Assembly: GCF_017813335.1 (NCBI RefSeq)
Contig: NZ_JAGIYY010000001.1
Span: 186,001-250,000, forward strand
Direction: 5' to 3'
Origin: Tianweitania sediminis
GTDB taxonomy: Bacteria; Pseudomonadota; Alphaproteobacteria; Rhizobiales; Rhizobiaceae
Length of the DNA stretch: 64,000 nt
Below are positions 1 to 64,000 of the stretch, in pieces. Position 1 is the stretch's first letter, and every line of letters begins with the position of its first letter. Made by a program: the position numbers and the translations under genes. The notes beneath the pieces were generated by a model, which worked only from the letters and a program-made list of their open reading frames with translations, was not told the DNA's origin and searched no databases.

Positions 1-801
1 ACCTGGATGGGCGCGCCCCTGATCAGTCGCGCCACCATGCCGGCTGAGTTGACACCGGCCGGGCGGAACTTTCTTCCCCTGGCTCAGGACGCGATCCGGA
101 TGTTTTACACGGCGCGGGAAACGCTGCGTCCACCTGCAGAACAGGGCCTGGTGCGCTTTGCGGCACTTCACACGCTGACGGTCACCTTTTTTCCCGTCTG
201 GCTGCAGAAGATCCAGCGTACAAGCCGCAGGTTCGGCACGTCGTTCATCGCCGACCGCGGCGGTATCGAAGCAAATCTTGCCGCTTTGATTGACGGCGAA
301 GCTGACTTCTTTCTGACCTATGCGAGCCGCGAAGTTCCGTTTCATCTTGATCGCAAAAGGTTTGCGCATCTTGTGATCGGCTCTGACCGCCTGATCCCAG
401 TTGCTGCGCCGGCACTGCACGTCAACCAGTCGGTGGCTTTGGCCGAGAACATCATGGATCAGCCAGATGCTGCCGAGCGCTTGCTGCCTTACCTCGGCTA
501 CGGCTTCAGTTCGTTCTTCGGAGTTGCCCTCGGCAACTTGTTCTCGAGGCGAACGCCGTTCAAGCGCCAAACCATTCACGAAAGCACGATCAGTGCTGGC
601 CTCAAGGAGCTCGCCTTGACGGGTGCGGGAGTTTGCTGGCTGCCGCAGAGCCTCGTTGAGAATGACCTGCGCAAAAAGGCGCTTGTCGCCTGCTCGGCAG
701 ATCCCGGATGGACGCTCGATCTTGAGATCCGGCTTTACCGCAGTTCGGAAAACAAGCGCAGCGGCGTGCTGGAAGCGCTTTGGCAGGCCGCCGGCGGTTA
801 A
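1..801 (+). CDS. LysR-family transcriptional regulator (HypT-like), 5' end outside window
   Basis: The reading frame is open from the first base, so the gene begins upstream and most of its N-terminal helix-turn-helix is missing. What remains starts at the end of the DNA-binding domain (pattern LTPAGRNFLPLA, the usual LysR linker) and continues through the periplasmic-binding-like effector domain. The stretches around AALHTLTVTFFP and GAGVCWLPQSLV resemble the HypT/YjiE branch of LysR regulators. It ends 58 bp from the stop of the convergent P1-peptidase gene. The family call is firm; the HypT-like label and any ligand are inference from remembered similarity. Confidence 0.85.
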   Translation, partial: TWMGAPLISRATMPAELTPAGRNFLPLAQDAIRMFYTARETLRPPAEQGLVRFAALHTLTVTFFPVWLQKIQRTSRRFGTSFIADRGGIEANLAALIDGEADFFLTYASREVPFHLDRKRFAHLVIGSDRLIPVAAPALHVNQSVALAENIMDQPDAAERLLPYLGYGFSSFFGVALGNLFSRRTPFKRQTIHESTISAGLKELALTGAGVCWLPQSLVENDLRKKALVACSADPGWTLDLEIRLYRSSENKRSGVLEALWQAAGG

Positions 802-858
802 CAGCGGCAGACGGTCCTTGATCTGAGAACCCACCAGCTTCCCGCCGGACGCGCGCCG

Positions 859-1914
859 TCAGAAGTCGGTGGCGTGTTGTGTCAGCCAGTCACCCAAGGC
901 CGGCACCATGCGACCATCGCGCCCCCGTGCAGGCGACGCGAAGCACAAGGCGTTCAAGATCGCTTCGGTTGTGGCTTCCACAGCAGCTTCGAACACGAGA
1001 TCAATGCTCCCATCGTGGATGCGCTCGATGGACATGAAGGGCGACGCCGAACTGTGCAGCACCGGATCCGCAGTCGTGAAGGCTATCGAGATATCTCCGC
1101 TACCATGCCCCCAAAAGGAGCCGAGGCGTGCAAGGCCGGCAGCAGCGCGACGCGCCACCCGACTGAGTTGCCGATTGTCCAGCGGCACGTCCATGCCAAG
1201 AATGATGATGATCGACCCGCTCTCAGGCTGCTTTGCTTGCCGAGGGTCGGCCCTGCGCCCGTCCGGCAGGATCAAGTCCCCGGCTCTGCCGAAGTTGGAC
1301 AACACCAGTGCACCCACAGTGAAGGAGCGGCTTGCAATCGAAATCAGCCGGGATGCACTGCCTATTCCAGATTTGAAGCCGAAGGAGGTCATGCCGGTAC
1401 CTGCGCCGACATTGCCTTGCTGCACGGAACCGGTGCTTGCCGCGTCCAGCGCAGCCCAAGCGTCCTTTAGGCTGACGCTCATGGCCTGGATATCGTTGAT
1501 CCTGCCATCGTTGCATTCCAGCACAAGCGGATTGACGGTGCTTGTTTCACGGCCGATTCCGGGATTGCTTTCGACGGCACGCTTGATCAGCGCTTCCGCG
1601 CAGGTCGCAACGGAAAACGTGTTCGTCAGCAGTATGGGCGTTTCGATTGTGCCGAGTTCGGCCAGTTGCATCAGCCCGACGGATTTTCCGAAACCGTTGA
1701 TGATATCGGCTGACGCTCTCACCTTGGTTTGAAACAGGTCGCCGCCGTGGGGCAATACAGCTGTGACACCTGTGGCTGTTGTGCCCTCTGCGAGCGTTGT
1801 GTGCCCAACCAGAACACCCGGAACGTCGGTGATCACGTTAAGAGCGCCCGGCGCAAGGCGCCCGACATGAAAGCCGAATTGCCGTGCGGCCATCATCTTG
1901 CCCACCCTTTTCAT
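859..1914 (-). CDS. P1-family peptidase (DmpA/BapA-type aminopeptidase)
   Basis: A 351-residue protein of the DmpA family, whose members are N-terminal-nucleophile hydrolases that release N-terminal D-amino acids or beta-amino acids from amides and short peptides. The family landmarks are present: DVPGVLVGHTT near the N-terminus, a glycine-rich GNVGAGTGMTSFG stretch around residues 168-180, and a Gly233-Ser234 pair in the pattern SGSIIII, where DmpA-type precursors cut themselves and expose the catalytic serine. No signal peptide is evident, so it is probably cytoplasmic. The start codon overlaps the transaminase stop (ATGA), so the two are translationally coupled and probably share a substrate route. 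A start at Met7 or Met8 is also possible. Confidence 0.9.
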   Translation of the reverse strand: MKRVGKMMAARQFGFHVGRLAPGALNVITDVPGVLVGHTTLAEGTTATGVTAVLPHGGDLFQTKVRASADIINGFGKSVGLMQLAELGTIETPILLTNTFSVATCAEALIKRAVESNPGIGRETSTVNPLVLECNDGRINDIQAMSVSLKDAWAALDAASTGSVQQGNVGAGTGMTSFGFKSGIGSASRLISIASRSFTVGALVLSNFGRAGDLILPDGRRADPRQAKQPESGSIIIILGMDVPLDNRQLSRVARRAAAGLARLGSFWGHGSGDISIAFTTADPVLHSSASPFMSIERIHDGSIDLVFEAAVEATTEAILNALCFASPARGRDGRMVPALGDWLTQHATDF

Positions 1915-2801
1915 GCGAACGCTTTCGGTGCACCCGTCGGCCGGTCCAGTTCCCCTCGCGCTGCCCGCAAGTAGAGCTCCTGCAAACGACGCGTCAGCGG
2001 TCCTGGCCGGCCGTTGCCGATCACTTGTTCCGCTATTCGTACAACGGGCGTCACGAAGGTCGAGGCGGAGGTGGCAAAAGCTTCAGCGGCCTGGAACGCT
2101 TCTTCAGGCGAAAAGGCGCGTTCTTCAAAGAAGATGTCCTCTGACTCACACAGAAGCCTCAGAGCCTTGCTTGTACAGCCAGGCAACACAGCATGTGAAT
2201 TGGGGCGTGTGATGACGCGGTTGTCCTTGGTCACGATGAAGGCGGTTGCCGAACCGCCTTCTGTCACTTGCCCGTTCTCGAAGAACCACACATCCTCGAA
2301 GCCGTCCTGACTGGCGGCGCGCTTGGCGAGCACCTGTCCCAGCAACATCACGGTCTTGATGTCGCGCCGCAACCAGCGCGGATCAGGAACCAGATCCACG
2401 GCGATCCCCTTTTCCTGCGCCTGCGTGGGAGAAAGCCGGCGGGCACTGGTGAACGCAACAAAGGTGGGCTCGAGATCGTCGGCAAAAAGGAAGTTGCGTT
2501 CTCCTTTCCCTCGCGAAACCTGCAGATACACAGTTCCTTCCACGAGCCGGTTGCGCGCCACGAGTTCCGACTGGACAGCTTCGATATCAGCCAGCGACAG
2601 GGGCAGCGGCATGCCGAGTTCCGTCAATGAGCGCTCAAGGCGGCTCAGGTGGAAATCGTTGTCGATCAGCCGACCGCCCAAAACCGCGGTGACCTCATAG
2701 ATGGCGTCCGCGAACAGGAAGCCTCGATCGAAAACGCTGATCCGCGCTTCGCTCTTCGGCACGAAGGCCTTGTTGCAATAAACCTGCTCCGCTTCCGACA
2801 T
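1911..2801 (-). CDS. D-amino-acid transaminase (class IV aminotransferase)
   Basis: PLP-dependent fold-type IV aminotransferase of about 296 residues, close to the D-alanine aminotransferase group, which moves amino groups between D-amino acids and 2-oxoacids. The N-terminal pattern ARISVFDRGFLFADAIYEV is typical of the family. The likely PLP lysine is in RDIKTVMLL (about residue 149 from this start), and LQVSRGKGERNF matches the D-AAT active-site strand. The start chosen is the ATG giving MSEAEQVY, because that is where family similarity begins; an ATG 42 bp upstream (2843) is also in frame, and neither has a strong ribosome site. It overlaps the downstream P1 peptidase by four bases. A branched-chain or aminodeoxychorismate-type activity is less likely. 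Confidence 0.87.
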   Translation of the reverse strand: MSEAEQVYCNKAFVPKSEARISVFDRGFLFADAIYEVTAVLGGRLIDNDFHLSRLERSLTELGMPLPLSLADIEAVQSELVARNRLVEGTVYLQVSRGKGERNFLFADDLEPTFVAFTSARRLSPTQAQEKGIAVDLVPDPRWLRRDIKTVMLLGQVLAKRAASQDGFEDVWFFENGQVTEGGSATAFIVTKDNRVITRPNSHAVLPGCTSKALRLLCESEDIFFEERAFSPEEAFQAAEAFATSASTFVTPVVRIAEQVIGNGRPGPLTRRLQELYLRAARGELDRPTGAPKAFA

Positions 2802-2951
2802 CCGTACCGCCCAGCATCCAGCCAACCCTCTTGTAGATGCCAAGGCTGCCGAAGCGGCGCCAATTCCAATATCGCAAGACTTGATGCCGAAAGCACCTAG
2901 CCTGTTCTTCCCGGCGACGAGAAGGTCTCCAGCCGCAGCGGGACGTGAGCC

Positions 2952-3374
2952 TCAACGCTCCACCTTCGTTGCAAGGATCACGGAGGTCTGCGTACGCTCG
3001 ACACCATCCAGTTCGACGATCGCGTCGATGACCCGATCGAGCGCCTCGACCGACTCCGCTGCCACGGTCGCGATCAGGTCGAACTCGCCGCTAACCGAAT
3101 GCAGCGTACGCACCTGATGCATGGCGGAAAGTTCAGCGATCGTGCGCGCCGCCGACTTTGGTTTCACGGTAATCAGCACATGTCCCTTGACCACCGCCTT
3201 CTCGGCCAAAGCGCCACGCCGCAGTGTGTAGCCTGCGATCACTTTGGTCCGCTCCAGTCGTTCGATCCGCGCCTGAACGGTTGTGCGTGACAGGTTCAGC
3301 CGGCGCGCCAGTTCGGCAATCGGAAGGCGGGCGTTTTCCGCCAGGAGCGACAACAGTTCTTCATCCTTGCTCAT
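2952..3374 (-). CDS. Lrp/AsnC-family transcriptional regulator
   Basis: A 140-residue regulator with the standard Lrp layout: an N-terminal winged helix-turn-helix (LLSLLAENARLPIAELARRLNLS, residues 6-28) followed by a RAM/AsnC ligand-binding beta-alpha domain (ITVKPKSAARTIAELSAM onward). Such proteins sense amino acids and usually control neighbouring amino-acid genes. It is divergent from the saccharopine-dehydrogenase-like gene and sits upstream of the transaminase/peptidase pair in the same direction, separated from it by 150 bp. It is therefore the obvious candidate regulator for both, which is inference from position. Confidence 0.93.
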   Translation of the reverse strand: MSKDEELLSLLAENARLPIAELARRLNLSRTTVQARIERLERTKVIAGYTLRRGALAEKAVVKGHVLITVKPKSAARTIAELSAMHQVRTLHSVSGEFDLIATVAAESVEALDRVIDAIVELDGVERTQTSVILATKVER

Positions 3375-3503
3375 TGGTCACTTTGCTGACTTTGCTTGGC
3401 ACATCGACGGAAACCTGCAGTCGAACTTATCACTTGCACGGTTTGAAATGCCAAGTGGGCTGTGTCCTTCTGGCTATGGGCTTACGGTCGGAAGGGCTTC
3501 CCT

Positions 3504-4604
3504 ATGAAGAAGATTGTTGTTGTTGGCGCCGGAAACATCGGCTCCACGATCGCCAGCATGCTTGCCAATGCGGGAGATTACGAAATCACCGTGTGCGACC
3601 GCGACGCCAGCCGCTTCGAAACGATCGATCAGCATGGAGCGATCAGCACGCAGGTGGTGGACATCACCGACGCACAGGCGCTCGGCACCCTGCTTTCCGA
3701 CCGCTTTGCCGTTCTGAGCGCAGCTCCCTTCCATCTGACGACCCGCATCGCCGATGCCGCTGCCGCTGCGGGCATCCACTATCTCGACCTGACCGAGGAC
3801 GTGGCTTCCACCCGGCACGTCAAGCAGTTGGCAAAGGACGCTCGGTCGGCCTTCATCCCGCAATGCGGTCTGGCGCCGGGCTACATCTCGATCCTTGCAA
3901 ATGATCTCGCTCGCCGCTTTGACGCGTTGGAAACGGTCCGTTTGCGTGTGGGTGCGCTACCGCAGTATCCGTCCAACACCCTCAACTATAATCTGACCTG
4001 GAGCACGGACGGCGTCATCAACGAGTATATCGAGCCCTGCGAAGCAGTGGTCGAGGGCCAGTTGACCAAGGTTCCAGCCATGGAGGAGCGGGAGGAGTTC
4101 TCGCTTGATGGCATGACCTACGAGGCCTTCAACACCTCGGGTGGCCTAGGCACGCTTTGCGAAACCTATGCCGGTCGCGTGCGCACCCTCAACTACAAGA
4201 CCATTCGTTACCCTGGACACGCCGCGATCATGAAGACGCTGCTCAACGACCTGAACCTTCGCAGCCGTCGCGACACGCTGAAGGACATCCTTGAAAAGTC
4301 CCTTCCCTCCACCAGCCAGGATGTGGTCGTGGTTTTTGTGACGGTCAGCGGCTACAAGGCTGGGCGCCTCGTCCAGGAAACGCATGCGCAGAAGATCTAC
4401 AGCGGCCTGATCGGCGGTAAGCTCTACAGCGCCATCCAGATCACCACGGCCGCGGCCATCTGCGCCGTTCTTGACATGCTGGCGGGCGGCGAACTTCCGC
4501 AAAGCGGTTTCGTGCGGCAAGAAGACGTAAGCTTGGAAGCTTTTCTAAAGAACCGTTTCGGCCAACACTACGCAATTGAAAGGGCTGCCCAGAAGGCAGC
4601 CTGA
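3504..4604 (+). CDS. Saccharopine dehydrogenase-like NAD(P)-binding oxidoreductase
   Basis: About 366 residues with an N-terminal Rossmann fold (KKIVVVGAGNIGSTIASMLA) and the downstream saccharopine-dehydrogenase catalytic domain. Family members include lysine-pathway dehydrogenases and lysine 6-dehydrogenase; the exact substrate cannot be read from sequence. Two in-frame codons upstream (from 3462) are open, but the ATG at 3504 has a purine-rich GGAAGGGC ribosome site and places the Rossmann motif right at the N-terminus. It is divergent from the Lrp gene. Together with the D-amino-acid transaminase and P1 peptidase it suggests a small amino-acid degradation module. An inverted repeat (GGCTGCC/GGCAGCC) overlaps the stop codon. 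Confidence 0.85.
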   Translation: MKKIVVVGAGNIGSTIASMLANAGDYEITVCDRDASRFETIDQHGAISTQVVDITDAQALGTLLSDRFAVLSAAPFHLTTRIADAAAAAGIHYLDLTEDVASTRHVKQLAKDARSAFIPQCGLAPGYISILANDLARRFDALETVRLRVGALPQYPSNTLNYNLTWSTDGVINEYIEPCEAVVEGQLTKVPAMEEREEFSLDGMTYEAFNTSGGLGTLCETYAGRVRTLNYKTIRYPGHAAIMKTLLNDLNLRSRRDTLKDILEKSLPSTSQDVVVVFVTVSGYKAGRLVQETHAQKIYSGLIGGKLYSAIQITTAAAICAVLDMLAGGELPQSGFVRQEDVSLEAFLKNRFGQHYAIERAAQKAA

Positions 4605-5017
4605 TGCCGTGCAACCTCTTTCTGTCTGAACCCCGCCATCGCGCCCGGACCTCGTATTTAACGATATATCGACACTTCTTCTGTGATACATTGCCTCCTG
4701 CAGAATAAGATTGTTACTTTTTCGCAAGCCAGCATCATTGTTCGTTCTTGCTTGGTGTTATCAAGATTGGTTGCGGCTCTTTGCTGAAGCAGCGGCGGGA
4801 CTGGCGGCGATCATTGCGGTGCCGAACCACGCAAGCAACTGCTCTGACTGTCCACCGTCAGCTTCTGCAACGTCTACGCTAAAAAGCCGACGGGCTGCTC
4901 CCACCCATTCTGGCCGCACAAGCTGGAGAACAGCTCTGCCTAACCTTGGGGCCGTCTCCAGACGGTCCGCTTCGAGGTTGTATTTGCAGGAAAGCCGTCG
5001 TTTTTCGCATAGGTGCT
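4605..5017. other. 413-bp non-coding interval
   Basis: Convergent spacer between the saccharopine-dehydrogenase-like gene and the GGDEF-EAL gene. Open frames cross it on both strands, but their translations show no recognisable domain or start context. An AT-richer patch near 4655-4720 (ttaacgatatatcg) stands out from the surrounding GC-rich sequence and could hold a promoter. I see no T-run terminator and no RNA gene. Confidence 0.5.
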
Positions 5018-7186
5018 TCAAAGCGGCGAGCGGGCTTGGTTGCCCGTCTTCAGAAACAGTCCTGCATCCGGTTGTGCGCCAGCCTCTCCCCGATGCCTGC
5101 GGATCACAGGCTGAAGAAAGTAGACCGGCATGTTCTCAACCGGCAGAGGTCGAGAGAAGAGAAAGCCTTGCAGCTGATCACATCCGATCCCCTGCAGGAA
5201 CTTCGCCTGCGCCTCTGTCTCCACCCCCTCCGCGGTAATAGACATGCCGAGCGAGCGTCCGAGAGAGCTTATGGCCCGAAGGATATCGCATGCGATCCGG
5301 TCATGCTCGATCGCGGAGACGAAGGAGCGATCCATCTTTAGGCGATCGAAGGGGAACTTCCAAAGGTAGGAAAGGCTGGAGTAGCCGGTCCCGAAATCAT
5401 CCATTGCAACGGAGATGCCCATCCCCTTCAGTTGCCTCAGCTTGTCCAAGACGTCCTCGGGTTGAGCGATAAAAAGGCTCTCGGTTATTTCTAGCTCAAG
5501 CCGTTGGGGGTCTAGCCGGGCCTCCGTGATCGCGCTTCGCACTGCTTCGACAATGCTGGAGCCTTCGAACTGCGCCGGCGAAAGGTTAACTGCCACCTTC
5601 AGATGTTCCGGCCAGGATGACGCCGTTCGACATGCCTCCTCTATCACCCAGCCGCCAATCGCTTTGATCAGTCCAGTCTGCTCTGCAATTGGAATGAACG
5701 TTGAAGGAGGAACAAGCCCGCGGGTTGGATGCTGCCAGCGGAGGAGCGCCTCAAACCCGGCGGGTTCACCAGTACCGGCGGCAATCAGAGGCTGAAAATG
5801 AAGGCACAACTCTCCTGCTTCAAGCGCGCTCGCCAACTCAGACCCCAGAAGCCGACGCTCCTGGGCGATGTCATCCATCCCTGTATGGAAGAAGCAGAAT
5901 GTCGAGCGACCAGCGTCCTTTGCCTGATAAAGAGCAAGATCCGCACTACGAAGAAGAGTTTCCCCATCGGCGCCGTTGGAGGGTGCCATTGCAATTCCAA
6001 TGGACGCGCTGACCCTGAAGATGTCGCCGTTAACTTCGACTGGCAGGACCGAGGCGTCGATGAGACGCTGCGCCAAGGCAGCTGCGGCATCGGTGGACGT
6101 ACCTGATCGCTGGAGCACGGCGAACTCGTCACCCCCAAGCCTCGCAAGAGTATCTGGCGGTGCAACTACGGATGAAAACCGAGCCGCGATCTCTTCCAGG
6201 AGTCGGTCGCCGGCTGCGTGTCCCATCGTATCGTTCACAGCCTTGAACTGATCAAGGTCGATGAAATGAACTGCGAAGCACGATCCGGAGCGACTTTGGG
6301 CAAAGTGATCCGCGATAAGATCGTAGAAACTCGCGCGGTTCACTAACCCTGTTAATGGGTCGAAATGAGCCAAGTACGATAGCCGCTGCTCGGCCAGCTT
6401 AGTGTCGGTTACATCAGACGCGACGCCCCTGTAACCGATGTAGGCTCCTGTCTCATCGAAGCAGGGCTCCCCTGTCACACGCCACCATAGCTGTTGACCG
6501 CCGAGGGAGATGGGGATGGTGACATCCTTGAACGCTCGACGTGCACGGATGTTCAGCAAAAGATCCTTGGCAGCAGCGGTGCCAAGAGACTGCAGCTTCT
6601 TCAGAAGCTTCTGAATCGACGCACCCTCTAGCTCTTTCTGATCCGTGCCAGCAGCTTCTGCAAAGCGGCTAGACACATCACGTAAGCGTCGCTCAGCGTC
6701 GATGCGCCATAGCCAATCAGAGGAATTTTCTTCGAAGCTCTTGAGCAGCAACTCGATAACGGAGGTTTTCTCCCGCGCCTCCAACTCGGCTGCAACGCGG
6801 CGGATCAACATCTTTGAATGGAGGAGCGAGCCTGCCATGATGATGGCAGTCAAAATCCCAAACATGATTGCGAAGATGCCGTTTACCGGCCCCGCATCTG
6901 TTATCATGAAAATCGCCGACCCGGCGATAAGCGGAACCATAAACCCCACGACGGCTTGTGGCAGCGCCGCCAGCGCGAAGGCTCCGCCGCAGATCATCCC
7001 CATGATGACGGTATTTACCAGCAGGCGCAGGGTCGGATCCTCGTTCCCGATGAGCAGCATCGGCAGGAGGCCCCAAGCTCCTCCGAGGAAAACCGCGTTG
7101 CGGATCGCCCGGCTTGTCGCACGGTTTCGATGCCTGGGATTTCGAGCTCGTTCTTTTGGCGACCGATCGGATTGCAACCGCAGCAA
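5018..7186 (-). CDS. Membrane PAS-GGDEF-EAL cyclic-di-GMP protein (main frame; 5' end frameshifted)
   Basis: The main frame encodes 722 residues: about four hydrophobic segments (residues 30-125), a PAS sensor domain (about 150-262), a GGDEF diguanylate-cyclase domain with intact GGDEF at 351-355, and an EAL phosphodiesterase domain with EALLR at 479-483 and DDFGTGYSS further on. Both catalytic signatures look complete; the inhibitory RxxD site upstream of GGDEF is not present. The frame's first codon is a TTG inside a conserved cytoplasmic loop. The real N-terminus lies in another frame (7147-7418), and removing one A from the A4 run at 7154-7157 joins the two smoothly. The intact product would be about 799 residues with more membrane segments. 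Confidence 0.85.
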   Translation of the reverse strand: MLRLQSDRSPKERARNPRHRNRATSRAIRNAVFLGGAWGLLPMLLIGNEDPTLRLLVNTVIMGMICGGAFALAALPQAVVGFMVPLIAGSAIFMITDAGPVNGIFAIMFGILTAIIMAGSLLHSKMLIRRVAAELEAREKTSVIELLLKSFEENSSDWLWRIDAERRLRDVSSRFAEAAGTDQKELEGASIQKLLKKLQSLGTAAAKDLLLNIRARRAFKDVTIPISLGGQQLWWRVTGEPCFDETGAYIGYRGVASDVTDTKLAEQRLSYLAHFDPLTGLVNRASFYDLIADHFAQSRSGSCFAVHFIDLDQFKAVNDTMGHAAGDRLLEEIAARFSSVVAPPDTLARLGGDEFAVLQRSGTSTDAAAALAQRLIDASVLPVEVNGDIFRVSASIGIAMAPSNGADGETLLRSADLALYQAKDAGRSTFCFFHTGMDDIAQERRLLGSELASALEAGELCLHFQPLIAAGTGEPAGFEALLRWQHPTRGLVPPSTFIPIAEQTGLIKAIGGWVIEEACRTASSWPEHLKVAVNLSPAQFEGSSIVEAVRSAITEARLDPQRLELEITESLFIAQPEDVLDKLRQLKGMGISVAMDDFGTGYSSLSYLWKFPFDRLKMDRSFVSAIEHDRIACDILRAISSLGRSLGMSITAEGVETEAQAKFLQGIGCDQLQGFLFSRPLPVENMPVYFLQPVIRRHRGEAGAQPDAGLFLKTGNQARSPL

Positions 7187-7418
7187 GCGTGACGATTAGC
7201 AGTAGCCAGGCAACCACGAGACTGATGCGGGGAGAATAGCGAAGGCTCCATCCGATGACCACGGCGATCGCGATGTTCGCGAGCATCATAGGCACCGTCA
7301 GGTGGGAAATGGAGGCTAGTTGCTGGGAGCGAAACCGCCCAGCCATGGCTTCGTCGGTGGCGTCTATCCCGACCTGCAGGTCCAAGGCATCATCGATAAC
7401 TCTGAAGATCCCTGACAT
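7147..7418 (-). pseudogene. Frameshifted 5' part of the PAS-GGDEF-EAL gene
   Basis: This frame starts at an ATG (7418) with a GGAGAAG ribosome site and encodes MSGIFRVIDDALDL followed by two hydrophobic segments (VPMMLANIAIAVVIGW and ISLVVAWLLLIVTLAAVA). It then reaches the basic loop RSVAK, where the downstream frame continues with ERARNPRHRN. Codon use, membrane topology and the position of the shift (TTTT at 7154-7157 on the plus strand) all indicate a single gene of about 800 codons broken by one extra base. Whether the base is real or an assembly error cannot be decided from sequence alone. Confidence 0.75.
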
Positions 7419-7797
7419 GTCTTCTCCGCGCAGCATCTCGCGCCAGCTTCGCCACTGAAGCACCGTCTCCTATAAGGCTGTAGAAGTCGTTAGTGGCCGC
7501 TTGCAAAATGTTCTCCTTCAGGCACTGAGCTGCCAACGACGACGCCGGTATCCCGCGGCGGTCTTCCCTGTGCCACTAAGCGCAACCAGTTCGACAAGGG
7601 TCGCGTTCAGGAGCCCACCATATTCGTCTCATCAATTGGGTTAGCAGAGATGTGGAGGTAGTTGCGGCATTCTATGGGAACGTCATGGAAGGCGTACTCC
7701 TTCGCGAACCGAGGACTTTTCCGGTGAAAAGGTCTCGCGAGGGAACGGGCTACCTGACTCTGGAATTTGCACGTCTGGCTCAAATTGCTGCAGCGAG
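7419..7797. other. 379-bp interval with no recognisable gene
   Basis: Lies upstream of the GGDEF-EAL gene and before the LysR remnant. A plus-strand frame beginning at 7652 runs through it but shows no domain and overlaps the LysR relic in a different frame, so I do not call it. The GGDEF-EAL promoter should lie at the left side of this region. Confidence 0.45.
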
Positions 7798-8328
7798 GGC
7801 GGCCTTTTTCTGGATGCGCCTACGGCCAATCAACTCGACATCGAGATCGCTGCGGACGAAGTCGACACCAACGGGGTCGATGCGCAACCATTTGCGGAAA
7901 TTCACGCTACGCTCGCCATCCCGCCGGGCCATCCTCCGGCGGAAAAGGTTGTCGTCCATCCAGCCGACCTCGACAAACTGCCATTCGTTGCGCTGGCTCC
8001 GGAGGATACGACACGTCACGAGGCCGAGGCCATCTTCCACAAATACGGCGTCGCACCTCAAGTCGTAGTCGAGACCGCCTATTCCAGTACGATCTGCGCG
8101 ATGGTGCTAGCGGGACTGGGTTGCGGTATCGTTGATCCGGTGACGGCGATAGGTTTCACCGACCGTGGACTCGTCCTTAGACCATTCGCGCCGTCTGTCA
8201 GTTTCCGGACGCTGATGCTCTTCCCAAACCAGAAGCGCTCTAGGATCGTCAAGGAGATGGCAGATGCCCTGCATAAGGAGCGGACGCTGTTGAGCCAATC
8301 GCATGATATGGCATCGGGATCCACCTGA
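7798..8328 (+). pseudogene. 5'-truncated LysR regulator (effector domain only)
   Basis: One plus-strand frame reads as the C-terminal effector domain of a LysR protein: DIEIAADEVDTNGVDAQPF, then HATLAIPPGHP, then TICAMVLAGLGCGIVDPVTA, ending in a typical C-terminal tail and TGA at 8326-8328. There is no start codon and no helix-turn-helix; the similarity begins abruptly near 7825 and the same frame hits a stop at 7642-7644 upstream. It is therefore a deletion remnant. It faces the remnants of two reductase genes on the other strand, all part of one decaying segment. Confidence 0.75.
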
Positions 8329-8540
8329 CTCGTCAGCAGCAGCTTAAGGCTTGTGTCGCCCAAAAGCTGCCGGTCGGCTTTCGACCCATTCTCAGTCATT
8401 GGTGCCTGCTTACCAGTCGCCCGTGGGAAATGTTTCGCCACGGCTGGAGACAGGGCTGGGAGCGGACGGTCAGCTCTAAGGGTCAGCCACACGAATAGCT
8501 GCGTTCCAGTTAGAATCACACTTACGACTGCCTCCCAAGG

Positions 8541-8599
8541 AGGCCAGCGCCTCGCCGATCCCGGTGCCGCCGCCGTGATGAGAATTGTGTTGTCTTCAT
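8541..8599 (-). pseudogene. 5' stub of a short-chain dehydrogenase
   Basis: An ATG at 8599 with a perfect AGGAG upstream opens a sequence that, after restoring one missing G near 8570-8580, reads NTILITGGGTGIGEALA, the nucleotide-binding start of an SDR oxidoreductase. Without that base it runs out of frame at once. Similarity stops after about 20 codons, so the rest of the gene has been deleted. Its ribosome site directly follows the end of the Old Yellow Enzyme stub, suggesting they were neighbours in an operon. Confidence 0.6.
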
Positions 8600-8610
8600 A
8601 GGTGACTCCT

Positions 8611-8739
8611 TCAGTATTCGGGTGCCAGATCGCTGGGCGTGCCATCGGCCTAAACCCGACTGCGGGTCATCGGCGCCATCGCGAGGCGGTGCGGCAGTGG
8701 CAGGTTGCCGAGCTTTATCGCGGACCAGACATCGGTCAT
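8611..8739 (-). pseudogene. 5' stub of an Old Yellow Enzyme (alkene reductase)
   Basis: An ATG at 8739 preceded by AGGAGA starts TDVWSAIKLGNLPLPHRL, then AMAPMTRSR, the hallmark N-terminus of FMN-dependent Old Yellow Enzymes. An in-frame TAG interrupts it (plus strand 8650-8652), after which ADGTPSDLAPEY continues the family pattern before TGA at 8611-8613. Normal members are about 360 residues, so nearly 90 percent is gone. The deletion joins codon 42 almost directly to the ribosome site of the SDR stub. Confidence 0.7.
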
Positions 8740-8778
8740 GTGAGTTCTCCTGAGTTTTTGAATGATGAGGGGTGAGGA

Positions 8779-9253
8779 TCAAAGCTTGCCTTCGGCGAGC
8801 ATCTCGCGGGTGCGCTTCAGCGTTGACAGCAGGGCGGCCTTGTAACCCTTGTCGCTGTCGAACTGCGCCTGCTCGGCCCGTTCCTCGGGGCCGTTCGGCT
8901 CCTTGTCGCGGAGGCCGATGTAGCAATAGAACCGAAGCTGAAGCGCCCCGCTGTCATCCTCGAACAGCTCGTTGATGATTGCGCCTTCGCGCGGGCCGGT
9001 CGCCTGAAAGAAGGTCACCTTGTTCTGCGGCTCGAGGGTAATGATCTCGCGCAGATCGGCGCCGGCGATTGTGGCTTCGCGCACGAAGTGGGTATTGCTC
9101 TCCTCCACAATGTCGCAGCGCGTGCAAAGGCCAGCCGGGAGAAACAGGCGCGCATCGCGGGCTTTCAGCTCAAGACCCTTCCAGGCCTGTTCGCGCGTGA
9201 GCTTTGGTTGCGCCGTCGGGGTTCACCGGAACAGTTGCGCTCGAATAGATCAT
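8779..9253 (-). pseudogene. AtaL-like/DUF1857 (SRPBCC fold) gene with one-base frameshift
   Basis: Full-length reading needs one frame change. The ATG at 9253, with AAGGAAAC upstream, gives MIYSSATVPVNPDGATK. After removing one base from the AAA run (plus strand 9203-9205) it continues LTREQAWKGLELKARDARLF and then the intact downstream frame to 8779, containing REATIAGADLREIITLEP and GYKAALLSTLKRTRE. This is the AtaL-like (DUF1857) family, a small SRPBCC-type domain of about 155 residues with no firmly known reaction. An unshifted product could start only at the GTG at 9108 and would lack the first 48 or so residues. It sits 39 bp after the NmrA-like gene, in the same direction. Confidence 0.75.
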
Positions 9254-9292
9254 GATCGTGTTTCCTTGGATTGAAGATTGGTGGAGCAGGGC

Positions 9293-10156
9293 TCAAGCGG
9301 AGATCTGGGCGGCGTAGTCGCGATAAGAGCGCAGCGGACGGCCAAGCAGGTTGGTCAGCCGATCGACGTCGCCAGCGGCCGGGATCATGCCGTCAGACAG
9401 GAAGCGTTCTGCCATCAGGCGCATGTCGAGTGCCATCCAGCTAGGCATGAACTGGCGCAGGTTCTGCTCGAACCCTGCGGTGTCATCCCCCGGGTAGGCG
9501 ATCTGCCGGCCAAGAACGTCTGACCAGATCGCCGCGGCATCAGTGCCCGTCAACGTGTCGGGTCCGACCAGATTGATGCGGTTGAGCGGCAGCGGCGTGG
9601 CAGAGTGCTCGCGTCGGATCAGTTCGATCGCAGCAATCTCGCCAACATCGCGGGCGTCGATCATGGCGATGCCCTTGTGGCCGATCGGCATCGGATAGAT
9701 GCCGTAGCCGGTGATGACATCCTTGATCGTGATCTCGTTGTCCATGTAGTAGGCGGGACGCAGAATGGTGGCGTTCATGCCCATCTGCTCGATCATCCGC
9801 TCGACTCCGAACTTGCCGGCGAAGTGCGGGACGTTCACATACACGTCGCTGTGGATCACCGAGAGATAGACGATCCGCTCGATGCCGACCTCTCTCGCGA
9901 TGGCCAATGCGACCAGCGCCTGAGTGTATTCCTCCGCCACCACTCCGTTCAGCAGGAACAATGTGGAGACGCCCGAGAAGGCACGGCGAAGCGAGTCCAC
10001 GTCGAGCAGGTCGCCCTGGACGACTTCCACGTCTGCGGAAAAGCTGGCTTTGGCCGGATCGCGAACCAGGGCTCGCACTTCGGCGCCGCGGTTCACGAGT
10101 TGTTCGACGACGTTGCGGCCGACATTGCCGGTGGCGCCGGTTACGAGAATGGTCAT
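9293..10156 (-). CDS. NmrA-like NAD(P)-binding reductase
   Basis: An atypical short-chain dehydrogenase of about 287 residues. It opens with TILVTGATGNVGRNVVEQL, the NmrA/quinone-oxidoreductase-2 type nucleotide-binding motif, and continues through GDLLDVDSLRRAF and RPAYYMDNEI patterns. Such proteins reduce quinones or small carbonyls or act as redox sensors; substrate unknown. The ATG at 10156 is chosen over an upstream in-frame codon because a GGAGTGACCAC ribosome site precedes it. It is the first and only clearly intact gene of an operon whose next members (AtaL-like, Old Yellow Enzyme, SDR) are damaged, and it is divergent from a LysR gene. Confidence 0.88.
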   Translation of the reverse strand: MTILVTGATGNVGRNVVEQLVNRGAEVRALVRDPAKASFSADVEVVQGDLLDVDSLRRAFSGVSTLFLLNGVVAEEYTQALVALAIAREVGIERIVYLSVIHSDVYVNVPHFAGKFGVERMIEQMGMNATILRPAYYMDNEITIKDVITGYGIYPMPIGHKGIAMIDARDVGEIAAIELIRREHSATPLPLNRINLVGPDTLTGTDAAAIWSDVLGRQIAYPGDDTAGFEQNLRQFMPSWMALDMRLMAERFLSDGMIPAAGDVDRLTNLLGRPLRSYRDYAAQISA

Positions 10157-10217
10157 GTGGTCACTCCTGGGTTGAGCCGTTTGGCTGCCCTGGAAGTTAG
10201 CGATCCACATGCGCCGC

Positions 10218-10230
10218 AATAGACGCTATT
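10218..10230. promoter_or_regulatory. Candidate LysR operator in the divergent promoter region
   Basis: A perfect inverted repeat, AATAG-ACG-CTATT, lies between the NmrA-like gene and its divergent LysR gene. Short AT-rich dyads of this spacing are typical of LysR recognition sites. The role is inferred from position and symmetry. Confidence 0.4.
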
Positions 10231-10261
10231 TTTGGATGGTCCGTCTCATGAGTGGAACGTA

Positions 10262-11152
10262 ATGGACCTTCTTGCGCTTGCCGATTTCATCCTCGTCGCC
10301 CGCCACGGTGGGTTCGGCCGCGCCGCACGCGCCACCGGGCGGCCGAAGGCAACGCTGTCCCGCCGGGTGGCAGAGCTCGAGGCGACCTTGGACTTGCGTT
10401 TGTTTGAGCGCGGCGCGCGTATGCTCAAGCTGACGGAGGAAGGGCGGGCGCTCTTTGGACGCGCCGGGCAGCTCCTGCTTGAGTTGGAGGAAACCGCGGC
10501 GGCTATTTCCTCCGGTGGCGGAAAGCCGAAGGGCCGTTTGCGGATCAGTTCGCCCCTGCTTTTCTCGCAAACTGCGATGGGCAAGCTCGCCGCCGGGTTC
10601 GCACTGAAATACCCGGAGGTGCGGCTTGAGGTGACAACTGAGGATCGTGCCGTGGATATGATCGAGGAAGGGTATGACTTGGTGATCCGGGTCAACCCAA
10701 ACCCGGACGAGAGCCTTGTCGGGCGGGTCTTCCTGCACGACCGTCTGGTTGTCGTGGCAAGCCCTGACTTGGCGCGTCCCTCAGACGGCAGCGCCATCGC
10801 CGCAGTGGTTCGCTCAACAGGTGACCGGGTGACGTGGCACCTGAAGGCGGAAAGTGGCCGCACGAGCATCGCGGTCGATCCGGTTCTCGGCCTTTCATCA
10901 CTTGTTGCCGTTCGCGACGCCGTTCGGGCCGGTGTCGGTGCTGCCCGCCTTCCCCTTTCGCTGGTCATGCATGATGTAGCGGACGGCACATTGGTGACTT
11001 GGGGCGATGTGGACGCGCCCGACATTGCGATCTGGACACTTTATCCGTCTCGGCGTCTGCTCAGCGCGCGCGTGTCGGCGTTTCTTGATCATCTGAAGCA
11101 AGCCTTTCCGAAGGGAACGCCAGACGAACTCGCCGCCTACGTCGGCAGATAG
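10262..11152 (+). CDS. LysR-family transcriptional regulator
   Basis: About 296 residues: helix-turn-helix at residues 1-60 (GGFGRAARATGRPKATLSRRVAELE) followed by the effector-binding domain (LRISSPLLFSQTAMG, then VRLEVTTEDRAVDMIEEGYDLVIRV). The latter is typical of the CrgA/DsdC-like LysR group that often controls nearby oxidoreductases. The ATG at 10262 was chosen because it puts the helix-turn-helix in the normal place; an upstream TTG at 10232 is in frame. It is divergent from the NmrA-like gene and probably regulates it. Confidence 0.93.
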   Translation: MDLLALADFILVARHGGFGRAARATGRPKATLSRRVAELEATLDLRLFERGARMLKLTEEGRALFGRAGQLLLELEETAAAISSGGGKPKGRLRISSPLLFSQTAMGKLAAGFALKYPEVRLEVTTEDRAVDMIEEGYDLVIRVNPNPDESLVGRVFLHDRLVVVASPDLARPSDGSAIAAVVRSTGDRVTWHLKAESGRTSIAVDPVLGLSSLVAVRDAVRAGVGAARLPLSLVMHDVADGTLVTWGDVDAPDIAIWTLYPSRRLLSARVSAFLDHLKQAFPKGTPDELAAYVGR

Positions 11153-11285
11153 ACCGGTTCGCAGATCAGATTCCCCAGGCGGATCGTAGCGAATGATGTG
11201 ACCATGGCGTAGGCGCCGAGAAGGGAGCGGACGACGTGTCCGAACGGATGACGCGTGGCGGATGAGGCAACATAGCGGCACGGGC

Positions 11286-12038
11286 TCATGCCGCGGTGTT
11301 GTCTACAATGAGGTGCGGCCGCCCGCGCGAGCAAGTCTCGACGCGCGCTTCGACGCGATAAATCTCGCGCAGCATCGCGGGCGTGATGACCTCGGCCGTG
11401 GCCCCACCTGCCCGCATGCGTCCATCAGCGATGACAATCGTATGCTCGCAATAACGCAGCGCATGGTTGAGGTCGTGCAGCGCGATAAGCACCGCCATTC
11501 CAGTTTCCCGGGCGCGCCGCTGCATGAAGTCCAGCACCTCGATCTGACGGTACAAATCGAGCGCCGAGGTCGGTTCGTCCATCAAAAGCACGCGCGGTCT
11601 TCGCACGAGAGCCTGGGCGATCGATACAAGCTGTCGCTGGCCGCCGGACAGTTCGCCGAGACCGCGAAACGACAAGTCGCCAATCTGAAGCGCAGCGAGG
11701 ATCGCGTCGATCTCCCCAAGCTCGTGGTCGGCCACGCGCCAGCCGGATCCCTGCTTTGCCGCGAGGAGCACGCTCTCGTAGACGGTGAGAACCGCATTTC
11801 CGCCCGTGTCCTGAGGCATGTAGCGGATGGCGTCCTCACCCTCGGCCCCAGTCAGATGGATCCTGCCCGGCCCCGTCACCAGGCCTGCGATGCGCTTGAA
11901 GAGCGTCGACTTGCCGGCCGCGTTCGGTCCGATCACTGCTGTCAGCGAGCCTCCCGGCAGCGAGCCCGTTTGGACATCGGAGAGAATCGTGTTCCGCCCA
12001 TAGCGAGCGCCGAGGCCTTCAAGGGCAATGGCTACCAT
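11286..12038 (-). CDS. Iron-chelate/corrinoid ABC transporter ATP-binding protein
   Basis: A 250-residue ABC ATPase of the FecE/BtuD type. Walker A is GPNAAGKST, the signature is LSGGQRQ, and Walker B is VLLMDEPTSALD with the switch histidine in LIALHDLNHAL. The frame is open far upstream, but that part is an out-of-frame shadow of the permease. The real ATG at 12038 overlaps the permease stop (ATGGTAG). It energises import by the permease and periplasmic protein encoded just upstream in the same operon. The substrate class (ferric siderophore, heme or corrinoid) cannot be separated by sequence here. Confidence 0.92.
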   Translation of the reverse strand: MVAIALEGLGARYGRNTILSDVQTGSLPGGSLTAVIGPNAAGKSTLFKRIAGLVTGPGRIHLTGAEGEDAIRYMPQDTGGNAVLTVYESVLLAAKQGSGWRVADHELGEIDAILAALQIGDLSFRGLGELSGGQRQLVSIAQALVRRPRVLLMDEPTSALDLYRQIEVLDFMQRRARETGMAVLIALHDLNHALRYCEHTIVIADGRMRAGGATAEVITPAMLREIYRVEARVETCSRGRPHLIVDNTAA

Positions 12039-13099
12039 GCGCGTTTTCGACTCGTGAAGATCAGCACGAAGAAGAAGGGCACGCCGACCAGCGCGGTGAT
12101 CACTCCGATCGGCAGGATCGCGCCCGGCAGCAACGTTTTCGAAACGACGGATGTCACCGACAGGAGCAGCGCACCGCAAAGAACAGAGGCTGGCAGGAAG
12201 AAGCGCTGATCCTCGCCAACGAGCATGCGTGCCATATGCGGCCCGACCAAGCCGATAAAGCCGATCGTTCCCACAAAAGAAACAGGGATAGCGGCCAGAA
12301 GGCTGACCGTCATCATGGTTGTGAGGCGCAGACGCCGCACGTCCACGCCGAAGCTCGCCGCCTTCTCCTCGCCCAGGCGCAGGGCTGTGAGCGACCAAGC
12401 CTGACGAGCGAAGAGGGGGACCGTGACGATGAGAACAAGCGCCGTGATGGCGACTTTGCCCCAGGTGGCCTTGGTCAGGCTGCCCATTGTCCAGAACACA
12501 ACGGCGGCAAGCGCCTGTTCGGAGGCGAGGTATTCCAGCAGCGACAGGAGCGCGTTGAAGGTGAAGACCAGAGCAATGCCAAGCAGCACGATCGTTTCCA
12601 CCGTGACACCGCGCATGGTGGAGGCGAAATGGATGAACATCGCCGCCGCCATGGCCATCAGGAAGGCGTTGATCGGTACCATGTAGGTGACCGCGAAGGG
12701 CAGGATCGCGGTGCCCATGACAAGCGCAAGCGCAGCGCCGAAGGAGGCTGCGGCCGAGATGCCGAGTGTGAAGGGGCTGGCGAGCGGATTGGCCAAGATC
12801 GTTTGCATCTGCGCGCCCGCGACCGACAGCGATGCGCCAACGGTCACCGCCATCAGGGCGATCGGCATACGAATGTCCCACACCACAACCCGAAGCTGAT
12901 CGCTGACAGACGCAGCGTTGAACAAGGCGGCGAGGATCTGCTGAATGGTATAGTTTGCGGGTCCGAGCGCCATGTCCACGCAAACGCTGATGCAAAGCGC
13001 TGCAAGAAGCGCAGCGAGGAGCGCAGTACGGCGAAGGGCGAGAGCGCGATAGCGCACCCGCCCGTCCATCAGCGCGCGGCTTGTCGCGATTGCGGTCAC
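12032..13099 (-). CDS. FecCD-family ABC transporter permease
   Basis: A 355-residue inner-membrane protein with about nine to ten hydrophobic segments and the FecCD/BtuC landmarks: MALGPANYTIQQILAALF near the N-terminus, a DIRMPIALMAVTVGASLSVAGAQMQTILANPLASP block, and GTIGFIGLVGPHMARMLVGEDQR near the C-terminus, which includes the loop that contacts the ATPase. Start (ATG) and stop overlap the neighbouring ABC genes by a few bases, indicating translational coupling. It forms the pore of a siderophore- or corrinoid-type importer. Confidence 0.93.
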   Translation of the reverse strand: MTAIATSRALMDGRVRYRALALRRTALLAALLAALCISVCVDMALGPANYTIQQILAALFNAASVSDQLRVVVWDIRMPIALMAVTVGASLSVAGAQMQTILANPLASPFTLGISAAASFGAALALVMGTAILPFAVTYMVPINAFLMAMAAAMFIHFASTMRGVTVETIVLLGIALVFTFNALLSLLEYLASEQALAAVVFWTMGSLTKATWGKVAITALVLIVTVPLFARQAWSLTALRLGEEKAASFGVDVRRLRLTTMMTVSLLAAIPVSFVGTIGFIGLVGPHMARMLVGEDQRFFLPASVLCGALLLSVTSVVSKTLLPGAILPIGVITALVGVPFFFVLIFTSRKRAW

Positions 13100-14229
13100 T
13101 CCTTGTCCGTCAGTGAAACGAAATGGCCCGGCTTGTAATCCAGCGGCAGGAAACGGGCGTGCAGTTCCTTGAATGTCGCTTCCGGATCAAGATCACGGAA
13201 GAGCTCAGGATGCAGCCACTTGGCGATCTCCTGTATCGCGACGAACTGGTAGGGGTTGTTGTAGAACTGGTGCCAGATGGCGTGGAACTCGCCATTCCTG
13301 ACGGCCTTGGTTCCGGTAAAGGCGGCTCGGTGAGTGAGCGCCTCCAGCTTCCGGCGTGCCTCGCCCTTGTCCGCGCCGTAGCCGACGCCGACCCAGGCGC
13401 CGCCCGGGACATAGGCGCCCCAGTTGCCGCCAGTGATGATCACCTGATCGGGATCCGAGGCGATGATCTGCTCCGGGTTTACCGTGCCGAACGTGCCGGG
13501 GATGATGTCTTTGGCCATGTTCCGGCCGCCGGCGATCTCCACCATCTTGCCGAAGTTTTCATCACCGAAGCTCATGCAGCAGTCTTCGGAGTAGCCGCCG
13601 GCACGCTCCATGAAGACAAGCGGAACCTCAGGCTTTTCCCTCTCCAAGACATCTGTCACCGCAGCAATGCTCTTTGCACGGAAGTCGATGAAGTCCTCGG
13701 CGAGCTTTTCCTTACCGAACAGTTTGCCGATGAGGCGCATGGATGGTTCAGTGTTCACCATCGGCTTCTCGCGGAAATCGACATACACGAGCGGGATGCC
13801 GACCTTGGCCAGCGTTTCGATGTAGCCGGCCTCCTCGGTTGCGGTTTTGGCGTCCACATTCATCAGGATGACGTCTGGCTTGAGCGACACGGCCTGCTCG
13901 ACGTCGAAAGTGCCGTCCTTCATGCCGCCGAAGGTCGGCAAGTCGGCCATCTCAGGATACTTCGCGAGGTAGGCCTTATAAGTTTCGGGATCGGCCTTGC
14001 CGAGATCGTCACGCCATCCCACGATGTGCTTGAAGGGTGCTTCGCGTTCCAGCGCCGCCACGAAGTAAATCTGACGTCCTTCGCCCAGGATCACCCGTTG
14101 GACGGGCGCCTCGACCTGAACCTCGCGACCTGTCACGTCGGTGACCGTGACGGTCTCCGCAAGCGCCATGTCTGCCGCCGAAAATAGATAAGCGACGACA
14201 GCCAGAATTGTGTGAAGGAAGATCCGCAT
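13096..14229 (-). CDS. Periplasmic substrate-binding protein, iron-chelate/corrinoid type
   Basis: A 377-residue protein with a Sec signal peptide (hydrophobic run ILAVVAYLFSAADMALA, cut near Ala-Glu 24/25) and the two-lobed FecB/BtuF fold: VTVTDVTGREVQVEAPVQRV at the start of the mature protein and EQAVSLKPDVILMN later. It binds the substrate outside the inner membrane and delivers it to the FecCD-like permease. First gene of the three-gene operon; its promoter region, shared with the methyltransferase, carries an Irr-box-like dyad. The lineage of these proteins is usually linked to iron, but cobalamin-type cargo remains possible. Confidence 0.9.
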   Translation of the reverse strand: MRIFLHTILAVVAYLFSAADMALAETVTVTDVTGREVQVEAPVQRVILGEGRQIYFVAALEREAPFKHIVGWRDDLGKADPETYKAYLAKYPEMADLPTFGGMKDGTFDVEQAVSLKPDVILMNVDAKTATEEAGYIETLAKVGIPLVYVDFREKPMVNTEPSMRLIGKLFGKEKLAEDFIDFRAKSIAAVTDVLEREKPEVPLVFMERAGGYSEDCCMSFGDENFGKMVEIAGGRNMAKDIIPGTFGTVNPEQIIASDPDQVIITGGNWGAYVPGGAWVGVGYGADKGEARRKLEALTHRAAFTGTKAVRNGEFHAIWHQFYNNPYQFVAIQEIAKWLHPELFRDLDPEATFKELHARFLPLDYKPGHFVSLTDKE

Positions 14230-14295
14230 ACCAAGCCCCCTTGTGGACGACGCGGCCTTCTACGGATACTGGAACGATTTAGTCAACTATTATGA

Positions 14296-14312
14296 TTTAG
14301 AACTATTCAAGA
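14296..14312. promoter_or_regulatory. Irr-box (ICE)-like element
   Basis: The sequence TTTAGAA-CTA-TTCAAGA matches the half-site TTTAGAA of the rhizobial iron-control element (TTTAGAA, spacer, TTCTAAA as I recall it) exactly on the left and at 5 of 7 positions on the right. It sits in the short divergent region between the iron-type transporter operon and the methyltransferase gene. The match is by eye; regulation by Irr is inference. Confidence 0.45.
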
Positions 14313-14327
14313 CTGGAATGAGCATCG

Positions 14328-15137
14328 ATGGGCGGACAAGCAACGCAAAGCAACTACGGTCTTCGCGACGAGATCCAAGCATTCTGGTCCGAGCGCGCTG
14401 CGACCTTCGACGAGTTCCCAGGACACGAGATTTTTTCGGAAGCCGAGCAGCACGCATGGCATCGGCTCCTGACGCGTCATCTTGGACCGGCGGGCGAGCG
14501 AACCGTGCTGGACCTTGCTTCGGGCACTGGTGTGATCTCCCACCTGCTCGACGATCTTGGTTTCCGCGTGACAGGACTGGACTGGTCGGAAACGATGCTT
14601 GCCCGCGCGAAGGCAAAGGCCGCTGCTCGCAACCGCCGCATCGATTTCCGGTTGGGAGATGTCGAGCGCATTCTGGACGCTGACTCCAGCTTCGATGTTC
14701 TCGTCTGCCGGCATCTTGTATGGACGCTGGTTGACCCTGCCGCCTGCTTTCGCGAGTGGTTCCGTGTTCTTCGACCCGGCGGCAGCCTGCTGATCGTGGA
14801 CGGTGATTTCGTTCGTCTAAGTTTCGCGGAGCGCGTGATATCGCGCATTGATGCTTTCGCAAGGCGCTGGCATACGCCCAGCGCTTCCACGCCCTCCCTT
14901 GCCCCTGATCTTGCGGAACGGCATCAAAGTATTCTGTCCCGCGTCCACTTCCGCGACGGAGCAAGGGCAGGCGACGTCGCCGCGATGCTCGCGCAGTCCG
15001 GGTTCGTCGACATCCGGATCGACAGGCATCTTGGCGACATCCATCGAGCGCAGGCGCGACACATGCCGTTCACGAAGGGGCTGGCGAGGCAGTTTCAACA
15101 CCGCTACGCGATCCAGGCTTCGAAATCAGCTCGATGA
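14328..15137 (+). CDS. Class I SAM-dependent methyltransferase
   Basis: A 269-residue methyltransferase with motif I VLDLASGTGVISHLL, motif II LDWSETMLARAKAKA and a post-motif LRPGGSLLIVDGD. The substrate is unknown. It is divergent from the iron-chelate/corrinoid transporter operon and shares its promoter region, suggesting a role linked to the imported compound, for example modification of a chelator. That link rests on position only. The ATG at 14328 has a loosely spaced GGAATGAG upstream; an overlapping ATG nine bases earlier is out of frame. Confidence 0.88.
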   Translation: MGGQATQSNYGLRDEIQAFWSERAATFDEFPGHEIFSEAEQHAWHRLLTRHLGPAGERTVLDLASGTGVISHLLDDLGFRVTGLDWSETMLARAKAKAAARNRRIDFRLGDVERILDADSSFDVLVCRHLVWTLVDPAACFREWFRVLRPGGSLLIVDGDFVRLSFAERVISRIDAFARRWHTPSASTPSLAPDLAERHQSILSRVHFRDGARAGDVAAMLAQSGFVDIRIDRHLGDIHRAQARHMPFTKGLARQFQHRYAIQASKSAR

Positions 15138-15145
15138 ATTCATCG

Positions 15146-15170
15146 AAGTGGCGCGCCGACGACGCCACTT
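15146..15170 (+). terminator. Possible hairpin terminator after the methyltransferase
   Basis: Perfect 8-bp stem AAGTGGCG/CGCCACTT with a 9-nt loop, starting 8 bp after the methyltransferase stop. No T-run follows, so it may be a weak or factor-dependent terminator or an mRNA-stabilising structure. Confidence 0.35.
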
Positions 15171-15349
15171 GTGTGACGCCCGCGCAAGCCGAGGAGCGCG
15201 CCACAGACCGCTTTGTTCTCGCGTCGCTTGAGCCACCGTGCTGCGGCGGGAGAGCTGAGGATTAGCAGCGCAGGAGCAAGGTTCCGCAGGCGGTGAGCCT
15301 GATCAGCAGCTTTGAAGGATCCGATCGAGTTCCCGACCGTTCAGGTGCC

Positions 15350-16657
15350 ATGCTGGACCTCAAAGACTTGTCACCTGATCCCTACATCGCGGTGCTGACG
15401 GGGCTGGGTTTCTTGATAGCGCTTGTCGCTTGGCTGCCGCTCGCGCTGAAACGTCTGCCACTGTCACTCCCCATTGTTTGCATCGGGCTCGGTGCCGCAC
15501 TCTTCTCGATCCCGCAGGTCACGGACGAGCCGCTGCCAGTGGCTTATCCAGAAATCACGGAGCGATTTACCGAATTCGTGGTGATTATCGCCCTTATGGG
15601 GGCGGGCCTCAAGCTCGACCGGGTGTTCAGTTGGCGACGCTGGTCGGTAACGTGGCGCCTTCTTGCGATAACGATGCCGCTCAGCATCGCAGCCATCACC
15701 CTCATCGGCGGATGGTTGGTCGGGCTCCCTTGGATCATCGCCCTGTTGCTGGGCGCGAGTCTCGCTCCAACCGATCCGGTTCTGGCCGCCGACGTCCAAG
15801 TCGGTCCTCCGAGGTCTGGCGAGGAAGACGAGGTGAGGTTCGGCCTCACGTCCGAGGCCGGGTTCAACGATGGGCTAGCGTTCCCGTTCGTGAATCTGGC
15901 CATCGCGCTAGGTCTTGCGGCATCCACCGGGAAGCCATGGGCGCTGCAGTGGGTCACCCACAGCGTTCTATGGGAGATCGGCGCGGGCGTCGCAGGCGGT
16001 TGGCTGGTGGGCCGAGCCTTCGGCTGGCTGACGTTCCATGTTCCCGCCGATACCAAACTTGCCAAGACAGGTGACGGGTTGATCGCCATCGCCGCCACCT
16101 TCATCTCCTACGGTCTCACTGAGATGATCCAATGCTACGGGTTCTTGGCGGTCTTCGTCACGGCGCTGACCCTTCGGCATGCGCATCGCAACCACGACTT
16201 CCATAGAGAGATGCATGACATCACCGAACAAATCGAACGCCTAGCGATGATGATCCTGCTGCTCATGTTCGGAGGTGCCCTGGTGAAAGGTCTTCTCGCG
16301 CCGCTCACCTGGGTCGACATTGTATCTGCCGTCGTGATCCTGCTCGTCGTCCGCCCTGTGACCGGGCTCCTCGGGCTGATCGGGGTGAAGGCGGCATGGA
16401 GCGAAAAGCTGACGCTTGCCTTCTTCGGCATACGCGGACTCGGGTCCTTCTACTACCTGGCCTACGGGCTCAACCACATGGATGTGGAGGGCGGCGAGCG
16501 CCTTTGGGCGATCGTCGGATTGGTGGTCCTTCTGTCTGTGCTGCTGCATGGACTGACCGTGACACCCATCATGCGAGCCCTCGATCGGCTGCAAGGGCGG
16601 GATCCGGACGCAGACGAGGCCATACCGCCGCCCGGGTTGCAAGGTCCGGCGACCTGA
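15350..16657 (+). CDS. Cation:proton antiporter, CPA1/NhaP type
   Basis: A multi-spanning membrane protein of about 435 residues with the CPA1 exchanger fold. It has about twelve hydrophobic segments, including the FTEFVVIIALMGAGLKLDRVF and LLLGASLAPTDPVLAADVQVG blocks; the latter carries the TDPVLA motif and the nearby ion-binding acidic residue pattern. GLTSEAGFNDGLAFPFVNL is the second conserved block. It exchanges Na+ or K+ for protons across the inner membrane. The ATG at 15350 gives the usual short N-terminus; a GTG at 15293 with an AGGAG-like sequence is in frame and would add 19 residues. No cytoplasmic nucleotide-binding domain follows. Confidence 0.88.
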   Translation: MLDLKDLSPDPYIAVLTGLGFLIALVAWLPLALKRLPLSLPIVCIGLGAALFSIPQVTDEPLPVAYPEITERFTEFVVIIALMGAGLKLDRVFSWRRWSVTWRLLAITMPLSIAAITLIGGWLVGLPWIIALLLGASLAPTDPVLAADVQVGPPRSGEEDEVRFGLTSEAGFNDGLAFPFVNLAIALGLAASTGKPWALQWVTHSVLWEIGAGVAGGWLVGRAFGWLTFHVPADTKLAKTGDGLIAIAATFISYGLTEMIQCYGFLAVFVTALTLRHAHRNHDFHREMHDITEQIERLAMMILLLMFGGALVKGLLAPLTWVDIVSAVVILLVVRPVTGLLGLIGVKAAWSEKLTLAFFGIRGLGSFYYLAYGLNHMDVEGGERLWAIVGLVVLLSVLLHGLTVTPIMRALDRLQGRDPDADEAIPPPGLQGPAT

Positions 16658-17035
16658 ACTGCCACCGGGGAATCTTCGACCCGTCTCTGCAGATGCTGGA
16701 AGCTGAATATCTACTGGCTCATCCGCTGAAGGGGCGCCCGGGAAAAGGCGCGTCGTAGCATCAACGCAATGTGACTGCCTAGCGGTAGGACTGGCAAATC
16801 GATGAGCGGAAGCTAGCGACATCCACCAAGCTGACTGGTGGCGCTGGCTTCACCTATGAGGACAAGGCGGTCGCCTACTATTTGGCCGCGCCTCTTCGCG
16901 GTGAACGGTCGATGCTTCAGGCAGGCATCGTCGAGAGCGTGGCGGTCCAGCAGGACGGTCACGGCCATCTTATGGATAGGTGAAGGCGTCGCTCTCACCG
17001 TAGCCGAAGTCGGCGGGCGTCGGAAGCCGGACGAT
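16658..17035. other. Remnant zone of an integrative element
   Basis: This interval between the antiporter and the integrase fragment holds no intact gene. It contains the fragment annotated separately at 16801-16983 and otherwise unrecognised sequence with frequent stops in all frames. It is most simply the deleted interior of an element that once sat beside tRNA-Leu. Confidence 0.5.
16801..16983 (+). pseudogene. N-terminal fragment of an unidentified island protein
   Basis: One plus-strand frame without a start codon reads KLATSTKLTGGAGFTYED and then AVAYYLAAPL before drifting and ending at TGA (16981-16983). The TGGAGFTYED-type opening is one I associate with N-termini of large unassigned island or defence-type proteins, but I cannot name the family with certainty. 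It is clearly a fragment: no ATG in frame, a stop at 16795 upstream, and loss of pattern after about 40 residues. Confidence 0.4.
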
Positions 17036-17401
17036 CTAACCTCGACACAAGCGACGCGGGTCCGCCGTCGCTACTTCAAAGATGCGGACGCGTTCGGCAA
17101 AGGACTGATCTTCGACCTCGACGCCGAACTGGCGCACGATCTGCACCAGCGCTTGTTGATGATAACCACCGGCGTCGTGGCTCATCGCCTCTCGTGTCTT
17201 GGCCGTACAAATCGCTTCAAACTGATTTTCTAGGTCGACGGTTGCACGCGCCAACCGCTGCTTGGCCGTCCGCAGGTCCTGCGTGCGCAGCGACGTTACG
17301 ACGAGTTTCCGGCCGAAGCTGGGAGCGACCTCGGCTGGAACGCAGACGCGGCAGTAGAAGGTCTTGCCGCGGATCATCAGGCGCTCAGGCAGCGCCGGCA
17401 T
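17036..17401 (-). pseudogene. Truncated tyrosine recombinase (integrase N-terminal part)
   Basis: A 121-residue frame starting MPALPERLMIRGKTFYCRVCVPAE, then FGRKLVVTSLRTQDLRTAKQRLA. This is the N-terminal (DUF6538-like) arm-binding region of a phage- or island-type tyrosine integrase. The core-binding and catalytic domains, with the R-H-R-Y residues, are missing; complete members exceed 350 residues. It points away from the adjacent tRNA-Leu gene in the usual arrangement of an element integrated at a tRNA 3' end. It is inactive as a recombinase. Confidence 0.75.
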
Positions 17402-17408
17402 GTGAAGA

Positions 17409-17440
17409 GCCCACTATAACACTTCCTGCTACAAGTGGGC
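17409..17440. repeat. Inverted repeat upstream of the integrase fragment
   Basis: GCCCACT (17409-17415) and AGTGGGC (17434-17440) form a perfect 7-bp dyad between the integrase start and tRNA-Leu. It could be an integrase arm-type or regulator site; function not determinable here. Confidence 0.4.
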
Positions 17441-17494
17441 TGGATGCTTGGTAGGAGCTACTCACCTCAACAGAATCAACGACTTACGCGTTGA

Positions 17495-17579
17495 TGGTGC
17501 CCAGGAGAGGACTCGAACCTCCACGCCTCGCGGCACACGGACCTGAACCGTGCGCGTCTACCAATTCCGCCACCTGGGC
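17495..17579 (-). tRNA. tRNA-Leu (anticodon CAG)
   Basis: An 85-nt cloverleaf on the minus strand with acceptor stem GCCCAGG/CCTGGGC, an encoded 3' ACCA, D-loop GGCGGAATTGGTAGACGC, anticodon loop TTCAGGT (CAG), a long type II variable arm as expected for leucine, and T-arm GGTTCGAGTCC. Its 3' end faces the integrase remnant and served as the likely attachment site. Confidence 0.95.
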
Positions 17580-17702
17580 AGGTGAGCGAGGCCGATGTAC
17601 GTGCCCCGCCGATGCGTGTCAACGACCAAATCCGCCAGCCGCGGCCTTTCTTTGCCCCGGCGAGCCGGCAGGTGCCGAGCGACGCGGCACCCATGCGGGC
17701 GC

Positions 17703-18317
17703 CTAGAGAACTTCCTTAGAGGCCACGGTGGAATCGGCGTTGAGCCGGTACAAGATGGGAACGCCCGTGCCGAGTTCCATCGACACCACTTCTTCTCCGC
17801 TCAGGCCGTCCAGCGCCATGATCAGGGCGCGCAGCGAATTGCCGTGGGCCGCCACCAGAACCGTTTCGCCGCGCAGCACATGCGGCTGAATGTCGTGCAA
17901 GTAATAGGGCCAAACGCGGGCGCCCGTGTCGCGCAGGCTTTCGCCGCCCGGCGGAGGAACATCGTAGGAGCGGCGCCAGATATGCACCTGTTCCTCGCCC
18001 CATTTGGCACGCGCATCGTCCTTGTTGAGGCCCGACAGATCGCCGTAATCGCGTTCGTTCAGCGCCTGGTGGCGCACGGTGGGAAGCGCGTCCTGCTTCA
18101 ACTCACCGAGGATCAGCGCGCAGGTGTCCTGCGCACGCTTCAGCGAAGATGTGAAGGCGGTGTCAAACCGGAGCCCCTGCGCCGCAAGCTTGGTGCCGGC
18201 AGCAATCGCTTCCCTTGTTCCCTGCTCCGTCAAGTCGGGATCGCGCCAGCCGGTGAAGAGGTTCTTCAGGTTCCATTCGCTTTGGCCGTGGCGCACGAGC
18301 ACGAGGGTGCCGGACAT
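17703..18317 (-). CDS. gpmA: 2,3-bisphosphoglycerate-dependent phosphoglycerate mutase
   Basis: A 204-residue histidine phosphatase-superfamily enzyme that interconverts 3- and 2-phosphoglycerate in glycolysis and gluconeogenesis. The phospho-accepting histidine is in [12 protein letters not shown] at the N-terminus, with [10 protein letters not shown] in the middle and the second catalytic histidine in [13 protein letters not shown]. The length is that of the short alphaproteobacterial form. It lies 44 bp downstream of dapB in the same direction, likely as the last gene of the glk-ABC-dapB-gpmA string. The stop lies 123 bp from tRNA-Leu. Confidence 0.95.
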
Positions 18318-18361
18318 TTCGCTTCTCCCAGGTGGATATCAGTTGATCGGCTTGAAGTTCG

Positions 18362-19174
18362 TCATGCGAGACCAAGAACGTCGCGCATGGAGTAAAGGCC
18401 TGGCTTGCGGCCGCGGCCCCAGAGCGCTGCAGCCAAGGCTCCGCGGGCAAAGATCGCGCGGTCTTCCGCGACGTGGCCAAGCGTGATGCGTTCGCCCGTT
18501 CCGGCCAGGATCACCGAATGGTCGCCCACAACAGAACCGCCGCGCAACGTCGCAAAGCCGATCGAACCAGCCTCCCGCGGGCCGGTGTGGCCATCGCGCA
18601 CGCGCACGCTCTGGTCGGCCAGCGCGATTTCGCGCCCCTTTGCGGCGGCTTCTCCCAGCATCAGGGCCGTTCCGGATGGCGCATCCACCTTTTGACGGTG
18701 GTGCATTTCCAGAACCTCGATGTCGAAGTCGGCGGCGGGAAGCGCCTTGGCTGCTTGTTCCACAAGGGCCGCCAGGAGATTGACGCCGAGGCTCATATTG
18801 CCGGACTTGATGATCGTGGCGTGGCGCGCTGCGGCGTTAATGCGGGCATCATGCTCCGGCGCACACCCGGTGGTCCCGATCACATGCACGATGCGTGCCT
18901 GCGCGGCATAACCGGCGAACTCAACCGTAGCTGCGGGCGAAGTGAAGTCCAGCACGCCATCGGCCTTTGCAAACACCGGCAGCGGATCGTCAGAAACCGG
19001 CACGTTCAACGGGCCGACACCCGCCCCTTCGCCGGCATCGCGCCCCAGAACCGCGGAACCGGCGCGTTCCACTGCCCCGACCAGCACGGCATCGTCCGAT
19101 TGGGCGATCACCCGGATCAGCGCCTGCCCCATTCGGCCGCCGGCACCCACCACAACCAGGCCCATTCTGCTCAT
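18362..19174 (-). CDS. dapB: 4-hydroxy-tetrahydrodipicolinate reductase
   Basis: A 270-residue NAD(P)H-dependent enzyme of the diaminopimelate/lysine pathway. The nucleotide-binding start [16 protein letters not shown] and the catalytic block [17 protein letters not shown] are characteristic. It supplies diaminopimelate for peptidoglycan and lysine. The start overlaps the stop of the ABC exporter gene by one base (TGATG), showing operon organisation; an alternative start three codons in (MGLVVV) is possible. Confidence 0.95.
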
Positions 19175-21072
19175 CAGCTCAGCTTCCTCATGGGCGCAGC
19201 GGTCGGCTCTTGGCGAGGGTTGCGATCATCCACCAGTTCCAAGCCGTTCTTGTGGCCCTGGAGGCGGTGGAAGCGTGCGTAAATGCCGTTTGGATCTGCC
19301 AGCAGTTCCTCGTGCCGTCCTTGTTCAACGACCTGGCCGCTGTCCATCACGACGATCTTGTCGGCGCCCACCACGGTCGACATGCGATGCGCGATCACGA
19401 CGGTGGTGCGCCCCTTCATCACGCGTTCCAAGGCAGCCTGCACCTTGGCTTCGCTTTCGTTGTCCAGCGCAGAGGTTGCCTCGTCCAGCACAAGGATCGG
19501 CGCGTCACGGATGATGGCGCGGGCGATCGAGATGCGCTGGCGCTGGCCGCCGGACAGCGTGGCGCCGCTTTCCCCAACCAGTGTCTCATAGCCGTCCGCC
19601 TGCGCCCGGATGAACTCGTCGGCAAAGGCGATCCGCGCGGCTTCCTCGACCTCTGCATCCGTGGCACCCGGCCTGCCATAGCGGATGTTGTCGCGAATGG
19701 TGCCTTCGAACAAATACGGCTGCTGCGACACATAAGACAGGCGGCTGCGGAGCGACTGCTTGGTGACCGCTGCGATGTCCTGACCATCCACCAGGATGCG
19801 GCCTTGGTCGAGATCGTAGAAGCGCAGCAACAGCGCGATCAGCGTGGACTTGCCGGCACCGGAACTGCCAACGATGGCCGTGGTTTCGCCGGCGCGCGCC
19901 TCGAAGTCGACGTCGCGCAGGATGGGCAGGGCTTCCTCATAGGCGAAGCTTACGCGCTCGAAGCGAACCGCCCCCTTCTCAACCGCCAGTTCGGTGGCGC
20001 CGGGCGCATCGCGTTGGTGCGGCTCGATGTCGAGGATCTCGTAGATCATGCGCGCATTCACCAGCGCTTTTTCCAGATTGACCTGGACGCGCGCCAGCCG
20101 GCGCGCCGGATCGTAGGCCAGCATCAAGGCCGTGATGAAGGCGAACACGGCACCGGGCGGCAGCTGCTCGTAGGCTGCGCGGTAGCCGGAATACGCGATC
20201 ACGCCGGCGACGGCAAAGCCGGCCAGGATTTCAGCAATAGGCGTGGTGCGCTCCGATACCCGCGCGATCTTGTTGGCGCGCTGCTCGGAATCGGCGATCA
20301 AAAGGCTGATCCGTTGCGACAGCTGCTCTTCCATCGTGAAGGCCTTCACGATGGCGACGCCCTGCGTGGCTTCCTGGATGGCGCCCACGAGGCGGGAATT
20401 CACCACCACGGCCTTGCGGGCTGCCTTGCGCAGCCGCCGCATCAGCGTGTTGACCGCGAAGATCAGAGGCGGCCCGATCAGAAGCGCAAAGGTGGCAAGC
20501 AGCGGGTCCTGGTAGATCATTACGGCCAGGAGGGCGATCAGTGACACCGCATCGCGTGCTACGGAGGTCAACGTCATGGACAGAAGGTCACGGACGCCGT
20601 TGACGTTTTCGGTGATGCGAGCGGCCAGCTGCCCGGAGCGCTGGTCGGTGAAGAAGCCGATGCCGAGCTTCATGAGGTGGTCGAAGATGCGCTTCTGGTA
20701 ACGCGCCACAAGGTTGTTGCCGACGCGCGCAAGGATAACCGACTGCGCGTAGGTGGCTAGTCCGCGGATCAGGAAGGCGGCAAAAATCGCGCCGCTGATG
20801 ACCGCGATCAGGTCAGCGCGGGCATTTACAAAGATCTCGTCGATGACATCGCGCATGATCCAGGCGCTGAAAGCCGTGGTCGCCGCGATGGCGAGAAGAC
20901 ACAGGATCGCCAGAACATAGGACCAGAAATAATCGCGGCCGTTTTCAGCCAGCATGCGCTTCAGGATGGCGAAGGTTTCGCCACGGAAGATGCCAGGCTT
21001 CGGCGAACTCGTTGTTGGATGTGGCGCCAAACGGGTGGTCCAGGTCTCGTTGATGTGGCTTGGGAAAGCCAC
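19174..21072 (-). CDS. MsbA-like ABC transporter, fused permease and ATPase
   Basis: A 632-residue half-transporter: a six-helix exporter domain (about residues 45-340) and a C-terminal ATPase with Walker [12 protein letters not shown]-loop [19 protein letters not shown], signature LSGGQRQR and Walker [13 protein letters not shown]. It works as a homodimer in the inner membrane, exporting lipids or hydrophobic compounds. MsbA-type lipid A flipping is plausible but not provable, and another such exporter is encoded at 47770. It is 62 bp downstream of glk and coupled to dapB. Confidence 0.92.
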
Positions 21073-21134
21073 CAGAACGACTTCATAAGGAGGTCGGACG
21101 CGGTTTGCCAGCCACGAGCGCGCCAGAAAGAAGA

Positions 21135-22157
21135 TCAGGCCTTCCAGCGCCGCCCCTGTGTTTCCACGCCAAACAGGGCGGGCGTGCGCGCAAAGGCGGC
21201 GAGCCCCACCAGCGCAGCCATCGGATGTGTGATCACGTAAACCGGCATCGTGCGCAGGAGATGCGTATGGGGCGCCTTGTCTTCGAAGGCTGCACGGAAG
21301 GCGCCGGATTTCAGCGCCGGCACGATCTTCTGAGCAATGCCGCCTGTCAGGAACACGCCGCCGCGGCTCATGAACACCAGCGCCAGATCTCCGGCCGTGC
21401 GGCCAAGGCAGGTCACGAACATGTCCACTGCTTCAACGGCCACGGGATCGGACTTGTCGAGTGCGGCACCGGTCATGTCAGCCGGCGTTTCCAGCGCCAC
21501 CGGCTTGTTGTCGGTCAAGGCCACCGCCCGGTACAAGTTCACAAGCCCGCGACCGCACAGGAGCTGCTCGCCCGAAACGCGGCCCTCGATCCGTTCCAGG
21601 TGTGGCCAGACGGCGTAGTCCCGCTCCGTGCGCGGCCCTATATCCATGTGGCCACCCTCGCCCGGCACAGGGATCCAGGTGTGGCAGGCATGGATCAGCC
21701 CGGCAACGCCCAAACCGGTGCCCGGTCCAAGCACGACACGGCTTGCCACGCCTTCGCTTGGCTCGCCGCCGATCTGTTCGAGATGATCGGCGCCCAATGC
21801 GACCACCGCCAGAGCCTGCGCTTCGAAGTCGTTGAGGACGATGAGCTCCGAAAAGCCCAGATCGGCGAACAACGTTCTTGGGCGAACCACCCAAGGGCAG
21901 TTGGTGAGCCGGATTTCGTCGCCTTCCACGGGTCCAGCAACGGCAAGCACAGCAGACACAGGACGAAGCGAGGTCTTGTCGAGGATCGATGCCTGGATCG
22001 CCTCGTCCAGCGTCGCGAACTCTGCCGTTTTCACGACGGGATACTCTTTCGGCTCCGCGTGCGGGCCGGTCAGGATGGCAAACCGCGCATTGGTGCCGCC
22101 AATGTCGCCCACAAGGATCGGGAAATTCAGCACGGTGTCTTCGAAGGGCTTGGCCAT
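21135..22157 (-). CDS. glk: Glucokinase
   Basis: About 340 residues, bacterial Glk type. It phosphorylates glucose with ATP at the entry to glucose metabolism. The phosphate motif [13 protein letters not shown] is near the N-terminus, followed by [19 protein letters not shown] and the [10 protein letters not shown] adenosine-side motif. The ATG at 22157 has a clear GAGGAG ribosome site; an in-frame extension to 22208 lacks one. With pgi (54518) and gpmA it covers three sugar-phosphate steps encoded in this window. It lies 55 bp after mepA in the same direction. Confidence 0.95.
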
Positions 22158-22212
22158 GGCGATCTCCTCGTCCGGTGCTGACCTAGCTCGCTTTGAAGGT
22201 CGCGCCAAGCGC

Positions 22213-23232
22213 TTACTGCGCTGGTCGATCGGAAGGAAGCGGTGGCAGACTGGGCAGTTCCTGCATCGCCGATGGGACTGAGGTCGCTTCCACCGGGTCC
22301 GCCGTTGCGCTCAAGCCAACCGTCACGGAGGCTTCCGAGCGGGGCGACGGCGCGTCGAGGACGACGCGGCATTCCTTCGGAAGCGCCTTCATCGTCATGA
22401 CGTCACGGGCACGCGGCTTCTGCGGACCGGTGGCGGGACGCCAAGGCTCTTCCGTGAACCACCAGGCCAGCGACTTGTCGCACCCATCCCCGCTGCCGGT
22501 GGATTCCTGCTCCTTGCAGCCGACGGAACCAGCCGGGCAGCCGATGCGCACGTGGAAATGGTAGTCATGTCCCCAGAAAGGCCGGATCTTGTTCAGCCAG
22601 CCACGATCGCCCTTCACCGTCTCGCAGAGCTTCTTCTTGATGCCTGGATGCACAAGAATGCGCTCCACATTGCCATAGCTCGCCGCGCGCTTGAGGATCG
22701 CGGCATGGGCCGGCGTCCACAAGCGATCGTCAACGGTCAGCCCGCCGTCCTGGATCATCGACTTGGGCGCAAAGCTTTCGCGCTCTGGCACACTCAAGCG
22801 GCGATCCGGCATGGGCGTGAACCAGATGTCGGCGTCGAGCCCGATCTGATGCGAGGCGTGGCCGGACAGCATGGGCCCGCCGCGCGGCTGCGACAGGTCG
22901 CCGATCATCAGGCCGTTCCACCCATCCTTTGCCGCGCCGTCACGGGCGAGGCGCTCAAGGGTCTGCACGAGCTCAGGATGCCCCCAGCGGCGGTTGCGCG
23001 ACAAGCGCATGGCCTGCCAGTTCGGTCCATCAACCGAAATCGCTACGCCGCCACTGAAGCAGCCCTTGGAATAAAAGCCATAGGCTTTGGGAGGCATCGC
23101 CGCAGGAAGCGGCTTTGATCCGAAAAGATCCTTTGCCAAAGGCTCGGCTGCAGTGGCCGGCACGTGTGGAGCCGAAACGGCCAAGGCCAGGGCCGCGATC
23201 ACGGCACGGATCCATTTGCTTGCTGGCATCAT
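22213..23232 (-). CDS. mepA: Penicillin-insensitive murein endopeptidase
   Basis: About 339 residues. A Sec signal peptide ([22 protein letters not shown]) sends it to the periplasm, where MepA metallo-endopeptidases cut D-alanyl-meso-diaminopimelate cross-links. The zinc-binding blocks [16 protein letters not shown] and [12 protein letters not shown] are intact. The start ATG at 23232 has a strong GGAGGA site. The C-terminal ~70 residues after the catalytic region are extra, proline/serine-rich and without recognised domain. Genes on either side run in the same direction. Confidence 0.94.
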
Positions 23233-23320
23233 GGTGGATCGTCCTCCTATGGGAGCTTCCGGAAAAGCCTTCAACCGTGAAGGTTAACGCATCCTTAACA
23301 GTGGCCGCAGCGGAACCGCG

Positions 23321-24199
23321 TTACTGCTCGTCGCGCCATTGCTTGCGTGCGACCATGTCAGACAGAGCGGTGCGGTAGTCGGGATAACGGAACTCATAGC
23401 CGGTTTCGCGCAGGCGCGCATTGGAAACCCGCTTGTTGTCGCCATAGAAACTTCGCGCCATGGGCGACATTTCGGCCGCTTCGAAGGGCACCTCAGGCGG
23501 CGCTTCGACGCTGAGGAGGCTTGCAGCAAAGGCAACCACATCCTGCGGCGGCGCGGGTTCATTGTCCGTGATGTTGAACGCTCCACCCAGCTCCTTTTGT
23601 GCCAGCAAGGCGGTGGCGCCAGCAATGTCGTCCACATGGATGCGGTTGAAGACCTGGTTTGGCTTGATGACCCGCTTGGCCGTGCCTTCCGCCAGATTGA
23701 CGAGCGCGTTACGGCCCGGCCCGTAGATTCCCGCGAGCCGGAGCAGCGCGACCGGAACACCACGTCCTGCGCCGAAGCGAAGCCAGGCCTCTTCAGCAGC
23801 CACACGCTGGCGTCCGCGTGTGGAGGTCGGATCCAGCCGATCGTCTTCCGCAACCCAGTTGCCGCCGCGGTCGCCGTATACGCCGACCGTGGACAGGTAG
23901 CCGATCCAACGAAGGGCCGGCGTCCCGACGCCGAGGTCTCCTTCCAGCGCATTCAGCACCGGATCACCCTCAGCAGAAGGCGCAGCGGACAGGATCAGGT
24001 GGGTGGTTCTTGCGAGTTCGGCCCGAAGCTCAGGCGTTCCCTGCACCCCGTCGAACACGAGCGGCTCCAAGGCAGCCAGCCGCAGCCTTTCGAGGCGCTC
24101 CGGCGAGCGCGTCGTGCCCACCACAGGATGGCCGTCGGCTGACAATCTTCGGCCGATCGCGCGGCCGGAAAAACCGGCACCAAAGATCAGGACGCGCAT
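23321..24199 (-). CDS. NAD(P)-dependent epimerase/reductase (extended SDR, YeeZ-like)
   Basis: A 292-residue protein with a Rossmann start RVLIFGAGFSGRAIGRRL and an SDR-type YLSTVGVYGDRGG block, where Y and the nearby K of a classical SDR are only partly matched. It continues LLRLAGIYGPGRN and NRIHVDDIA. It resembles the YeeZ/epimerase-like group found beside queG in Rhizobiales; substrate unknown. It begins one base after the queG stop, so it is co-transcribed with GST and queG. Confidence 0.88.
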   Translation of the reverse strand: MRVLIFGAGFSGRAIGRRLSADGHPVVGTTRSPERLERLRLAALEPLVFDGVQGTPELRAELARTTHLILSAAPSAEGDPVLNALEGDLGVGTPALRWIGYLSTVGVYGDRGGNWVAEDDRLDPTSTRGRQRVAAEEAWLRFGAGRGVPVALLRLAGIYGPGRNALVNLAEGTAKRVIKPNQVFNRIHVDDIAGATALLAQKELGGAFNITDNEPAPPQDVVAFAASLLSVEAPPEVPFEAAEMSPMARSFYGDNKRVSNARLRETGYEFRYPDYRTALSDMVARKQWRDEQ

Positions 24200-24200
24200 C

Positions 24201-25352
24201 TCAGGCTTCTTCCATCACCGGGACGGCAACCTGCCATTCGGACCGCACGGAGGGATCGGTTTCGTTCCCGTGCTTCTGAGCCAGGTGCCGGAAGGCTCCC
24301 CGCTCCATCAGGCGGGACAACGCCCAGACGGCAGCACCGCGCACGATCGGATTCGGATCACTGAGGTGCTTCTGGCACGGAACAACGAGGCTCCCGTCAG
24401 CCGAATTGCCGGCGGCAACCAGAACATTGCGCAGGAAGCGGTCGCGCCCGATCCGCTTGATCGGCGAGCCGCTGAAGAGTGCGCGGAACCCGGCATCGTC
24501 GAGCGCAAGGAGGTCTGCCAAACGCGGCGCCCGAAGATCCGGGCGGGCCGCAAACTTCAGCTCGGCTGCTTGCTGGGCGAACTTGTTCCAGGGGCAAACA
24601 GCCAGGCAATCATCGCAGCCATAAATTCGGTTGCCGATCTTTTCGCGGAGCTCGAGGGGGATCGGCCCTTTGTTTTCGATGGTGAGATAGGAAATGCAGC
24701 GCCGGGCATCGAGCCTGTAGGGTGCGGGGAAGGCGTTCGTCGGGCACGCGGTCTGGCAGGCGTTGCAGCGCCCGCAATGATCCTCGTCGGCTGCGTCCGC
24801 TTCCAGTTCGGCCGTGGTGAAGATCGAGCCCAGAAACAGCCAGGATCCGAACCGTCGGTTGACCAGGTTGGTGTGTTTGCCCTGCCATCCCAGCCCTGCT
24901 TTTTCCGCCAGCGGCTTTTCCATCACAGGCGCCGTGTCGACGAAAACCTTGACGTCGGCATCGAGGCGGGCAGCCAGCTTGCCAGCCAGCGTTTTCAGCT
25001 TGCCCTTCACCACGTCGTGGTAATCGCGGTTCTGCGCGTAAACGGAAATCGCGCCACGATCCTTCTGCGCATGCACGGCGCGCGGATCGTGATCCGGACC
25101 ATAGTTCATGCCGAGCATGATGATGCTGCGCACGTCCGGCCAAAGCGTGCCGGGGTCAGCCCTCTCGCTTGAGCGCACTTCCAGCCAGTCCATGGAGCCG
25201 TGGTGGCCGTCCGCCAGAAAGGCTTGCAAACGCGCCGGCGCCTGCCGGATCGCGTCAGGACGCACGATCCCAACTGCTTCGAAGCCAACCGCCCTTGCTT
25301 CGGCCTCCAAGAAAGACCGCGAGCGCGCTGCCTTTCCGGAAGCGCCAGCCAT
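24201..25352 (-). CDS. queG: Epoxyqueuosine reductase
   Basis: A 383-residue cobalamin- and iron-sulfur-dependent enzyme that performs the last step of queuosine synthesis on tRNA. Two ferredoxin-type cysteine clusters are clear: [16 protein letters not shown] and [10 protein letters not shown]. The N-terminal cobalamin-binding domain includes [13 protein letters not shown] and the active-site area near DTAPVMEK. The C-terminal [18 protein letters not shown] is the usual HEAT-like tail. It starts 4 nt after the GST stop and is followed after 1 nt by the epimerase gene. Confidence 0.96.
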
Positions 25353-25356
25353 CGGC

Positions 25357-26049
25357 TCAGAAATCCAGATCGGCGTAATGCGACACGGGCGAAATGCCGC
25401 GCACGCGATCGGTTAGGAGCGGACGGAAGGATGGGCGCGATTTCATGCGCGTGTACCAATCCTTCGCGGCCGGGCATTCCGACCAGTTGATCTCGCCAAG
25501 ATAGTCGAGCACCGAGAGCACACCGGCGGCGGCCATGTCGGCATAGGTGATCTTGTCGCCGGCGAGCCAATTGCGGGTGCCTGCCAGCCAATTCGTGTAT
25601 TTCACATGCTGCTTCAGGTTCGAGCGCGCCGTGCGGATTACCGCGGCTTCCGGCGAGCCACCACCTTCGCCGGCCGGCATCAGCGGCTTGAACACCCGTT
25701 CGCGCACAAGATGGCGTGTCACTTCGTTTTCGGCCTTGCCCAGATACCAGTCGATCAGCCGGCGGATTTCCGCCCGATCCAGCGAGCTATCGGCAAACAA
25801 GCGACGGTCTCGCTTCAGCACGCCACGCGTTTCGTCGACATATTCGGCAATCACCGTACCGCCCGAGATCGGAACATCGCCTTCGGCCAAAAGAACGGGA
25901 ATTGCGCCCGCGGGGTTCAAGGCAAGGAACTCCTTGCGGCGCGCCCAGGGCTTTTCCTCGATCAAGGCAATCTCTTCGCCGTATTCCGCGAAGATAAGGC
26001 GAATGAACCGGCTTGAGGCGGACATTGGGTGATGGAAAAGGGTCAGCAT
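25357..26049 (-). CDS. Glutathione S-transferase
   Basis: A 230-residue GST: thioredoxin-fold N-terminus ([19 protein letters not shown], then [11 protein letters not shown]) and an all-helical C-terminal domain ([20 protein letters not shown]). The serine-containing N-terminal loop fits the bacterial beta/zeta-like groups. The frame is open much further upstream, but the ATG at 26049 gives the normal N-terminus. First gene of the GST-queG-epimerase operon and divergent from uppP, a conserved order in Rhizobiales. Confidence 0.92.
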
Positions 26050-26238
26050 TTCCGCTTTGGTAATGAGAGGCTGGCGATAAACCGTTGAAGCCGTTAAACG
26101 GCGCCGGAATGGGAGCGTCGCGCGATTGTCGCTTCTATAAGTTCCCTTGTCCGGCCTGACAAGCAAATGGCTGGGACAAGCTTGGGGTGACAAGGTCCCG
26201 CCGCCCTCCCCAGCCTTTCCATCGAGGTACTTTTCATC

Positions 26239-27045
26239 ATGGCAGACCAGTCGATCGTGGAAGCGCTGCTCCTTGGCGCGCTGGAAGGCCTGACCGAGTT
26301 TATTCCGGTGTCTTCCACTGGCCATCTGCTGCTGGCTGGCCATTTCCTCGGCTTCGAATCGACAGGCAAGGCCTTTGAAGTTCTGATCCAGCTGGGTGCT
26401 ATCCTCGCGATCCTGACCGTTTACGCGAGCCGTTTGTGGGAAATCGCGGTGGCACTGCCTCGCAGCCGTCCGGTGCAGCATTTCGTGCTCGGCATCCTGG
26501 TCGCCTTTCTTCCCGCCGCCATCATCGGCGCCCTTGCCCATGACTTCATCAAGACGGTGCTGTTTGAATCGCCGATGACCATCTGCATTGCGCTGATCCT
26601 CGGCGGCCTGGTTCTGCTTTGGGTCGACCGGCGCGCGGAACAGCCGCGTTATCACGATCTCATCGACTACCCGCTGTCGCTTTGCCTGAAGATCGGCTTC
26701 TTCCAGTGCCTTGCGATGATCCCCGGCACGTCAAGGTCGGGTGCGACCATCGTCGGCGCGCTCCTGATGGGCGCCAGCAAGCGTTCGGCGGCCGAGTTCT
26801 CGTTTTTTCTCGCCATGCCCACGATGGCCGGCGCTTTCACGCTCGACCTCCTGAAGAACTGGGACGTGCTGACGGCAGCCGACCTTCCGATCATCGGGGC
26901 CGGCTTCATTACGGCGTTCATTGTCGGCGTGTTTGTTGTCCGCTCGCTGCTCGATTTCGTGTCGAAGCGCGGCTACGCCCTGTTCGGCTGGTGGCGCCTG
27001 GCGGTGGGAACGGTTGGCCTGCTCGCTCTGCTCGCTTTCGGCTGA
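26239..27045 (+). CDS. uppP: Undecaprenyl-diphosphatase
   Basis: A 268-residue integral membrane phosphatase that recycles undecaprenyl pyrophosphate for peptidoglycan synthesis and confers bacitracin resistance. The two active-site signatures are present: [17 protein letters not shown] near the N-terminus and [19 protein letters not shown] in the middle. Six to eight hydrophobic segments match the BacA/UppP family. It is preceded by a 190-bp divergent region shared with GST and converges with the NDUFA9-like gene after 16 bp. Confidence 0.96.
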
Positions 27046-27061
27046 GCAGAGCGGGGAACGC

Positions 27062-28036
27062 TCAGGCCTGCTTGCCGACCCGCGTGTATTGCCCGGCCAG
27101 TCGGTAGCGCCACAGATAGCTCGGCAACAGGGCGTCGATGGATTCCGGCGTGATGCCGAGGCCCAACAGCGTCCGGCCGGCCTGTTCCGCTTCTGCTGAA
27201 ACCACATTGTCGCGTTGCAGCAGCTTCACCTGGTCGCTGGTGAGAAGCTTGCCCGGAAGCATGCCCAGAACAGCACCCTGCAGGCGCGCGATCGGCCAGG
27301 GGATCGGGATAAAGACGCGCTTGCGGTCGATTACCTGGAGCATGTGTTCCATGCATTCGCGGAACGTGAGGACCTCGGGGCCGCCGAGTTCATAAAGGCC
27401 CGGCGCGACGCGATTTTCACCAGCCATGCCGACCACTTCGCCGATATCGCCGGCATAAACCGGTTGTAATCGGGTGTGGCCGCCGCCAAGCAGCGGCAGG
27501 AAGGGTGAAATGCGAGCCATGTCGGCGAAGCGGTTGAAGAACTGGTCTTCGGGGCCGAACACGATCGACGGCCGAAGGATCACCGCATCGGGAATCACCT
27601 CCCGCACGCCCTGCTCGCCACGCGCCTTGCTTTGCGCATAGCCCGACTCGGAGTTCGGGTCCGCACCGATTGCAGAAATATGCGTCAGGCCTGCGCCCAC
27701 GGATCGGGCGGCCTCCGCAACCGCACGCGCTCCTTCATCCTGAACCGACGAGAAGCTTTGGCGACCGCTTTCGGCTAGCAGCCCGACGGCGTTGACCACG
27801 TAGTCCGCGCCTTCCACGGCACGATCCACAGACCAGCGGTGGCGCAGATTCGCCTGCACGGCATGGATCTGGCCAACATTGCCCAGCGGCTGCACATGGC
27901 CGGCCAGTTCCGGCCTGCGGCACGCGACGCGCACCTGGAAGCCCCGTTTTGCCAGCGAGCGAACGATGTAACGGCCAAGGAAGCCCGAGCCGCCGAATAC
28001 CGTTGCAAGCTTCGGGGTGGACTTGATGGTGGTCAT
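27062..28036 (-). CDS. Complex I NDUFA9-like NAD(P)-binding protein
   Basis: About 324 residues of the atypical SDR group related to the mitochondrial complex I subunit NDUFA9. It opens ATVFGGSGFLGRYIVRSLAKRGF with a Rossmann fold, then DYVVNAVGLLAESGRQ and LRPSIVFGPEDQFFNRF. In alphaproteobacteria such proteins are usually annotated as complex I NDUFA9-subunit family proteins, but a part in the bacterial complex is unproven and quinone or lipid reductase roles are possible. The ATG at 28036 gives the normal start; the frame extends upstream without a better ribosome site. Confidence 0.9.
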   Translation of the reverse strand: MTTIKSTPKLATVFGGSGFLGRYIVRSLAKRGFQVRVACRRPELAGHVQPLGNVGQIHAVQANLRHRWSVDRAVEGADYVVNAVGLLAESGRQSFSSVQDEGARAVAEAARSVGAGLTHISAIGADPNSESGYAQSKARGEQGVREVIPDAVILRPSIVFGPEDQFFNRFADMARISPFLPLLGGGHTRLQPVYAGDIGEVVGMAGENRVAPGLYELGGPEVLTFRECMEHMLQVIDRKRVFIPIPWPIARLQGAVLGMLPGKLLTSDQVKLLQRDNVVSAEAEQAGRTLLGLGITPESIDALLPSYLWRYRLAGQYTRVGKQA

Positions 28037-28293
28037 TGTCTGGGTCTCCGGCGCGGATGCCTGTGCTGGGCAGCGATATATGCGCTTTCCTCGGCGAGGC
28101 AAAGCGCGTCTTGCCGCTCTTGTCAGTGCTTTTCAACGCGCTTGAAGGATGCTCTGTCCCGCGAGGGATGAACTTCAGCCCAACAGCCGTCGAACAGTGC
28201 GTCTCAACGTTTCAAGGCTTGGTGAGTTGACGTTGCATCGGCTTTCGCCTTGGTCGCGGGTGTATCACCCTCTTGATCCGGAGCTTATTCCAC

Positions 28294-28743
28294 ATGCAAC
28301 CGACCCCCGCGACGTCGTCGCGCCTGTTTATCCCCGCGCTCGGCCGCTTTTACCTTTTCGCCCACGACGGCGTCGAAACGCTGCTGCGCGTGGTGGTTGG
28401 CCTTGCCCTTGTCACCCATGGAACAGGCAAAATCGCGAACCCTTTCGGAGCGGCCGGAATGGTGGAAAGCCTCGGCTTTTATCCGGGCTCCTTGTGGTCG
28501 CTGCTTCTGGCCTGCACCGAGTTCTTCGGCGGCATCTTCATCGCCATCGGCTTCCTGACCCGCCCTTCCGCCTTCGCCGCCTTCGTGGTCTTGATGGTGA
28601 CCGTATATTTCCACTGGATCGTCCAGAATGAGGGCTATTCGGGCGCCGAGCTGTCGATCATCTGGGCCGCCGTAATGCTGTTCTTCGCCGTGCGCGGCGC
28701 CAATCGCTACTCAGTGGACGCGAAGATCGGGCGGGCCTTCTGA
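28294..28743 (+). CDS. DoxX-family membrane protein
   Basis: A 149-residue protein with four hydrophobic segments and the DoxX pattern LRVVVGLALVTHGTGKIANPFG followed by FFGGIFIAIGFLTRPSAFAA. DoxX-type proteins are small inner-membrane proteins linked to respiratory-chain or redox-stress functions; the precise role is unknown. The ATG at 28294 is favoured because GGAGC precedes it; a TTG at 28273 is also in frame. A strong bidirectional terminator follows. Confidence 0.9.
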   Translation: MQPTPATSSRLFIPALGRFYLFAHDGVETLLRVVVGLALVTHGTGKIANPFGAAGMVESLGFYPGSLWSLLLACTEFFGGIFIAIGFLTRPSAFAAFVVLMVTVYFHWIVQNEGYSGAELSIIWAAVMLFFAVRGANRYSVDAKIGRAF

Positions 28744-28764
28744 ACTGAGCCAGCCGCAAGACAA

Positions 28765-28800
28765 CAAAAAACCCGCCGGATCGCTCCGGCGGGTTTTTAT
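28765..28800. terminator. Bidirectional intrinsic terminator
   Basis: A 10-bp GC-rich stem ACCCGCCGGA/TCCGGCGGGT with loop TCGC is flanked by a run of A on the left and a run of T on the right. It can terminate the doxX transcript (plus strand) and the rpsA transcript (minus strand). The best terminator in the window. Confidence 0.93.
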
Positions 28801-28820
28801 TTTCGATCGTGAACCGGAGC

Positions 28821-30521
28821 TTAGTTGCCGCCGCGGTTCTTGAGGGCCGCGCCCAGGATGTCGCCGAGCGACGCGCCGGAGTCTGTGGAACCGTATTGAG
28901 CCACGGCTTCCTTTTCTTCGAAGATTTCCAGCGCCTTGATGGAAACCTGCAGCTTGCGAGTCTTCTTGTCGAAGGCGATGACGCGCGCGTCCACCTTCTG
29001 GCCGACCGAGAAGCGCTCCGGACGCTGCTCATCGCGGTCACGCGACAAGTCGGCGCGACGGATGAAGCTGTCGATGTCGTGGTCAACGAGGCGAACCTCG
29101 ATGCCGCCATCGGTGATCGCCGTCACTTCACAGGTCACAACCGCGTTCTTGCGCAGTTCACCCGAGGAAGCTGCTTCACCAACGGCATCCTTGCCGAGTT
29201 GCTTGATCCCGAGCGAGATGCGCTCCTTCTCGACATCGACGTCGAGAACCTGTGCCTGCACCATGTCACCGCGGTTGAACTCCTCGATGACCTGCTCGCC
29301 CGGACGGTTCCAGTCGAGATCCGACAGGTGGACCATGCCATCGACATCGCCATCGAGACCGATGAACAGGCCGAACTCGGTCTTGTTCTTGACCTCGCCT
29401 TCGACCTGGCTGCCAACCGGATGGTTGCGTGCGAAGGCTTCCCATGGGTTCTCGAGCGTCTGCTTGAGACCGAGGGAGATGCGGCGCTTGGACGGATCGA
29501 CCTCGAGCACGACAACATCGACAGCCTGCGTGGTCGACAGGATCTTGCCCGGATGGACGTTCTTCTTCGTCCAAGACATTTCCGACACGTGGATCAGGCC
29601 TTCGATGCCCGGCTCCAGCTCAACAAACGCACCGTAATCGGTGATGTTCGTGACGGTGCCGGAGATCTTCTTTCCGATGGGGAACTTGGTGCCGATGTCG
29701 GACCACGGATCGCTCTCGAGCTGCTTCATGCCGAGCGAGATACGATGGGTTTCCTGGTTGATGCGGATGATCTGCACCTTGACCGTCTGACCGATGTTGA
29801 GGATCTCGGTCGGATGGTTGACGCGGCGCCAGGCCATGTCGGTGACATGGAGCAGGCCGTCGATGCCGCCCAGATCAACGAACGCACCGTAATCGGTGAT
29901 GTTCTTGACCACACCCTCGACCACCTGACCCTCTTCGAGGTTCTGGACGATCTCGGACCGCTGTTCAGCGCGCGACTCTTCAAGAACCGTGCGGCGTGAA
30001 ACAACGATGTTGCCGCGACGACGATCCATCTTCAGGATCTCGAACGGCTGCGGGTTGTGCATCAGCGGGGTGACGTCGCGGATCGGGCGGATATCAACCT
30101 GGGAGCGCGGCAGGAACGCCACTGCGCCGTCGAGATCGACCGTGAAGCCGCCCTTGACCTGGTTGAAGATGACGCCTTCGACGCGCTCGCCGGCGTTGAA
30201 CTTCTCTTCCAGGCGAACCCAGCTTTCTTCGCGGCGAGCCTTGTCGCGCGACAGCATGGCTTCGCCCAGCGCGTTTTCGATGCGCTCGACGTAAACTTCA
30301 ACGGTGTCGCCCACCTTGAGCTGACCGTCCTTTGCCTTGGCGCCGAATTCTTTCAGCGGCACGCGGCCTTCGACCTTCAGGCCGACATCGATGATCGCCA
30401 TGTCCTTTTCGATGGCGGTCACGGTTCCCCGGACAACGGCGCCCTCGGTGGAAGCGTTTTCAGAAAACGACTCTTCGAGAAGGCTTGCAAAATCGTCGCG
30501 GGATGGATTGGCTTTCGACAT
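28821..30521 (-). CDS. rpsA: 30S ribosomal protein S1
   Basis: A 566-residue S1 with six S1 RNA-binding repeats, for example [20 protein letters not shown] and [21 protein letters not shown]. It binds mRNA and helps the 30S subunit start translation. The ATG at 30521 has a clear GGAG site; the frame extends 51 codons upstream without one. It closes the aroA-cmk-rpsA order that is common in proteobacteria. The 202-bp leader upstream contains a strong hairpin that could take part in S1 self-regulation. Confidence 0.97.
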
Positions 30522-30688
30522 ATAATCTCCTGGAGGCCGCGTGTCCCGTATCCCGGGTGCGGCAGCGCCATGGGTTTGCGTTGCGTTTGCCTGCCGAACA
30601 TCCCGGGCATCTTGGTGCCCTGCCGCTTGTCGGCGGCTGGTTCGGCGCAGTGGAATGCAGGCAGGCGGTTTCAATCTCGATCGGCGGT

Positions 30689-30708
30689 TCGGTTCCCGCA
30701 GGGGAACC
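30689..30708 (-). promoter_or_regulatory. Hairpin in the cmk-rpsA spacer
   Basis: Perfect 8-bp stem CGGTTCCC/GGGAACCG with a 4-nt loop, 16 bp after the cmk stop and about 170 bp before rpsA. No T-run follows, so a terminator is unlikely. An attenuation, processing or S1-autoregulation element is possible. Confidence 0.35.
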
Positions 30709-30723
30709 GAAAACGTGCCGAAG

Positions 30724-31374
30724 CTAGATCTTGCGTTCGGCAGCCAGAGCGTCGTTGATGATCACTTTGGCTGCTGAAAACGCGGCTTCTATATCCATTT
30801 GCGACGTATCCAGCAAGTAGGCGTCGACAGCTGGTCGCAAGGGCGAGTCGTCGCGAGCCATGTCCCGCGCGTCTCGGCGCTCGATGTCGGCGAGGATGGC
30901 GTCGAAATCATCGCTGCCGTTCTTGGCGAGCAGTTCCTCGTGTCGTCGCCGTGCGCGAACCGGTGCGGCAGCGGTAACGTAAAGCTTCACCTTGGCCTGC
31001 GGGCACACAACCGTGCCGATGTCGCGCCCGTCGAGCACAGCTCCAGGCATTGCCGACGCAAACTCCCGCTGCTTGTCGACCAGGATGCGCCGAACGGAGG
31101 GCATCACCGCGATCTTGGAAGCGGCTTCTCCGATCTCGTGCTGCGACAGGGTCGTGCGATCGAGGTCATGGAGATCGACCTGCCGCGCCGCCGTTTCGGC
31201 AGCCGACAGGTTTTCGAGCGGCAGGCCGTGCTGCAACAGGCGATGCGCCGTTGCCCGATAGGTCAAACCCGTGTCGAGGTGGCGCAAGCCGAGATTTGCC
31301 GCGAGCCTGCGCGCCAGCGTCCCTTTTCCGGATGCTGCCGGGCCGTCGATCGCGATGATGAGAGGGGTCTGCAT
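30724..31374 (-). CDS. cmk: Cytidylate kinase
   Basis: A 216-residue P-loop kinase that phosphorylates CMP/dCMP. Walker A is [17 protein letters not shown], followed by [12 protein letters not shown] and the [11 protein letters not shown] nucleotide-specificity block. The ATG at 31374 gives the normal N-terminus ([10 protein letters not shown]); the in-frame upstream extension is not conserved-looking. It lies between aroA (58 bp away) and rpsA, all on the minus strand. Confidence 0.96.
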
Positions 31375-31432
31375 CGTGGGCTCAGATCCAACCTGCACGC
31401 ATGATGTTTGATCCTTTCGCGCCAGCGCCTGC

Positions 31433-32836
<1,404 letters not shown>

Positions 32837-33071
32837 CTAACACCCTTTGGGGAACCGGTCATCCCTGGTTGCCCCTGCTGTTTCCCGCCTTTCCAGGCCC
32901 TGCGTTGCCCACTCTTTCGCGCGAGCCCGGCAACACCGGGCCGGTGCCGGTCCAAAGCCTTTGACAGGTGGGGGAACTGTTTGTATGGGGACCCCACTTT
33001 TTCAACAGGACTGGCATGAGCATTCCCGGCGGAGGGGAGTGCCGCATGGCTCCATGAGACACGAGGCAACC

Positions 33072-33470
33072 GTGGCAAATCCAGAGCTGGGCACCAAGCG
33101 TGTCTGCCCCGAAACCGGGCGCAAGTTCTACGATCTCAACAAAGATCCGATCGTTTCGCCTTATACCGGCAAGAGCTATCCTTTGAGCTTCTTTGAAACC
33201 ACCGCGGCGCCGACGCGCGCTGCGGCCCGTGCCGAAGAACCGGAAGAGAAGCCTGAAACGGAAGAGGCCGAAGATGCGGTCGAAACCATTTCGCTGGATG
33301 ATGTCGACGAAGAGGGCAAGGACGACGAGAACCTGCCGGACATCGACGAAGACGAAGATGACGTGGATCTCGGCGACGATGACGACGACACCTTCCTTGA
33401 AGACGAGGAAGATGAAGACGACGACATGAACGACATCGTGCGCGGCGGCGACGACGAGGACGAGGTCTAG
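33072..33470 (+). CDS. TIGR02300 (FYDLN-acid) family protein
   Basis: A 132-residue alphaproteobacterial protein of unknown function. The N-terminus ANPELGTKRVCPETGRKFYDLNK, with a CPETG motif, precedes an extremely acidic C-terminal half (from about residue 55, mainly Asp and Glu). Such tails often bind basic proteins or metals, but no activity is established. The GTG at 33072, with GAGG 7 nt upstream, gives the family-typical start; an ATG at 33054 is in frame. Divergent from aroA with about 280 bp between. Confidence 0.88.
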   Translation: MANPELGTKRVCPETGRKFYDLNKDPIVSPYTGKSYPLSFFETTAAPTRAAARAEEPEEKPETEEAEDAVETISLDDVDEEGKDDENLPDIDEDEDDVDLGDDDDDTFLEDEEDEDDDMNDIVRGGDDEDEV

Positions 33471-33525
33471 GACCTGCCCAAGCGGCAGCCCTGGCATCCC
33501 CGCCCAACTGCTTTTACGACGAACC

Positions 33526-33570
33526 TTCTCGCGAGGGCTTGATCTTCGCGAGAAGCACGGCTAGAAGCCG
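33526..33570 (+). terminator. Paired hairpins before tRNA-Ala, possible terminator
   Basis: A perfect 9-bp stem TTCTCGCGA/TCGCGAGAA with an 11-nt loop (33526-33554) is followed by a second stem CGGCT/AGCCG (33558-33570). They lie between the TIGR02300 stop and tRNA-Ala. There is no T-run, so the terminator role is uncertain. Confidence 0.35.
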
Positions 33571-33634
33571 CGCACCACGATGGCACCGACCGTCTGGCCA
33601 GCACCAAACGGCGACACAAGCGCCGTAAAAATCT

Positions 33635-33710
33635 GGGGCCATAGCTCAGCTGGGAGAGCGCCTGCATGGCATGCAGGAGGTCAGCGGTTCGATCCCGCTT
33701 GGCTCCACCA
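33635..33710 (+). tRNA. tRNA-Ala (anticodon GGC)
   Basis: A 76-nt cloverleaf with acceptor stem GGGGCCA/TGGCTCC (GT wobble included), D-loop AGCTCAGCTGGGAGAGC, anticodon stem CCTGC/GCAGG around loop ATGGCAT (GGC), T-arm GCGGTTCGATCCCGC and an encoded CCA. Confidence 0.96.
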
Positions 33711-33834
33711 TTTCCCTTCCAGAATGTTCCCTCTCATTTGCTTCGAGGCCGAAGCGGCGCTTCGACGGAACGCAGTGCCGGCTCACGGGTTGTTCCGCGC
33801 GGTGCAAAGGGTGCCGCGTTTTCAGGAGCAAGCC

Positions 33835-34149
33835 ATGTCTGACGACAGCACAATCACCCTCGTGGGAACCTTCGCGACGCGCGAAGCCGCTGATATCGCG
33901 ATTGAACACCTGGTGCAGGATTACGGTGTCGAGCGCACGGATGTCTTCGTGCAGGCTTCCGATGCCGAAAACTCGGCCGGAACACAGGTGTCCGGCGGTG
34001 ATGCTTCCGAGGACGACGCAGAAGGCTCGAAATTCGAGCCCGCGCTCAGCGGCTCCATCACCGTATCGGCCGACATCAGCAAGGACGAGCTCGATCGCGC
34101 CCGCACGGCCTTCAAGGACGCAGGCGCAATAAAGATCGATACCAAGTAA
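33835..34149 (+). CDS. Small hypothetical protein (104 residues)
   Basis: Starts at ATG 33835 with GGAG upstream. It encodes an acidic protein that opens STITLVGTFATREAADIAIEHLV and ends SADISKDELDRARTAFKDAGA, with a low-complexity acidic linker (SGGDASEDDAEGSK) between. The two ends look like halves of a small ferredoxin-like alpha-beta domain, similar in style to the general-stress-protein (GsiB/YflT-like) N-terminal domains. I do not recognise a family with confidence. Downstream gene is convergent after 33 bp. Confidence 0.75.
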   Translation: MSDDSTITLVGTFATREAADIAIEHLVQDYGVERTDVFVQASDAENSAGTQVSGGDASEDDAEGSKFEPALSGSITVSADISKDELDRARTAFKDAGAIKIDTK

Positions 34150-34182
34150 GCGGCTCCCGCTGGCTGTACGACGACCGCGATC

Positions 34183-36603
34183 TCATGCGCGAAGCTTGCG
34201 GCCTTCCGGGTCAAACGGCGGCTCGTGCAGGATCACGGCCTTGTGCGGGCGCCCCAGAATGGCGACCGTGACCTCATCGCCGGGCCCAGCGCGGTCGGCC
34301 TTCACATAGCCCAGCGCCAGGGAACGTCCCACCGAAAAGCCGTACGCGCCGGATGTCACGTTGCCGAGCGGCGTGCCGTCCGGCAGGAACACCGGCTCAC
34401 CGCCTGTGGCGTCCGCGTCATCCACCTCGATGGCAAACATCACCAGGCGGTCGCGCGCCGGCTTTTCGGCTATGGCGACATAAGCGTCGCGGTTGAGGAA
34501 AGGCCCCTTGTCGAGCTTCACCAGCCGGGCGAAGCCCACTTCCTGCGGCCAGTATTCCGGCGAATATTCGCGACCCCAGCTGCCATAGCCCTTTTCAACG
34601 CGCAGCGACATCAGCGCTCGTGAGCCGACAGGGCCACCACCAACCGATCGCACCGCGGCAAGCAGCGCGTTGTAAAGCCTGGCTTGGTCTTCGACCATGC
34701 AGTGCAATTCCCAGCCGAGGTCGCCGGTAAAGGAAACACGCAGCGCCAGAACCTCCACGCCGGCGACCGTGATCTCCTGCGAGCGCATGAAGGGAAAGGC
34801 TTTGGTTGAAAGATCCGCGTCCGTAAGACCCGCCAGCACGTCCCGGGCGAGCGGACCGGCGATGTTGAAGCCGCACAGCGCTTCCGTTTGGGATGTGAAG
34901 GTGGTGCCTTCCGGCAGCGGCACGGCACGGAAGAAGCGCGAGTGGTAGCGCTCGGCCATGCCGGAGCCGATCACCATGAACTCATGCTCGGCAAGGCGGG
35001 TCACCGTGAAGTCGCCGGCAATGCCGCCGCGCACCCCGATCAAGGGCGACAGGCAGGAGCGGCCGGCGGCCGTTGGCATGCGGTTCGCGAGAAGAGCGTT
35101 CAGCCAGCTTTCCGCGCCCGGGCCTTTCACGCGATATTTGGCATAGTTGGAGATGTCGATGACGCCGACGCGTTCGCGCAACATCTTGACTTCGCGACCC
35201 ACCGGGCCCCACCAGTTCTGGCGCTTGAAGCCGATTGTTTCCTCCGTCGGCTCGCCTTCGGCCGCGTACCACAGTGGGTGTTCCCAGCCGTAGTTTAGGC
35301 CGAAAACGCCGCCCATGGCTTTCTGCATCGCGTGGACCGGACGTGTCCGTACCGGCCGGCCTGCGGCGCGTTCCTCGTTGGGGAAGTGGATCTTGAAGCG
35401 ATGCGCGTATTGGTCCTGCACGCGCGCCTTCGTGAACGCCTTGTCCGCCCATGAGCCGAAGCGGGCGAGATCCCAGCCGAACATGTCGAGCGTCGGCTCG
35501 CCTTCAACGATCCATTCAGCCGACAGGCGGCCCAGGCCGCCGGATTGCGAGAAGCCCGGAATAATGCCGTTGCAGCAAAAGTAGTTGGAAAGCTCAGGCA
35601 CGGGTCCGAACAAGGCCGCACTGTCGGGCGACCAGATCATCGGCCCATTGATGACGCGCTTGATGCCCGTTTCGCCAACCGCCGGCACACGCTCGATGGC
35701 GCGCATCATGTTTTCTTCAATGCGCTCGAGGTCATCCGCGAAAAGCTCGTGGCCAAAATCAAGCGGCGTACTGTCTTCTGCCCAGAACTTCATGCGCCGC
35801 TCATAGGCGCCGACCAAGAGACCCAGCCCCTCCTGGCGCAGGTAATATTCGCCATCGCGATCCGCCACTGAAGGCAGGCGATGGCCCATCTCAGCGATGG
35901 CGGGGATGGTCTCCGTGACGAAATACTGGTGTTCGGTTGGGATCAGCGGCAGCGTGACGCCGGCCATCGCGGCGACTTCACGCGCCCATAGCCCGGCGGC
36001 ATTCACCACCCATTGGGTCTTGATCTCGCCCTTGGGTGTACGGACGACCCAGCTTCCGTCACCCTGCTGATTGGTCGCCGTTACCGGCGTGAAGCGATGG
36101 ATTTCCGCGCCACGCTGGCGCGCGCCGGCTGCATAGGCTGCCGTGACGCCCGACGGATCGACATTGCCGCCTTCCGGTTCGAACATGATGCAGCGGATGC
36201 CGTTGAAGTCGACTAGGGGATGTAGCCGCTCGGCTTCGTCACGCGTCACTTCGTAGAAGTTCATGCCGTAGCGGCGGGCCTTGGCTTCCTGAAGCCGCAA
36301 CTGGTGCTCTCGCGCCTCCGTTTGGGCGAGATAGAGCGAGCCCGGCTGAAAGACGCCGCAGCTTTGGCCGGTTTCCTTTTCGAGCTCCTTGTAGAGCCCC
36401 ATCGTGTAATGCTGCAGCCGGCTGATGTTCGTGCTGTCGTGGAGCCCATGAATGTTTGCCGCTGCGTGCCAGGTCGAGCCAGAGGTGAGTTCGTCGCGCT
36501 CCAAAAGCACGACATCAGTCCAGCCGAGCTTGGTCAGATGGTAAAGGATCGAACAGCCGATCAGCCCGCCGCCGATCACCACCGCCTGAGCATGCGTGCG
36601 CAT
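34183..36603 (-). CDS. GcvT-fused FAD oxidoreductase, dimethylglycine/sarcosine dehydrogenase type
   Basis: An 806-residue protein with an N-terminal DAO-type FAD domain (QAVVIGGGLIGCSILYHLTK) and the SGSTWHAAA block whose histidine carries covalent FAD in dimethylglycine and sarcosine dehydrogenases. A C-terminal folate-binding GcvT-like domain starts near residue 440 (GREVKMLRERVGVIDISNYAK onward). Family members oxidatively demethylate N-methylglycines and pass the one-carbon unit to tetrahydrofolate. The ATG at 36603 has GGAGGA. Divergent LysR gene at 36795 is the probable regulator. soxBDAG nearby supports a glycine-betaine breakdown role; substrate choice between dimethylglycine and sarcosine is open. 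Confidence 0.9.
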   Translation of the reverse strand: MRTHAQAVVIGGGLIGCSILYHLTKLGWTDVVLLERDELTSGSTWHAAANIHGLHDSTNISRLQHYTMGLYKELEKETGQSCGVFQPGSLYLAQTEAREHQLRLQEAKARRYGMNFYEVTRDEAERLHPLVDFNGIRCIMFEPEGGNVDPSGVTAAYAAGARQRGAEIHRFTPVTATNQQGDGSWVVRTPKGEIKTQWVVNAAGLWAREVAAMAGVTLPLIPTEHQYFVTETIPAIAEMGHRLPSVADRDGEYYLRQEGLGLLVGAYERRMKFWAEDSTPLDFGHELFADDLERIEENMMRAIERVPAVGETGIKRVINGPMIWSPDSAALFGPVPELSNYFCCNGIIPGFSQSGGLGRLSAEWIVEGEPTLDMFGWDLARFGSWADKAFTKARVQDQYAHRFKIHFPNEERAAGRPVRTRPVHAMQKAMGGVFGLNYGWEHPLWYAAEGEPTEETIGFKRQNWWGPVGREVKMLRERVGVIDISNYAKYRVKGPGAESWLNALLANRMPTAAGRSCLSPLIGVRGGIAGDFTVTRLAEHEFMVIGSGMAERYHSRFFRAVPLPEGTTFTSQTEALCGFNIAGPLARDVLAGLTDADLSTKAFPFMRSQEITVAGVEVLALRVSFTGDLGWELHCMVEDQARLYNALLAAVRSVGGGPVGSRALMSLRVEKGYGSWGREYSPEYWPQEVGFARLVKLDKGPFLNRDAYVAIAEKPARDRLVMFAIEVDDADATGGEPVFLPDGTPLGNVTSGAYGFSVGRSLALGYVKADRAGPGDEVTVAILGRPHKAVILHEPPFDPEGRKLRA

Positions 36604-36794
36604 GGAAACGTTCCTCCGAGCCAGTTCCGCTGGCTGCGTTGTAGCGCAGGCCGTGCCTTGCCTGTTTTGATTAAATCTAGGGCTATGACTTCCAGAAAAT
36701 GAGGGCATTGCATCGGGGCATCCAGCAAATGCTCTGAAAACAACCGCTGAGGGGTCGAACAACAAGGGGCAACTGTGCTTGTCTTGGTGTCACC

Positions 36795-37682
36795 ATGAAG
36801 CCCGCCGCCCCGCTCACCTATATCCGCTCCTTTGAGGCCTCCGCCCGGCACCTCAGCTTCACCGCTGCGGCTGTGGAACTGGGCTACACGCAGGCTGCCA
36901 TCAGCAGCCATGTGAGGGCGCTGGAAAAGCTGATCGGCCGCCCGCTCTTTGTTCGTTACCCGCGCAGCCTTCGTCTGACCGAAATGGGTGAGGCCTTTTT
37001 GCCGACGCTGCGCCAAGCGCTCGATCAGATCCAGGATGCCACGGACGCCATCATCGCATCGGCCAAGAACCGCACCGTCGTGATTTCGGCTCCGATCAGC
37101 CTTGCGGAGAACTGGCTGCCGCGGTGCCTGGCAGAATTTCGGAGGACGTATCGCGATATCGAGCTTGTTTTACACGGGACTGTTTGGGAAGAGGCCGACC
37201 GGACGGTGCCGGACATCACCATCACCGTTGACCGGTTCGACCATCGCCCCGCCGACAGCGTCGCCTTGTGGAACGATCCGCTCGCGCTGCTTTGCGCACC
37301 CTCGCTTGCCGCCGAACTCCGGTCGCCCTCCGATCTTCTCCAATTCGATTGGATCGCCGTGCACAGCCGGCAGGAATATTGGCGGCAGTTCTGCGAGGCG
37401 CTGGAGCTTGATCCCGCCCGGCAGCGCAAATCCTTCACCACCAATGTTTCCAACATCGCCATGGAGCTGGCGGTTGCGGGGGCAGGTTGCACGGCAGCCC
37501 AGCTGTCGATCGCCGAAACCTATCTGCAGCGCGGCTTGCTTGTGGAGCCCTTTGCGGTGCGCCCCGCCAGTCCGTGGACTTATTACCTGGTGGAAAGCGC
37601 CCGTGCGAAAGGGCCGGTCGTGCGCGTGGTTCGCGACTGGATCACCAATTGGGCCGAGCGGTATCGCTCGTCCCCCGCTTGA
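36795..37682 (+). CDS. LysR-family transcriptional regulator, GcvA-like
   Basis: A 295-residue LysR regulator of the GcvA-like group: LTYIRSFEASARHLSFTAAAVELGYTQAAISSHVRALE is the helix-turn-helix, and an effector domain follows (ISAPISLAENWLPRCLAEF). Divergent from the GcvT-fused dehydrogenase gene, which it most probably controls in response to a methylated glycine. Its stop codon abuts the convergent ketopantoate-reductase-like gene with no gap. Confidence 0.93.
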   Translation: MKPAAPLTYIRSFEASARHLSFTAAAVELGYTQAAISSHVRALEKLIGRPLFVRYPRSLRLTEMGEAFLPTLRQALDQIQDATDAIIASAKNRTVVISAPISLAENWLPRCLAEFRRTYRDIELVLHGTVWEEADRTVPDITITVDRFDHRPADSVALWNDPLALLCAPSLAAELRSPSDLLQFDWIAVHSRQEYWRQFCEALELDPARQRKSFTTNVSNIAMELAVAGAGCTAAQLSIAETYLQRGLLVEPFAVRPASPWTYYLVESARAKGPVVRVVRDWITNWAERYRSSPA

Positions 37683-38594
37683 TCATTCCGAACCATCCAG
37701 CTTGTGGCCGCTCGCGCCGCTGATCAGGGCCAGAATGGTGCGGTTTATCGGCACCGGCACACCCAGCCGGTCAGCGGTCGCGACCACCGCACCGGTGATG
37801 TATTCATATTCAAGCGGTCGACCTAGCAGCCGGTCGTACAGCATGGACGAACCGCCACCCGGGGCGTCGGCGAAGCCTGCGAGATTTCGCTCCACATCCT
37901 CATTGGTGAGCTTGGCTCCGGCTGCCCGTGCCACAGCCACGACCTCCCTGCCGAGTTCGCGCACCACGGGCGCAACGAGCGGTTCTGTTGTGACCGTAAG
38001 GCGGCGAAGCGTCAGCGAGGTGACGGGATTGACCATCGCGTTCGACATCAGCTTCTTCCAGGAAACCGTGAGAAAGTCATCCACCGCTTCGACCTTGAAG
38101 GTCGATCCGGTGAAGAGTTCGGCAAAGGCTTCGGACTGCCCGCCGGCCGGGACGGTGATGTGCGCCCGGCCGTGATGGACAATGTAGCCCGGCTTCTTGC
38201 GCTCCACCGAGCACACGATGATGGATGGGATCACAGGTGCACCGGCGCCAAGCAGCGGGCGCACGCGCGCCTCGTGATCAATGCCGTTCTGGATCATCAC
38301 GGTTACGGTTTCCTGGCCACTCAGCGCGGCGAACCATTCCGCGGCGCCGGCAACATCCTGCGCCTTGGTTGTGACAAGGATCCAGTCGACGGGACCGACA
38401 TCAGCCGGATCGGAGGCGATCCGCACGGGCACCTCCATCTCTTCGCCTTTTTCAACGATCACCAGCTTTTCAAAGGGTGTGCGGACACACAGCACGACGC
38501 CATGCCTGGGTGCGAGTTGGCTGGCGACATAGCCACCGATCGCCCCGCTGCCGATGATGGCGATCTTCCTCGGCTCCGTGTTGGTCGTGTTCAC
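37683..38594 (-). CDS. Ketopantoate reductase-like (PanE/ApbA family) dehydrogenase
   Basis: About 303 residues: an N-terminal NADP-binding fold (KIAIIGSGAIGGYVASQLA) and a C-terminal ApbA domain with KKLMSNAMVNPVTSL, containing the family's catalytic lysine region. Genuine PanE makes pantoate for coenzyme A, but several paralogues reduce other 2-oxoacids. No pantothenate gene is nearby, so I leave the symbol empty. The start chosen is a GTG at 38594, 4 nt after the phosphoesterase stop, consistent with an operon; no strong ribosome site is visible. Confidence 0.85.
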   Translation of the reverse strand: MNTTNTEPRKIAIIGSGAIGGYVASQLAPRHGVVLCVRTPFEKLVIVEKGEEMEVPVRIASDPADVGPVDWILVTTKAQDVAGAAEWFAALSGQETVTVMIQNGIDHEARVRPLLGAGAPVIPSIIVCSVERKKPGYIVHHGRAHITVPAGGQSEAFAELFTGSTFKVEAVDDFLTVSWKKLMSNAMVNPVTSLTLRRLTVTTEPLVAPVVRELGREVVAVARAAGAKLTNEDVERNLAGFADAPGGGSSMLYDRLLGRPLEYEYITGAVVATADRLGVPVPINRTILALISGASGHKLDGSE

Positions 38595-38598
38595 AGGA

Positions 38599-39138
38599 TC
38601 AAATCTCGTTTTTCTTTGCTCTGGACGTTGCGCCCTGCGCCTTGCCACGTTTGCGGCTCGCGACCACCTGTTCAAGCGTCACAGGCCGAAGCCGCTGTGG
38701 ATCGACCCCCACATCGAACTGCCGCGTCCCGGGTGACAAGCGTCCATGCGAGTGACCATGCAGGTTGATGGCCTTTCTGCCCATGCCGTTCCAGGTCCTG
38801 AAGGGGTAATGACACAGGACCAGCCGCTGATCGCCGAGAAGCAGTTCCTTGTAGTGCGCGACGCTTGTCCAACCGGAAGCCTCGGCGGTTTCCACGGGAT
38901 CGTTGTTGCCGATGATCAGGTGTTTGTGGCCGTTCAGGCGCGACAGGAGGTTTTCGACGTGGAGCCGGGTGCCGCGGGCAAAATCGCCAAGATGCCAGAC
39001 CTCATCGCGAGGGCCGACGAGCTCGTTCCAGGTGGCGATCAGCGCCGCGTCATGATCTTCTGTGCTCGCGAAAGGTCGACGATCGATCCTGAGCACACGC
39101 GGATCGCTGAAATGCGTGTCGGCGGTGAAGAAGATCAT
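38599..39138 (-). CDS. Calcineurin-like metallophosphoesterase
   Basis: A 179-residue protein with the metal-binding blocks of the metallophosphoesterase fold: FFTADTHFSD at the N-terminus, EVWHLGDFARG, LIIGNND, then LCHYPF and LHGHSHGR. These are the D-x-H, GDxx, GNxD/N and H-x-H motifs. It resembles the short YfcE/UgpQ-neighbour type proteins that hydrolyse phosphodiesters or tRNA-like bonds; substrate unknown. The ATG at 39138 is chosen so that the first metal motif follows directly. Confidence 0.88.
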   Translation of the reverse strand: MIFFTADTHFSDPRVLRIDRRPFASTEDHDAALIATWNELVGPRDEVWHLGDFARGTRLHVENLLSRLNGHKHLIIGNNDPVETAEASGWTSVAHYKELLLGDQRLVLCHYPFRTWNGMGRKAINLHGHSHGRLSPGTRQFDVGVDPQRLRPVTLEQVVASRKRGKAQGATSRAKKNEI

Positions 39139-39282
39139 GCGAACGAGGAGGCCAGACGCTTCATGCAGGAGTTCCAAAAACAAAAGGTCGGCACAGGGCC
39201 GACCTCTTGGTGTGTATCACCGCAGCGCGCCAGTCCATCCGTGGTCGCGCTTCGCTGACTAGCAGGATCACACAATAAGATC

Positions 39283-39299
39283 GTTAACATATGGTTAAC
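39283..39299. promoter_or_regulatory. GTTAAC dyad
   Basis: Two palindromic GTTAAC hexamers separated by ATATG form a perfect 17-bp dyad in an AT-rich patch, upstream of the phosphoesterase gene. Likely a regulator-binding site, identity unknown. Confidence 0.35.
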
Positions 39300-39360
39300 A
39301 TCGGTATCGCTGGCGAACCGGCGTTGCCATTTTCGTCCTTCTGTTTGTTTCTCGAACTGC

Positions 39361-39392
39361 GTTCCGCCCCTTCTACTTCAAGGAGGCGGAAC
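39361..39392. repeat. Stem-loop GTTCCGCC/GGCGGAAC
   Basis: A perfect 8-bp outer stem with an inner CTT/AAG pairing, inside the repeat-rich non-coding region. No T-run follows on either strand. Confidence 0.4.
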
Positions 39393-39592
39393 TGACGTTC
39401 GGTTACAGCCGACCGGAGTTCTGTTTCCTTTCGCGGAACTGCCCGCGTTTAACCTATTTCCGAATTCGCCTAAGTACTGGATTGAAAGGCCAACGTCCTT
39501 TTGCAAGACTGCCTTCTGCTGACATGGATGGACAGGCAACACCAAGTCCGTTTCGGCACGATCGCACCAGTCGCAACTGGGGAGGGCCGGGA

Positions 39593-39877
39593 ATGAAAGA
39601 GCGCAACCGCGCTAAGCAGCGGCGCAAAGAGCGTCGTCTCGCGAGGAAGTTGTTCAAGTCAGGCACCAAGCAACCGCCGGAGGTTTTTGTCGCCTACCTG
39701 CAGGGCCTGGTTCGGGGAACCGAACTGCGCCAGGCGCAGGAACTCGCTATCCGCGACATCCCGATGATGGACATCTTCGGACAGCGTGTTTCCGGCCTCG
39801 GGGTGGTGCGCGCTTCGGCGGATGAGGGCGAATACGACGCCCTCGGTGCAAAGGAACCGGATCTGATCCTGCACTGA
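39593..39877 (+). CDS. Small basic hypothetical protein (94 residues)
   Basis: ATG at 39593 preceded by a purine-rich GGAGGGCCGGG. It encodes a strongly basic N-terminal helix (KERNRAKQRRKERRLARKL), then a region ELRQAQELAIRDIPMMDIFG and an acidic C-terminus. The family is not recognised; a nucleic-acid-binding role would be a guess. The frame extends to 39482 with other ATGs. It could be spurious, but the codon pattern and clear ribosome site favour a real gene. Confidence 0.6.
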   Translation: MKERNRAKQRRKERRLARKLFKSGTKQPPEVFVAYLQGLVRGTELRQAQELAIRDIPMMDIFGQRVSGLGVVRASADEGEYDALGAKEPDLILH

Positions 39878-39898
39878 GCCACAGCGTGGCGATCCTCA

Positions 39899-40675
39899 TC
39901 AGGCAACAAGGGTTGCTTCGCCCCGGATTTCTTCGGTCATCCGCATCTTGAGGTCGACAAACGTCGGATCGGCCTTGAGATGGTAGTCGCGCGGATAGGG
40001 CAGCGCGATCGGAACATCGGCCTTGATGCGACCGGGACGCGCCGACATGGCGAGGCAGCGGCTGGCCAGGAAAATGGCTTCCTCGATGTCGTGCGTCACG
40101 AAAAGCACGGTCTTACGTTCGGACTGCCAGATGTCGAGCAAGAGTTCCTGCATCAACCCACGCGTCTGGTTGTCCAGGGCACCGAACGGTTCGTCCATCA
40201 AGAGGATGGCCGGATCATTGGCAAGCGCGCGCGCGATTGCCACGCGTTGCTGCATGCCGCCGGACAGTTGCCGCGGCCAATGATGCTCGAAGCCATTGAG
40301 GCCGACCTTGCGGACATAATCCTGCACGACGCCGTCGCGGGCCGATTTAGGCATGCCTTTCTCGCGCAGACCAAAGGCGATGTTTTCGGCAACCGTGAGC
40401 CAAGGAAAAAGCGTGTAGGACTGAAACACCATGCCGCGATCCGACCCCGGACCCACGACCCTTATCCCGTTCACCAACACCTCGCCCGTGCTCGGATCGT
40501 CGAGCCCACCCACGATGCGCAGAAGCGTAGACTTGCCACAGCCGGACGGCCCCAGGATCGTCACGAACTCGTTTTGCGCGATATCGAGGCTGACGGGCGT
40601 CAGGGCGACGGTCGGCTCTCCGCCGCGCCGGGCAGGAAACACGCGCCCGACGTTTTTGATCTCAACAGCGCTCAT
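39899..40675 (-). CDS. NitT/TauT-type ABC transporter ATP-binding protein
   Basis: A 258-residue ATPase of the nitrate/sulfonate/taurine group: Walker A LGPSGCGKSTLLR, Q-loop MVFQSYTLFPWLTV, signature LSGGMQQRVAIARAL, Walker B ILLMDEPFGALD and a switch histidine in LFVTHDIEEAI. The start overlaps the permease stop (ATGA). The substrate cannot be told from sequence; the system sits between the methylated-glycine genes, so an N- or S-containing organic compound is plausible. Confidence 0.93.
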   Translation of the reverse strand: MSAVEIKNVGRVFPARRGGEPTVALTPVSLDIAQNEFVTILGPSGCGKSTLLRIVGGLDDPSTGEVLVNGIRVVGPGSDRGMVFQSYTLFPWLTVAENIAFGLREKGMPKSARDGVVQDYVRKVGLNGFEHHWPRQLSGGMQQRVAIARALANDPAILLMDEPFGALDNQTRGLMQELLLDIWQSERKTVLFVTHDIEEAIFLASRCLAMSARPGRIKADVPIALPYPRDYHLKADPTFVDLKMRMTEEIRGEATLVA

Positions 40676-41472
40676 GCAAGGCTCCACGGAAACAAGCGCC
40701 TGTTTGCAGCCTTAAACAGGAAGTCCGACACCAGGCCGATGATGCCGATGACGATGATGCCGAAGATGATCTGGCCGGTGTTGAGCATCGCCTGACTGTC
40801 CACGATCATGTGGCCGATGCCCGACGAGGAGCCGATCAGTTCCGCGACGATCACATAGGTCCAGGCCCAGCCAAGAACGAGGCGAAGCGTTTCGGCGATC
40901 TGCGGCGCTGAAGCCGGGATCAACACGCGCTTCACGATGCCGAGGTCGCTTGCTCCCAGCGTGTAAGCTGCTTCAACCAGGTCGCGGCGGGTCTGGCCTA
41001 CGGTGAAGGCCACCATCAGGATGATCTGGAAAACCGAGCCAATGAAGATCACCAGCAGCTTCTGCGTTTCGCCAATGCCGGCCCAAAGGATCAGCAGCGG
41101 AATAAAGGCGGAGGCCGGCAAATAGCGCGCAAAGGAAACGAAAGGCTCGAGTAGCGCTTCCACCACCTTCCAGGCGCCCATGGCGATCCCCAAGGGGACT
41201 GCGATAATGGCCGCCAGCACGAAGCCGCCGACAACACGCCAGATGGTGACGGCAATGTCGTAGCTGAAGTTATATTCAGTCAGCAGGCTCCATCCTTCCT
41301 GCACCATCCGCAGCGGACTGGCGAGGAAAAGCGGAGACACGAAGCCGCCAAAAGTCGCCGCGCCCCAGGCGGCCACGAACAATGCGAAGAACAGGAAGCC
41401 GAACGCCAGCTTCGCGGCGCCCGGCAGCGGTTGCAGCGGGCGCAAATAGCGCCCGCGTCGAATGGTTGTCAT
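40672..41472 (-). CDS. NitT/TauT-type ABC transporter permease
   Basis: A 266-residue inner-membrane permease with about six hydrophobic segments. The conserved coupling loop (EAAYTLGASDLGIVKRVLIPASAP) and the preceding GETQKLLVIFIGSVFQIILM block match SsuC/TauC-like permeases. Coupled to the ATPase gene by overlap and preceded by the binding-protein gene after 16 bp. Confidence 0.93.
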   Translation of the reverse strand: MTTIRRGRYLRPLQPLPGAAKLAFGFLFFALFVAAWGAATFGGFVSPLFLASPLRMVQEGWSLLTEYNFSYDIAVTIWRVVGGFVLAAIIAVPLGIAMGAWKVVEALLEPFVSFARYLPASAFIPLLILWAGIGETQKLLVIFIGSVFQIILMVAFTVGQTRRDLVEAAYTLGASDLGIVKRVLIPASAPQIAETLRLVLGWAWTYVIVAELIGSSSGIGHMIVDSQAMLNTGQIIFGIIVIGIIGLVSDFLFKAANRRLFPWSLA

Positions 41473-41488
41473 TGGTACGGCCGGACGC

Positions 41489-42439
41489 TCAGTTCATCCA
41501 GCTGGTATCGATTAGCGTCGACGTTTCCGGGATCGACTTGATGATGCCGATCTTTTCCAGCAGCGGCCCGGCTTTGGCATAGAACTCCTCGATGCCCTTT
41601 TCCATGAACGCCTTGTTGGCTTCGGCATCCTGCCACTTGAGGAACGAGGCCGATTTGCCGAAATCCTCGCCGCTCTGCTTCACGTCGGCACCCATGATCT
41701 CGTAAGCCTTGGCCTGATCCGTTTCGATCATCTCCAACGCTTCATAATAGCTTTTCGCCAGTGCCTTTACGGCTTCCGGATTGGCTTCGATGAAGTCCGG
41801 CGTGCAGCCGAACGTGTCCATCACGATCGGATAATCGAGCGTGGTGGCGATGATTTTGCCGGCAGAGGGGTTGTCGCGAACGGTGGACAGATAGGGTTCG
41901 TAGGTCATGGCAGCGTCGTTCTGGCCTGCCACGAAAGCTTGCGCCGCGGCTGACGGCTCAAGGTTGACCACGTTGACGTCGTCAAGCGAGAGCCCGTTTG
42001 CGTCGAGCATCCAGGCGAGCACGAAGTAGGGCGAGGTTCCGGGTGCCGAGGCGGCGATCGTCTTGCCCTTGAGGTCTGCAATGGATCCCGTTTCGTTGCG
42101 AACAACCATTCCGTCGGCGCCATAGCTCATGTCGAGCTGGAACAACTGCTTGATCGGCACGCCATTGGCGTTCCAGATCATGAAGGTTTCCACCGTGGTT
42201 GCGGCACATTGGATGGCACCCGAAGCAACAGCCAGATGCCGGTCCTTTTGCGGGATCTTCTTGATCTCCACGTTCAGGCCGTTCTTCTCGAAGAGGCCGG
42301 CTTCCTTCGCAAGCGTCAAGGGCGCAAAGCCCGTCCAGCCGCTGATGCCGATTGCGACATCCGTGCTTTGTGCCGCAGCTGGACCGGCCAGCATGAGCAG
42401 GCCGATGGTGGCCGAAGAGATCATCGTCTTGATGGACAT
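41489..42439 (-). CDS. NitT/TauT-type substrate-binding protein
   Basis: About 316 residues with a signal peptide (ISSATIGLLMLAGPAAAQ) and the periplasmic fold of the NMT1/SsuA group: GISGWTGFAPLTLAKEAGLFE, then LKGKTIAASAPGTSPYFVL and TYEPYLS. Similar proteins bind sulfonates, nitrate, taurine, cyanate or thiamine precursors. The ATG at 42439 has GGAGTGGG upstream. First gene of the three-gene operon. Confidence 0.92.
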   Translation of the reverse strand: MSIKTMISSATIGLLMLAGPAAAQSTDVAIGISGWTGFAPLTLAKEAGLFEKNGLNVEIKKIPQKDRHLAVASGAIQCAATTVETFMIWNANGVPIKQLFQLDMSYGADGMVVRNETGSIADLKGKTIAASAPGTSPYFVLAWMLDANGLSLDDVNVVNLEPSAAAQAFVAGQNDAAMTYEPYLSTVRDNPSAGKIIATTLDYPIVMDTFGCTPDFIEANPEAVKALAKSYYEALEMIETDQAKAYEIMGADVKQSGEDFGKSASFLKWQDAEANKAFMEKGIEEFYAKAGPLLEKIGIIKSIPETSTLIDTSWMN

Positions 42440-42697
42440 GGTTCCCACTCCAGGAGTTTTCTTGTTGAACTCGCCTCCCAAGCCAGCAAAGCACCACGCG
42501 GGTCTTGCCATGTCAATCAACCGGGCGACCGCCACTCCATAACGAATCCTTCGCTAAACCAACAGGTTTGGTTGCCCCTTGTGCACCAAAGATCGCGCGC
42601 ACAACGACTGAAGCGATTTTGGGGTCACGCATTCATGGTGCGGTAAGGAATCCAGCTTTACCCAGCCGCCTGTCATTCCTCTGTCAGGACCGCGAAC
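42440..42697. promoter_or_regulatory. Upstream region of the ABC operon, with an AACCAA dyad
   Basis: 258 bp between the binding-protein gene and a possible small ORF. It contains AACCAA-CAGGT-TTGGTT (42557-42573) and a further ACCAAAG copy at about 42585. These are candidate regulator sites for the ABC operon; no gene is seen here. Confidence 0.4.
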
Positions 42698-42799
42698 ATG
42701 AAGTTCGATGTGGACAGAGCCGAGCCCAGATATGAGATCCTGGGTATCTGCTTTGTATTGGTTGTATTGAATCTCGTTATCTGGGTAGGCCTCTCATGA
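42698..42799 (+). CDS. Possible 33-residue membrane microprotein
   Basis: ATG at 42698 with CAGGAC about 9 nt upstream. It encodes a charged N-terminus (KFDVDRAEPRYE) and one uninterrupted hydrophobic helix (ILGICFVLVVLNLVIWVGL), then TGA. A hairpin AGGCCTC-TCAT-GAGGCCT overlaps the stop. The layout, one charged head and one transmembrane helix, is typical of real bacterial small membrane proteins, but the ORF is short and unsupported by homology. Confidence 0.4.
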   Translation: MKFDVDRAEPRYEILGICFVLVVLNLVIWVGLS

Positions 42800-42804
42800 G
42801 GCCT
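42787..42804. terminator. Hairpin at the end of the microprotein ORF
   Basis: Perfect 7-bp stem AGGCCTC/GAGGCCT with a 4-nt loop overlapping the stop codon, 24 bp beyond the soxG stop on the opposite strand. No T-run, so termination is uncertain. Confidence 0.3.
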
Positions 42805-42827
42805 CACCAACGGCGACGACGCGCGCC

Positions 42828-43364
42828 CTAGCGTGTCTCGAGCCAGTGCCAGACATAGGTCCCTAGCGGCGCTTCGACATGGATGCGCGCTGTTTGTTCA
42901 TCCACGCGATGAAGCAAGGCTTGCTGGCCGCAAACCAGCGTTGCGGCCGACGGGCTTCCCTCTTCCAGATCAGCAAACGTCATTTCCGAGACAAGCGCGC
43001 GCAATCCTGGCCCGCTGATCTCGATCGTGACGTATGCATCCGTTGCCGGGCTCACGGCGAAGCCGGACGCGTTCCAACCCGGCGTTGCGACAAGCGGCTT
43101 TGCCGCGGTCAACAGCATCCGATCGCGCCCGACGCGGATCGGGTGCACACTGCCCGCAGCGACCTGCCATAGGCCGATGCTCGGCACGGCCGGCGCGAAC
43201 ATTCCAAGCGCGGCATCGAGGTTGCCGCTCACGAGCAGCCGGTGAAGCCCGAGCACCGGGCGCGCAGTCCAGCTGTCGTACTGGAGAACGACAGATCTCC
43301 AATCCGGCGCCTGTGTCCAGAATGTGCCGCGATCAGCCATGGTTTTGGGGAGCGGTTCAGGCAT
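42828..43364 (-). CDS. soxG: Sarcosine oxidase gamma subunit
   Basis: A 178-residue subunit of heterotetrameric sarcosine oxidase, with a GcvT-like fold fragment (LVSGNLDAALGMFAPAVPSIGLWQV, then ISGPGLRALVSEM). It assembles with SoxA, SoxB and SoxD and stabilises the folate-binding side. The ATG at 43364 overlaps the last codons of soxA (ATGCCTGA), the usual coupling in this operon. Upstream in-frame starts lie inside soxA. Confidence 0.9.
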   Translation of the reverse strand: MPEPLPKTMADRGTFWTQAPDWRSVVLQYDSWTARPVLGLHRLLVSGNLDAALGMFAPAVPSIGLWQVAAGSVHPIRVGRDRMLLTAAKPLVATPGWNASGFAVSPATDAYVTIEISGPGLRALVSEMTFADLEEGSPSAATLVCGQQALLHRVDEQTARIHVEAPLGTYVWHWLETR

Positions 43365-46143
43365 TGAGGCGCGCTCCATCTGGATCAAGCGCGCACGGAT
43401 CGCTGATCCTGGCGCGGAAGGTTTGACCGAGGTGAACGAGATCGATCACCTCGCCTTTGCGCTCCATGCCGCGCTCGATCAGCCCGAGGGCAATGGGCCG
43501 GTTCAGGGTGGGGCTGTTGTAGCTCGACGTGACGAAACCTATGGAGCGGCGCTTCTTGTTCACCCGCTCGACGCCATGCGCGCCCACCGGCAGCATCTGC
43601 TCGCCTTCAACCGTCAGCCCAATGAAATGCTGGCGATCCGTGCGCTGCGCGTTTTCCGTGAAAAGCGAGCGGCGGCCGACATATTCGTTTTGCCGCTTCT
43701 GCATCGGACCGGCGACGCCCAGATCATGCGGCATGGTGGTGCCATCCGTGTCTTTGCCGGCGATGACATAGCCTTTTTCGGCGCGCAGCAAGAGCAGCGC
43801 CTCCGAGCCCATCAGAACGGCGTCTAGCGGCTTGCCGGCTTCGCCCATGGCAGCCAACAAAGCAGCCGCCTTGGTTGAGGGCACGGTGATCTCGTAGGAG
43901 CGATCGCCGGTAAAGGACACGCGCGACACCCGTGCCGGTGCGCCATCGAAGCTGCCGTCCGCAAAAGCCATGTGCGGCAGGGCGGCGTCATTGAGATCGA
44001 CCCCAAGACCGAGTGCCGTAACGAGGTCCTTCGCCTTTGGGCCGCTCGCCGTCAGCGTCGCCCACTGCGGCGTGGAGTTGTGAACGAACACGCGCGACGG
44101 GTCGAAGCGGTCCTGGCGCCATTCCTCAAGCCGGGCAACCACACCCGCCACGTGGCCAGACGAGCAGGAAACGACATAATGCTCGTCCGAGACTTTGGAG
44201 GTCACGCCGTCATCATAGATCACGCCGCTTTCGGTCAGCATGAAGCCATAGCGGATGCGGCCGGGCTTCAGGTTCGACAAGGTGTTGTAGGAGTTATAAT
44301 CCACCAGCGCGCCGGCGTCCGGGCCGATCACCTCGATCTTGCCGAGCGGCGAGCCATCCAGGATGCCAACCGTGGTGCGCGCGGCCATCGCTTCGCGGCG
44401 AATATTCGCAGGCCCGTTTGCACCACCGAACCAGGCCGGTCGCAGCCAGCCGCCATATTCGCGGAAATTTGCCCCGGATTGCCGGTGTTCCCGCTCCAGC
44501 ACGAGCCGACGCACGGGATTGAAGAACTCGCCGCGCCGGCGCCCCGCCACGACGCCGAACGGCACGGGCACGAAAGGTGGGCGATACGTCGTGGTGCCGG
44601 TTTGAGGAATGGTTTGCCCCGTCAGCGCGGCCATGGTGGCAAGGCCGTTCATGTTGGAGGTCTTGCCCTGGTCGGTCGCCATGCCAAGCGTGGTGTAGCG
44701 CTTCAGATGCTCCACCGAGCGGAAGTTCTCGCGCTCGGCCAGCGCGATGTCCTTCACCGTCACGTCATTTTGGAAATCGACCCATTGCCGCCCCTTGGCG
44801 TCACGTTGCGGCCAGGCTGGGGCGATGGCGTAAGGATGTGCTTCGCCGCCAACGCCAAGGATCTCGTTGAGGGAATACTGCCCCGCAGCCGCGCCGACCA
44901 CCTTCAGGCCCGGTAGGTTTTCATGCGGCACAAAGGCAGCGATCGTCTCGTCGTAGCGCAGCTTGCCGCCCGCCTGGCAATGCAGATGCACGCTCGGCGT
45001 CAAACCACCGGCCATCAGCAGGCAATCAGCGGTGATCCGCTTGCCGGAAATGGTTACGGCTTCGACGCCCTTCGCGCCATGCACGGCCTCGATGCGGGCA
45101 TTGGCGACCGCACCCTCGCGTGCACCGCTTCGCAGGTCGGCAACCGTCACCTGCGCGCCGGCCCGACGCAGCGCGTCGGCAACGGAATAGGCACGATCAT
45201 TGTTGGTGGCGAGCACGACCTGGCGTCCAACCAGCACGTTGTGACGGGCGAGATAGCTCAGCGCGGCATCGGACAGCATGATGCCGGGGCGATCGTTGTC
45301 CGGGAAGATCAGCGGCCGCTCGATGGCGCCGGCCGCCACCACGATCTCTTTGGCGCGCACGCGCCATTGCGCATCGGACTGACCCGGACGGCGCTGCCAA
45401 AGCGCAACGAGGTTGTGGTCGTACACGCCGTAAGCCGTCGTGTCCGTCATAACACGCTGGCCGGCGGCCTGAAGGGCGGCAGCAACTTGCAAGGCCCATT
45501 CCAGGCCGGGCTGGCCGTTGATTTCGGCCGAACGCGACAGGAGGGAGCCGCCGACTTCGCGCCCGTCTTCCACCAGCATCACCGACTTGCCAGCCTTTGA
45601 CGCCTGATCTGCAGCTCGAAGGCCGGCTGGCCCCCCGCCAATCACCAGCACATCGCAAAAGGCTGCGATCTGTGGGTTGTTAGCCGGAGGCTCATTGGCG
45701 GGATCGAGGCGCCCGAGCCCTGCCATTGCGCGGATCGACGGTTCGAAGCGGTGCCAATCCGGCCAGATAAAGGTCTTGTAATAGAAACCGGCGGGCAGGA
45801 ATTGCGCAAAGCGGTCGATGAACCCGTTGCGGTCGGAGGCTGCCACCGGGCTCGCGTTTACCGACTGCACCGCCATGCCGTCCACGAGTTGTTCGGTCGT
45901 GGCGCGCAGGTTCGGCGTGGTGACCCCGTTCAGCGTGACATCCACAAGGGCGTTTGGCTCCTCCACGCCGTAACCCATGATGCCGCGCGGGCGGTGGTAT
46001 TTAAACGAGCGGCCCACCACGCGCACGCCATTGGCCAACAGCGCGGAAGCGATCGTGTCGTCTGCACGGCCATGGTAGCGCGTGCCATCGAAGGTGAAAC
46101 GGAGTGTTTCGCTGGCAATCGAGCCGATCCTGTGGCTGGTCAT
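43357..46143 (-). CDS. soxA: Sarcosine oxidase alpha subunit
   Basis: A 928-residue subunit: N-terminal 2Fe-2S-like/Fer2_4 region with FKYHRPRGIMGYGVEE, an NAD(H)-binding domain with DVLVIGGGPAGLRAADQA (about residue 165), and a C-terminal GcvT-like folate domain from about residue 560. It takes part in passing the one-carbon group from sarcosine to tetrahydrofolate. Slightly shorter than the 960-1000 residues common for this subunit; no disruption is seen. The ATG overlaps the soxD stop (ATGA). Confidence 0.94.
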   Translation of the reverse strand: MTSHRIGSIASETLRFTFDGTRYHGRADDTIASALLANGVRVVGRSFKYHRPRGIMGYGVEEPNALVDVTLNGVTTPNLRATTEQLVDGMAVQSVNASPVAASDRNGFIDRFAQFLPAGFYYKTFIWPDWHRFEPSIRAMAGLGRLDPANEPPANNPQIAAFCDVLVIGGGPAGLRAADQASKAGKSVMLVEDGREVGGSLLSRSAEINGQPGLEWALQVAAALQAAGQRVMTDTTAYGVYDHNLVALWQRRPGQSDAQWRVRAKEIVVAAGAIERPLIFPDNDRPGIMLSDAALSYLARHNVLVGRQVVLATNNDRAYSVADALRRAGAQVTVADLRSGAREGAVANARIEAVHGAKGVEAVTISGKRITADCLLMAGGLTPSVHLHCQAGGKLRYDETIAAFVPHENLPGLKVVGAAAGQYSLNEILGVGGEAHPYAIAPAWPQRDAKGRQWVDFQNDVTVKDIALAERENFRSVEHLKRYTTLGMATDQGKTSNMNGLATMAALTGQTIPQTGTTTYRPPFVPVPFGVVAGRRRGEFFNPVRRLVLEREHRQSGANFREYGGWLRPAWFGGANGPANIRREAMAARTTVGILDGSPLGKIEVIGPDAGALVDYNSYNTLSNLKPGRIRYGFMLTESGVIYDDGVTSKVSDEHYVVSCSSGHVAGVVARLEEWRQDRFDPSRVFVHNSTPQWATLTASGPKAKDLVTALGLGVDLNDAALPHMAFADGSFDGAPARVSRVSFTGDRSYEITVPSTKAAALLAAMGEAGKPLDAVLMGSEALLLLRAEKGYVIAGKDTDGTTMPHDLGVAGPMQKRQNEYVGRRSLFTENAQRTDRQHFIGLTVEGEQMLPVGAHGVERVNKKRRSIGFVTSSYNSPTLNRPIALGLIERGMERKGEVIDLVHLGQTFRARISDPCALDPDGARLNA

Positions 46144-46406
46144 GCCTCACCCCCGCGCAAGGGCTGCGTGTTCGCCACGACGTGGCTCACCGTGTTGCGC
46201 TCCATCAGGAAATACTCGCCACAGGTTTGATGCACCCAAATTTCGCGCGTCGCGCCGCGCGGATTGGACACGCGGTGGAGATATTTGGACCAGTCTGCGG
46301 CCGACACCTCCGGCGCAGGCTCAGGCCGGACCTTGCCGGCTTCGGCCGCAAACAGGAACTCGGTTTCGTCGCGCGGGCCGCAAAAGGGGCAGGAGAACAG
46401 CTGCAT
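46140..46406 (-). CDS. soxD: Sarcosine oxidase delta subunit
   Basis: An 88-residue zinc-binding subunit. Cys6 and Cys9 in LFSCPFCGPRDE and Cys62 (with His59) in WVHQTCGEY give the zinc site known for SoxD. It lies between soxB and soxA in the standard B-D-A-G order and overlaps soxA by four bases. Confidence 0.95.
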   Translation of the reverse strand: MQLFSCPFCGPRDETEFLFAAEAGKVRPEPAPEVSAADWSKYLHRVSNPRGATREIWVHQTCGEYFLMERNTVSHVVANTQPLRGGEA

Positions 46407-46415
46407 GGTTGCCTC

Positions 46416-47687
46416 CTAATGCGCGATGCCGGATCCGGCCGCTTCGTCCACCAGCCGGCCGGTGCGGAAACGATCGAGATCGAAGGGCCTGCTGATGTCG
46501 TGATGCTCGCCGGTCGCCAAAAGGTGCGCAAACACGACGCCGCCGGCCGGAATGGCTTTGAAGCCGCCCGTGCCCCAGCCGCAATTCAGGTAAAGCCCCG
46601 GCACGGGCGAAGGTCCGATAATCGGCGAGGAGTCGGGCACCACATCCACCACCCCGGCCCATTGTCGCAGCATCTTCAGCTGTCCGAAGCTCGGAAACAT
46701 TTCCAGCATGCCGGAAAGCACGATTGCCTGCACAGGCGGGTTGCCGCGCTGCGCATACGACGGAATGCGGTCGATGCCGCCGCCCACCACGATCTCGCCC
46801 TTGTCGGACTGAAACATGTAGGTGCCGGTGCCCAGATAAAGCACTACCGTGTCGAGGCACGGCTTCACAGGCTCAGACACCATGGCCTGCAGAGAATAGG
46901 ATTTGATCGGCAAGTTGAAGCCGGCCATGCCCGCCACCACGCCGGAATTGCCAGCGGTCGCGATGCCGACCGCCCCGGCGCGCACATCGCCTTTGCTCGT
47001 TTCAACGCCAACGCAGCGGCCGTTTTCCATGAGGAAGCCGGTGACCTCACAGCGTTCAATGATGTCGACGCCGTATGCGCTCGCCGCACGCGCATAGCCC
47101 CAGGCCACTGCGTCGTGGCGTGCCACACCGGCCCTGCCCTGCCAGACCCCGCCGAAGATCGGATAACGCGCCGCATCACCGCTGTTCAGAAGGGGCGCCT
47201 TTGCCAGCACCTGTTCGCGGGTGAAAAGTTCTGCATCCGTGTCATTGATCTGCATCGCGTTCACAATGCGGGCGGCGATCTCCATCTCGGCATCGGAATG
47301 CGCGACCGTGACCACGCCACGCTGCGAGAACATGATGTTGTAGTTCAGCTCCTTGCCGAGCGTCTCATAGAGCTTCAGCGAATAGTCGTAGAGCGCCACG
47401 CTTTCGGGATAGAAGTAGTTGGAGCGGATGGTGGAGGTGTTGCGCCCCGTGTTGCCGCCGCCGATCCAGCCCTTCTCGATCACCGCGACCTTGGTCATGC
47501 CGTGGTTCTTGGCGAGGTAGTAAGCGGTTGCGAGCCCCTGACCACCGCCGCCGATGATCACCGCATCATAGGAAGATTTTGGTCCGGGCGGCGAGCGCCA
47601 TGCTTCTTCCCAGCCGGAATGGCCGCGAAGACCCTCGCGAAAAAGGCTCCAGGCCGAATAGCGCTTGTTGTTCCGCGGTGGCTGCAA
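46416..47687 (-). CDS. soxB: Sarcosine oxidase beta subunit
   Basis: About 423 residues. This DAO-family flavoprotein subunit binds FAD and covalent FMN and oxidises sarcosine to glycine and formaldehyde. The dinucleotide motif AVIIGGGGQGLATAYYLAKNHG is clear, as is GWIGGGNTGRNTSTIRSNYF. I choose the TTG at 47687: it has GGAGAA 7 nt upstream and gives LQPPRNNKRYSAWSLFREGL, matching the normal SoxB start. The frame is open further upstream but without ribosome sites. First gene of soxBDAG. Confidence 0.94.
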   Translation of the reverse strand: MQPPRNNKRYSAWSLFREGLRGHSGWEEAWRSPPGPKSSYDAVIIGGGGQGLATAYYLAKNHGMTKVAVIEKGWIGGGNTGRNTSTIRSNYFYPESVALYDYSLKLYETLGKELNYNIMFSQRGVVTVAHSDAEMEIAARIVNAMQINDTDAELFTREQVLAKAPLLNSGDAARYPIFGGVWQGRAGVARHDAVAWGYARAASAYGVDIIERCEVTGFLMENGRCVGVETSKGDVRAGAVGIATAGNSGVVAGMAGFNLPIKSYSLQAMVSEPVKPCLDTVVLYLGTGTYMFQSDKGEIVVGGGIDRIPSYAQRGNPPVQAIVLSGMLEMFPSFGQLKMLRQWAGVVDVVPDSSPIIGPSPVPGLYLNCGWGTGGFKAIPAGGVVFAHLLATGEHHDISRPFDLDRFRTGRLVDEAAGSGIAH

Positions 47688-47769
47688 CGCAGTTCTCCGA
47701 TTAGCCGGCAAGCGGCTCCACGTCCTGCCTATTGCCCGCCCGCGCGCCGTGACACGAGCGAACCGACAT

Positions 47770-49530
47770 TCATTCCAGTTCCTGCGCCATGTGCAGTTGG
47801 GCGTAAAGCCCGCCCGCCGCGAGGAGCTCGCGATGGGTCCCGGTTTCGGCGATGCCGGAGCGATCCACAACGACGATCTTGTCCGCGTTGCGGATTGTCG
47901 CCAGCCGATGGGCGATCACCAGCGTGGTGCGGCCCTTCGAAAGCTCGGCAAGCGACTTCTGGATCTCCCGTTCCGTTGCCGTGTCGAGGGCAGAGGTTGC
48001 CTCGTCCAGGATCAGGATGGGCGGATTCTTCAGGAACATGCGGGCGATCGCCAGGCGCTGCTTTTGCCCGCCCGACAGCTTGACCCCGCGCTCGCCCACC
48101 ACGGTTTCCATGCCGTCCGGCATGGCTGCGATCAGCGTTTCCAGGCGTGCCAGCCGCGCCGCTTCGGCAATCTCCGCATCGCTTGCGTCGAGCCGGCCGT
48201 AAGCGATGTTGTCGCGGATGGTGCCGCCGAACAGAAAGACATCCTGTTGCACGAGGCCGATCTGCCCGCGCAAGGAAGCCAGTGTCATGTCGCGAACATC
48301 GATTCCGTCCACCGTGATCGCGCCGGCCTGAACTTCGTAGAAGCGCGGCAGCAGCGAACAAATTGTGGTTTTGCCAGCTCCCGACGGCCCCACAAAGGCT
48401 ACGGTTGAACCGGGCTCGATGCGCAGATCGACGCCTGACAGGATGGGCTGGCCGCCGTAGCCGAAGCCAACGCCGCGATATTCCACCAGGCCCTGCAGCG
48501 GCGGGGCTTCCGTCGCACCCGGACGGTCGGCAATGTCGGGTTCGGTGTCGAGCAGTTGCGTGTAGCGGCGAAAGCCGGCGATGCCCCTGGGATAGGTTTC
48601 GATGACCGAGTTGATCTTCTCGATCGGCCGGAAAAATACGTTCACCAGGAGGAGGAAGCCGACGAAGCTGCCGGTGGAAAGCTCGCCTCGCAGCACGAAG
48701 AAGCTGCCCGCGATCATCACCACCAGCTGGATCAAGCGCATGCTCATGTAGTTGAGCGACATAGAAGCGGCCATGATCTTGTAGGCCTGCAGCTTGGTTG
48801 ACCGGTAATTTGCGTTGTCGCTGGCAAAAAGCCTGCGCTCATGCTCCTCGTTGGCGAAAGCCTGGACCACGCGCATTCCGCCCACATTTTCTTCGATCCG
48901 CACGTTGAAGTTGGCAACGCTGCCATAAAGGCGCTGCCAGTTCTGTTCCATGCGCACCCCGTAGACGCTGGTGACCCAGGCGATCACCGGAACAACAGCG
49001 GCCGTAATCAGCGCGAGCTTCCAGTTGACCGAGAACATGAGGGCGAAGGCCCCGATAAACGTCATCACCGCGATAAAGAGATCCTCGGGGCCATGATGCG
49101 CCACCTCGCCAATCTCCTCGAGATCCTTGGTGACACGGGCGACGAGATGGCCTGTCTTGTGGTTGTCGTAGAAGCGGAAGGACAGCTTCTGCAGATGGTC
49201 GAAGCTCTTGCGGCGCATCTCCGTTTCAATGTTGATGCCGAGCATGTGGCCCCAATAAGTGACCACGGCCATCAGGCCGGTGTTGATCGCGTAGATCACG
49301 AGCAGGCCAATCGAGGCAGCGACGATCAGCGGCCAATTGCCGGTGGGCAGCAGGTTGTCCACAAAGGCGCGCACCGCCATGGGAAAGCCAAGCTCAAGCA
49401 GCCCGGACAGGATGGCACAGCCGAAATCGAGGAAGAACAAACCTTTCCAGGGCGCATAGTAGCCGAAGAAGCGCCGAAGCATAGGTTGGGAAACGGCTGA
49501 TGGCCGCGTCGGAGGCGGAGTGGCAAGCAT
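47770..49530 (-). CDS. ABC exporter, fused permease and ATPase
   Basis: About 586 residues: a six-helix exporter domain (LRRFFGYYAPWKGLFFLDF onward) and an ATPase with Walker A VGPSGAGKTT, Q-loop VQQDVFLFGGTIRDNIAYG, signature LSGGQKQRLAIARMF and Walker [13 protein letters not shown]. It resembles MsbA/YheI-like multidrug or lipid exporters. The ATG at 49530 is chosen; a shorter start at 49482 (MLRRFFGYY) is equally plausible. A TetR gene lies 110 bp upstream in the same direction, a common drug-efflux pairing. Confidence 0.9.
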   Translation of the reverse strand: MLATPPPTRPSAVSQPMLRRFFGYYAPWKGLFFLDFGCAILSGLLELGFPMAVRAFVDNLLPTGNWPLIVAASIGLLVIYAINTGLMAVVTYWGHMLGINIETEMRRKSFDHLQKLSFRFYDNHKTGHLVARVTKDLEEIGEVAHHGPEDLFIAVMTFIGAFALMFSVNWKLALITAAVVPVIAWVTSVYGVRMEQNWQRLYGSVANFNVRIEENVGGMRVVQAFANEEHERRLFASDNANYRSTKLQAYKIMAASMSLNYMSMRLIQLVVMIAGSFFVLRGELSTGSFVGFLLLVNVFFRPIEKINSVIETYPRGIAGFRRYTQLLDTEPDIADRPGATEAPPLQGLVEYRGVGFGYGGQPILSGVDLRIEPGSTVAFVGPSGAGKTTICSLLPRFYEVQAGAITVDGIDVRDMTLASLRGQIGLVQQDVFLFGGTIRDNIAYGRLDASDAEIAEAARLARLETLIAAMPDGMETVVGERGVKLSGGQKQRLAIARMFLKNPPILILDEATSALDTATEREIQKSLAELSKGRTTLVIAHRLATIRNADKIVVVDRSGIAETGTHRELLAAGGLYAQLHMAQELE

Positions 49531-49639
49531 GGAGCGTCCAGGATCTTGAACCGGCAAGGCGCACGGCCTTCGGCTTGCCAGCGCACGCGCGCCTTCTAGC
49601 GCTTCAACGATGGATCGGCAATGTTGACGGCTGTCAGCC

Positions 49640-50416
49640 CTAATCAGGCACTCGAACCGCGCGGTCCACGAAGCCTTCCACAAGGCCGATGAAGCGCGTC
49701 GGGGAGATGCCCCGCTGGCGATATTTCCAACGTTTCAGGTACCAGTCCTGAAGCAATGGCTTGATCAGCCCGGCCAGAAGGGCTGCCTCGACGTCCACGA
49801 AAAGGCCGCGCTCCTGGCCTGCCTTGATCGCGGCGGAAAACAGCGCTTCCGTGCGCAACTCCTGCGCGATCGCGAAGGCACGCGCCTGCTTGTCGAAGGC
49901 TTTCACTTCCAGAAATGCAAAATAAAACCAGCGCTGCAGATTTTCGGTCAACAGCACGTGCCGGCGGATCAGGCCGCGCAGCCGCAACAGCGGATCCTCC
50001 GCTTCCCCCGCTTCCATCGGAGCAACGGCGATGTCCACGGCATGGCTGACGGCCGTCAGGATCATCCGCAGCAACGTTTCCTTGCTGTCGACATAGGTGT
50101 AGATCGCGCCCATCGACAGGCCGCTGTGTTCGGCAAGATCGCGGGTGGTGGTGGAATGGAAGCCGTTGCGGGCGCTGAGTTCAAGCGCGGCAAGCAGGAT
50201 CTTTTCCAGGTTGGGAACGGCGACGTGTTCCTTGCGGATCCGGATCACCTCGCCATGCCGGCGAAACACCTCAGCGCATAACATAGCGGCCGTGATGTTG
50301 CGTGGATCAACAGGGTCGCCTGCCTCGATCCGATCCGCCACCTGTTCAACTGCATCCGCCATGCCTGCCGGTATCGCGTACCCGATGCCGGCGCGCAAGC
50401 GACGAGCGCTGCCCAT
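49640..50416 (-). CDS. TetR-family regulator with an N-terminal extension
   Basis: A 258-residue regulator. The helix-turn-helix begins only at about residue 68 (VPNLEKILLAALELSARNG, then GLSMGAIYTYVDSKETLL), whereas TetR proteins usually begin with it. The first 67 residues (ITAAMLCAEVFRRHGEVIRIR) look helical and of unknown role. The C-terminal domain forms the ligand pocket. It probably controls the ABC exporter downstream. Starts at 50416 or 50362 are both possible. Confidence 0.9.
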   Translation of the reverse strand: MGSARRLRAGIGYAIPAGMADAVEQVADRIEAGDPVDPRNITAAMLCAEVFRRHGEVIRIRKEHVAVPNLEKILLAALELSARNGFHSTTTRDLAEHSGLSMGAIYTYVDSKETLLRMILTAVSHAVDIAVAPMEAGEAEDPLLRLRGLIRRHVLLTENLQRWFYFAFLEVKAFDKQARAFAIAQELRTEALFSAAIKAGQERGLFVDVEAALLAGLIKPLLQDWYLKRWKYRQRGISPTRFIGLVEGFVDRAVRVPD

Positions 50417-50498
50417 GTCATCGGCTCTTCATGCGCGCCGGTTCAAGAAGGATCCCGGCGTTTTGACGCTGCCCGCTTCAACACCTAGATTGCTTGCC

Positions 50499-51077
50499 AT
50501 GACAAACACACCTCAAGCTGCAGGCTCCACGCCAGCGTGGGCCAACTCCGTTCTTCAGTTCTGGTTCGATGAACTCACCAGGGAAGACTGGTTTTCCGGC
50601 GATGCCGGCGTTGATGCCCGGATCAACGAGCGCTTCGCAGAACTTTACGCGGAGAAATGCGCCAGCATTCCGGAGGGAGCGCTTCAGGACCCTCGTACGG
50701 CGCTCGCCGCGATTCTCCTGTTCGACCAGATCCCGCGCAACCTTTTTCGCGGTTCAGCCAAGGCGTTTGCAACCGACGAGATGGCGCTGACGATTGCCCG
50801 CACCGCAGTCGACAAAGGCTTCGATTCTCAACTCGGCAAAGAGGAACAGGCGTTTTTCTACATGCCCTTCGAGCATTCGGAGACTCTGGCGGACGGGGAG
50901 CGCTGTGTTTCCTTGTTCAAGAGCCTCGGTGACGAAGAAATGATCCGCTTTGCTGTGGAACATCGCGACATTCTCGCGCGCTTCGGCCGATATCCCCACC
51001 GCAATCGGGCCTTGAACCGGGAAAGCACGGCGGCTGAAGAAGCCTTTCTTGCGGAACACAAAGGCTTTGGGCAGTAG
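50499..51077 (+). CDS. DUF924 family protein
   Basis: A 192-residue all-helical protein of the DUF924 family: VLQFWFDELTREDWFSGD at the N-terminus and ALAAILLFDQIPRNLFRG in the middle, then YMPFEHSETLADGE. The family resembles TPR-like folds and its function is unknown. The ATG at 50499 gives the standard start; the frame is open further upstream. Divergent from the TetR gene. Confidence 0.9.
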   Translation: MTNTPQAAGSTPAWANSVLQFWFDELTREDWFSGDAGVDARINERFAELYAEKCASIPEGALQDPRTALAAILLFDQIPRNLFRGSAKAFATDEMALTIARTAVDKGFDSQLGKEEQAFFYMPFEHSETLADGERCVSLFKSLGDEEMIRFAVEHRDILARFGRYPHRNRALNRESTAAEEAFLAEHKGFGQ

Positions 51078-51149
51078 CCGGGTGCGCTTGCAACCAAAGG
51101 CGCCCTGCCAGTATCGTGACGCGGAAGAAAAGACTTGAGGGAGCGAAGC

Positions 51150-53294
51150 GTGGCCAAGGAAGTGGGTTCAAAAAGCGAACAGTCGCAATCGGCGGAAACA
51201 GACAAGCCCAAACGCAGCCGCAAGACGCAAACCGCCGAAGCAGCGAGCGCAACTTCCAAGCCCGCCGCCGCGCCGCGGACCCGCAAGCCGAAAGGTGCCA
51301 CAGCCGAACCACAGCCATCGGCAGCTGAGCCGGCGCCCAAGGCACCCGCTCGCAAGGCGTCCAGCCGATCCAGCAAGGCGCCGGCCGGGGAGGCGAATAT
51401 GCCTGCTTTTGAGAACACAGCGCCTGCCGCCGACAAAGCCGCAACTGCTGAAAAGGCGCCGGCCAAACCGCGCACCCGCAGCGCTAAGGCAAGTGCGAGC
51501 GCCACAGAAACCGCTACCAACAGCAAAACCGCTGAAACCATCCCTGCTGTCGAGAAGCCCGAGGCGGCTCCCGATGCTATCGACGCGAATGCTGCTGCGC
51601 CCACGGCCTCGGCCAAGCCGCCGGCTTCAACGCCGAAGCCGTGGCTTGCGAGCTATCCGCCTAATGTTCCCGCCGACATTGTCGGTTTGCCGGCCGACTC
51701 GCTCGGCGCCATGATCGTGGCGGGCTGCAAGACACATGGCGCGAAGCCTGCCTTCACCTCGATGGGCAAGTCGCTGAGCTTCACCGACTTCGCTGCGGAG
51801 TCGGAAGCCATGGCGGCCTACTTTCAGTCGCTCGGACTGAAGAAGGGTGCGCGCATCGCGCTGATGATGCCCAACATCCTGCAATATCCGATCGCGCTCG
51901 CGGGCGCGCTGCGGGCCGGATATGTGGTCGTCAACGTCAACCCGTTGTACACGGCCCGAGAGCTCGAGCATCAGCTGAACGACTCCGGCGCAGAAGCCAT
52001 CGTCATCCTCGAGAATTTCGCCAACGTCCTGCAGCGTGTCGTGAACAACACTGCCGTCCGGCATGTGATTGTGGCCGCCATGGGCGATCTGCTCGGGCTC
52101 AAGGGGTTTGCCGTCAACCTCGTGGTGCGGCGCGTCAAGAAGATGGTTCCCGCCTGGCAGCTGAAGAACCACGTGCGCTTCAACGCCGCCTTGAAGGCTG
52201 GCCGCGGCATGACCTTCAAGCCTGTCACGGTGACGGCGGACGACCTGGCCTTTCTGCAATATACCGGCGGGACCACCGGCGTTGCCAAGGGCGCCATGCT
52301 CACGCACGGAAACGTGCTGGCCAATGTCGCCCAGAACGCGGCCTGGCTGGAAAGTGCGTTCGTGAAGCACAAGAGGCCCGAACAAGCGGTTTATCTCTGC
52401 GCCTTGCCGCTTTACCACATCTACGCCCTGACGGTGAACGCCCTGACCGGCATTCATCTCGGGTCGCAGAATGTGCTTGTCGCCAACCCGCGCGACATTC
52501 CGGCCCTGGTGAAGGACTTCAAGCAGCACAAGGTCAACTTCTTCCCGGGCCTCAACACGCTGTTCAACGCGCTCCTCAACAACGAGGACTTCAAGAAGCT
52601 GGATTTTAGCGCGCTGGTGCTGACCTTTGGCGGCGGCATGGCCGTGCAGCAGGCTGTTGCTGATCGTTGGCAAAAGCTGACGGGCGGCGTCATCTCGGAA
52701 GGCTATGGTCTTTCCGAAACGTCGCCGGTGGCCACGGCCAACCCCTTCGACGCCGAAAAGTTTTCCGGTACGATCGGCTTGCCGTTGCCGTCTACGGAAA
52801 TCTCGATCCGCAACGACAACAATGAAGAAGTGGCAACGGGCGAAGCCGGCGAAATCTGCATTCGCGGGCCTCAAGTCATGAAGGGCTACTGGAACAGGCC
52901 TGACGAGACCGCCAAGGTCATGACGGCGGACGGTTTTCTGAAGTCCGGTGACATCGGCTTCATGGACGAGAAGGGTTACACCAAGATCGTCGACCGGAAG
53001 AAAGACATGATCCTGGTTTCGGGCTTCAACGTTTATCCAAACGAAATCGAGGACGTGGTGGCGCGCCACCCGAAGGTTCTCGAAGTGGCGGCAGTCGGCG
53101 TCCCGGATGAAAAGTCCGGCGAGGTCCCCAAACTTTTCGTGGTCAAGAAGGATGCTTCTCTTACCGAAGATGAAGTTCGCTCGTTCTGCCGCGAGAATCT
53201 CACCGGCTACAAGCGGCCTCGTTTGATCGAGTTCCGCGATGAGCTGCCGAAAACCAATGTGGGCAAGATCCTGCGACGAGAGTTGCGCGGCTAG
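51150..53294 (+). CDS. fadD: Long-chain acyl-CoA synthetase with a disordered N-terminal extension
   Basis: A 714-residue AMP-forming fatty-acid CoA ligase. The enzyme proper starts near residue 165 (PWLASYPPNVPADI) and shows the P-loop YTGGTTGVAKGAMLTH, the YGLSE adenylation motif, and the C-terminal GDIGFMDEKGYTKIVDRKKD and KTNVGKILRREL motifs. It activates fatty acids for beta-oxidation or lipid synthesis. The first ~164 residues are low-complexity (Ala, Lys, Pro, Ser, Thr, Glu), resembling histone H1-like tails, and are absent from typical FadD proteins. The GTG at 51150 with a GGAG site sets the start. It shares its final bases with DUF4174. Confidence 0.93.
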   Translation: MAKEVGSKSEQSQSAETDKPKRSRKTQTAEAASATSKPAAAPRTRKPKGATAEPQPSAAEPAPKAPARKASSRSSKAPAGEANMPAFENTAPAADKAATAEKAPAKPRTRSAKASASATETATNSKTAETIPAVEKPEAAPDAIDANAAAPTASAKPPASTPKPWLASYPPNVPADIVGLPADSLGAMIVAGCKTHGAKPAFTSMGKSLSFTDFAAESEAMAAYFQSLGLKKGARIALMMPNILQYPIALAGALRAGYVVVNVNPLYTARELEHQLNDSGAEAIVILENFANVLQRVVNNTAVRHVIVAAMGDLLGLKGFAVNLVVRRVKKMVPAWQLKNHVRFNAALKAGRGMTFKPVTVTADDLAFLQYTGGTTGVAKGAMLTHGNVLANVAQNAAWLESAFVKHKRPEQAVYLCALPLYHIYALTVNALTGIHLGSQNVLVANPRDIPALVKDFKQHKVNFFPGLNTLFNALLNNEDFKKLDFSALVLTFGGGMAVQQAVADRWQKLTGGVISEGYGLSETSPVATANPFDAEKFSGTIGLPLPSTEISIRNDNNEEVATGEAGEICIRGPQVMKGYWNRPDETAKVMTADGFLKSGDIGFMDEKGYTKIVDRKKDMILVSGFNVYPNEIEDVVARHPKVLEVAAVGVPDEKSGEVPKLFVVKKDASLTEDEVRSFCRENLTGYKRPRLIEFRDELPKTNVGKILRRELRG

Positions 53295-53740
53295 CCGTCG
53301 CGCATCTCACTCCGGCGCATCGGCATCGAGTCGATCAGGTCGAACACCGTCTCGGGCTCGATCAGTTCCGTTTCGCGCAGCTTCTCACCGCCGTCCTTGC
53401 CAACCAGCACGACGGTCAGATCTGCGTTCTCATCCACGCGAAACCGGGTCCGCAGCGCCGAAGCGGTGGGCAGCCGCTCCCTGGAAACCCCATCGGCAAC
53501 GAGGTTGCCAACGATGCTGAGGACCACCAGGTCCCGCTCGTTCGCCTGGCTTTGCTGTTCTGCAAAGCGCCCGTCCTGCTGCGCGACCTCGGCTTCCTCG
53601 CCAAAGATCAGCAGCACGCGCTTCTTCCACTGATAAGCAGCGAGCGGGCCTGGATCAGCGAAAGCACCGCTGATCGGCAGTGCCGCCACCAAGAGCGAGC
53701 CTGCAAGAAGTACACGCAACATCGTTTGCCACCTTCTCAT
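53291..53740 (-). CDS. DUF4174 domain protein, secreted or periplasmic
   Basis: A 149-residue protein with a Sec signal peptide (LRVLLAGSLLVAALPISGAFA) followed by the DUF4174 domain (LAAYQWKKRVLLIFGEEAE, then DLTVVLVGKDGGEKLR), a thioredoxin-like fold without the CxxC pair. Function unknown. It converges with fadD so that the stop codons overlap (CTAG), and it is the third gene after pgi and the HAD phosphatase. Confidence 0.88.
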   Translation of the reverse strand: MRRWQTMLRVLLAGSLLVAALPISGAFADPGPLAAYQWKKRVLLIFGEEAEVAQQDGRFAEQQSQANERDLVVLSIVGNLVADGVSRERLPTASALRTRFRVDENADLTVVLVGKDGGEKLRETELIEPETVFDLIDSMPMRRSEMRDG

Positions 53741-53763
53741 CAGAATGAGGTGGGGCGCGATCC

Positions 53764-54510
53764 TCAGATGTCGAGGTGCGGCGGGGGCGCGGCAGCCGTC
53801 CCGCCGCTGAGGATGTCCAGCTGTCTTGGCAGATCCACAACAGACGCAAGCAGCACGTCGGCCAGGCTTCCAAGGCTCGCGCGCGTACCGGTGCCGCTCA
53901 GAACACCCACCGCCAAGCCTGCTCCCCCGGCTTTTGCCATCTCAAGGTCGTGGCGATTGTCGCCCACCATCGCCACTTCATCCGGCCGCACGCCGCAAAG
54001 ATCTGCAAAGGCATGTAGCGCATCAGGCGCAGGCTTGGGATTGGCAACGGCATCATAGCCGTAGGCGGCAGCAAACATCTGCGCGATGCCGAGGCTGAGC
54101 AGCGTTTTTTCTGCGCCAGCCGTGGAGTCGTTCGTGGCCACGCCGAGGCTCAAGCCCCGCTTGTGCAGCAGGGCAATCGTGTCGGTTACGCCTGGAAGCG
54201 CAACGGCCTGGGCAGCGCCTTCTTCCGCCGTGAAGCTGTCGAACTCGCGGATCAGGATTTGGCGTTCGGCCGGTGAATGATCGGGATACCACAGCGCCAC
54301 GATTTCAGCGTTGGTGCCGGCCGCAAAAACCGAGTCCGGCTTGAAGCAGCGATTGACGCGATCAAGCCCGCCTCGCTCAAGCAGTCGTTCGGCACGCTCG
54401 GGGTCGCCGTCCGCAGCCTTCATCGCCATGCGCTCGCCGATGGCGAGCCAGGTCTTCTCGAAGTCAATAAGAGTGCCGTCCTTGTCGAACAAGATTGCCT
54501 TGATGGCCAT
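53764..54510 (-). CDS. HAD-family hydrolase, phosphoglycolate-phosphatase-like
   Basis: A 248-residue HAD phosphatase: nucleophile block ILFDKDGTLIDFEKTW, a cap domain, ATNDSTAGAEKTL (motif II) and VAMVGDNRHDLEMAKAGGA (motif IV). It resembles Gph-type phosphatases that remove phosphoglycolate, but related enzymes act on other sugar phosphates. The ATG at 54510 follows the pgi stop by 7 nt with a GAGGGC ribosome site. Confidence 0.91.
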   Translation of the reverse strand: MAIKAILFDKDGTLIDFEKTWLAIGERMAMKAADGDPERAERLLERGGLDRVNRCFKPDSVFAAGTNAEIVALWYPDHSPAERQILIREFDSFTAEEGAAQAVALPGVTDTIALLHKRGLSLGVATNDSTAGAEKTLLSLGIAQMFAAAYGYDAVANPKPAPDALHAFADLCGVRPDEVAMVGDNRHDLEMAKAGGAGLAVGVLSGTGTRASLGSLADVLLASVVDLPRQLDILSGGTAAAPPPHLDI

Positions 54511-54517
54511 GACGCCC

Positions 54518-56152
54518 TCAGCCGCGCAGAGCAGAAACGGCGGCGACGAGACCTGCGGTAGATGCGTCGCGTCCTGACGCATCTTCCTTGCCTTCCACCA
54601 CCGGCTGCAGTTGCGTTGCCAGTTCCTTGCCGAGTTCGACACCCCATTGGTCAAACGCGTTGATGCCGAACAGCGCGGCTTCCATGAACACCCGGTGCTC
54701 GTAGAGCGCGATCAGGCGCCCAAGGGCAAACGGATCCAGGATCCGGTGCACGATGGTGATCGAGGGGCGATTGCCTGGGAATACCCGGTGCGGCGCCAGC
54801 GCCTGCGCGTCCGTTGCCGACACACCCTTCTTGATCAGCTGAGCGGTGGCTTCTTCAAGCGTGCGGCCGCGCATCAACGCTTCTGATTGCGCCAGGCAGT
54901 TGGCGATGAGGAGGTCGTGGTGGACCTTGAGATCCGGCTCATGGGCTTGTGCGGCGATGATGAACTCCACCGGAATGACATCCGTGCCCTGGTGCAGGAG
55001 CTGGAAAAACGCGTGCTGCCCATTGGTGCCGGGCTCACCCCAAACCAGTGGGCCGGTCGGCGTTTGCACCGGCTCGCCATCAGAGGTGACGCGCTTCCCG
55101 TTGGATTCCATGTCGAGCTGCTGCAGGTAGGCAGGGAGGCGGAGAAGGCGCTGGTCATAGGGGATCACGGCGCGCGCGGGATAGCCGCAGATCACGCGGT
55201 GCCAGTAGCCGATCAGCCCCAGCACCATCGGCAGGTTCTTTTCTGCGGGTGCTTCGCGGAAGTGCTCGTCCATGGCCCGCGCGCCATCCAGGAAGCGACG
55301 AAAGTTCTGCGGGCCAACGGCAAGCATGATCGGCAGGCCAATGGCCGACCAAAGGGAATAGCGACCGCCAACCCAGTCCCAGAAGCCGAACACGCGCTCA
55401 GGAGGGATCCCGAAGGACGCGACCTTGTCGAGCGCGGTGGACACGGCCGCGAAATGCTGCCCAACAGCGTCCTCGCCCAGCGCTTCGGCGATCCAGCGAC
55501 GCGCGGTTTGCGCGTTTGTCATGGTTTCGATCGTGGTGAAGGTCTTGGACGCGATGATTACGAGCGTTGACGCCGGGTCGAGCCGCTTCAAGGTGTCGTG
55601 GATGTGGGCACCATCCACGTTGGACACGAAATGCGCCTGCGGGCCGTCGTGGTAAGGCGCCAAGGCCAAGGTCGCCATCACCGGGCCGAGATCCGACCCG
55701 CCGATGCCGATGTTCACAACATCGGTGATCGCCTTGCCCGTGGACCCACGCGTTTCACCCTCGCGGACAGCGTCCGCGAAGGCGCCCATGGCTTCGAGCA
55801 CCTCGATCACACTGGGCACCACGTTCTGTCCGCCGGTGGAAACGGTTGCATCCGGCGCAGCCCGCAAGGCCGTGTGCAGAACCGCGCGATGTTCCGTGGT
55901 GTTGATGATCTCGCCCGCGAACATCGCGTCGCGACGAGCTTCCACACCCGCGGCTTCGGCGAGCTTTCCCAGTAGCTGCATGGTTTCGCCCGTCACCGCA
56001 CATTTCGACCAGTCGAGCAGGAGATCATCGAGTTCGGCGGAAAAGCGAGCAAACCGCTGCGGATCTTCGGCGAAGGCTGCCCGCATGTCGCGCGGGCTTG
56101 AAGCATGATGAACCCGCAAGGCTTCGATGGCTGCAGCAACTGAAGGCTTCAT
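54518..56152 (-). CDS. pgi: Glucose-6-phosphate isomerase
   Basis: A 544-residue isomerase of the classical family with signatures [19 protein letters not shown] and [20 protein letters not shown], and the C-terminal [17 protein letters not shown]. It interconverts glucose-6-phosphate and fructose-6-phosphate. Starts at the GTG (56155) or the ATG (56152); the ATG is taken. First gene of pgi-HAD-DUF4174 and divergent from the MocR gene. Confidence 0.97.
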
Positions 56153-56309
56153 CACAGGTGATCCTTTCCGGAGATCCGGCTTCTGCTTGGACGGGCCGTG
56201 TCATAGCAAGCACCGGCGCCTGCGCGCCAGCCGCTTTGCTCCGAAGCATCTATTCCGCTGGTTGAAGCGTTCATCAGAAAAATTGGTGGCTCAATGGCTT
56301 GGGCCAGTC

Positions 56310-56317
56310 TTGATCAA
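56310..56317. promoter_or_regulatory. Palindrome TTGATCAA in the pgi-mocR region
   Basis: An 8-bp perfect palindrome in the 207-bp divergent region between pgi and the MocR-type gene. It could be part of a MocR or other regulator site, but a palindrome this short may be chance. Confidence 0.25.
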
Positions 56318-56359
56318 ATAGGCAGGCTCCCTTAGCATTGTTGGTAGAGGACATTCGCA

Positions 56360-57853
56360 ATGCCGCATCGCAACGACGCCGCCATCTGGTCCGGCCTGTT
56401 CCGGATCTCGCCGGACTCCGGGCAAACGCTGCAAGCGCAGATCCGTCAGGCCATCGTTGCGGCCATTCTCGACCGACAGATCGCAGCATCAATGCCCTTG
56501 CCGTCTTGCCGTGTTCTGGCCGACAAGCTCGGCGTCGCGCGCGGCACCGTGGTGATCGCGTTTCAGCAACTGGTGGATCAGGGCTTCCTTGTTGCCAAGG
56601 AAAGGCGCGGCCATTTCGTCAATCCGCAAGTGCTGACGTCACCCAGCAAGCCGCATGTGAAGCCGGACATCGCGCCGCCCGGGATCGACTGGAAGGCACG
56701 ACGGCAGGTTTTTGCGAGCGACATGCCACGCGTCACCAAGAGCGACAACTGGATCAAGTCGAGCTACCCCTTCGTTTACGGTCAGTTTGACCCCAACCTG
56801 TTTCCAACGGCCGAATGGCGCGAATGCAACCGCATGGCGCTCGCCGTGCTCGAGATTCGCAACTGGGCGTCCGATGTGGTGGACCGCGACGATCCGCTGT
56901 TGATCGAGCAGATCCAGGCGCGTTTGCTTCCACGCAAGGGGATCTTCGCCAACCCCGACGAGATCATCGTGACGCTTGGCGCGCAAAACGCACTCTACAT
57001 GCTGGCTACCCTTCTCATGGCCAAAGGGTCACGCGTGGCCATGGAGGATCCTGGCTATCCCGACGCGCGGGCGATCTTTGCGCTCGCGGGCGCCGAGATC
57101 GATCCCGTGCCGGTTGACGCCAATGGGCTCGTGGTTTCGGCCGTGCCAAAGTCCAGCGGCTTCGTGTTCACCACGCCAAGCCATCATTGCCCGACCATGG
57201 TGGCGATGAGCCCGGAGCGGCGGCAGTCGCTGATTGCAGGTGCCATTGCCAACGACCAGATCATCATCGAGGACGGCTATGACAGCCAACTCGTCGACCA
57301 GGCGCCGCAGCAGGCGCTGAAGAGCCTCGATCGTTCCGGCCGCGTGGTTTATGTCGGTTCCCTTTCCAAGACCCTCGCGCCGGGCCTGCGCCTTGGCTAC
57401 ATCGTGGCGTCCGCCGACCTGATCGCCGAGCTGCGGGCGCTGCGCCGCCTGATGCTGCGTCACCCGCCGGCCAACAACCAGCGCGCGGTGGCTCTTTTCC
57501 TGTCGCTTGGCCACCACGAAGCGCTTGTGCGCCGCTTGTCCAGCGCATTCGATGAGCGTCGCCGCCGCCTGTCCCAGGCAGTTGCTTCCTTCATGCCGGA
57601 ATGGCGGACGAGCGACCCTGCCGGCGGAACATCGCTTTGGCTCGAGGGTCCGCATGGCGTCGACTCGCGCGCGGTTGCGGAAGCCGCGGCGGCCCGCAGC
57701 GTGCTTGTGGAACCCGGCGAGCGCTTTTTCGCCGAAGCCAACAAGCCGCAGCGGTTTATGCGACTTGGGATCTCGTCGATTGCCTTGCAAAGTATCGAAC
57801 CCGGCATCCGCGAACTCGCATCTGCGGCCGGTCGGCGGTCCGCAGCGGCCTAA
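56360..57853 (+). CDS. MocR-type regulator (GntR HTH fused to aminotransferase domain)
   Basis: A 497-residue fusion: N-terminal winged helix (PLPSCRVLADKLGVARGTVV) and a class I aminotransferase-like domain with the PLP lysine in YVGSLSKTLAPGLRLGYIV. Many MocR proteins sense pyridoxal phosphate (PdxR), others control amino-acid, taurine or GABA genes. No pdx genes are in the window. Divergent from pgi and convergent, after 10 bp, with the aldose-epimerase-like gene. Confidence 0.93.
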   Translation: MPHRNDAAIWSGLFRISPDSGQTLQAQIRQAIVAAILDRQIAASMPLPSCRVLADKLGVARGTVVIAFQQLVDQGFLVAKERRGHFVNPQVLTSPSKPHVKPDIAPPGIDWKARRQVFASDMPRVTKSDNWIKSSYPFVYGQFDPNLFPTAEWRECNRMALAVLEIRNWASDVVDRDDPLLIEQIQARLLPRKGIFANPDEIIVTLGAQNALYMLATLLMAKGSRVAMEDPGYPDARAIFALAGAEIDPVPVDANGLVVSAVPKSSGFVFTTPSHHCPTMVAMSPERRQSLIAGAIANDQIIIEDGYDSQLVDQAPQQALKSLDRSGRVVYVGSLSKTLAPGLRLGYIVASADLIAELRALRRLMLRHPPANNQRAVALFLSLGHHEALVRRLSSAFDERRRRLSQAVASFMPEWRTSDPAGGTSLWLEGPHGVDSRAVAEAAAARSVLVEPGERFFAEANKPQRFMRLGISSIALQSIEPGIRELASAAGRRSAAA

Positions 57854-57863
57854 GATTAATCCG

Positions 57864-58958
57864 CTAGACTGCGAGAAAGGTGTCGTCGAAGGGCAAGCGC
57901 AGAACCGCGCCGCTTTCTTGCACGATCTTCAGGGCGCCGTCGCCGGCAGAAACGGCAACAACAGGAACGGCCGTTTCGGCAAGCGGCACCGCGCCGAACG
58001 CCTGGCGCACAACAAGCGTTTCGCCGTCGAGCTTGAAGGCGGTTGGCACGCCCTGAGCCGTCAGGCTGTTTTCGCCGGTCGACGCGCGGTGCCCGCCGGG
58101 ATGCGCCCTTGCGTCCTCAATGCCGAGCACCCCGGTGTGGCGGGCGTTCCAAGGCGGGTAATTGCGCCCACCATTTGACATCCACAGCATGGTGATAGGC
58201 AGGGTTTCAGCGTTCTTCAGGACGAGAACCATGTCTTGTTCAGCATGGCGGCTGATCGCAGTCCAACCGAGCCCTGCCCCTGCATCCTCCGCCAGCGTCA
58301 GGAAATCCTCGTGACGTTCGGCTGGTGGGTAGATGCGCAGATCCTTGGTGCCCCCTTGCGCCAGAGGAAAGGCGCTCAGGTCTTCGACGTGGGCCGGATA
58401 AGCAAGGGCAAAGCGACCCCGCGCAGGATCTGGCTCAAGCGGCGCATCCGGCGTTTGGGCAAACCGTTTGGGCGAAGATGCCAACAGCCCTCCAGCCTTC
58501 ATGCGCGTCATGAGGTGGTGCGACACGGACAACAGGCCGCTGCCGCCCCTGAGGCGATGTTCCTGGTACACGAAGGGATGGTTGGCGCGCAGGGTGATCT
58601 GCTTCTCGATCGTTGCGCCGAGCACAGGACGCTGGAGGCGGAAACTCGCGCTGACGCCGCCGCCGTCCACCGCTTCTTGCTCCACGAAGCCCCAAGCAGA
58701 ATTCGCCGGCCAGCCATGCACCGGCGCATCTTCAAGGTCGCTGCGGGAAAACGGCGCGCAGAAGAAATCGCCTGACAAACGCGCCAGCCCCAGGGAAGTG
58801 CCGTCGGGCAACTCCTCACCGCTGTCCACCCACGGCGCGCGATGAAGCGGCCGCAACGGCCGGTCGGCGGCCTCAATCACACAATCAACGATATGGCCGT
58901 TGCGAAGGTCTAACCGGAGCCGAATCCCTTCCGCCGCAAGTTCGTGCTCACCCGTCAT
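57864..58958 (-). CDS. Aldose 1-epimerase-like protein
   Basis: A 364-residue all-beta protein of the galactose mutarotase-like fold. It includes HHLMTRMKAGGLLASSPKRF, NPAR/WSN-type substrate-binding pieces (VLKNAETLPITMLWMSNGGR) and a C-terminal LVVRQAFGAVPLAE. It is divergent enough that the exact sugar is uncertain, and the catalytic His/Glu pair is not obvious by eye. Possibly belongs with nearby sugar metabolism. Divergent from the photolyase gene by 115 bp. Confidence 0.75.
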   Translation of the reverse strand: MTGEHELAAEGIRLRLDLRNGHIVDCVIEAADRPLRPLHRAPWVDSGEELPDGTSLGLARLSGDFFCAPFSRSDLEDAPVHGWPANSAWGFVEQEAVDGGGVSASFRLQRPVLGATIEKQITLRANHPFVYQEHRLRGGSGLLSVSHHLMTRMKAGGLLASSPKRFAQTPDAPLEPDPARGRFALAYPAHVEDLSAFPLAQGGTKDLRIYPPAERHEDFLTLAEDAGAGLGWTAISRHAEQDMVLVLKNAETLPITMLWMSNGGRNYPPWNARHTGVLGIEDARAHPGGHRASTGENSLTAQGVPTAFKLDGETLVVRQAFGAVPLAETAVPVVAVSAGDGALKIVQESGAVLRLPFDDTFLAV

Positions 58959-59073
58959 GATTACCCTTTCCGCAGCGGCTTCCTCCTAGCCCTTGACCCC
59001 GGTTGCCGCAAATGGTCCGGGGAACTCGGGAGCCGGTGAGAACTTTTGCTCTGGCCCGCTGCAGGAGCATTTG

Positions 59074-60645
59074 GTGATCCGCAAGAAGACCCGACCGCCG
59101 CGCAACCTGATTCTCGTGATGGGCGATCAGCTTGACGGCGCGTCAGCGGCCTTCCACGGCTTTGACGCGGCGCAGGACATCATCCTGCAGATGGAACTGC
59201 GGGAGGAAGCGAGCACCGTGCCGCAGAACAAGCGGCGCATCGCCTTCTTCTTTTCCGCCATGCGCCATTTCCGCGACGAACAACGCGCGCTCGGACGGCA
59301 GGTCTGGTACACGGAGCTCGACGATCCCGAGAACCGGCAAAGCTTCCCGGCCGAACTCCAAAGACGCTTCGACCAGGCCAGGCCGGATGGTGAGATCATC
59401 GTGCTGGAACCCGGCGATTACCGCGTCCGCGCAGCCCTCGAAGCACTCGACCTTCCGATCCGCTTCATCGAGGACGATCATTTTCTGTGCAGCCGCAGCG
59501 AGTTCCAGGCGCTGATCGCCGCCAACCCCACCATGATCCTGGAAACCTTTTATCGCGCAATGCGGCGCAAGCTGAACGTGCTGATGGAAGGCGAGGAGCC
59601 GGTCGGCGGGCAATGGAACTTCGACCGCGACAACCGCAAGAGCTTCGGCCGCAAGGGTCCACCTTTGATGATCCCGCCGCCGCGCTTTCCGGCCGATGAC
59701 ACCACACGGGCGGTGCTGGACCTCGTGGAGCGCAGCTTTCCCGACAATCCCGGCAGCCTCCAAGACTTTGCCATTCCCGTGACGCGCGCACAGGCGCTGC
59801 AATCGCTGGACGATTTTGTGCGCCACCGGTTGCCAGATTTCGGCCGCTTCCAGGACGCCATGGCTGGTGGCCAGGCTTTTCTGTTCCACAGCGTTCTTTC
59901 AGGCCCGCTGAACCTTCATCTTTTGCGGCCCCTTGAGGTGCTTCGCGCCGTTCTGGCCAACCCTTCCAACGCACCGCTCAATGCGGTGGAAGGCTTTGTG
60001 CGGCAACTGATCGGCTGGCGCGAATTCGTTCGCGGCATCTACTGGCACCTGATGCCGGACTATGCGGCCCGCAACGCGATGGGCGCGACCCTGCCGATGC
60101 CACGGTTCTACTGGACCGGGGACACAGACATGCGCTGCCTCCATGAAGCGATCGGCCACACGATCGACCACGCGTACGCGCACCATATCGAACGGCTGAT
60201 GGTGCTGGGCGAGTTCGCGCTTCTGCTTGGCGTGCGGCCCTACGACGTCCACCGCTGGCACATGTCGATGTTCTGGGATGCGATCGACTGGGTGTCCCTG
60301 CCCAATACGCTCGGCATGAGCCAGCATGGCGACGGCGGGGTCATGGGTACGAAGCCCTATGCCGCGTCGGGCGCTTACATCGACCGCATGAGCGATCATT
60401 GCGGGCGCTGCCGCTACCATCCGGGCAAGAGCCTTGGCGAGGACGCTTGCCCGTTCACCACCCTGTACTGGGACTTCCTGGCACGGCATCGCCGCAAGCT
60501 TTCGCGCAATCCAAGGATGCGCGGACCCTATCAGAACCTGATGCGGAAGCCGGCTAAGGATGTGCTTGCTATCCGCCGCCGAGCCACGGCGCTGCGCAAG
60601 GAACTGACCCGCGAAACCTTTTTGCGCGAGCCGGATCAGGCATAG
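59074..60645 (+). CDS. Iron-sulfur bacterial cryptochrome/photolyase (PhrB-like)
   Basis: A 523-residue member of the FeS-BCP group (PhrB type), which repair (6-4) photoproducts using FAD, 6,7-dimethyl-8-ribityllumazine and a 4Fe-4S cluster. It starts PPRNLILVMGDQLDGASAAF. The later part has RQLIGWREFVRGIYWHLMPD and the cluster cysteines: one in DTDMRCLHEAIG and three in DHCGRCRYHPGKSLGEDACP. The GTG at 59074 has GGAG upstream; a TTG at 58993 is in frame. It overlaps the convergent PfkB gene by 10 nt. Confidence 0.93.
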   Translation: MIRKKTRPPRNLILVMGDQLDGASAAFHGFDAAQDIILQMELREEASTVPQNKRRIAFFFSAMRHFRDEQRALGRQVWYTELDDPENRQSFPAELQRRFDQARPDGEIIVLEPGDYRVRAALEALDLPIRFIEDDHFLCSRSEFQALIAANPTMILETFYRAMRRKLNVLMEGEEPVGGQWNFDRDNRKSFGRKGPPLMIPPPRFPADDTTRAVLDLVERSFPDNPGSLQDFAIPVTRAQALQSLDDFVRHRLPDFGRFQDAMAGGQAFLFHSVLSGPLNLHLLRPLEVLRAVLANPSNAPLNAVEGFVRQLIGWREFVRGIYWHLMPDYAARNAMGATLPMPRFYWTGDTDMRCLHEAIGHTIDHAYAHHIERLMVLGEFALLLGVRPYDVHRWHMSMFWDAIDWVSLPNTLGMSQHGDGGVMGTKPYAASGAYIDRMSDHCGRCRYHPGKSLGEDACPFTTLYWDFLARHRRKLSRNPRMRGPYQNLMRKPAKDVLAIRRRATALRKELTRETFLREPDQA

Positions 60646-61538
60646 CGGCGGGGAAAGGTCGAGATTGCGCGCGCAGCCGTTTGAACGCCGGCTTCAAGGG
60701 CGGCCTCAAGCGCTTCGCCACGGCTGAGCGATGCCAGGAAGGCAGCGTTGAACGTATCGCCTGCCCCGACGGTGTCGATCACGGCCACCTCTGGTGCTGC
60801 GGCATGGCATGAACCCGCCGCGGTGAGCGCGGTTGCGCCCTCCGCGCCTCGTTTCACAACGACGATCTGGTTAGGCCCTATCGTCGTGGACAGATGCTCC
60901 AGTGCGGCTGCGTCATCCATGGCCCCAGTGAAAGCTTTCGCTTCTTCCGCATTGATCAAGGCGATGCCGCACGCCCGGAGCCAATCAGCGAAGGCCTGCT
61001 TGGCGTCGTTCATCCAGCCTTGCGGCGGCCAGCCCGGATCAACCGCCGTTTGCCAGCCTCGCTCCTCCAGCCTGCGCAGGATCTGGGGCGTGGCACTCAT
61101 GATCTCCGGCATCAGGAAAGCGCCCGACAGGAGCGCGAAGCTTTGCCCATGCGGGGCTTGCGGGAGGCGCTCCAGGAGATCCGCCGCTGATGCGGAATGA
61201 AGATGGCCCGGCGTGGTGAAGAACACGCGGTCGCCGCCCTTGTGCACAATCCCCACCGTCACGGTCGTATCGGCTTGTTCGTCGATCCACTCACAGAACT
61301 GCGGGTCGAATTGTTCCCGCAGCCATAGGCCGTTCGGGTCGCGTCCGGTGGAGCTCACCAGGCGATGGGGCACGCCCAGGCCGCTCAGTGCCAGTGCCGT
61401 GTTTCCAGCCGAGCCGCCGGCGCGCAGTTCGGACCGCTCCACCACCACTTCCGTGCCGATCGCGGGCCAGCCATCGACTTCGCCAAGCACGAGGTCCACG
61501 TTGACATTTCCCAGCACAAGCAGCGGCGGGACGGTCAT
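60636..61538 (-). CDS. PfkB-family carbohydrate kinase
   Basis: A 300-residue ribokinase-fold kinase: LVLGNVNVDLVLGEVDGWPA and RAGGSAGNTALALSGLG at the N-terminus, and the catalytic VIDTVGAGDTFNAAFLASL with the aspartate base near the C-terminus. It phosphorylates a sugar or sugar derivative. Fourth gene of the LacI-oxidoreductase-SIS-kinase operon and overlaps the SIS gene stop (ATGA). Confidence 0.92.
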   Translation of the reverse strand: MTVPPLLVLGNVNVDLVLGEVDGWPAIGTEVVVERSELRAGGSAGNTALALSGLGVPHRLVSSTGRDPNGLWLREQFDPQFCEWIDEQADTTVTVGIVHKGGDRVFFTTPGHLHSASAADLLERLPQAPHGQSFALLSGAFLMPEIMSATPQILRRLEERGWQTAVDPGWPPQGWMNDAKQAFADWLRACGIALINAEEAKAFTGAMDDAAALEHLSTTIGPNQIVVVKRGAEGATALTAAGSCHAAAPEVAVIDTVGAGDTFNAAFLASLSRGEALEAALEAGVQTAARAISTFPRRYA

Positions 61539-62557
61539 GGCGCTTCGCCGTTCGTGACCTTGGAGGAGCGGAGCGGCGTGCCGAACCCGTCGCCGACCCG
61601 TGCGGCAGCAGCCTCGATCGCCAGCCGCTGAACCGCAGGGAGGAGAACGGCAACTCCAGCCAACCCGTTGAGCGGCGGCAGCTGCACGTGGATCGCACCG
61701 TCAATCGTCGGCTGATCGCCCAGATCAAACAGAACGGGACGAAGGCCGTAGCTCACAGCAGCCTGCGCCGTGCGTGTCACGGCGGCAGCGTCCGCACCGA
61801 CCGGCCGCGCCAGCACCAGAGTGTGGGTGGGCTCCAGCATTTCCATCGGGCCATGCAGCAGCTGTCCCAGTTCCAGAGCCATCGCCGGCGTACGGGCAAG
61901 CTCCATGAAGGTCAGGGACGCGGCTTGCAAGGCGCCATGCAATTGACCACGGGCGGACATCACCAGAAGCGACGTGTCTTGCAGGGTGTCCAACGCGTCG
62001 GCGGGCGGCTCCGCACCGAGTGGATCACCGCTGTTCAGCACATCGATAAGCGCGTTCATGTCCTCGCCAAGAGCTGCAAGAATGGCCGCATGCAGGCACA
62101 GCGTCAGCGTGATGCTGCGGGTTGCCGCGAAAGCCTGCTCCCGCCCGCCTACCCCGATCAGGCAGGGAACCGCGCGTCCAAGCGTGGAGTCCGTGTTGAG
62201 GGTCAGCCCGAAATGGTCGGCGTGATCTGGCGTCCGGTCGAGATAGGCCGCCACCTCGCCCGAACCGCCGGATTGCGAAACCAGGATCGTTACCCGGTCG
62301 CGCGGCGGCTGCGGCATACGCATGGCTTCCGACAGCACCTCCGCGGCTGCTTCGATGCCTGCCGCGCGGTAAGACGCCAGCACCATGCGGTTGGCCCAAT
62401 GGGAGGCGCCCATTCCAAGAAGCGTCAGGCGACCGGTTTCGCGGATCCGCGACGCGATGGCTGGCGCCTGCTCATGCGCTTCGTGAAACGACTGAAGCGC
62501 GTCGGTGTATTGCCGCGCCATCTCCCGGCGCAGCACCTCAAGTCCAGGCAAGCTCAT
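61535..62557 (-). CDS. SIS-domain sugar isomerase/deaminase-like protein
   Basis: A 340-residue protein with two sugar-isomerase (SIS) domains: RLTLLGMGASHWANRMVLAS, VTILVSQSGGSGEVAAYLDR and LELGQLLHGPMEMLEP. Similar to the AgaS/GlmS-isomerase-like proteins that act on amino-sugar phosphates. Coupled to the kinase and oxidoreductase genes by ATGA overlaps on both sides. Confidence 0.9.
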   Translation of the reverse strand: MSLPGLEVLRREMARQYTDALQSFHEAHEQAPAIASRIRETGRLTLLGMGASHWANRMVLASYRAAGIEAAAEVLSEAMRMPQPPRDRVTILVSQSGGSGEVAAYLDRTPDHADHFGLTLNTDSTLGRAVPCLIGVGGREQAFAATRSITLTLCLHAAILAALGEDMNALIDVLNSGDPLGAEPPADALDTLQDTSLLVMSARGQLHGALQAASLTFMELARTPAMALELGQLLHGPMEMLEPTHTLVLARPVGADAAAVTRTAQAAVSYGLRPVLFDLGDQPTIDGAIHVQLPPLNGLAGVAVLLPAVQRLAIEAAAARVGDGFGTPLRSSKVTNGEAP

Positions 62558-63798
62558 CGCTCTGCCGTCGAACGGGCGACCACGGGAACATAGTCTTCCA
62601 ACTCAGGCGCCGGGAAGTGGACTGTCCGACCGGTTTCCGCCGAAAGGTAAAGCCCCATCAGCATTTCGACGACGCCCAGTCCGTCTTCGAAGGTTTCCAG
62701 CGGTGTTTGTCCGGTACGGAAGCATTCCACCATATGCCGATTTTCGTCTGTGTAGCCGTAAACGCCGGCTTCGTCTTCCAGCACCGGCATCAGCCCCTGC
62801 TCTGCATTCTGCTTCTCAACGAGGTCCTCGCCTTCCGAGCCGGTGACCTGGCGCGACATGAAGATCTTGAGCCCGGTGGACAGCGAGTTGAACTCCATGG
62901 CGTATTCCGGCCCGAGCAACTCGAGCTGGATGCGCAAGCCGGCGCCGACATAGGCCCAGGAGGTGGAGGCTTCCACCATTAGCGCGTTGCCGTCCTCATC
63001 CTCGAAGGTTAGCGTGCCGCGCGCGAAATCCTCCGACGGACGATTGCGATAATCCACCCCGAAGCGCTCGCGCAGCTGGTCTGCGTAGTGCGGCCGGGTC
63101 CATTTCAGATTGGCAACCTGGCCGTTGGCCGTCTTGAGCTTGAGTGAAGAACGCGGAGCGCCGGGTGCGGTGAGGAGATGGCGGCCCACTTCAACCGAAT
63201 GGCACATCATGTCCGACAGAACGCCGCCACCCTGCTTGTCGCCCTGCCAGAACCAGGGCTCATGCGGGCCGGAGTGCTCTTCCGCCGCCCGTGCGAGGTA
63301 AGGTCGTCCGGTGGTTGATGCGGCACGCCGCCAAATGATCTCCTTACCGCGCAGAACGGGCGTGCAGAAAACCTGGTTTTCAAGATAGCCGTGGTTCAGC
63401 TTGGCCTCCTGCGCCAAACGCAGCATTTCGCGCGCTTCGCCCACGGTGCGGGCGAGCGGCTTTTCACAAGCCACCGCAAAGACCTTGGAGCGGCCGGCCG
63501 TAACTTCCTTGTGCAGCACCCGCATCACGTCGAGCCGCGTGTAGTTCGGCGAAAGGATCCAGATCGCGTCGACATCATCGGCCTGGAAAAGGGACTCGAG
63601 GCTTTCATGCGCGCGGCATTGTCCGAGGCCCAGTTGCTCAACCTTGGCGACAAGCCGGTTCCGGTTTTCAGCACTGCGGCTGTAAACACCGGTGACGTCG
63701 ATGTTGCGCACGCCCACCATTGCGGCGAGATGAAAATGCGCGATGAAACCGCTTCCAACGAAACCGACCCGCAGGCGAGGCTTGGGAAGATCGACCAT
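62554..63798 (-). CDS. Gfo/Idh/MocA-family oxidoreductase
   Basis: A 414-residue NAD(P)-dependent sugar/inositol dehydrogenase-type protein. The N-terminal Rossmann fold opens RVGFVGSGFIAHFHLAAM, then DAIWILSPNYTRLD and the catalytic EKPLA block (VACEKPLARTVGEAREM). The C-terminal domain shapes the substrate site. Likely oxidises or isomerises the sugar handled by the SIS and PfkB proteins downstream. Starts 3 nt after the LacI gene stop. Confidence 0.92.
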   Translation of the reverse strand: MVDLPKPRLRVGFVGSGFIAHFHLAAMVGVRNIDVTGVYSRSAENRNRLVAKVEQLGLGQCRAHESLESLFQADDVDAIWILSPNYTRLDVMRVLHKEVTAGRSKVFAVACEKPLARTVGEAREMLRLAQEAKLNHGYLENQVFCTPVLRGKEIIWRRAASTTGRPYLARAAEEHSGPHEPWFWQGDKQGGGVLSDMMCHSVEVGRHLLTAPGAPRSSLKLKTANGQVANLKWTRPHYADQLRERFGVDYRNRPSEDFARGTLTFEDEDGNALMVEASTSWAYVGAGLRIQLELLGPEYAMEFNSLSTGLKIFMSRQVTGSEGEDLVEKQNAEQGLMPVLEDEAGVYGYTDENRHMVECFRTGQTPLETFEDGLGVVEMLMGLYLSAETGRTVHFPAPELEDYVPVVARSTAER

Positions 63799-63801
63799 GA
63801 A

Positions 63802-64000
63802 TCATGCACTCCTGAGTTGGACTTGAGCGAGCGGCGCAGCCGTGCTGCCGCGCACCTGAAGGGTGGTCGGCAACACGAACGGCTCGCTGGGTGGCGCGCG
63901 CCCTGACAGGATGTCCAGGAGCACGCCCATGGCAGCCCGCCCCAGTTCGGTTCGGGGCTGGCTGACCGTGGTGAGCGGCGGCTGGAAAGCCTCGCTCAGG
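63802..64000 (-). CDS. LacI-family regulator, C-terminal end (continues past window)
   Basis: The minus strand is open from the right edge to TGA at 63802-63804. It reads SEAFQPPLTTVSQPRTELGR, then AMGVLLDILSGRAPPSE and LPTTLQVRGSTAAP, the typical end of a LacI/GalR ligand-binding domain. The DNA-binding half lies outside the window. It precedes the oxidoreductase by 3 bp and is presumably the operon's repressor. Confidence 0.85.
   Translation of the reverse strand, partial: LSEAFQPPLTTVSQPRTELGRAAMGVLLDILSGRAPPSEPFVLPTTLQVRGSTAAPLAQVQLRSA

Follow-up and report, generated by a model that had tools for sequence, protein, structure and literature searches.

We find that a fadD-type gene of Tianweitania sediminis (Rhizobiaceae) encodes what is predicted, from its sequence, to be an ordinary cytoplasmic long-chain acyl-CoA ligase (FadD) carrying a disordered N-terminal tail, and that similar Ala/Lys-rich tails precede the ligase in 27 of 93 orthologous genes of the family.

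The ligase and its N-terminal extension

The gene lies on the forward strand at 51150-53294 of the 64,000-nucleotide stretch of DNA that we analyzed (the window) and encodes a protein of 714 residues, with its stop codon at 53292-53294 (Table 1). Residues 163-714 match NF005463 (PRK07059, long-chain-fatty-acid--CoA ligase) with 964 bits against a cut-off of 869 and span model positions 3-554 of 557, which places the protein in this family, and the AMP-binding domain (PF00501, residues 193-581) is followed by AMP-binding_C (PF13193, 632-706) in the expected order. The nearest solved structures by sequence (E<=1e-60) are adenylate-forming enzymes, for example 4-coumarate-CoA ligase and a FadD-1, with alignments that cover roughly the last 355-365 residues. 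An E. coli record is 57.5% identical to the window protein across residues 165-713; the difference from standard FadD lies ahead of the ligase, since residue 163 is where the NCBIfam models (557 and 561 positions) begin. A ligase sequence search gave 29 matches that all begin at 165, which is no proof that the matched proteins are without a tail because the search masks low complexity.

Table 1. Features of the fadD-type gene, in window coordinates.
Feature	Position	Strand	Basis
Shine-Dalgarno-like stretch GAGGGAG upstream of GTG	51137..51143	+	sequence and start list
GTG start of the full-length protein (714 aa)	51150..51152	+	Ala-Lys at residues 2-3 in 24/27 tailed genes (directly after the start); DKPKR(S/V)RKT downstream in genus members
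Basic tail half, residues 1-83, net +9, with DKPKRSRKT and PRTRKP patches	51150..51398	+	segment charge, motifs, genus alignment
Possible internal ATG start, with GGGGAGG at 51387-51393; would give a 631-aa short form	51399..51401	+	candidate, sequence only
Near-neutral tail half, residues 84-160, net 0, contains KPRTRS	51399..51629	+	segment charge, motif, pLDDT <50
FadD-type long-chain acyl-CoA ligase and stop	51630..53294	+	NF005463, PF00501, PF13193, mostly high-confidence predicted fold

The preliminary description of this DNA had reported an N-terminal extension on FadD that lacks a predicted fold and is missing from standard FadD proteins, and our results bear this out. Residues 1-164 have no Pfam or NCBIfam match at E<=1, and Rhizobium-type genes mostly have 11-12 residues in the same place. 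In the AlphaFold model pLDDT is below 50 over residues 1-160 (24-37 in ten-residue blocks), with no helix or other secondary structure predicted there, compared to mostly 85-98 in the ligase (low spots at 374-378, 619-628, and 702-714). Given that only 3 of the 42 rows in the input alignment carry a tail, the low tail pLDDT is partly an effect of a thin alignment. Based on the model, the tail of about 160 residues is predicted to be disordered.

By composition the window tail (160 residues) is 29% Ala, 21% Ser and Thr, 12% Pro, 11% Lys, 11% Asp and Glu, and 5% Arg. It shares with AlgP/PhaF-type tails a disordered segment dominated by Ala, Lys, and Pro. Their strong positive charge is absent: the window tail is a weak polyampholyte whose net charge, +5.6 per 100 residues, comes entirely from the first half. 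We looked for a DNA tandem repeat in the window tail and found none. The reading frame is already open upstream of 51150 and runs unbroken to the stop, in agreement with the preliminary description. The consistent GC bias that was also claimed is not seen, as GC3 is 65% in the tail compared to 80% in the ligase. AT skew reaches +0.64 over the tail-coding stretch (window 51025-51774), because Lys, Ala, and Thr, among others, are encoded by A-rich, T-poor codons. Opposite the tail there is also an antisense open frame of 252 aa (50858-51616, - strand), which is probably a by-product of the codon make-up of the tail.

Such segments are rare in this genome. A strict composition filter passed the window tail alone among 971 ORFs (1.2 Mb), and a relaxed ranking of 2196 ORFs (2.4 Mb) placed it second, behind a linker in a LysM/M23 protein, which has a much lower positive charge (net +3 versus +12 per 60 residues for the window tail); the ORFs are mechanical calls and the scan covered about half of the genome. 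The LysM/M23 protein with its A/P/K-rich linker is encoded at G000:C17:263671-264879 (L308); a C-terminal segment rich in A, P, and K is also present in an SspB-domain protein, encoded at G000:C16:77168-77758 (L312). An origin of the tail by borrowing from another gene was rejected, as a search of the genome with the tail returned the tail itself and one poor match (five stops, E 0.019).

Where translation begins

A start at GTG 51150, where the preliminary description had placed the ribosome site, is supported by comparison with orthologs. The same-genus orthologs G001 and G002 begin MAKAVKAAQAE..., giving a common start pattern [M/V]AK, and both carry DKPKRVRKT where the window has DKPKRSRKT. 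We take the KPKRVRK-type patch to be reminiscent of a eukaryotic nuclear import signal, a reading that we set aside. Over codons 1-52, differences between G001 and G002 fall at codon positions 1/2/3 as 9/7/20 (20/36 at the third position, p=0.005); this excess from the first residue on is, as far as codons tell, the pattern of translated DNA. A purine-rich, Shine-Dalgarno-like stretch is found by eye upstream of the start in all 27 tailed genes. In-frame ATG, GTG, or TTG codons of the window gene are at 51135, 51150, 51162, and 51399, followed by a TTG at 51687 inside the ligase. A start directly before the ligase (near residue 160), which the preliminary description had named as the case that would overturn it, is excluded with these codons because none is in frame between 51399 and 51687.

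It is therefore very improbable that the tail is an annotation artefact of a protein whose translation begins close to or at the ligase, or from ATG 51399 alone. By a simple score the Shine-Dalgarno-like match of ATG 51399 is better than that of GTG 51150 (5 versus 4), and 12 of the 27 tails have a start-like codon within their last 30 codons. However, the other 15 have none, the tail of ortholog L091 has no ATG except its start, and the spacing of start codons in the window, the N-terminal motif common to genus members, and the coding-like variation of codons 1-52 all argue against an artefact. If the internal ATG were used in addition, the short form could keep only the neutral half of the tail. 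Starts at GTG or TTG are found in 21/27 tailed genes versus 6/51 short-headed ones (Fisher p 8e-9). When genes are paired on the tree, the difference is not significant (2-3 pairs in agreement, 0-1 in disagreement, and 5-6 without a difference), and we claim no link between non-ATG starts and tails.

Tails across the family

To place the window gene we used a sample of 101 genomes, nearly one per genus of the family, of which 90 have an NF005463-type gene at E<=1e-150. Ligase proteins of some family genomes are identical to those of named records (for example G003 to a 'Rhizobiaceae bacterium' and G212 to Pseudohoeflea), which suggests that the family is Rhizobiaceae in a broad sense. With the gene of G002 added, the set counted 94 genes, from which we removed that of G254 (<50% identity); the resulting set holds 93 orthologous genes from 90 genomes, and the starts of L089, L143, L170, L171, L175, and L186 were re-set by hand before counting. 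The number of residues ahead of the ligase is 0-14 in 51 genes, 15-49 in 15, and 57-312 in 27. Across the homologs with heads of 6 to 312 residues, the ligases are about 63-76% identical to the window ligase.

In a rapidly built tree of the ligase region (116 rows, including the doubtful row L084), long tails are found mainly in one clade with the window and Chelativorans (SH-aLRT 93, where the tool sets its star at 95). This clade has 37 rows, 36 family genes and Chelativorans L009; heads range from 6 to 312 residues, with at least 50 in 25/37 rows and fewer than 50 in 12/37. Outside the clade, a tail of at least 50 residues is found in 3/57 family genes (L146, L164, and L131) and in the named Phyllobacterium trifolii locus L010. 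The Rhizobium-type clade (27 rows) has heads of 11-33 residues, mostly 12. Among the best 80 named loci, only the Chelativorans locus L009 and the Phyllobacterium locus L010 have an A/K-rich head of at least 50 residues; L084 and L063 also have long heads, but the part inspected is not A/K-rich, and we take their starts to be mis-set. A class-wide sample added little, with 2/190 genomes above the cut-off, one of which is the window's own. In related genera, whose orthologs the preliminary description had proposed as a check, similar tails thus recur; this spread rejects a recent addition private to this genome and does not support its suggestion of a recent lineage-specific addition.

The presence of a tail is clustered on the tree. 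With the state defined as a tail of at least 50 residues or not, a second tree, from which L099 and L202 were left out for their long branches, has at least 13 changes, compared to 16-29 in 200 label shuffles. The first tree has at least 14 changes at a cut of 30 residues, a count that includes the doubtful L084.

The 27 tails have much in common. Their mean composition is 32% Ala, 18% Lys, 10% Thr, 10% Pro, and 9% Ser, and hydrophobic residues are rare (Val 3.5%, Leu 1.2%; Ile, Leu, Met, and Tyr about 2% in total; Phe, Trp, Cys, and His 0.0%). In all 27, the tail exceeds its own ligase core in K/(K+R) (median 0.84 versus 0.59); Arg codons are better suited than Lys codons to GC-rich genomes. 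KPA occurs 98 times compared to 24.1 +/- 4.7 in within-tail shuffles (0/500 shuffles reach 98) and is present in 23/27 tails, an enrichment that belongs to the set, as the window tail has one KPA in its best 60-residue segment. Basic residues are more evenly spaced than in 200/200 shuffles. Every tail is net positive. The three from the window's genus are the least basic, with 5.6, 2.0, and 1.3 net charges per 100 residues versus 12.0-25.7 in the other 24. The term histone-tail-like, used in the preliminary description, suits the group (A 32, K 18, P 10, S+T 20%), but it fits the weak polyampholyte of the window less well. Two motifs associated elsewhere with DNA-binding proteins show no enrichment in the 27 tails: SPKK-type motifs occur once versus 3.4 expected and RGR once versus 0.3 expected, a count that 118/500 shuffles reach.

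Values of dN/dS are higher in the tails than in their cores. For G001 and G002, dN/dS is 0.25 over aligned tail codons versus 0.12 in the core, and the 4 of 6 pairs with usable dS give 0.25, 0.26, 0.40, and 0.38 for tails and 0.12, 0.16, 0.15, and 0.23 for cores; these figures, from low-complexity sequence aligned with protein guidance, lean low. Among genus members the second half of the tail diverges fast.

Possible roles of the tail

By analogy with the C-terminal tail of histone H1 and with the KPAA tails found in AlgP and PhaF, we propose that the tail is a disordered electrostatic tether, a proposal to which we give a little less than an even chance. Through many weak contacts, its lysines would keep FadD attached to a polyanionic surface and leave the ligase unhindered. 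As such a surface we favor the nucleoid or polyphosphate, and after these the anionic inner membrane; in the window's genus the basic stretch (residues 1-83 here) would bind and the neutral stretch would be a spacer. In favor of the tether we count the recurrence of the tails (27/93 genes; 25/37 clade rows), the Lys bias, KPA enrichment, even basic spacing, like beginnings, tail dN/dS, third-position excess, AlphaFold disorder, and the AlgP and PhaF precedents. Counted against it are the near-neutral genus tails, the single KPA in the best window segment, the lack of SPKK and RGR enrichment, and the clade rows with tails below 50 residues; these last also indicate that the enzyme can do without the tail. 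The analysis shows that the tail is there, where it probably starts, that it is predicted to be disordered, and how such tails are composed, distributed, and patterned in repeats; that they bind, to which ligand, and with what effect, if any, on fatty-acid use is inferred. In S. meliloti, FadD matters for stationary-phase survival (PMC7232532), and we infer that this role may be linked to granules or the nucleoid.

The precedents resemble the window protein in part. The KPAA domain of Pseudomonas aeruginosa AlgP binds DNA, is needed for the spacing of polyphosphate granules, and resembles histone H1, as described in PMC9239181. Both proteins have a disordered, low-complexity tail rich in Lys, Ala, and Pro, a likeness of composition as published (PMC9239181). 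The AlgP tail, which according to the same source is C-terminal, has 25 perfect KPAA repeats, and is attached to a helical domain of unknown function, is far more regular than the window tail, which has few KPA and many Glu or Asp. Because the strong-charge feature fails, we do not claim that the window tail is AlgP-type, but it may work like one. The AAKP repeats of PhaF bind DNA non-specifically according to PMC5658603 (see also PMC3574117). This phasin is a protein of carbon storage with a positively charged AAKP tail (compared by published composition; PMC5658603), but it consists of a phasin N-domain and a C-terminal tail, and the window protein of an adenylate-forming enzyme and an N-terminal tail. 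In a third example, ACS1 of Pseudomonas putida GPo1 is an acyl-CoA synthetase sited on PHA storage granules (Ruth 2008, as cited in PMC5658603), which we compare by description alone.

A TIGR01838 PHA synthase match is found in 25/26 tail-bearing genomes, the exception being G294 with a 134-residue tail; in this respect the tailed enzymes differ from ACS1. The match does not discriminate, since 5/63 FadD-bearing genomes that have no such tail lack it as well. These counts, which concern the TIGR01838 class only, weaken the idea that docking on PHA granules is the only role of the tail. Polyphosphate kinase, present in 98/101 genomes, does not discriminate tailed genomes either. Separately, in four genomes a PHA-synthase-like gene that is below the TIGR01838 cut-off has, at a distance of no more than about 0.8 kb, a tail-less, divergent relative of this FadD as its neighbor (G260:C34:447274-448941, G262:C1:4560085-4561752, G264:C115:32944-34611, and G280:C46:28025-29692), which suggests a FadD paralog tied to polyester storage in G260, G262, G264, and G280.

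A broader form of the tether proposal, which we consider unlikely, is that a Rhizobiaceae clade has made its FadD, with which fatty-acid degradation begins, nucleoid- or polyphosphate-tethered by an H1-like N-terminal tail, with acyl-CoA made beside chromatin or granules and with tail length and charge tuned in each genus.

It is also conceivable, if rather doubtful, that the tail is an electrostatic aid which keeps FadD close to the inner leaflet of the inner membrane, an anionic surface and the site of fatty-acid extraction and activation. According to PMC9329746, the binding of FadD to the inner membrane is transient, and fatty acids recruit the enzyme there; since it meets its substrate at this membrane (PMC9329746), an anionic membrane is a reasonable rival ligand, and the positive charge of all 27 tails would suit it. 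However, neither an amphipathic helix nor a hydrophobic anchor is apparent in the mean tail composition or in the prediction for residues 1-160, and Rhizobium-type enzymes mostly have about 12 residues there.

Of similarly low probability, in our judgment, is that the tail has no specific ligand and serves as a spacer for solubility or against crowding, or is a low-complexity appendage that drifts because constraint on it is weak. The range of head lengths in one clade, which also suits relaxed constraint, the repeated changes of state on both trees, and the almost neutral genus tails with their fast-diverging second half all speak for this. Yet the preference for Lys over Arg is found in 27/27 tails, KPA enrichment and even basic spacing exceed all shuffles, and the tail state is more clustered on the tree than in any label shuffle. 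Part of the KPA signal could come from repeat expansion by itself, but no DNA tandem repeat was found in the window tail.

In the published examples, H1-like KPAA tails sit on nucleoid/polyphosphate and phasin proteins (PMC9239181, PMC5658603). A narrow search of the open-access literature returned no report of a FadD with such an extension, and a broader search on AlgP, PhaF, H1, and FadD returned no such fusion in titles or abstract openings. FadD and the H1-like tail are each of a known kind; their combination and its clade-wide spread appear undescribed. If the tail is a neutral appendage, this would be a clean case of tails coming and going on an enzyme without loss of function. In either case, the homologs form a natural series, with heads of 6 to 312 residues, for probing the roles of lysine-rich disordered tails. 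If the tether proposal is true, lipid breakdown would be linked to the organization of the nucleoid or granules through a core metabolic enzyme that bears such tails across a whole clade.
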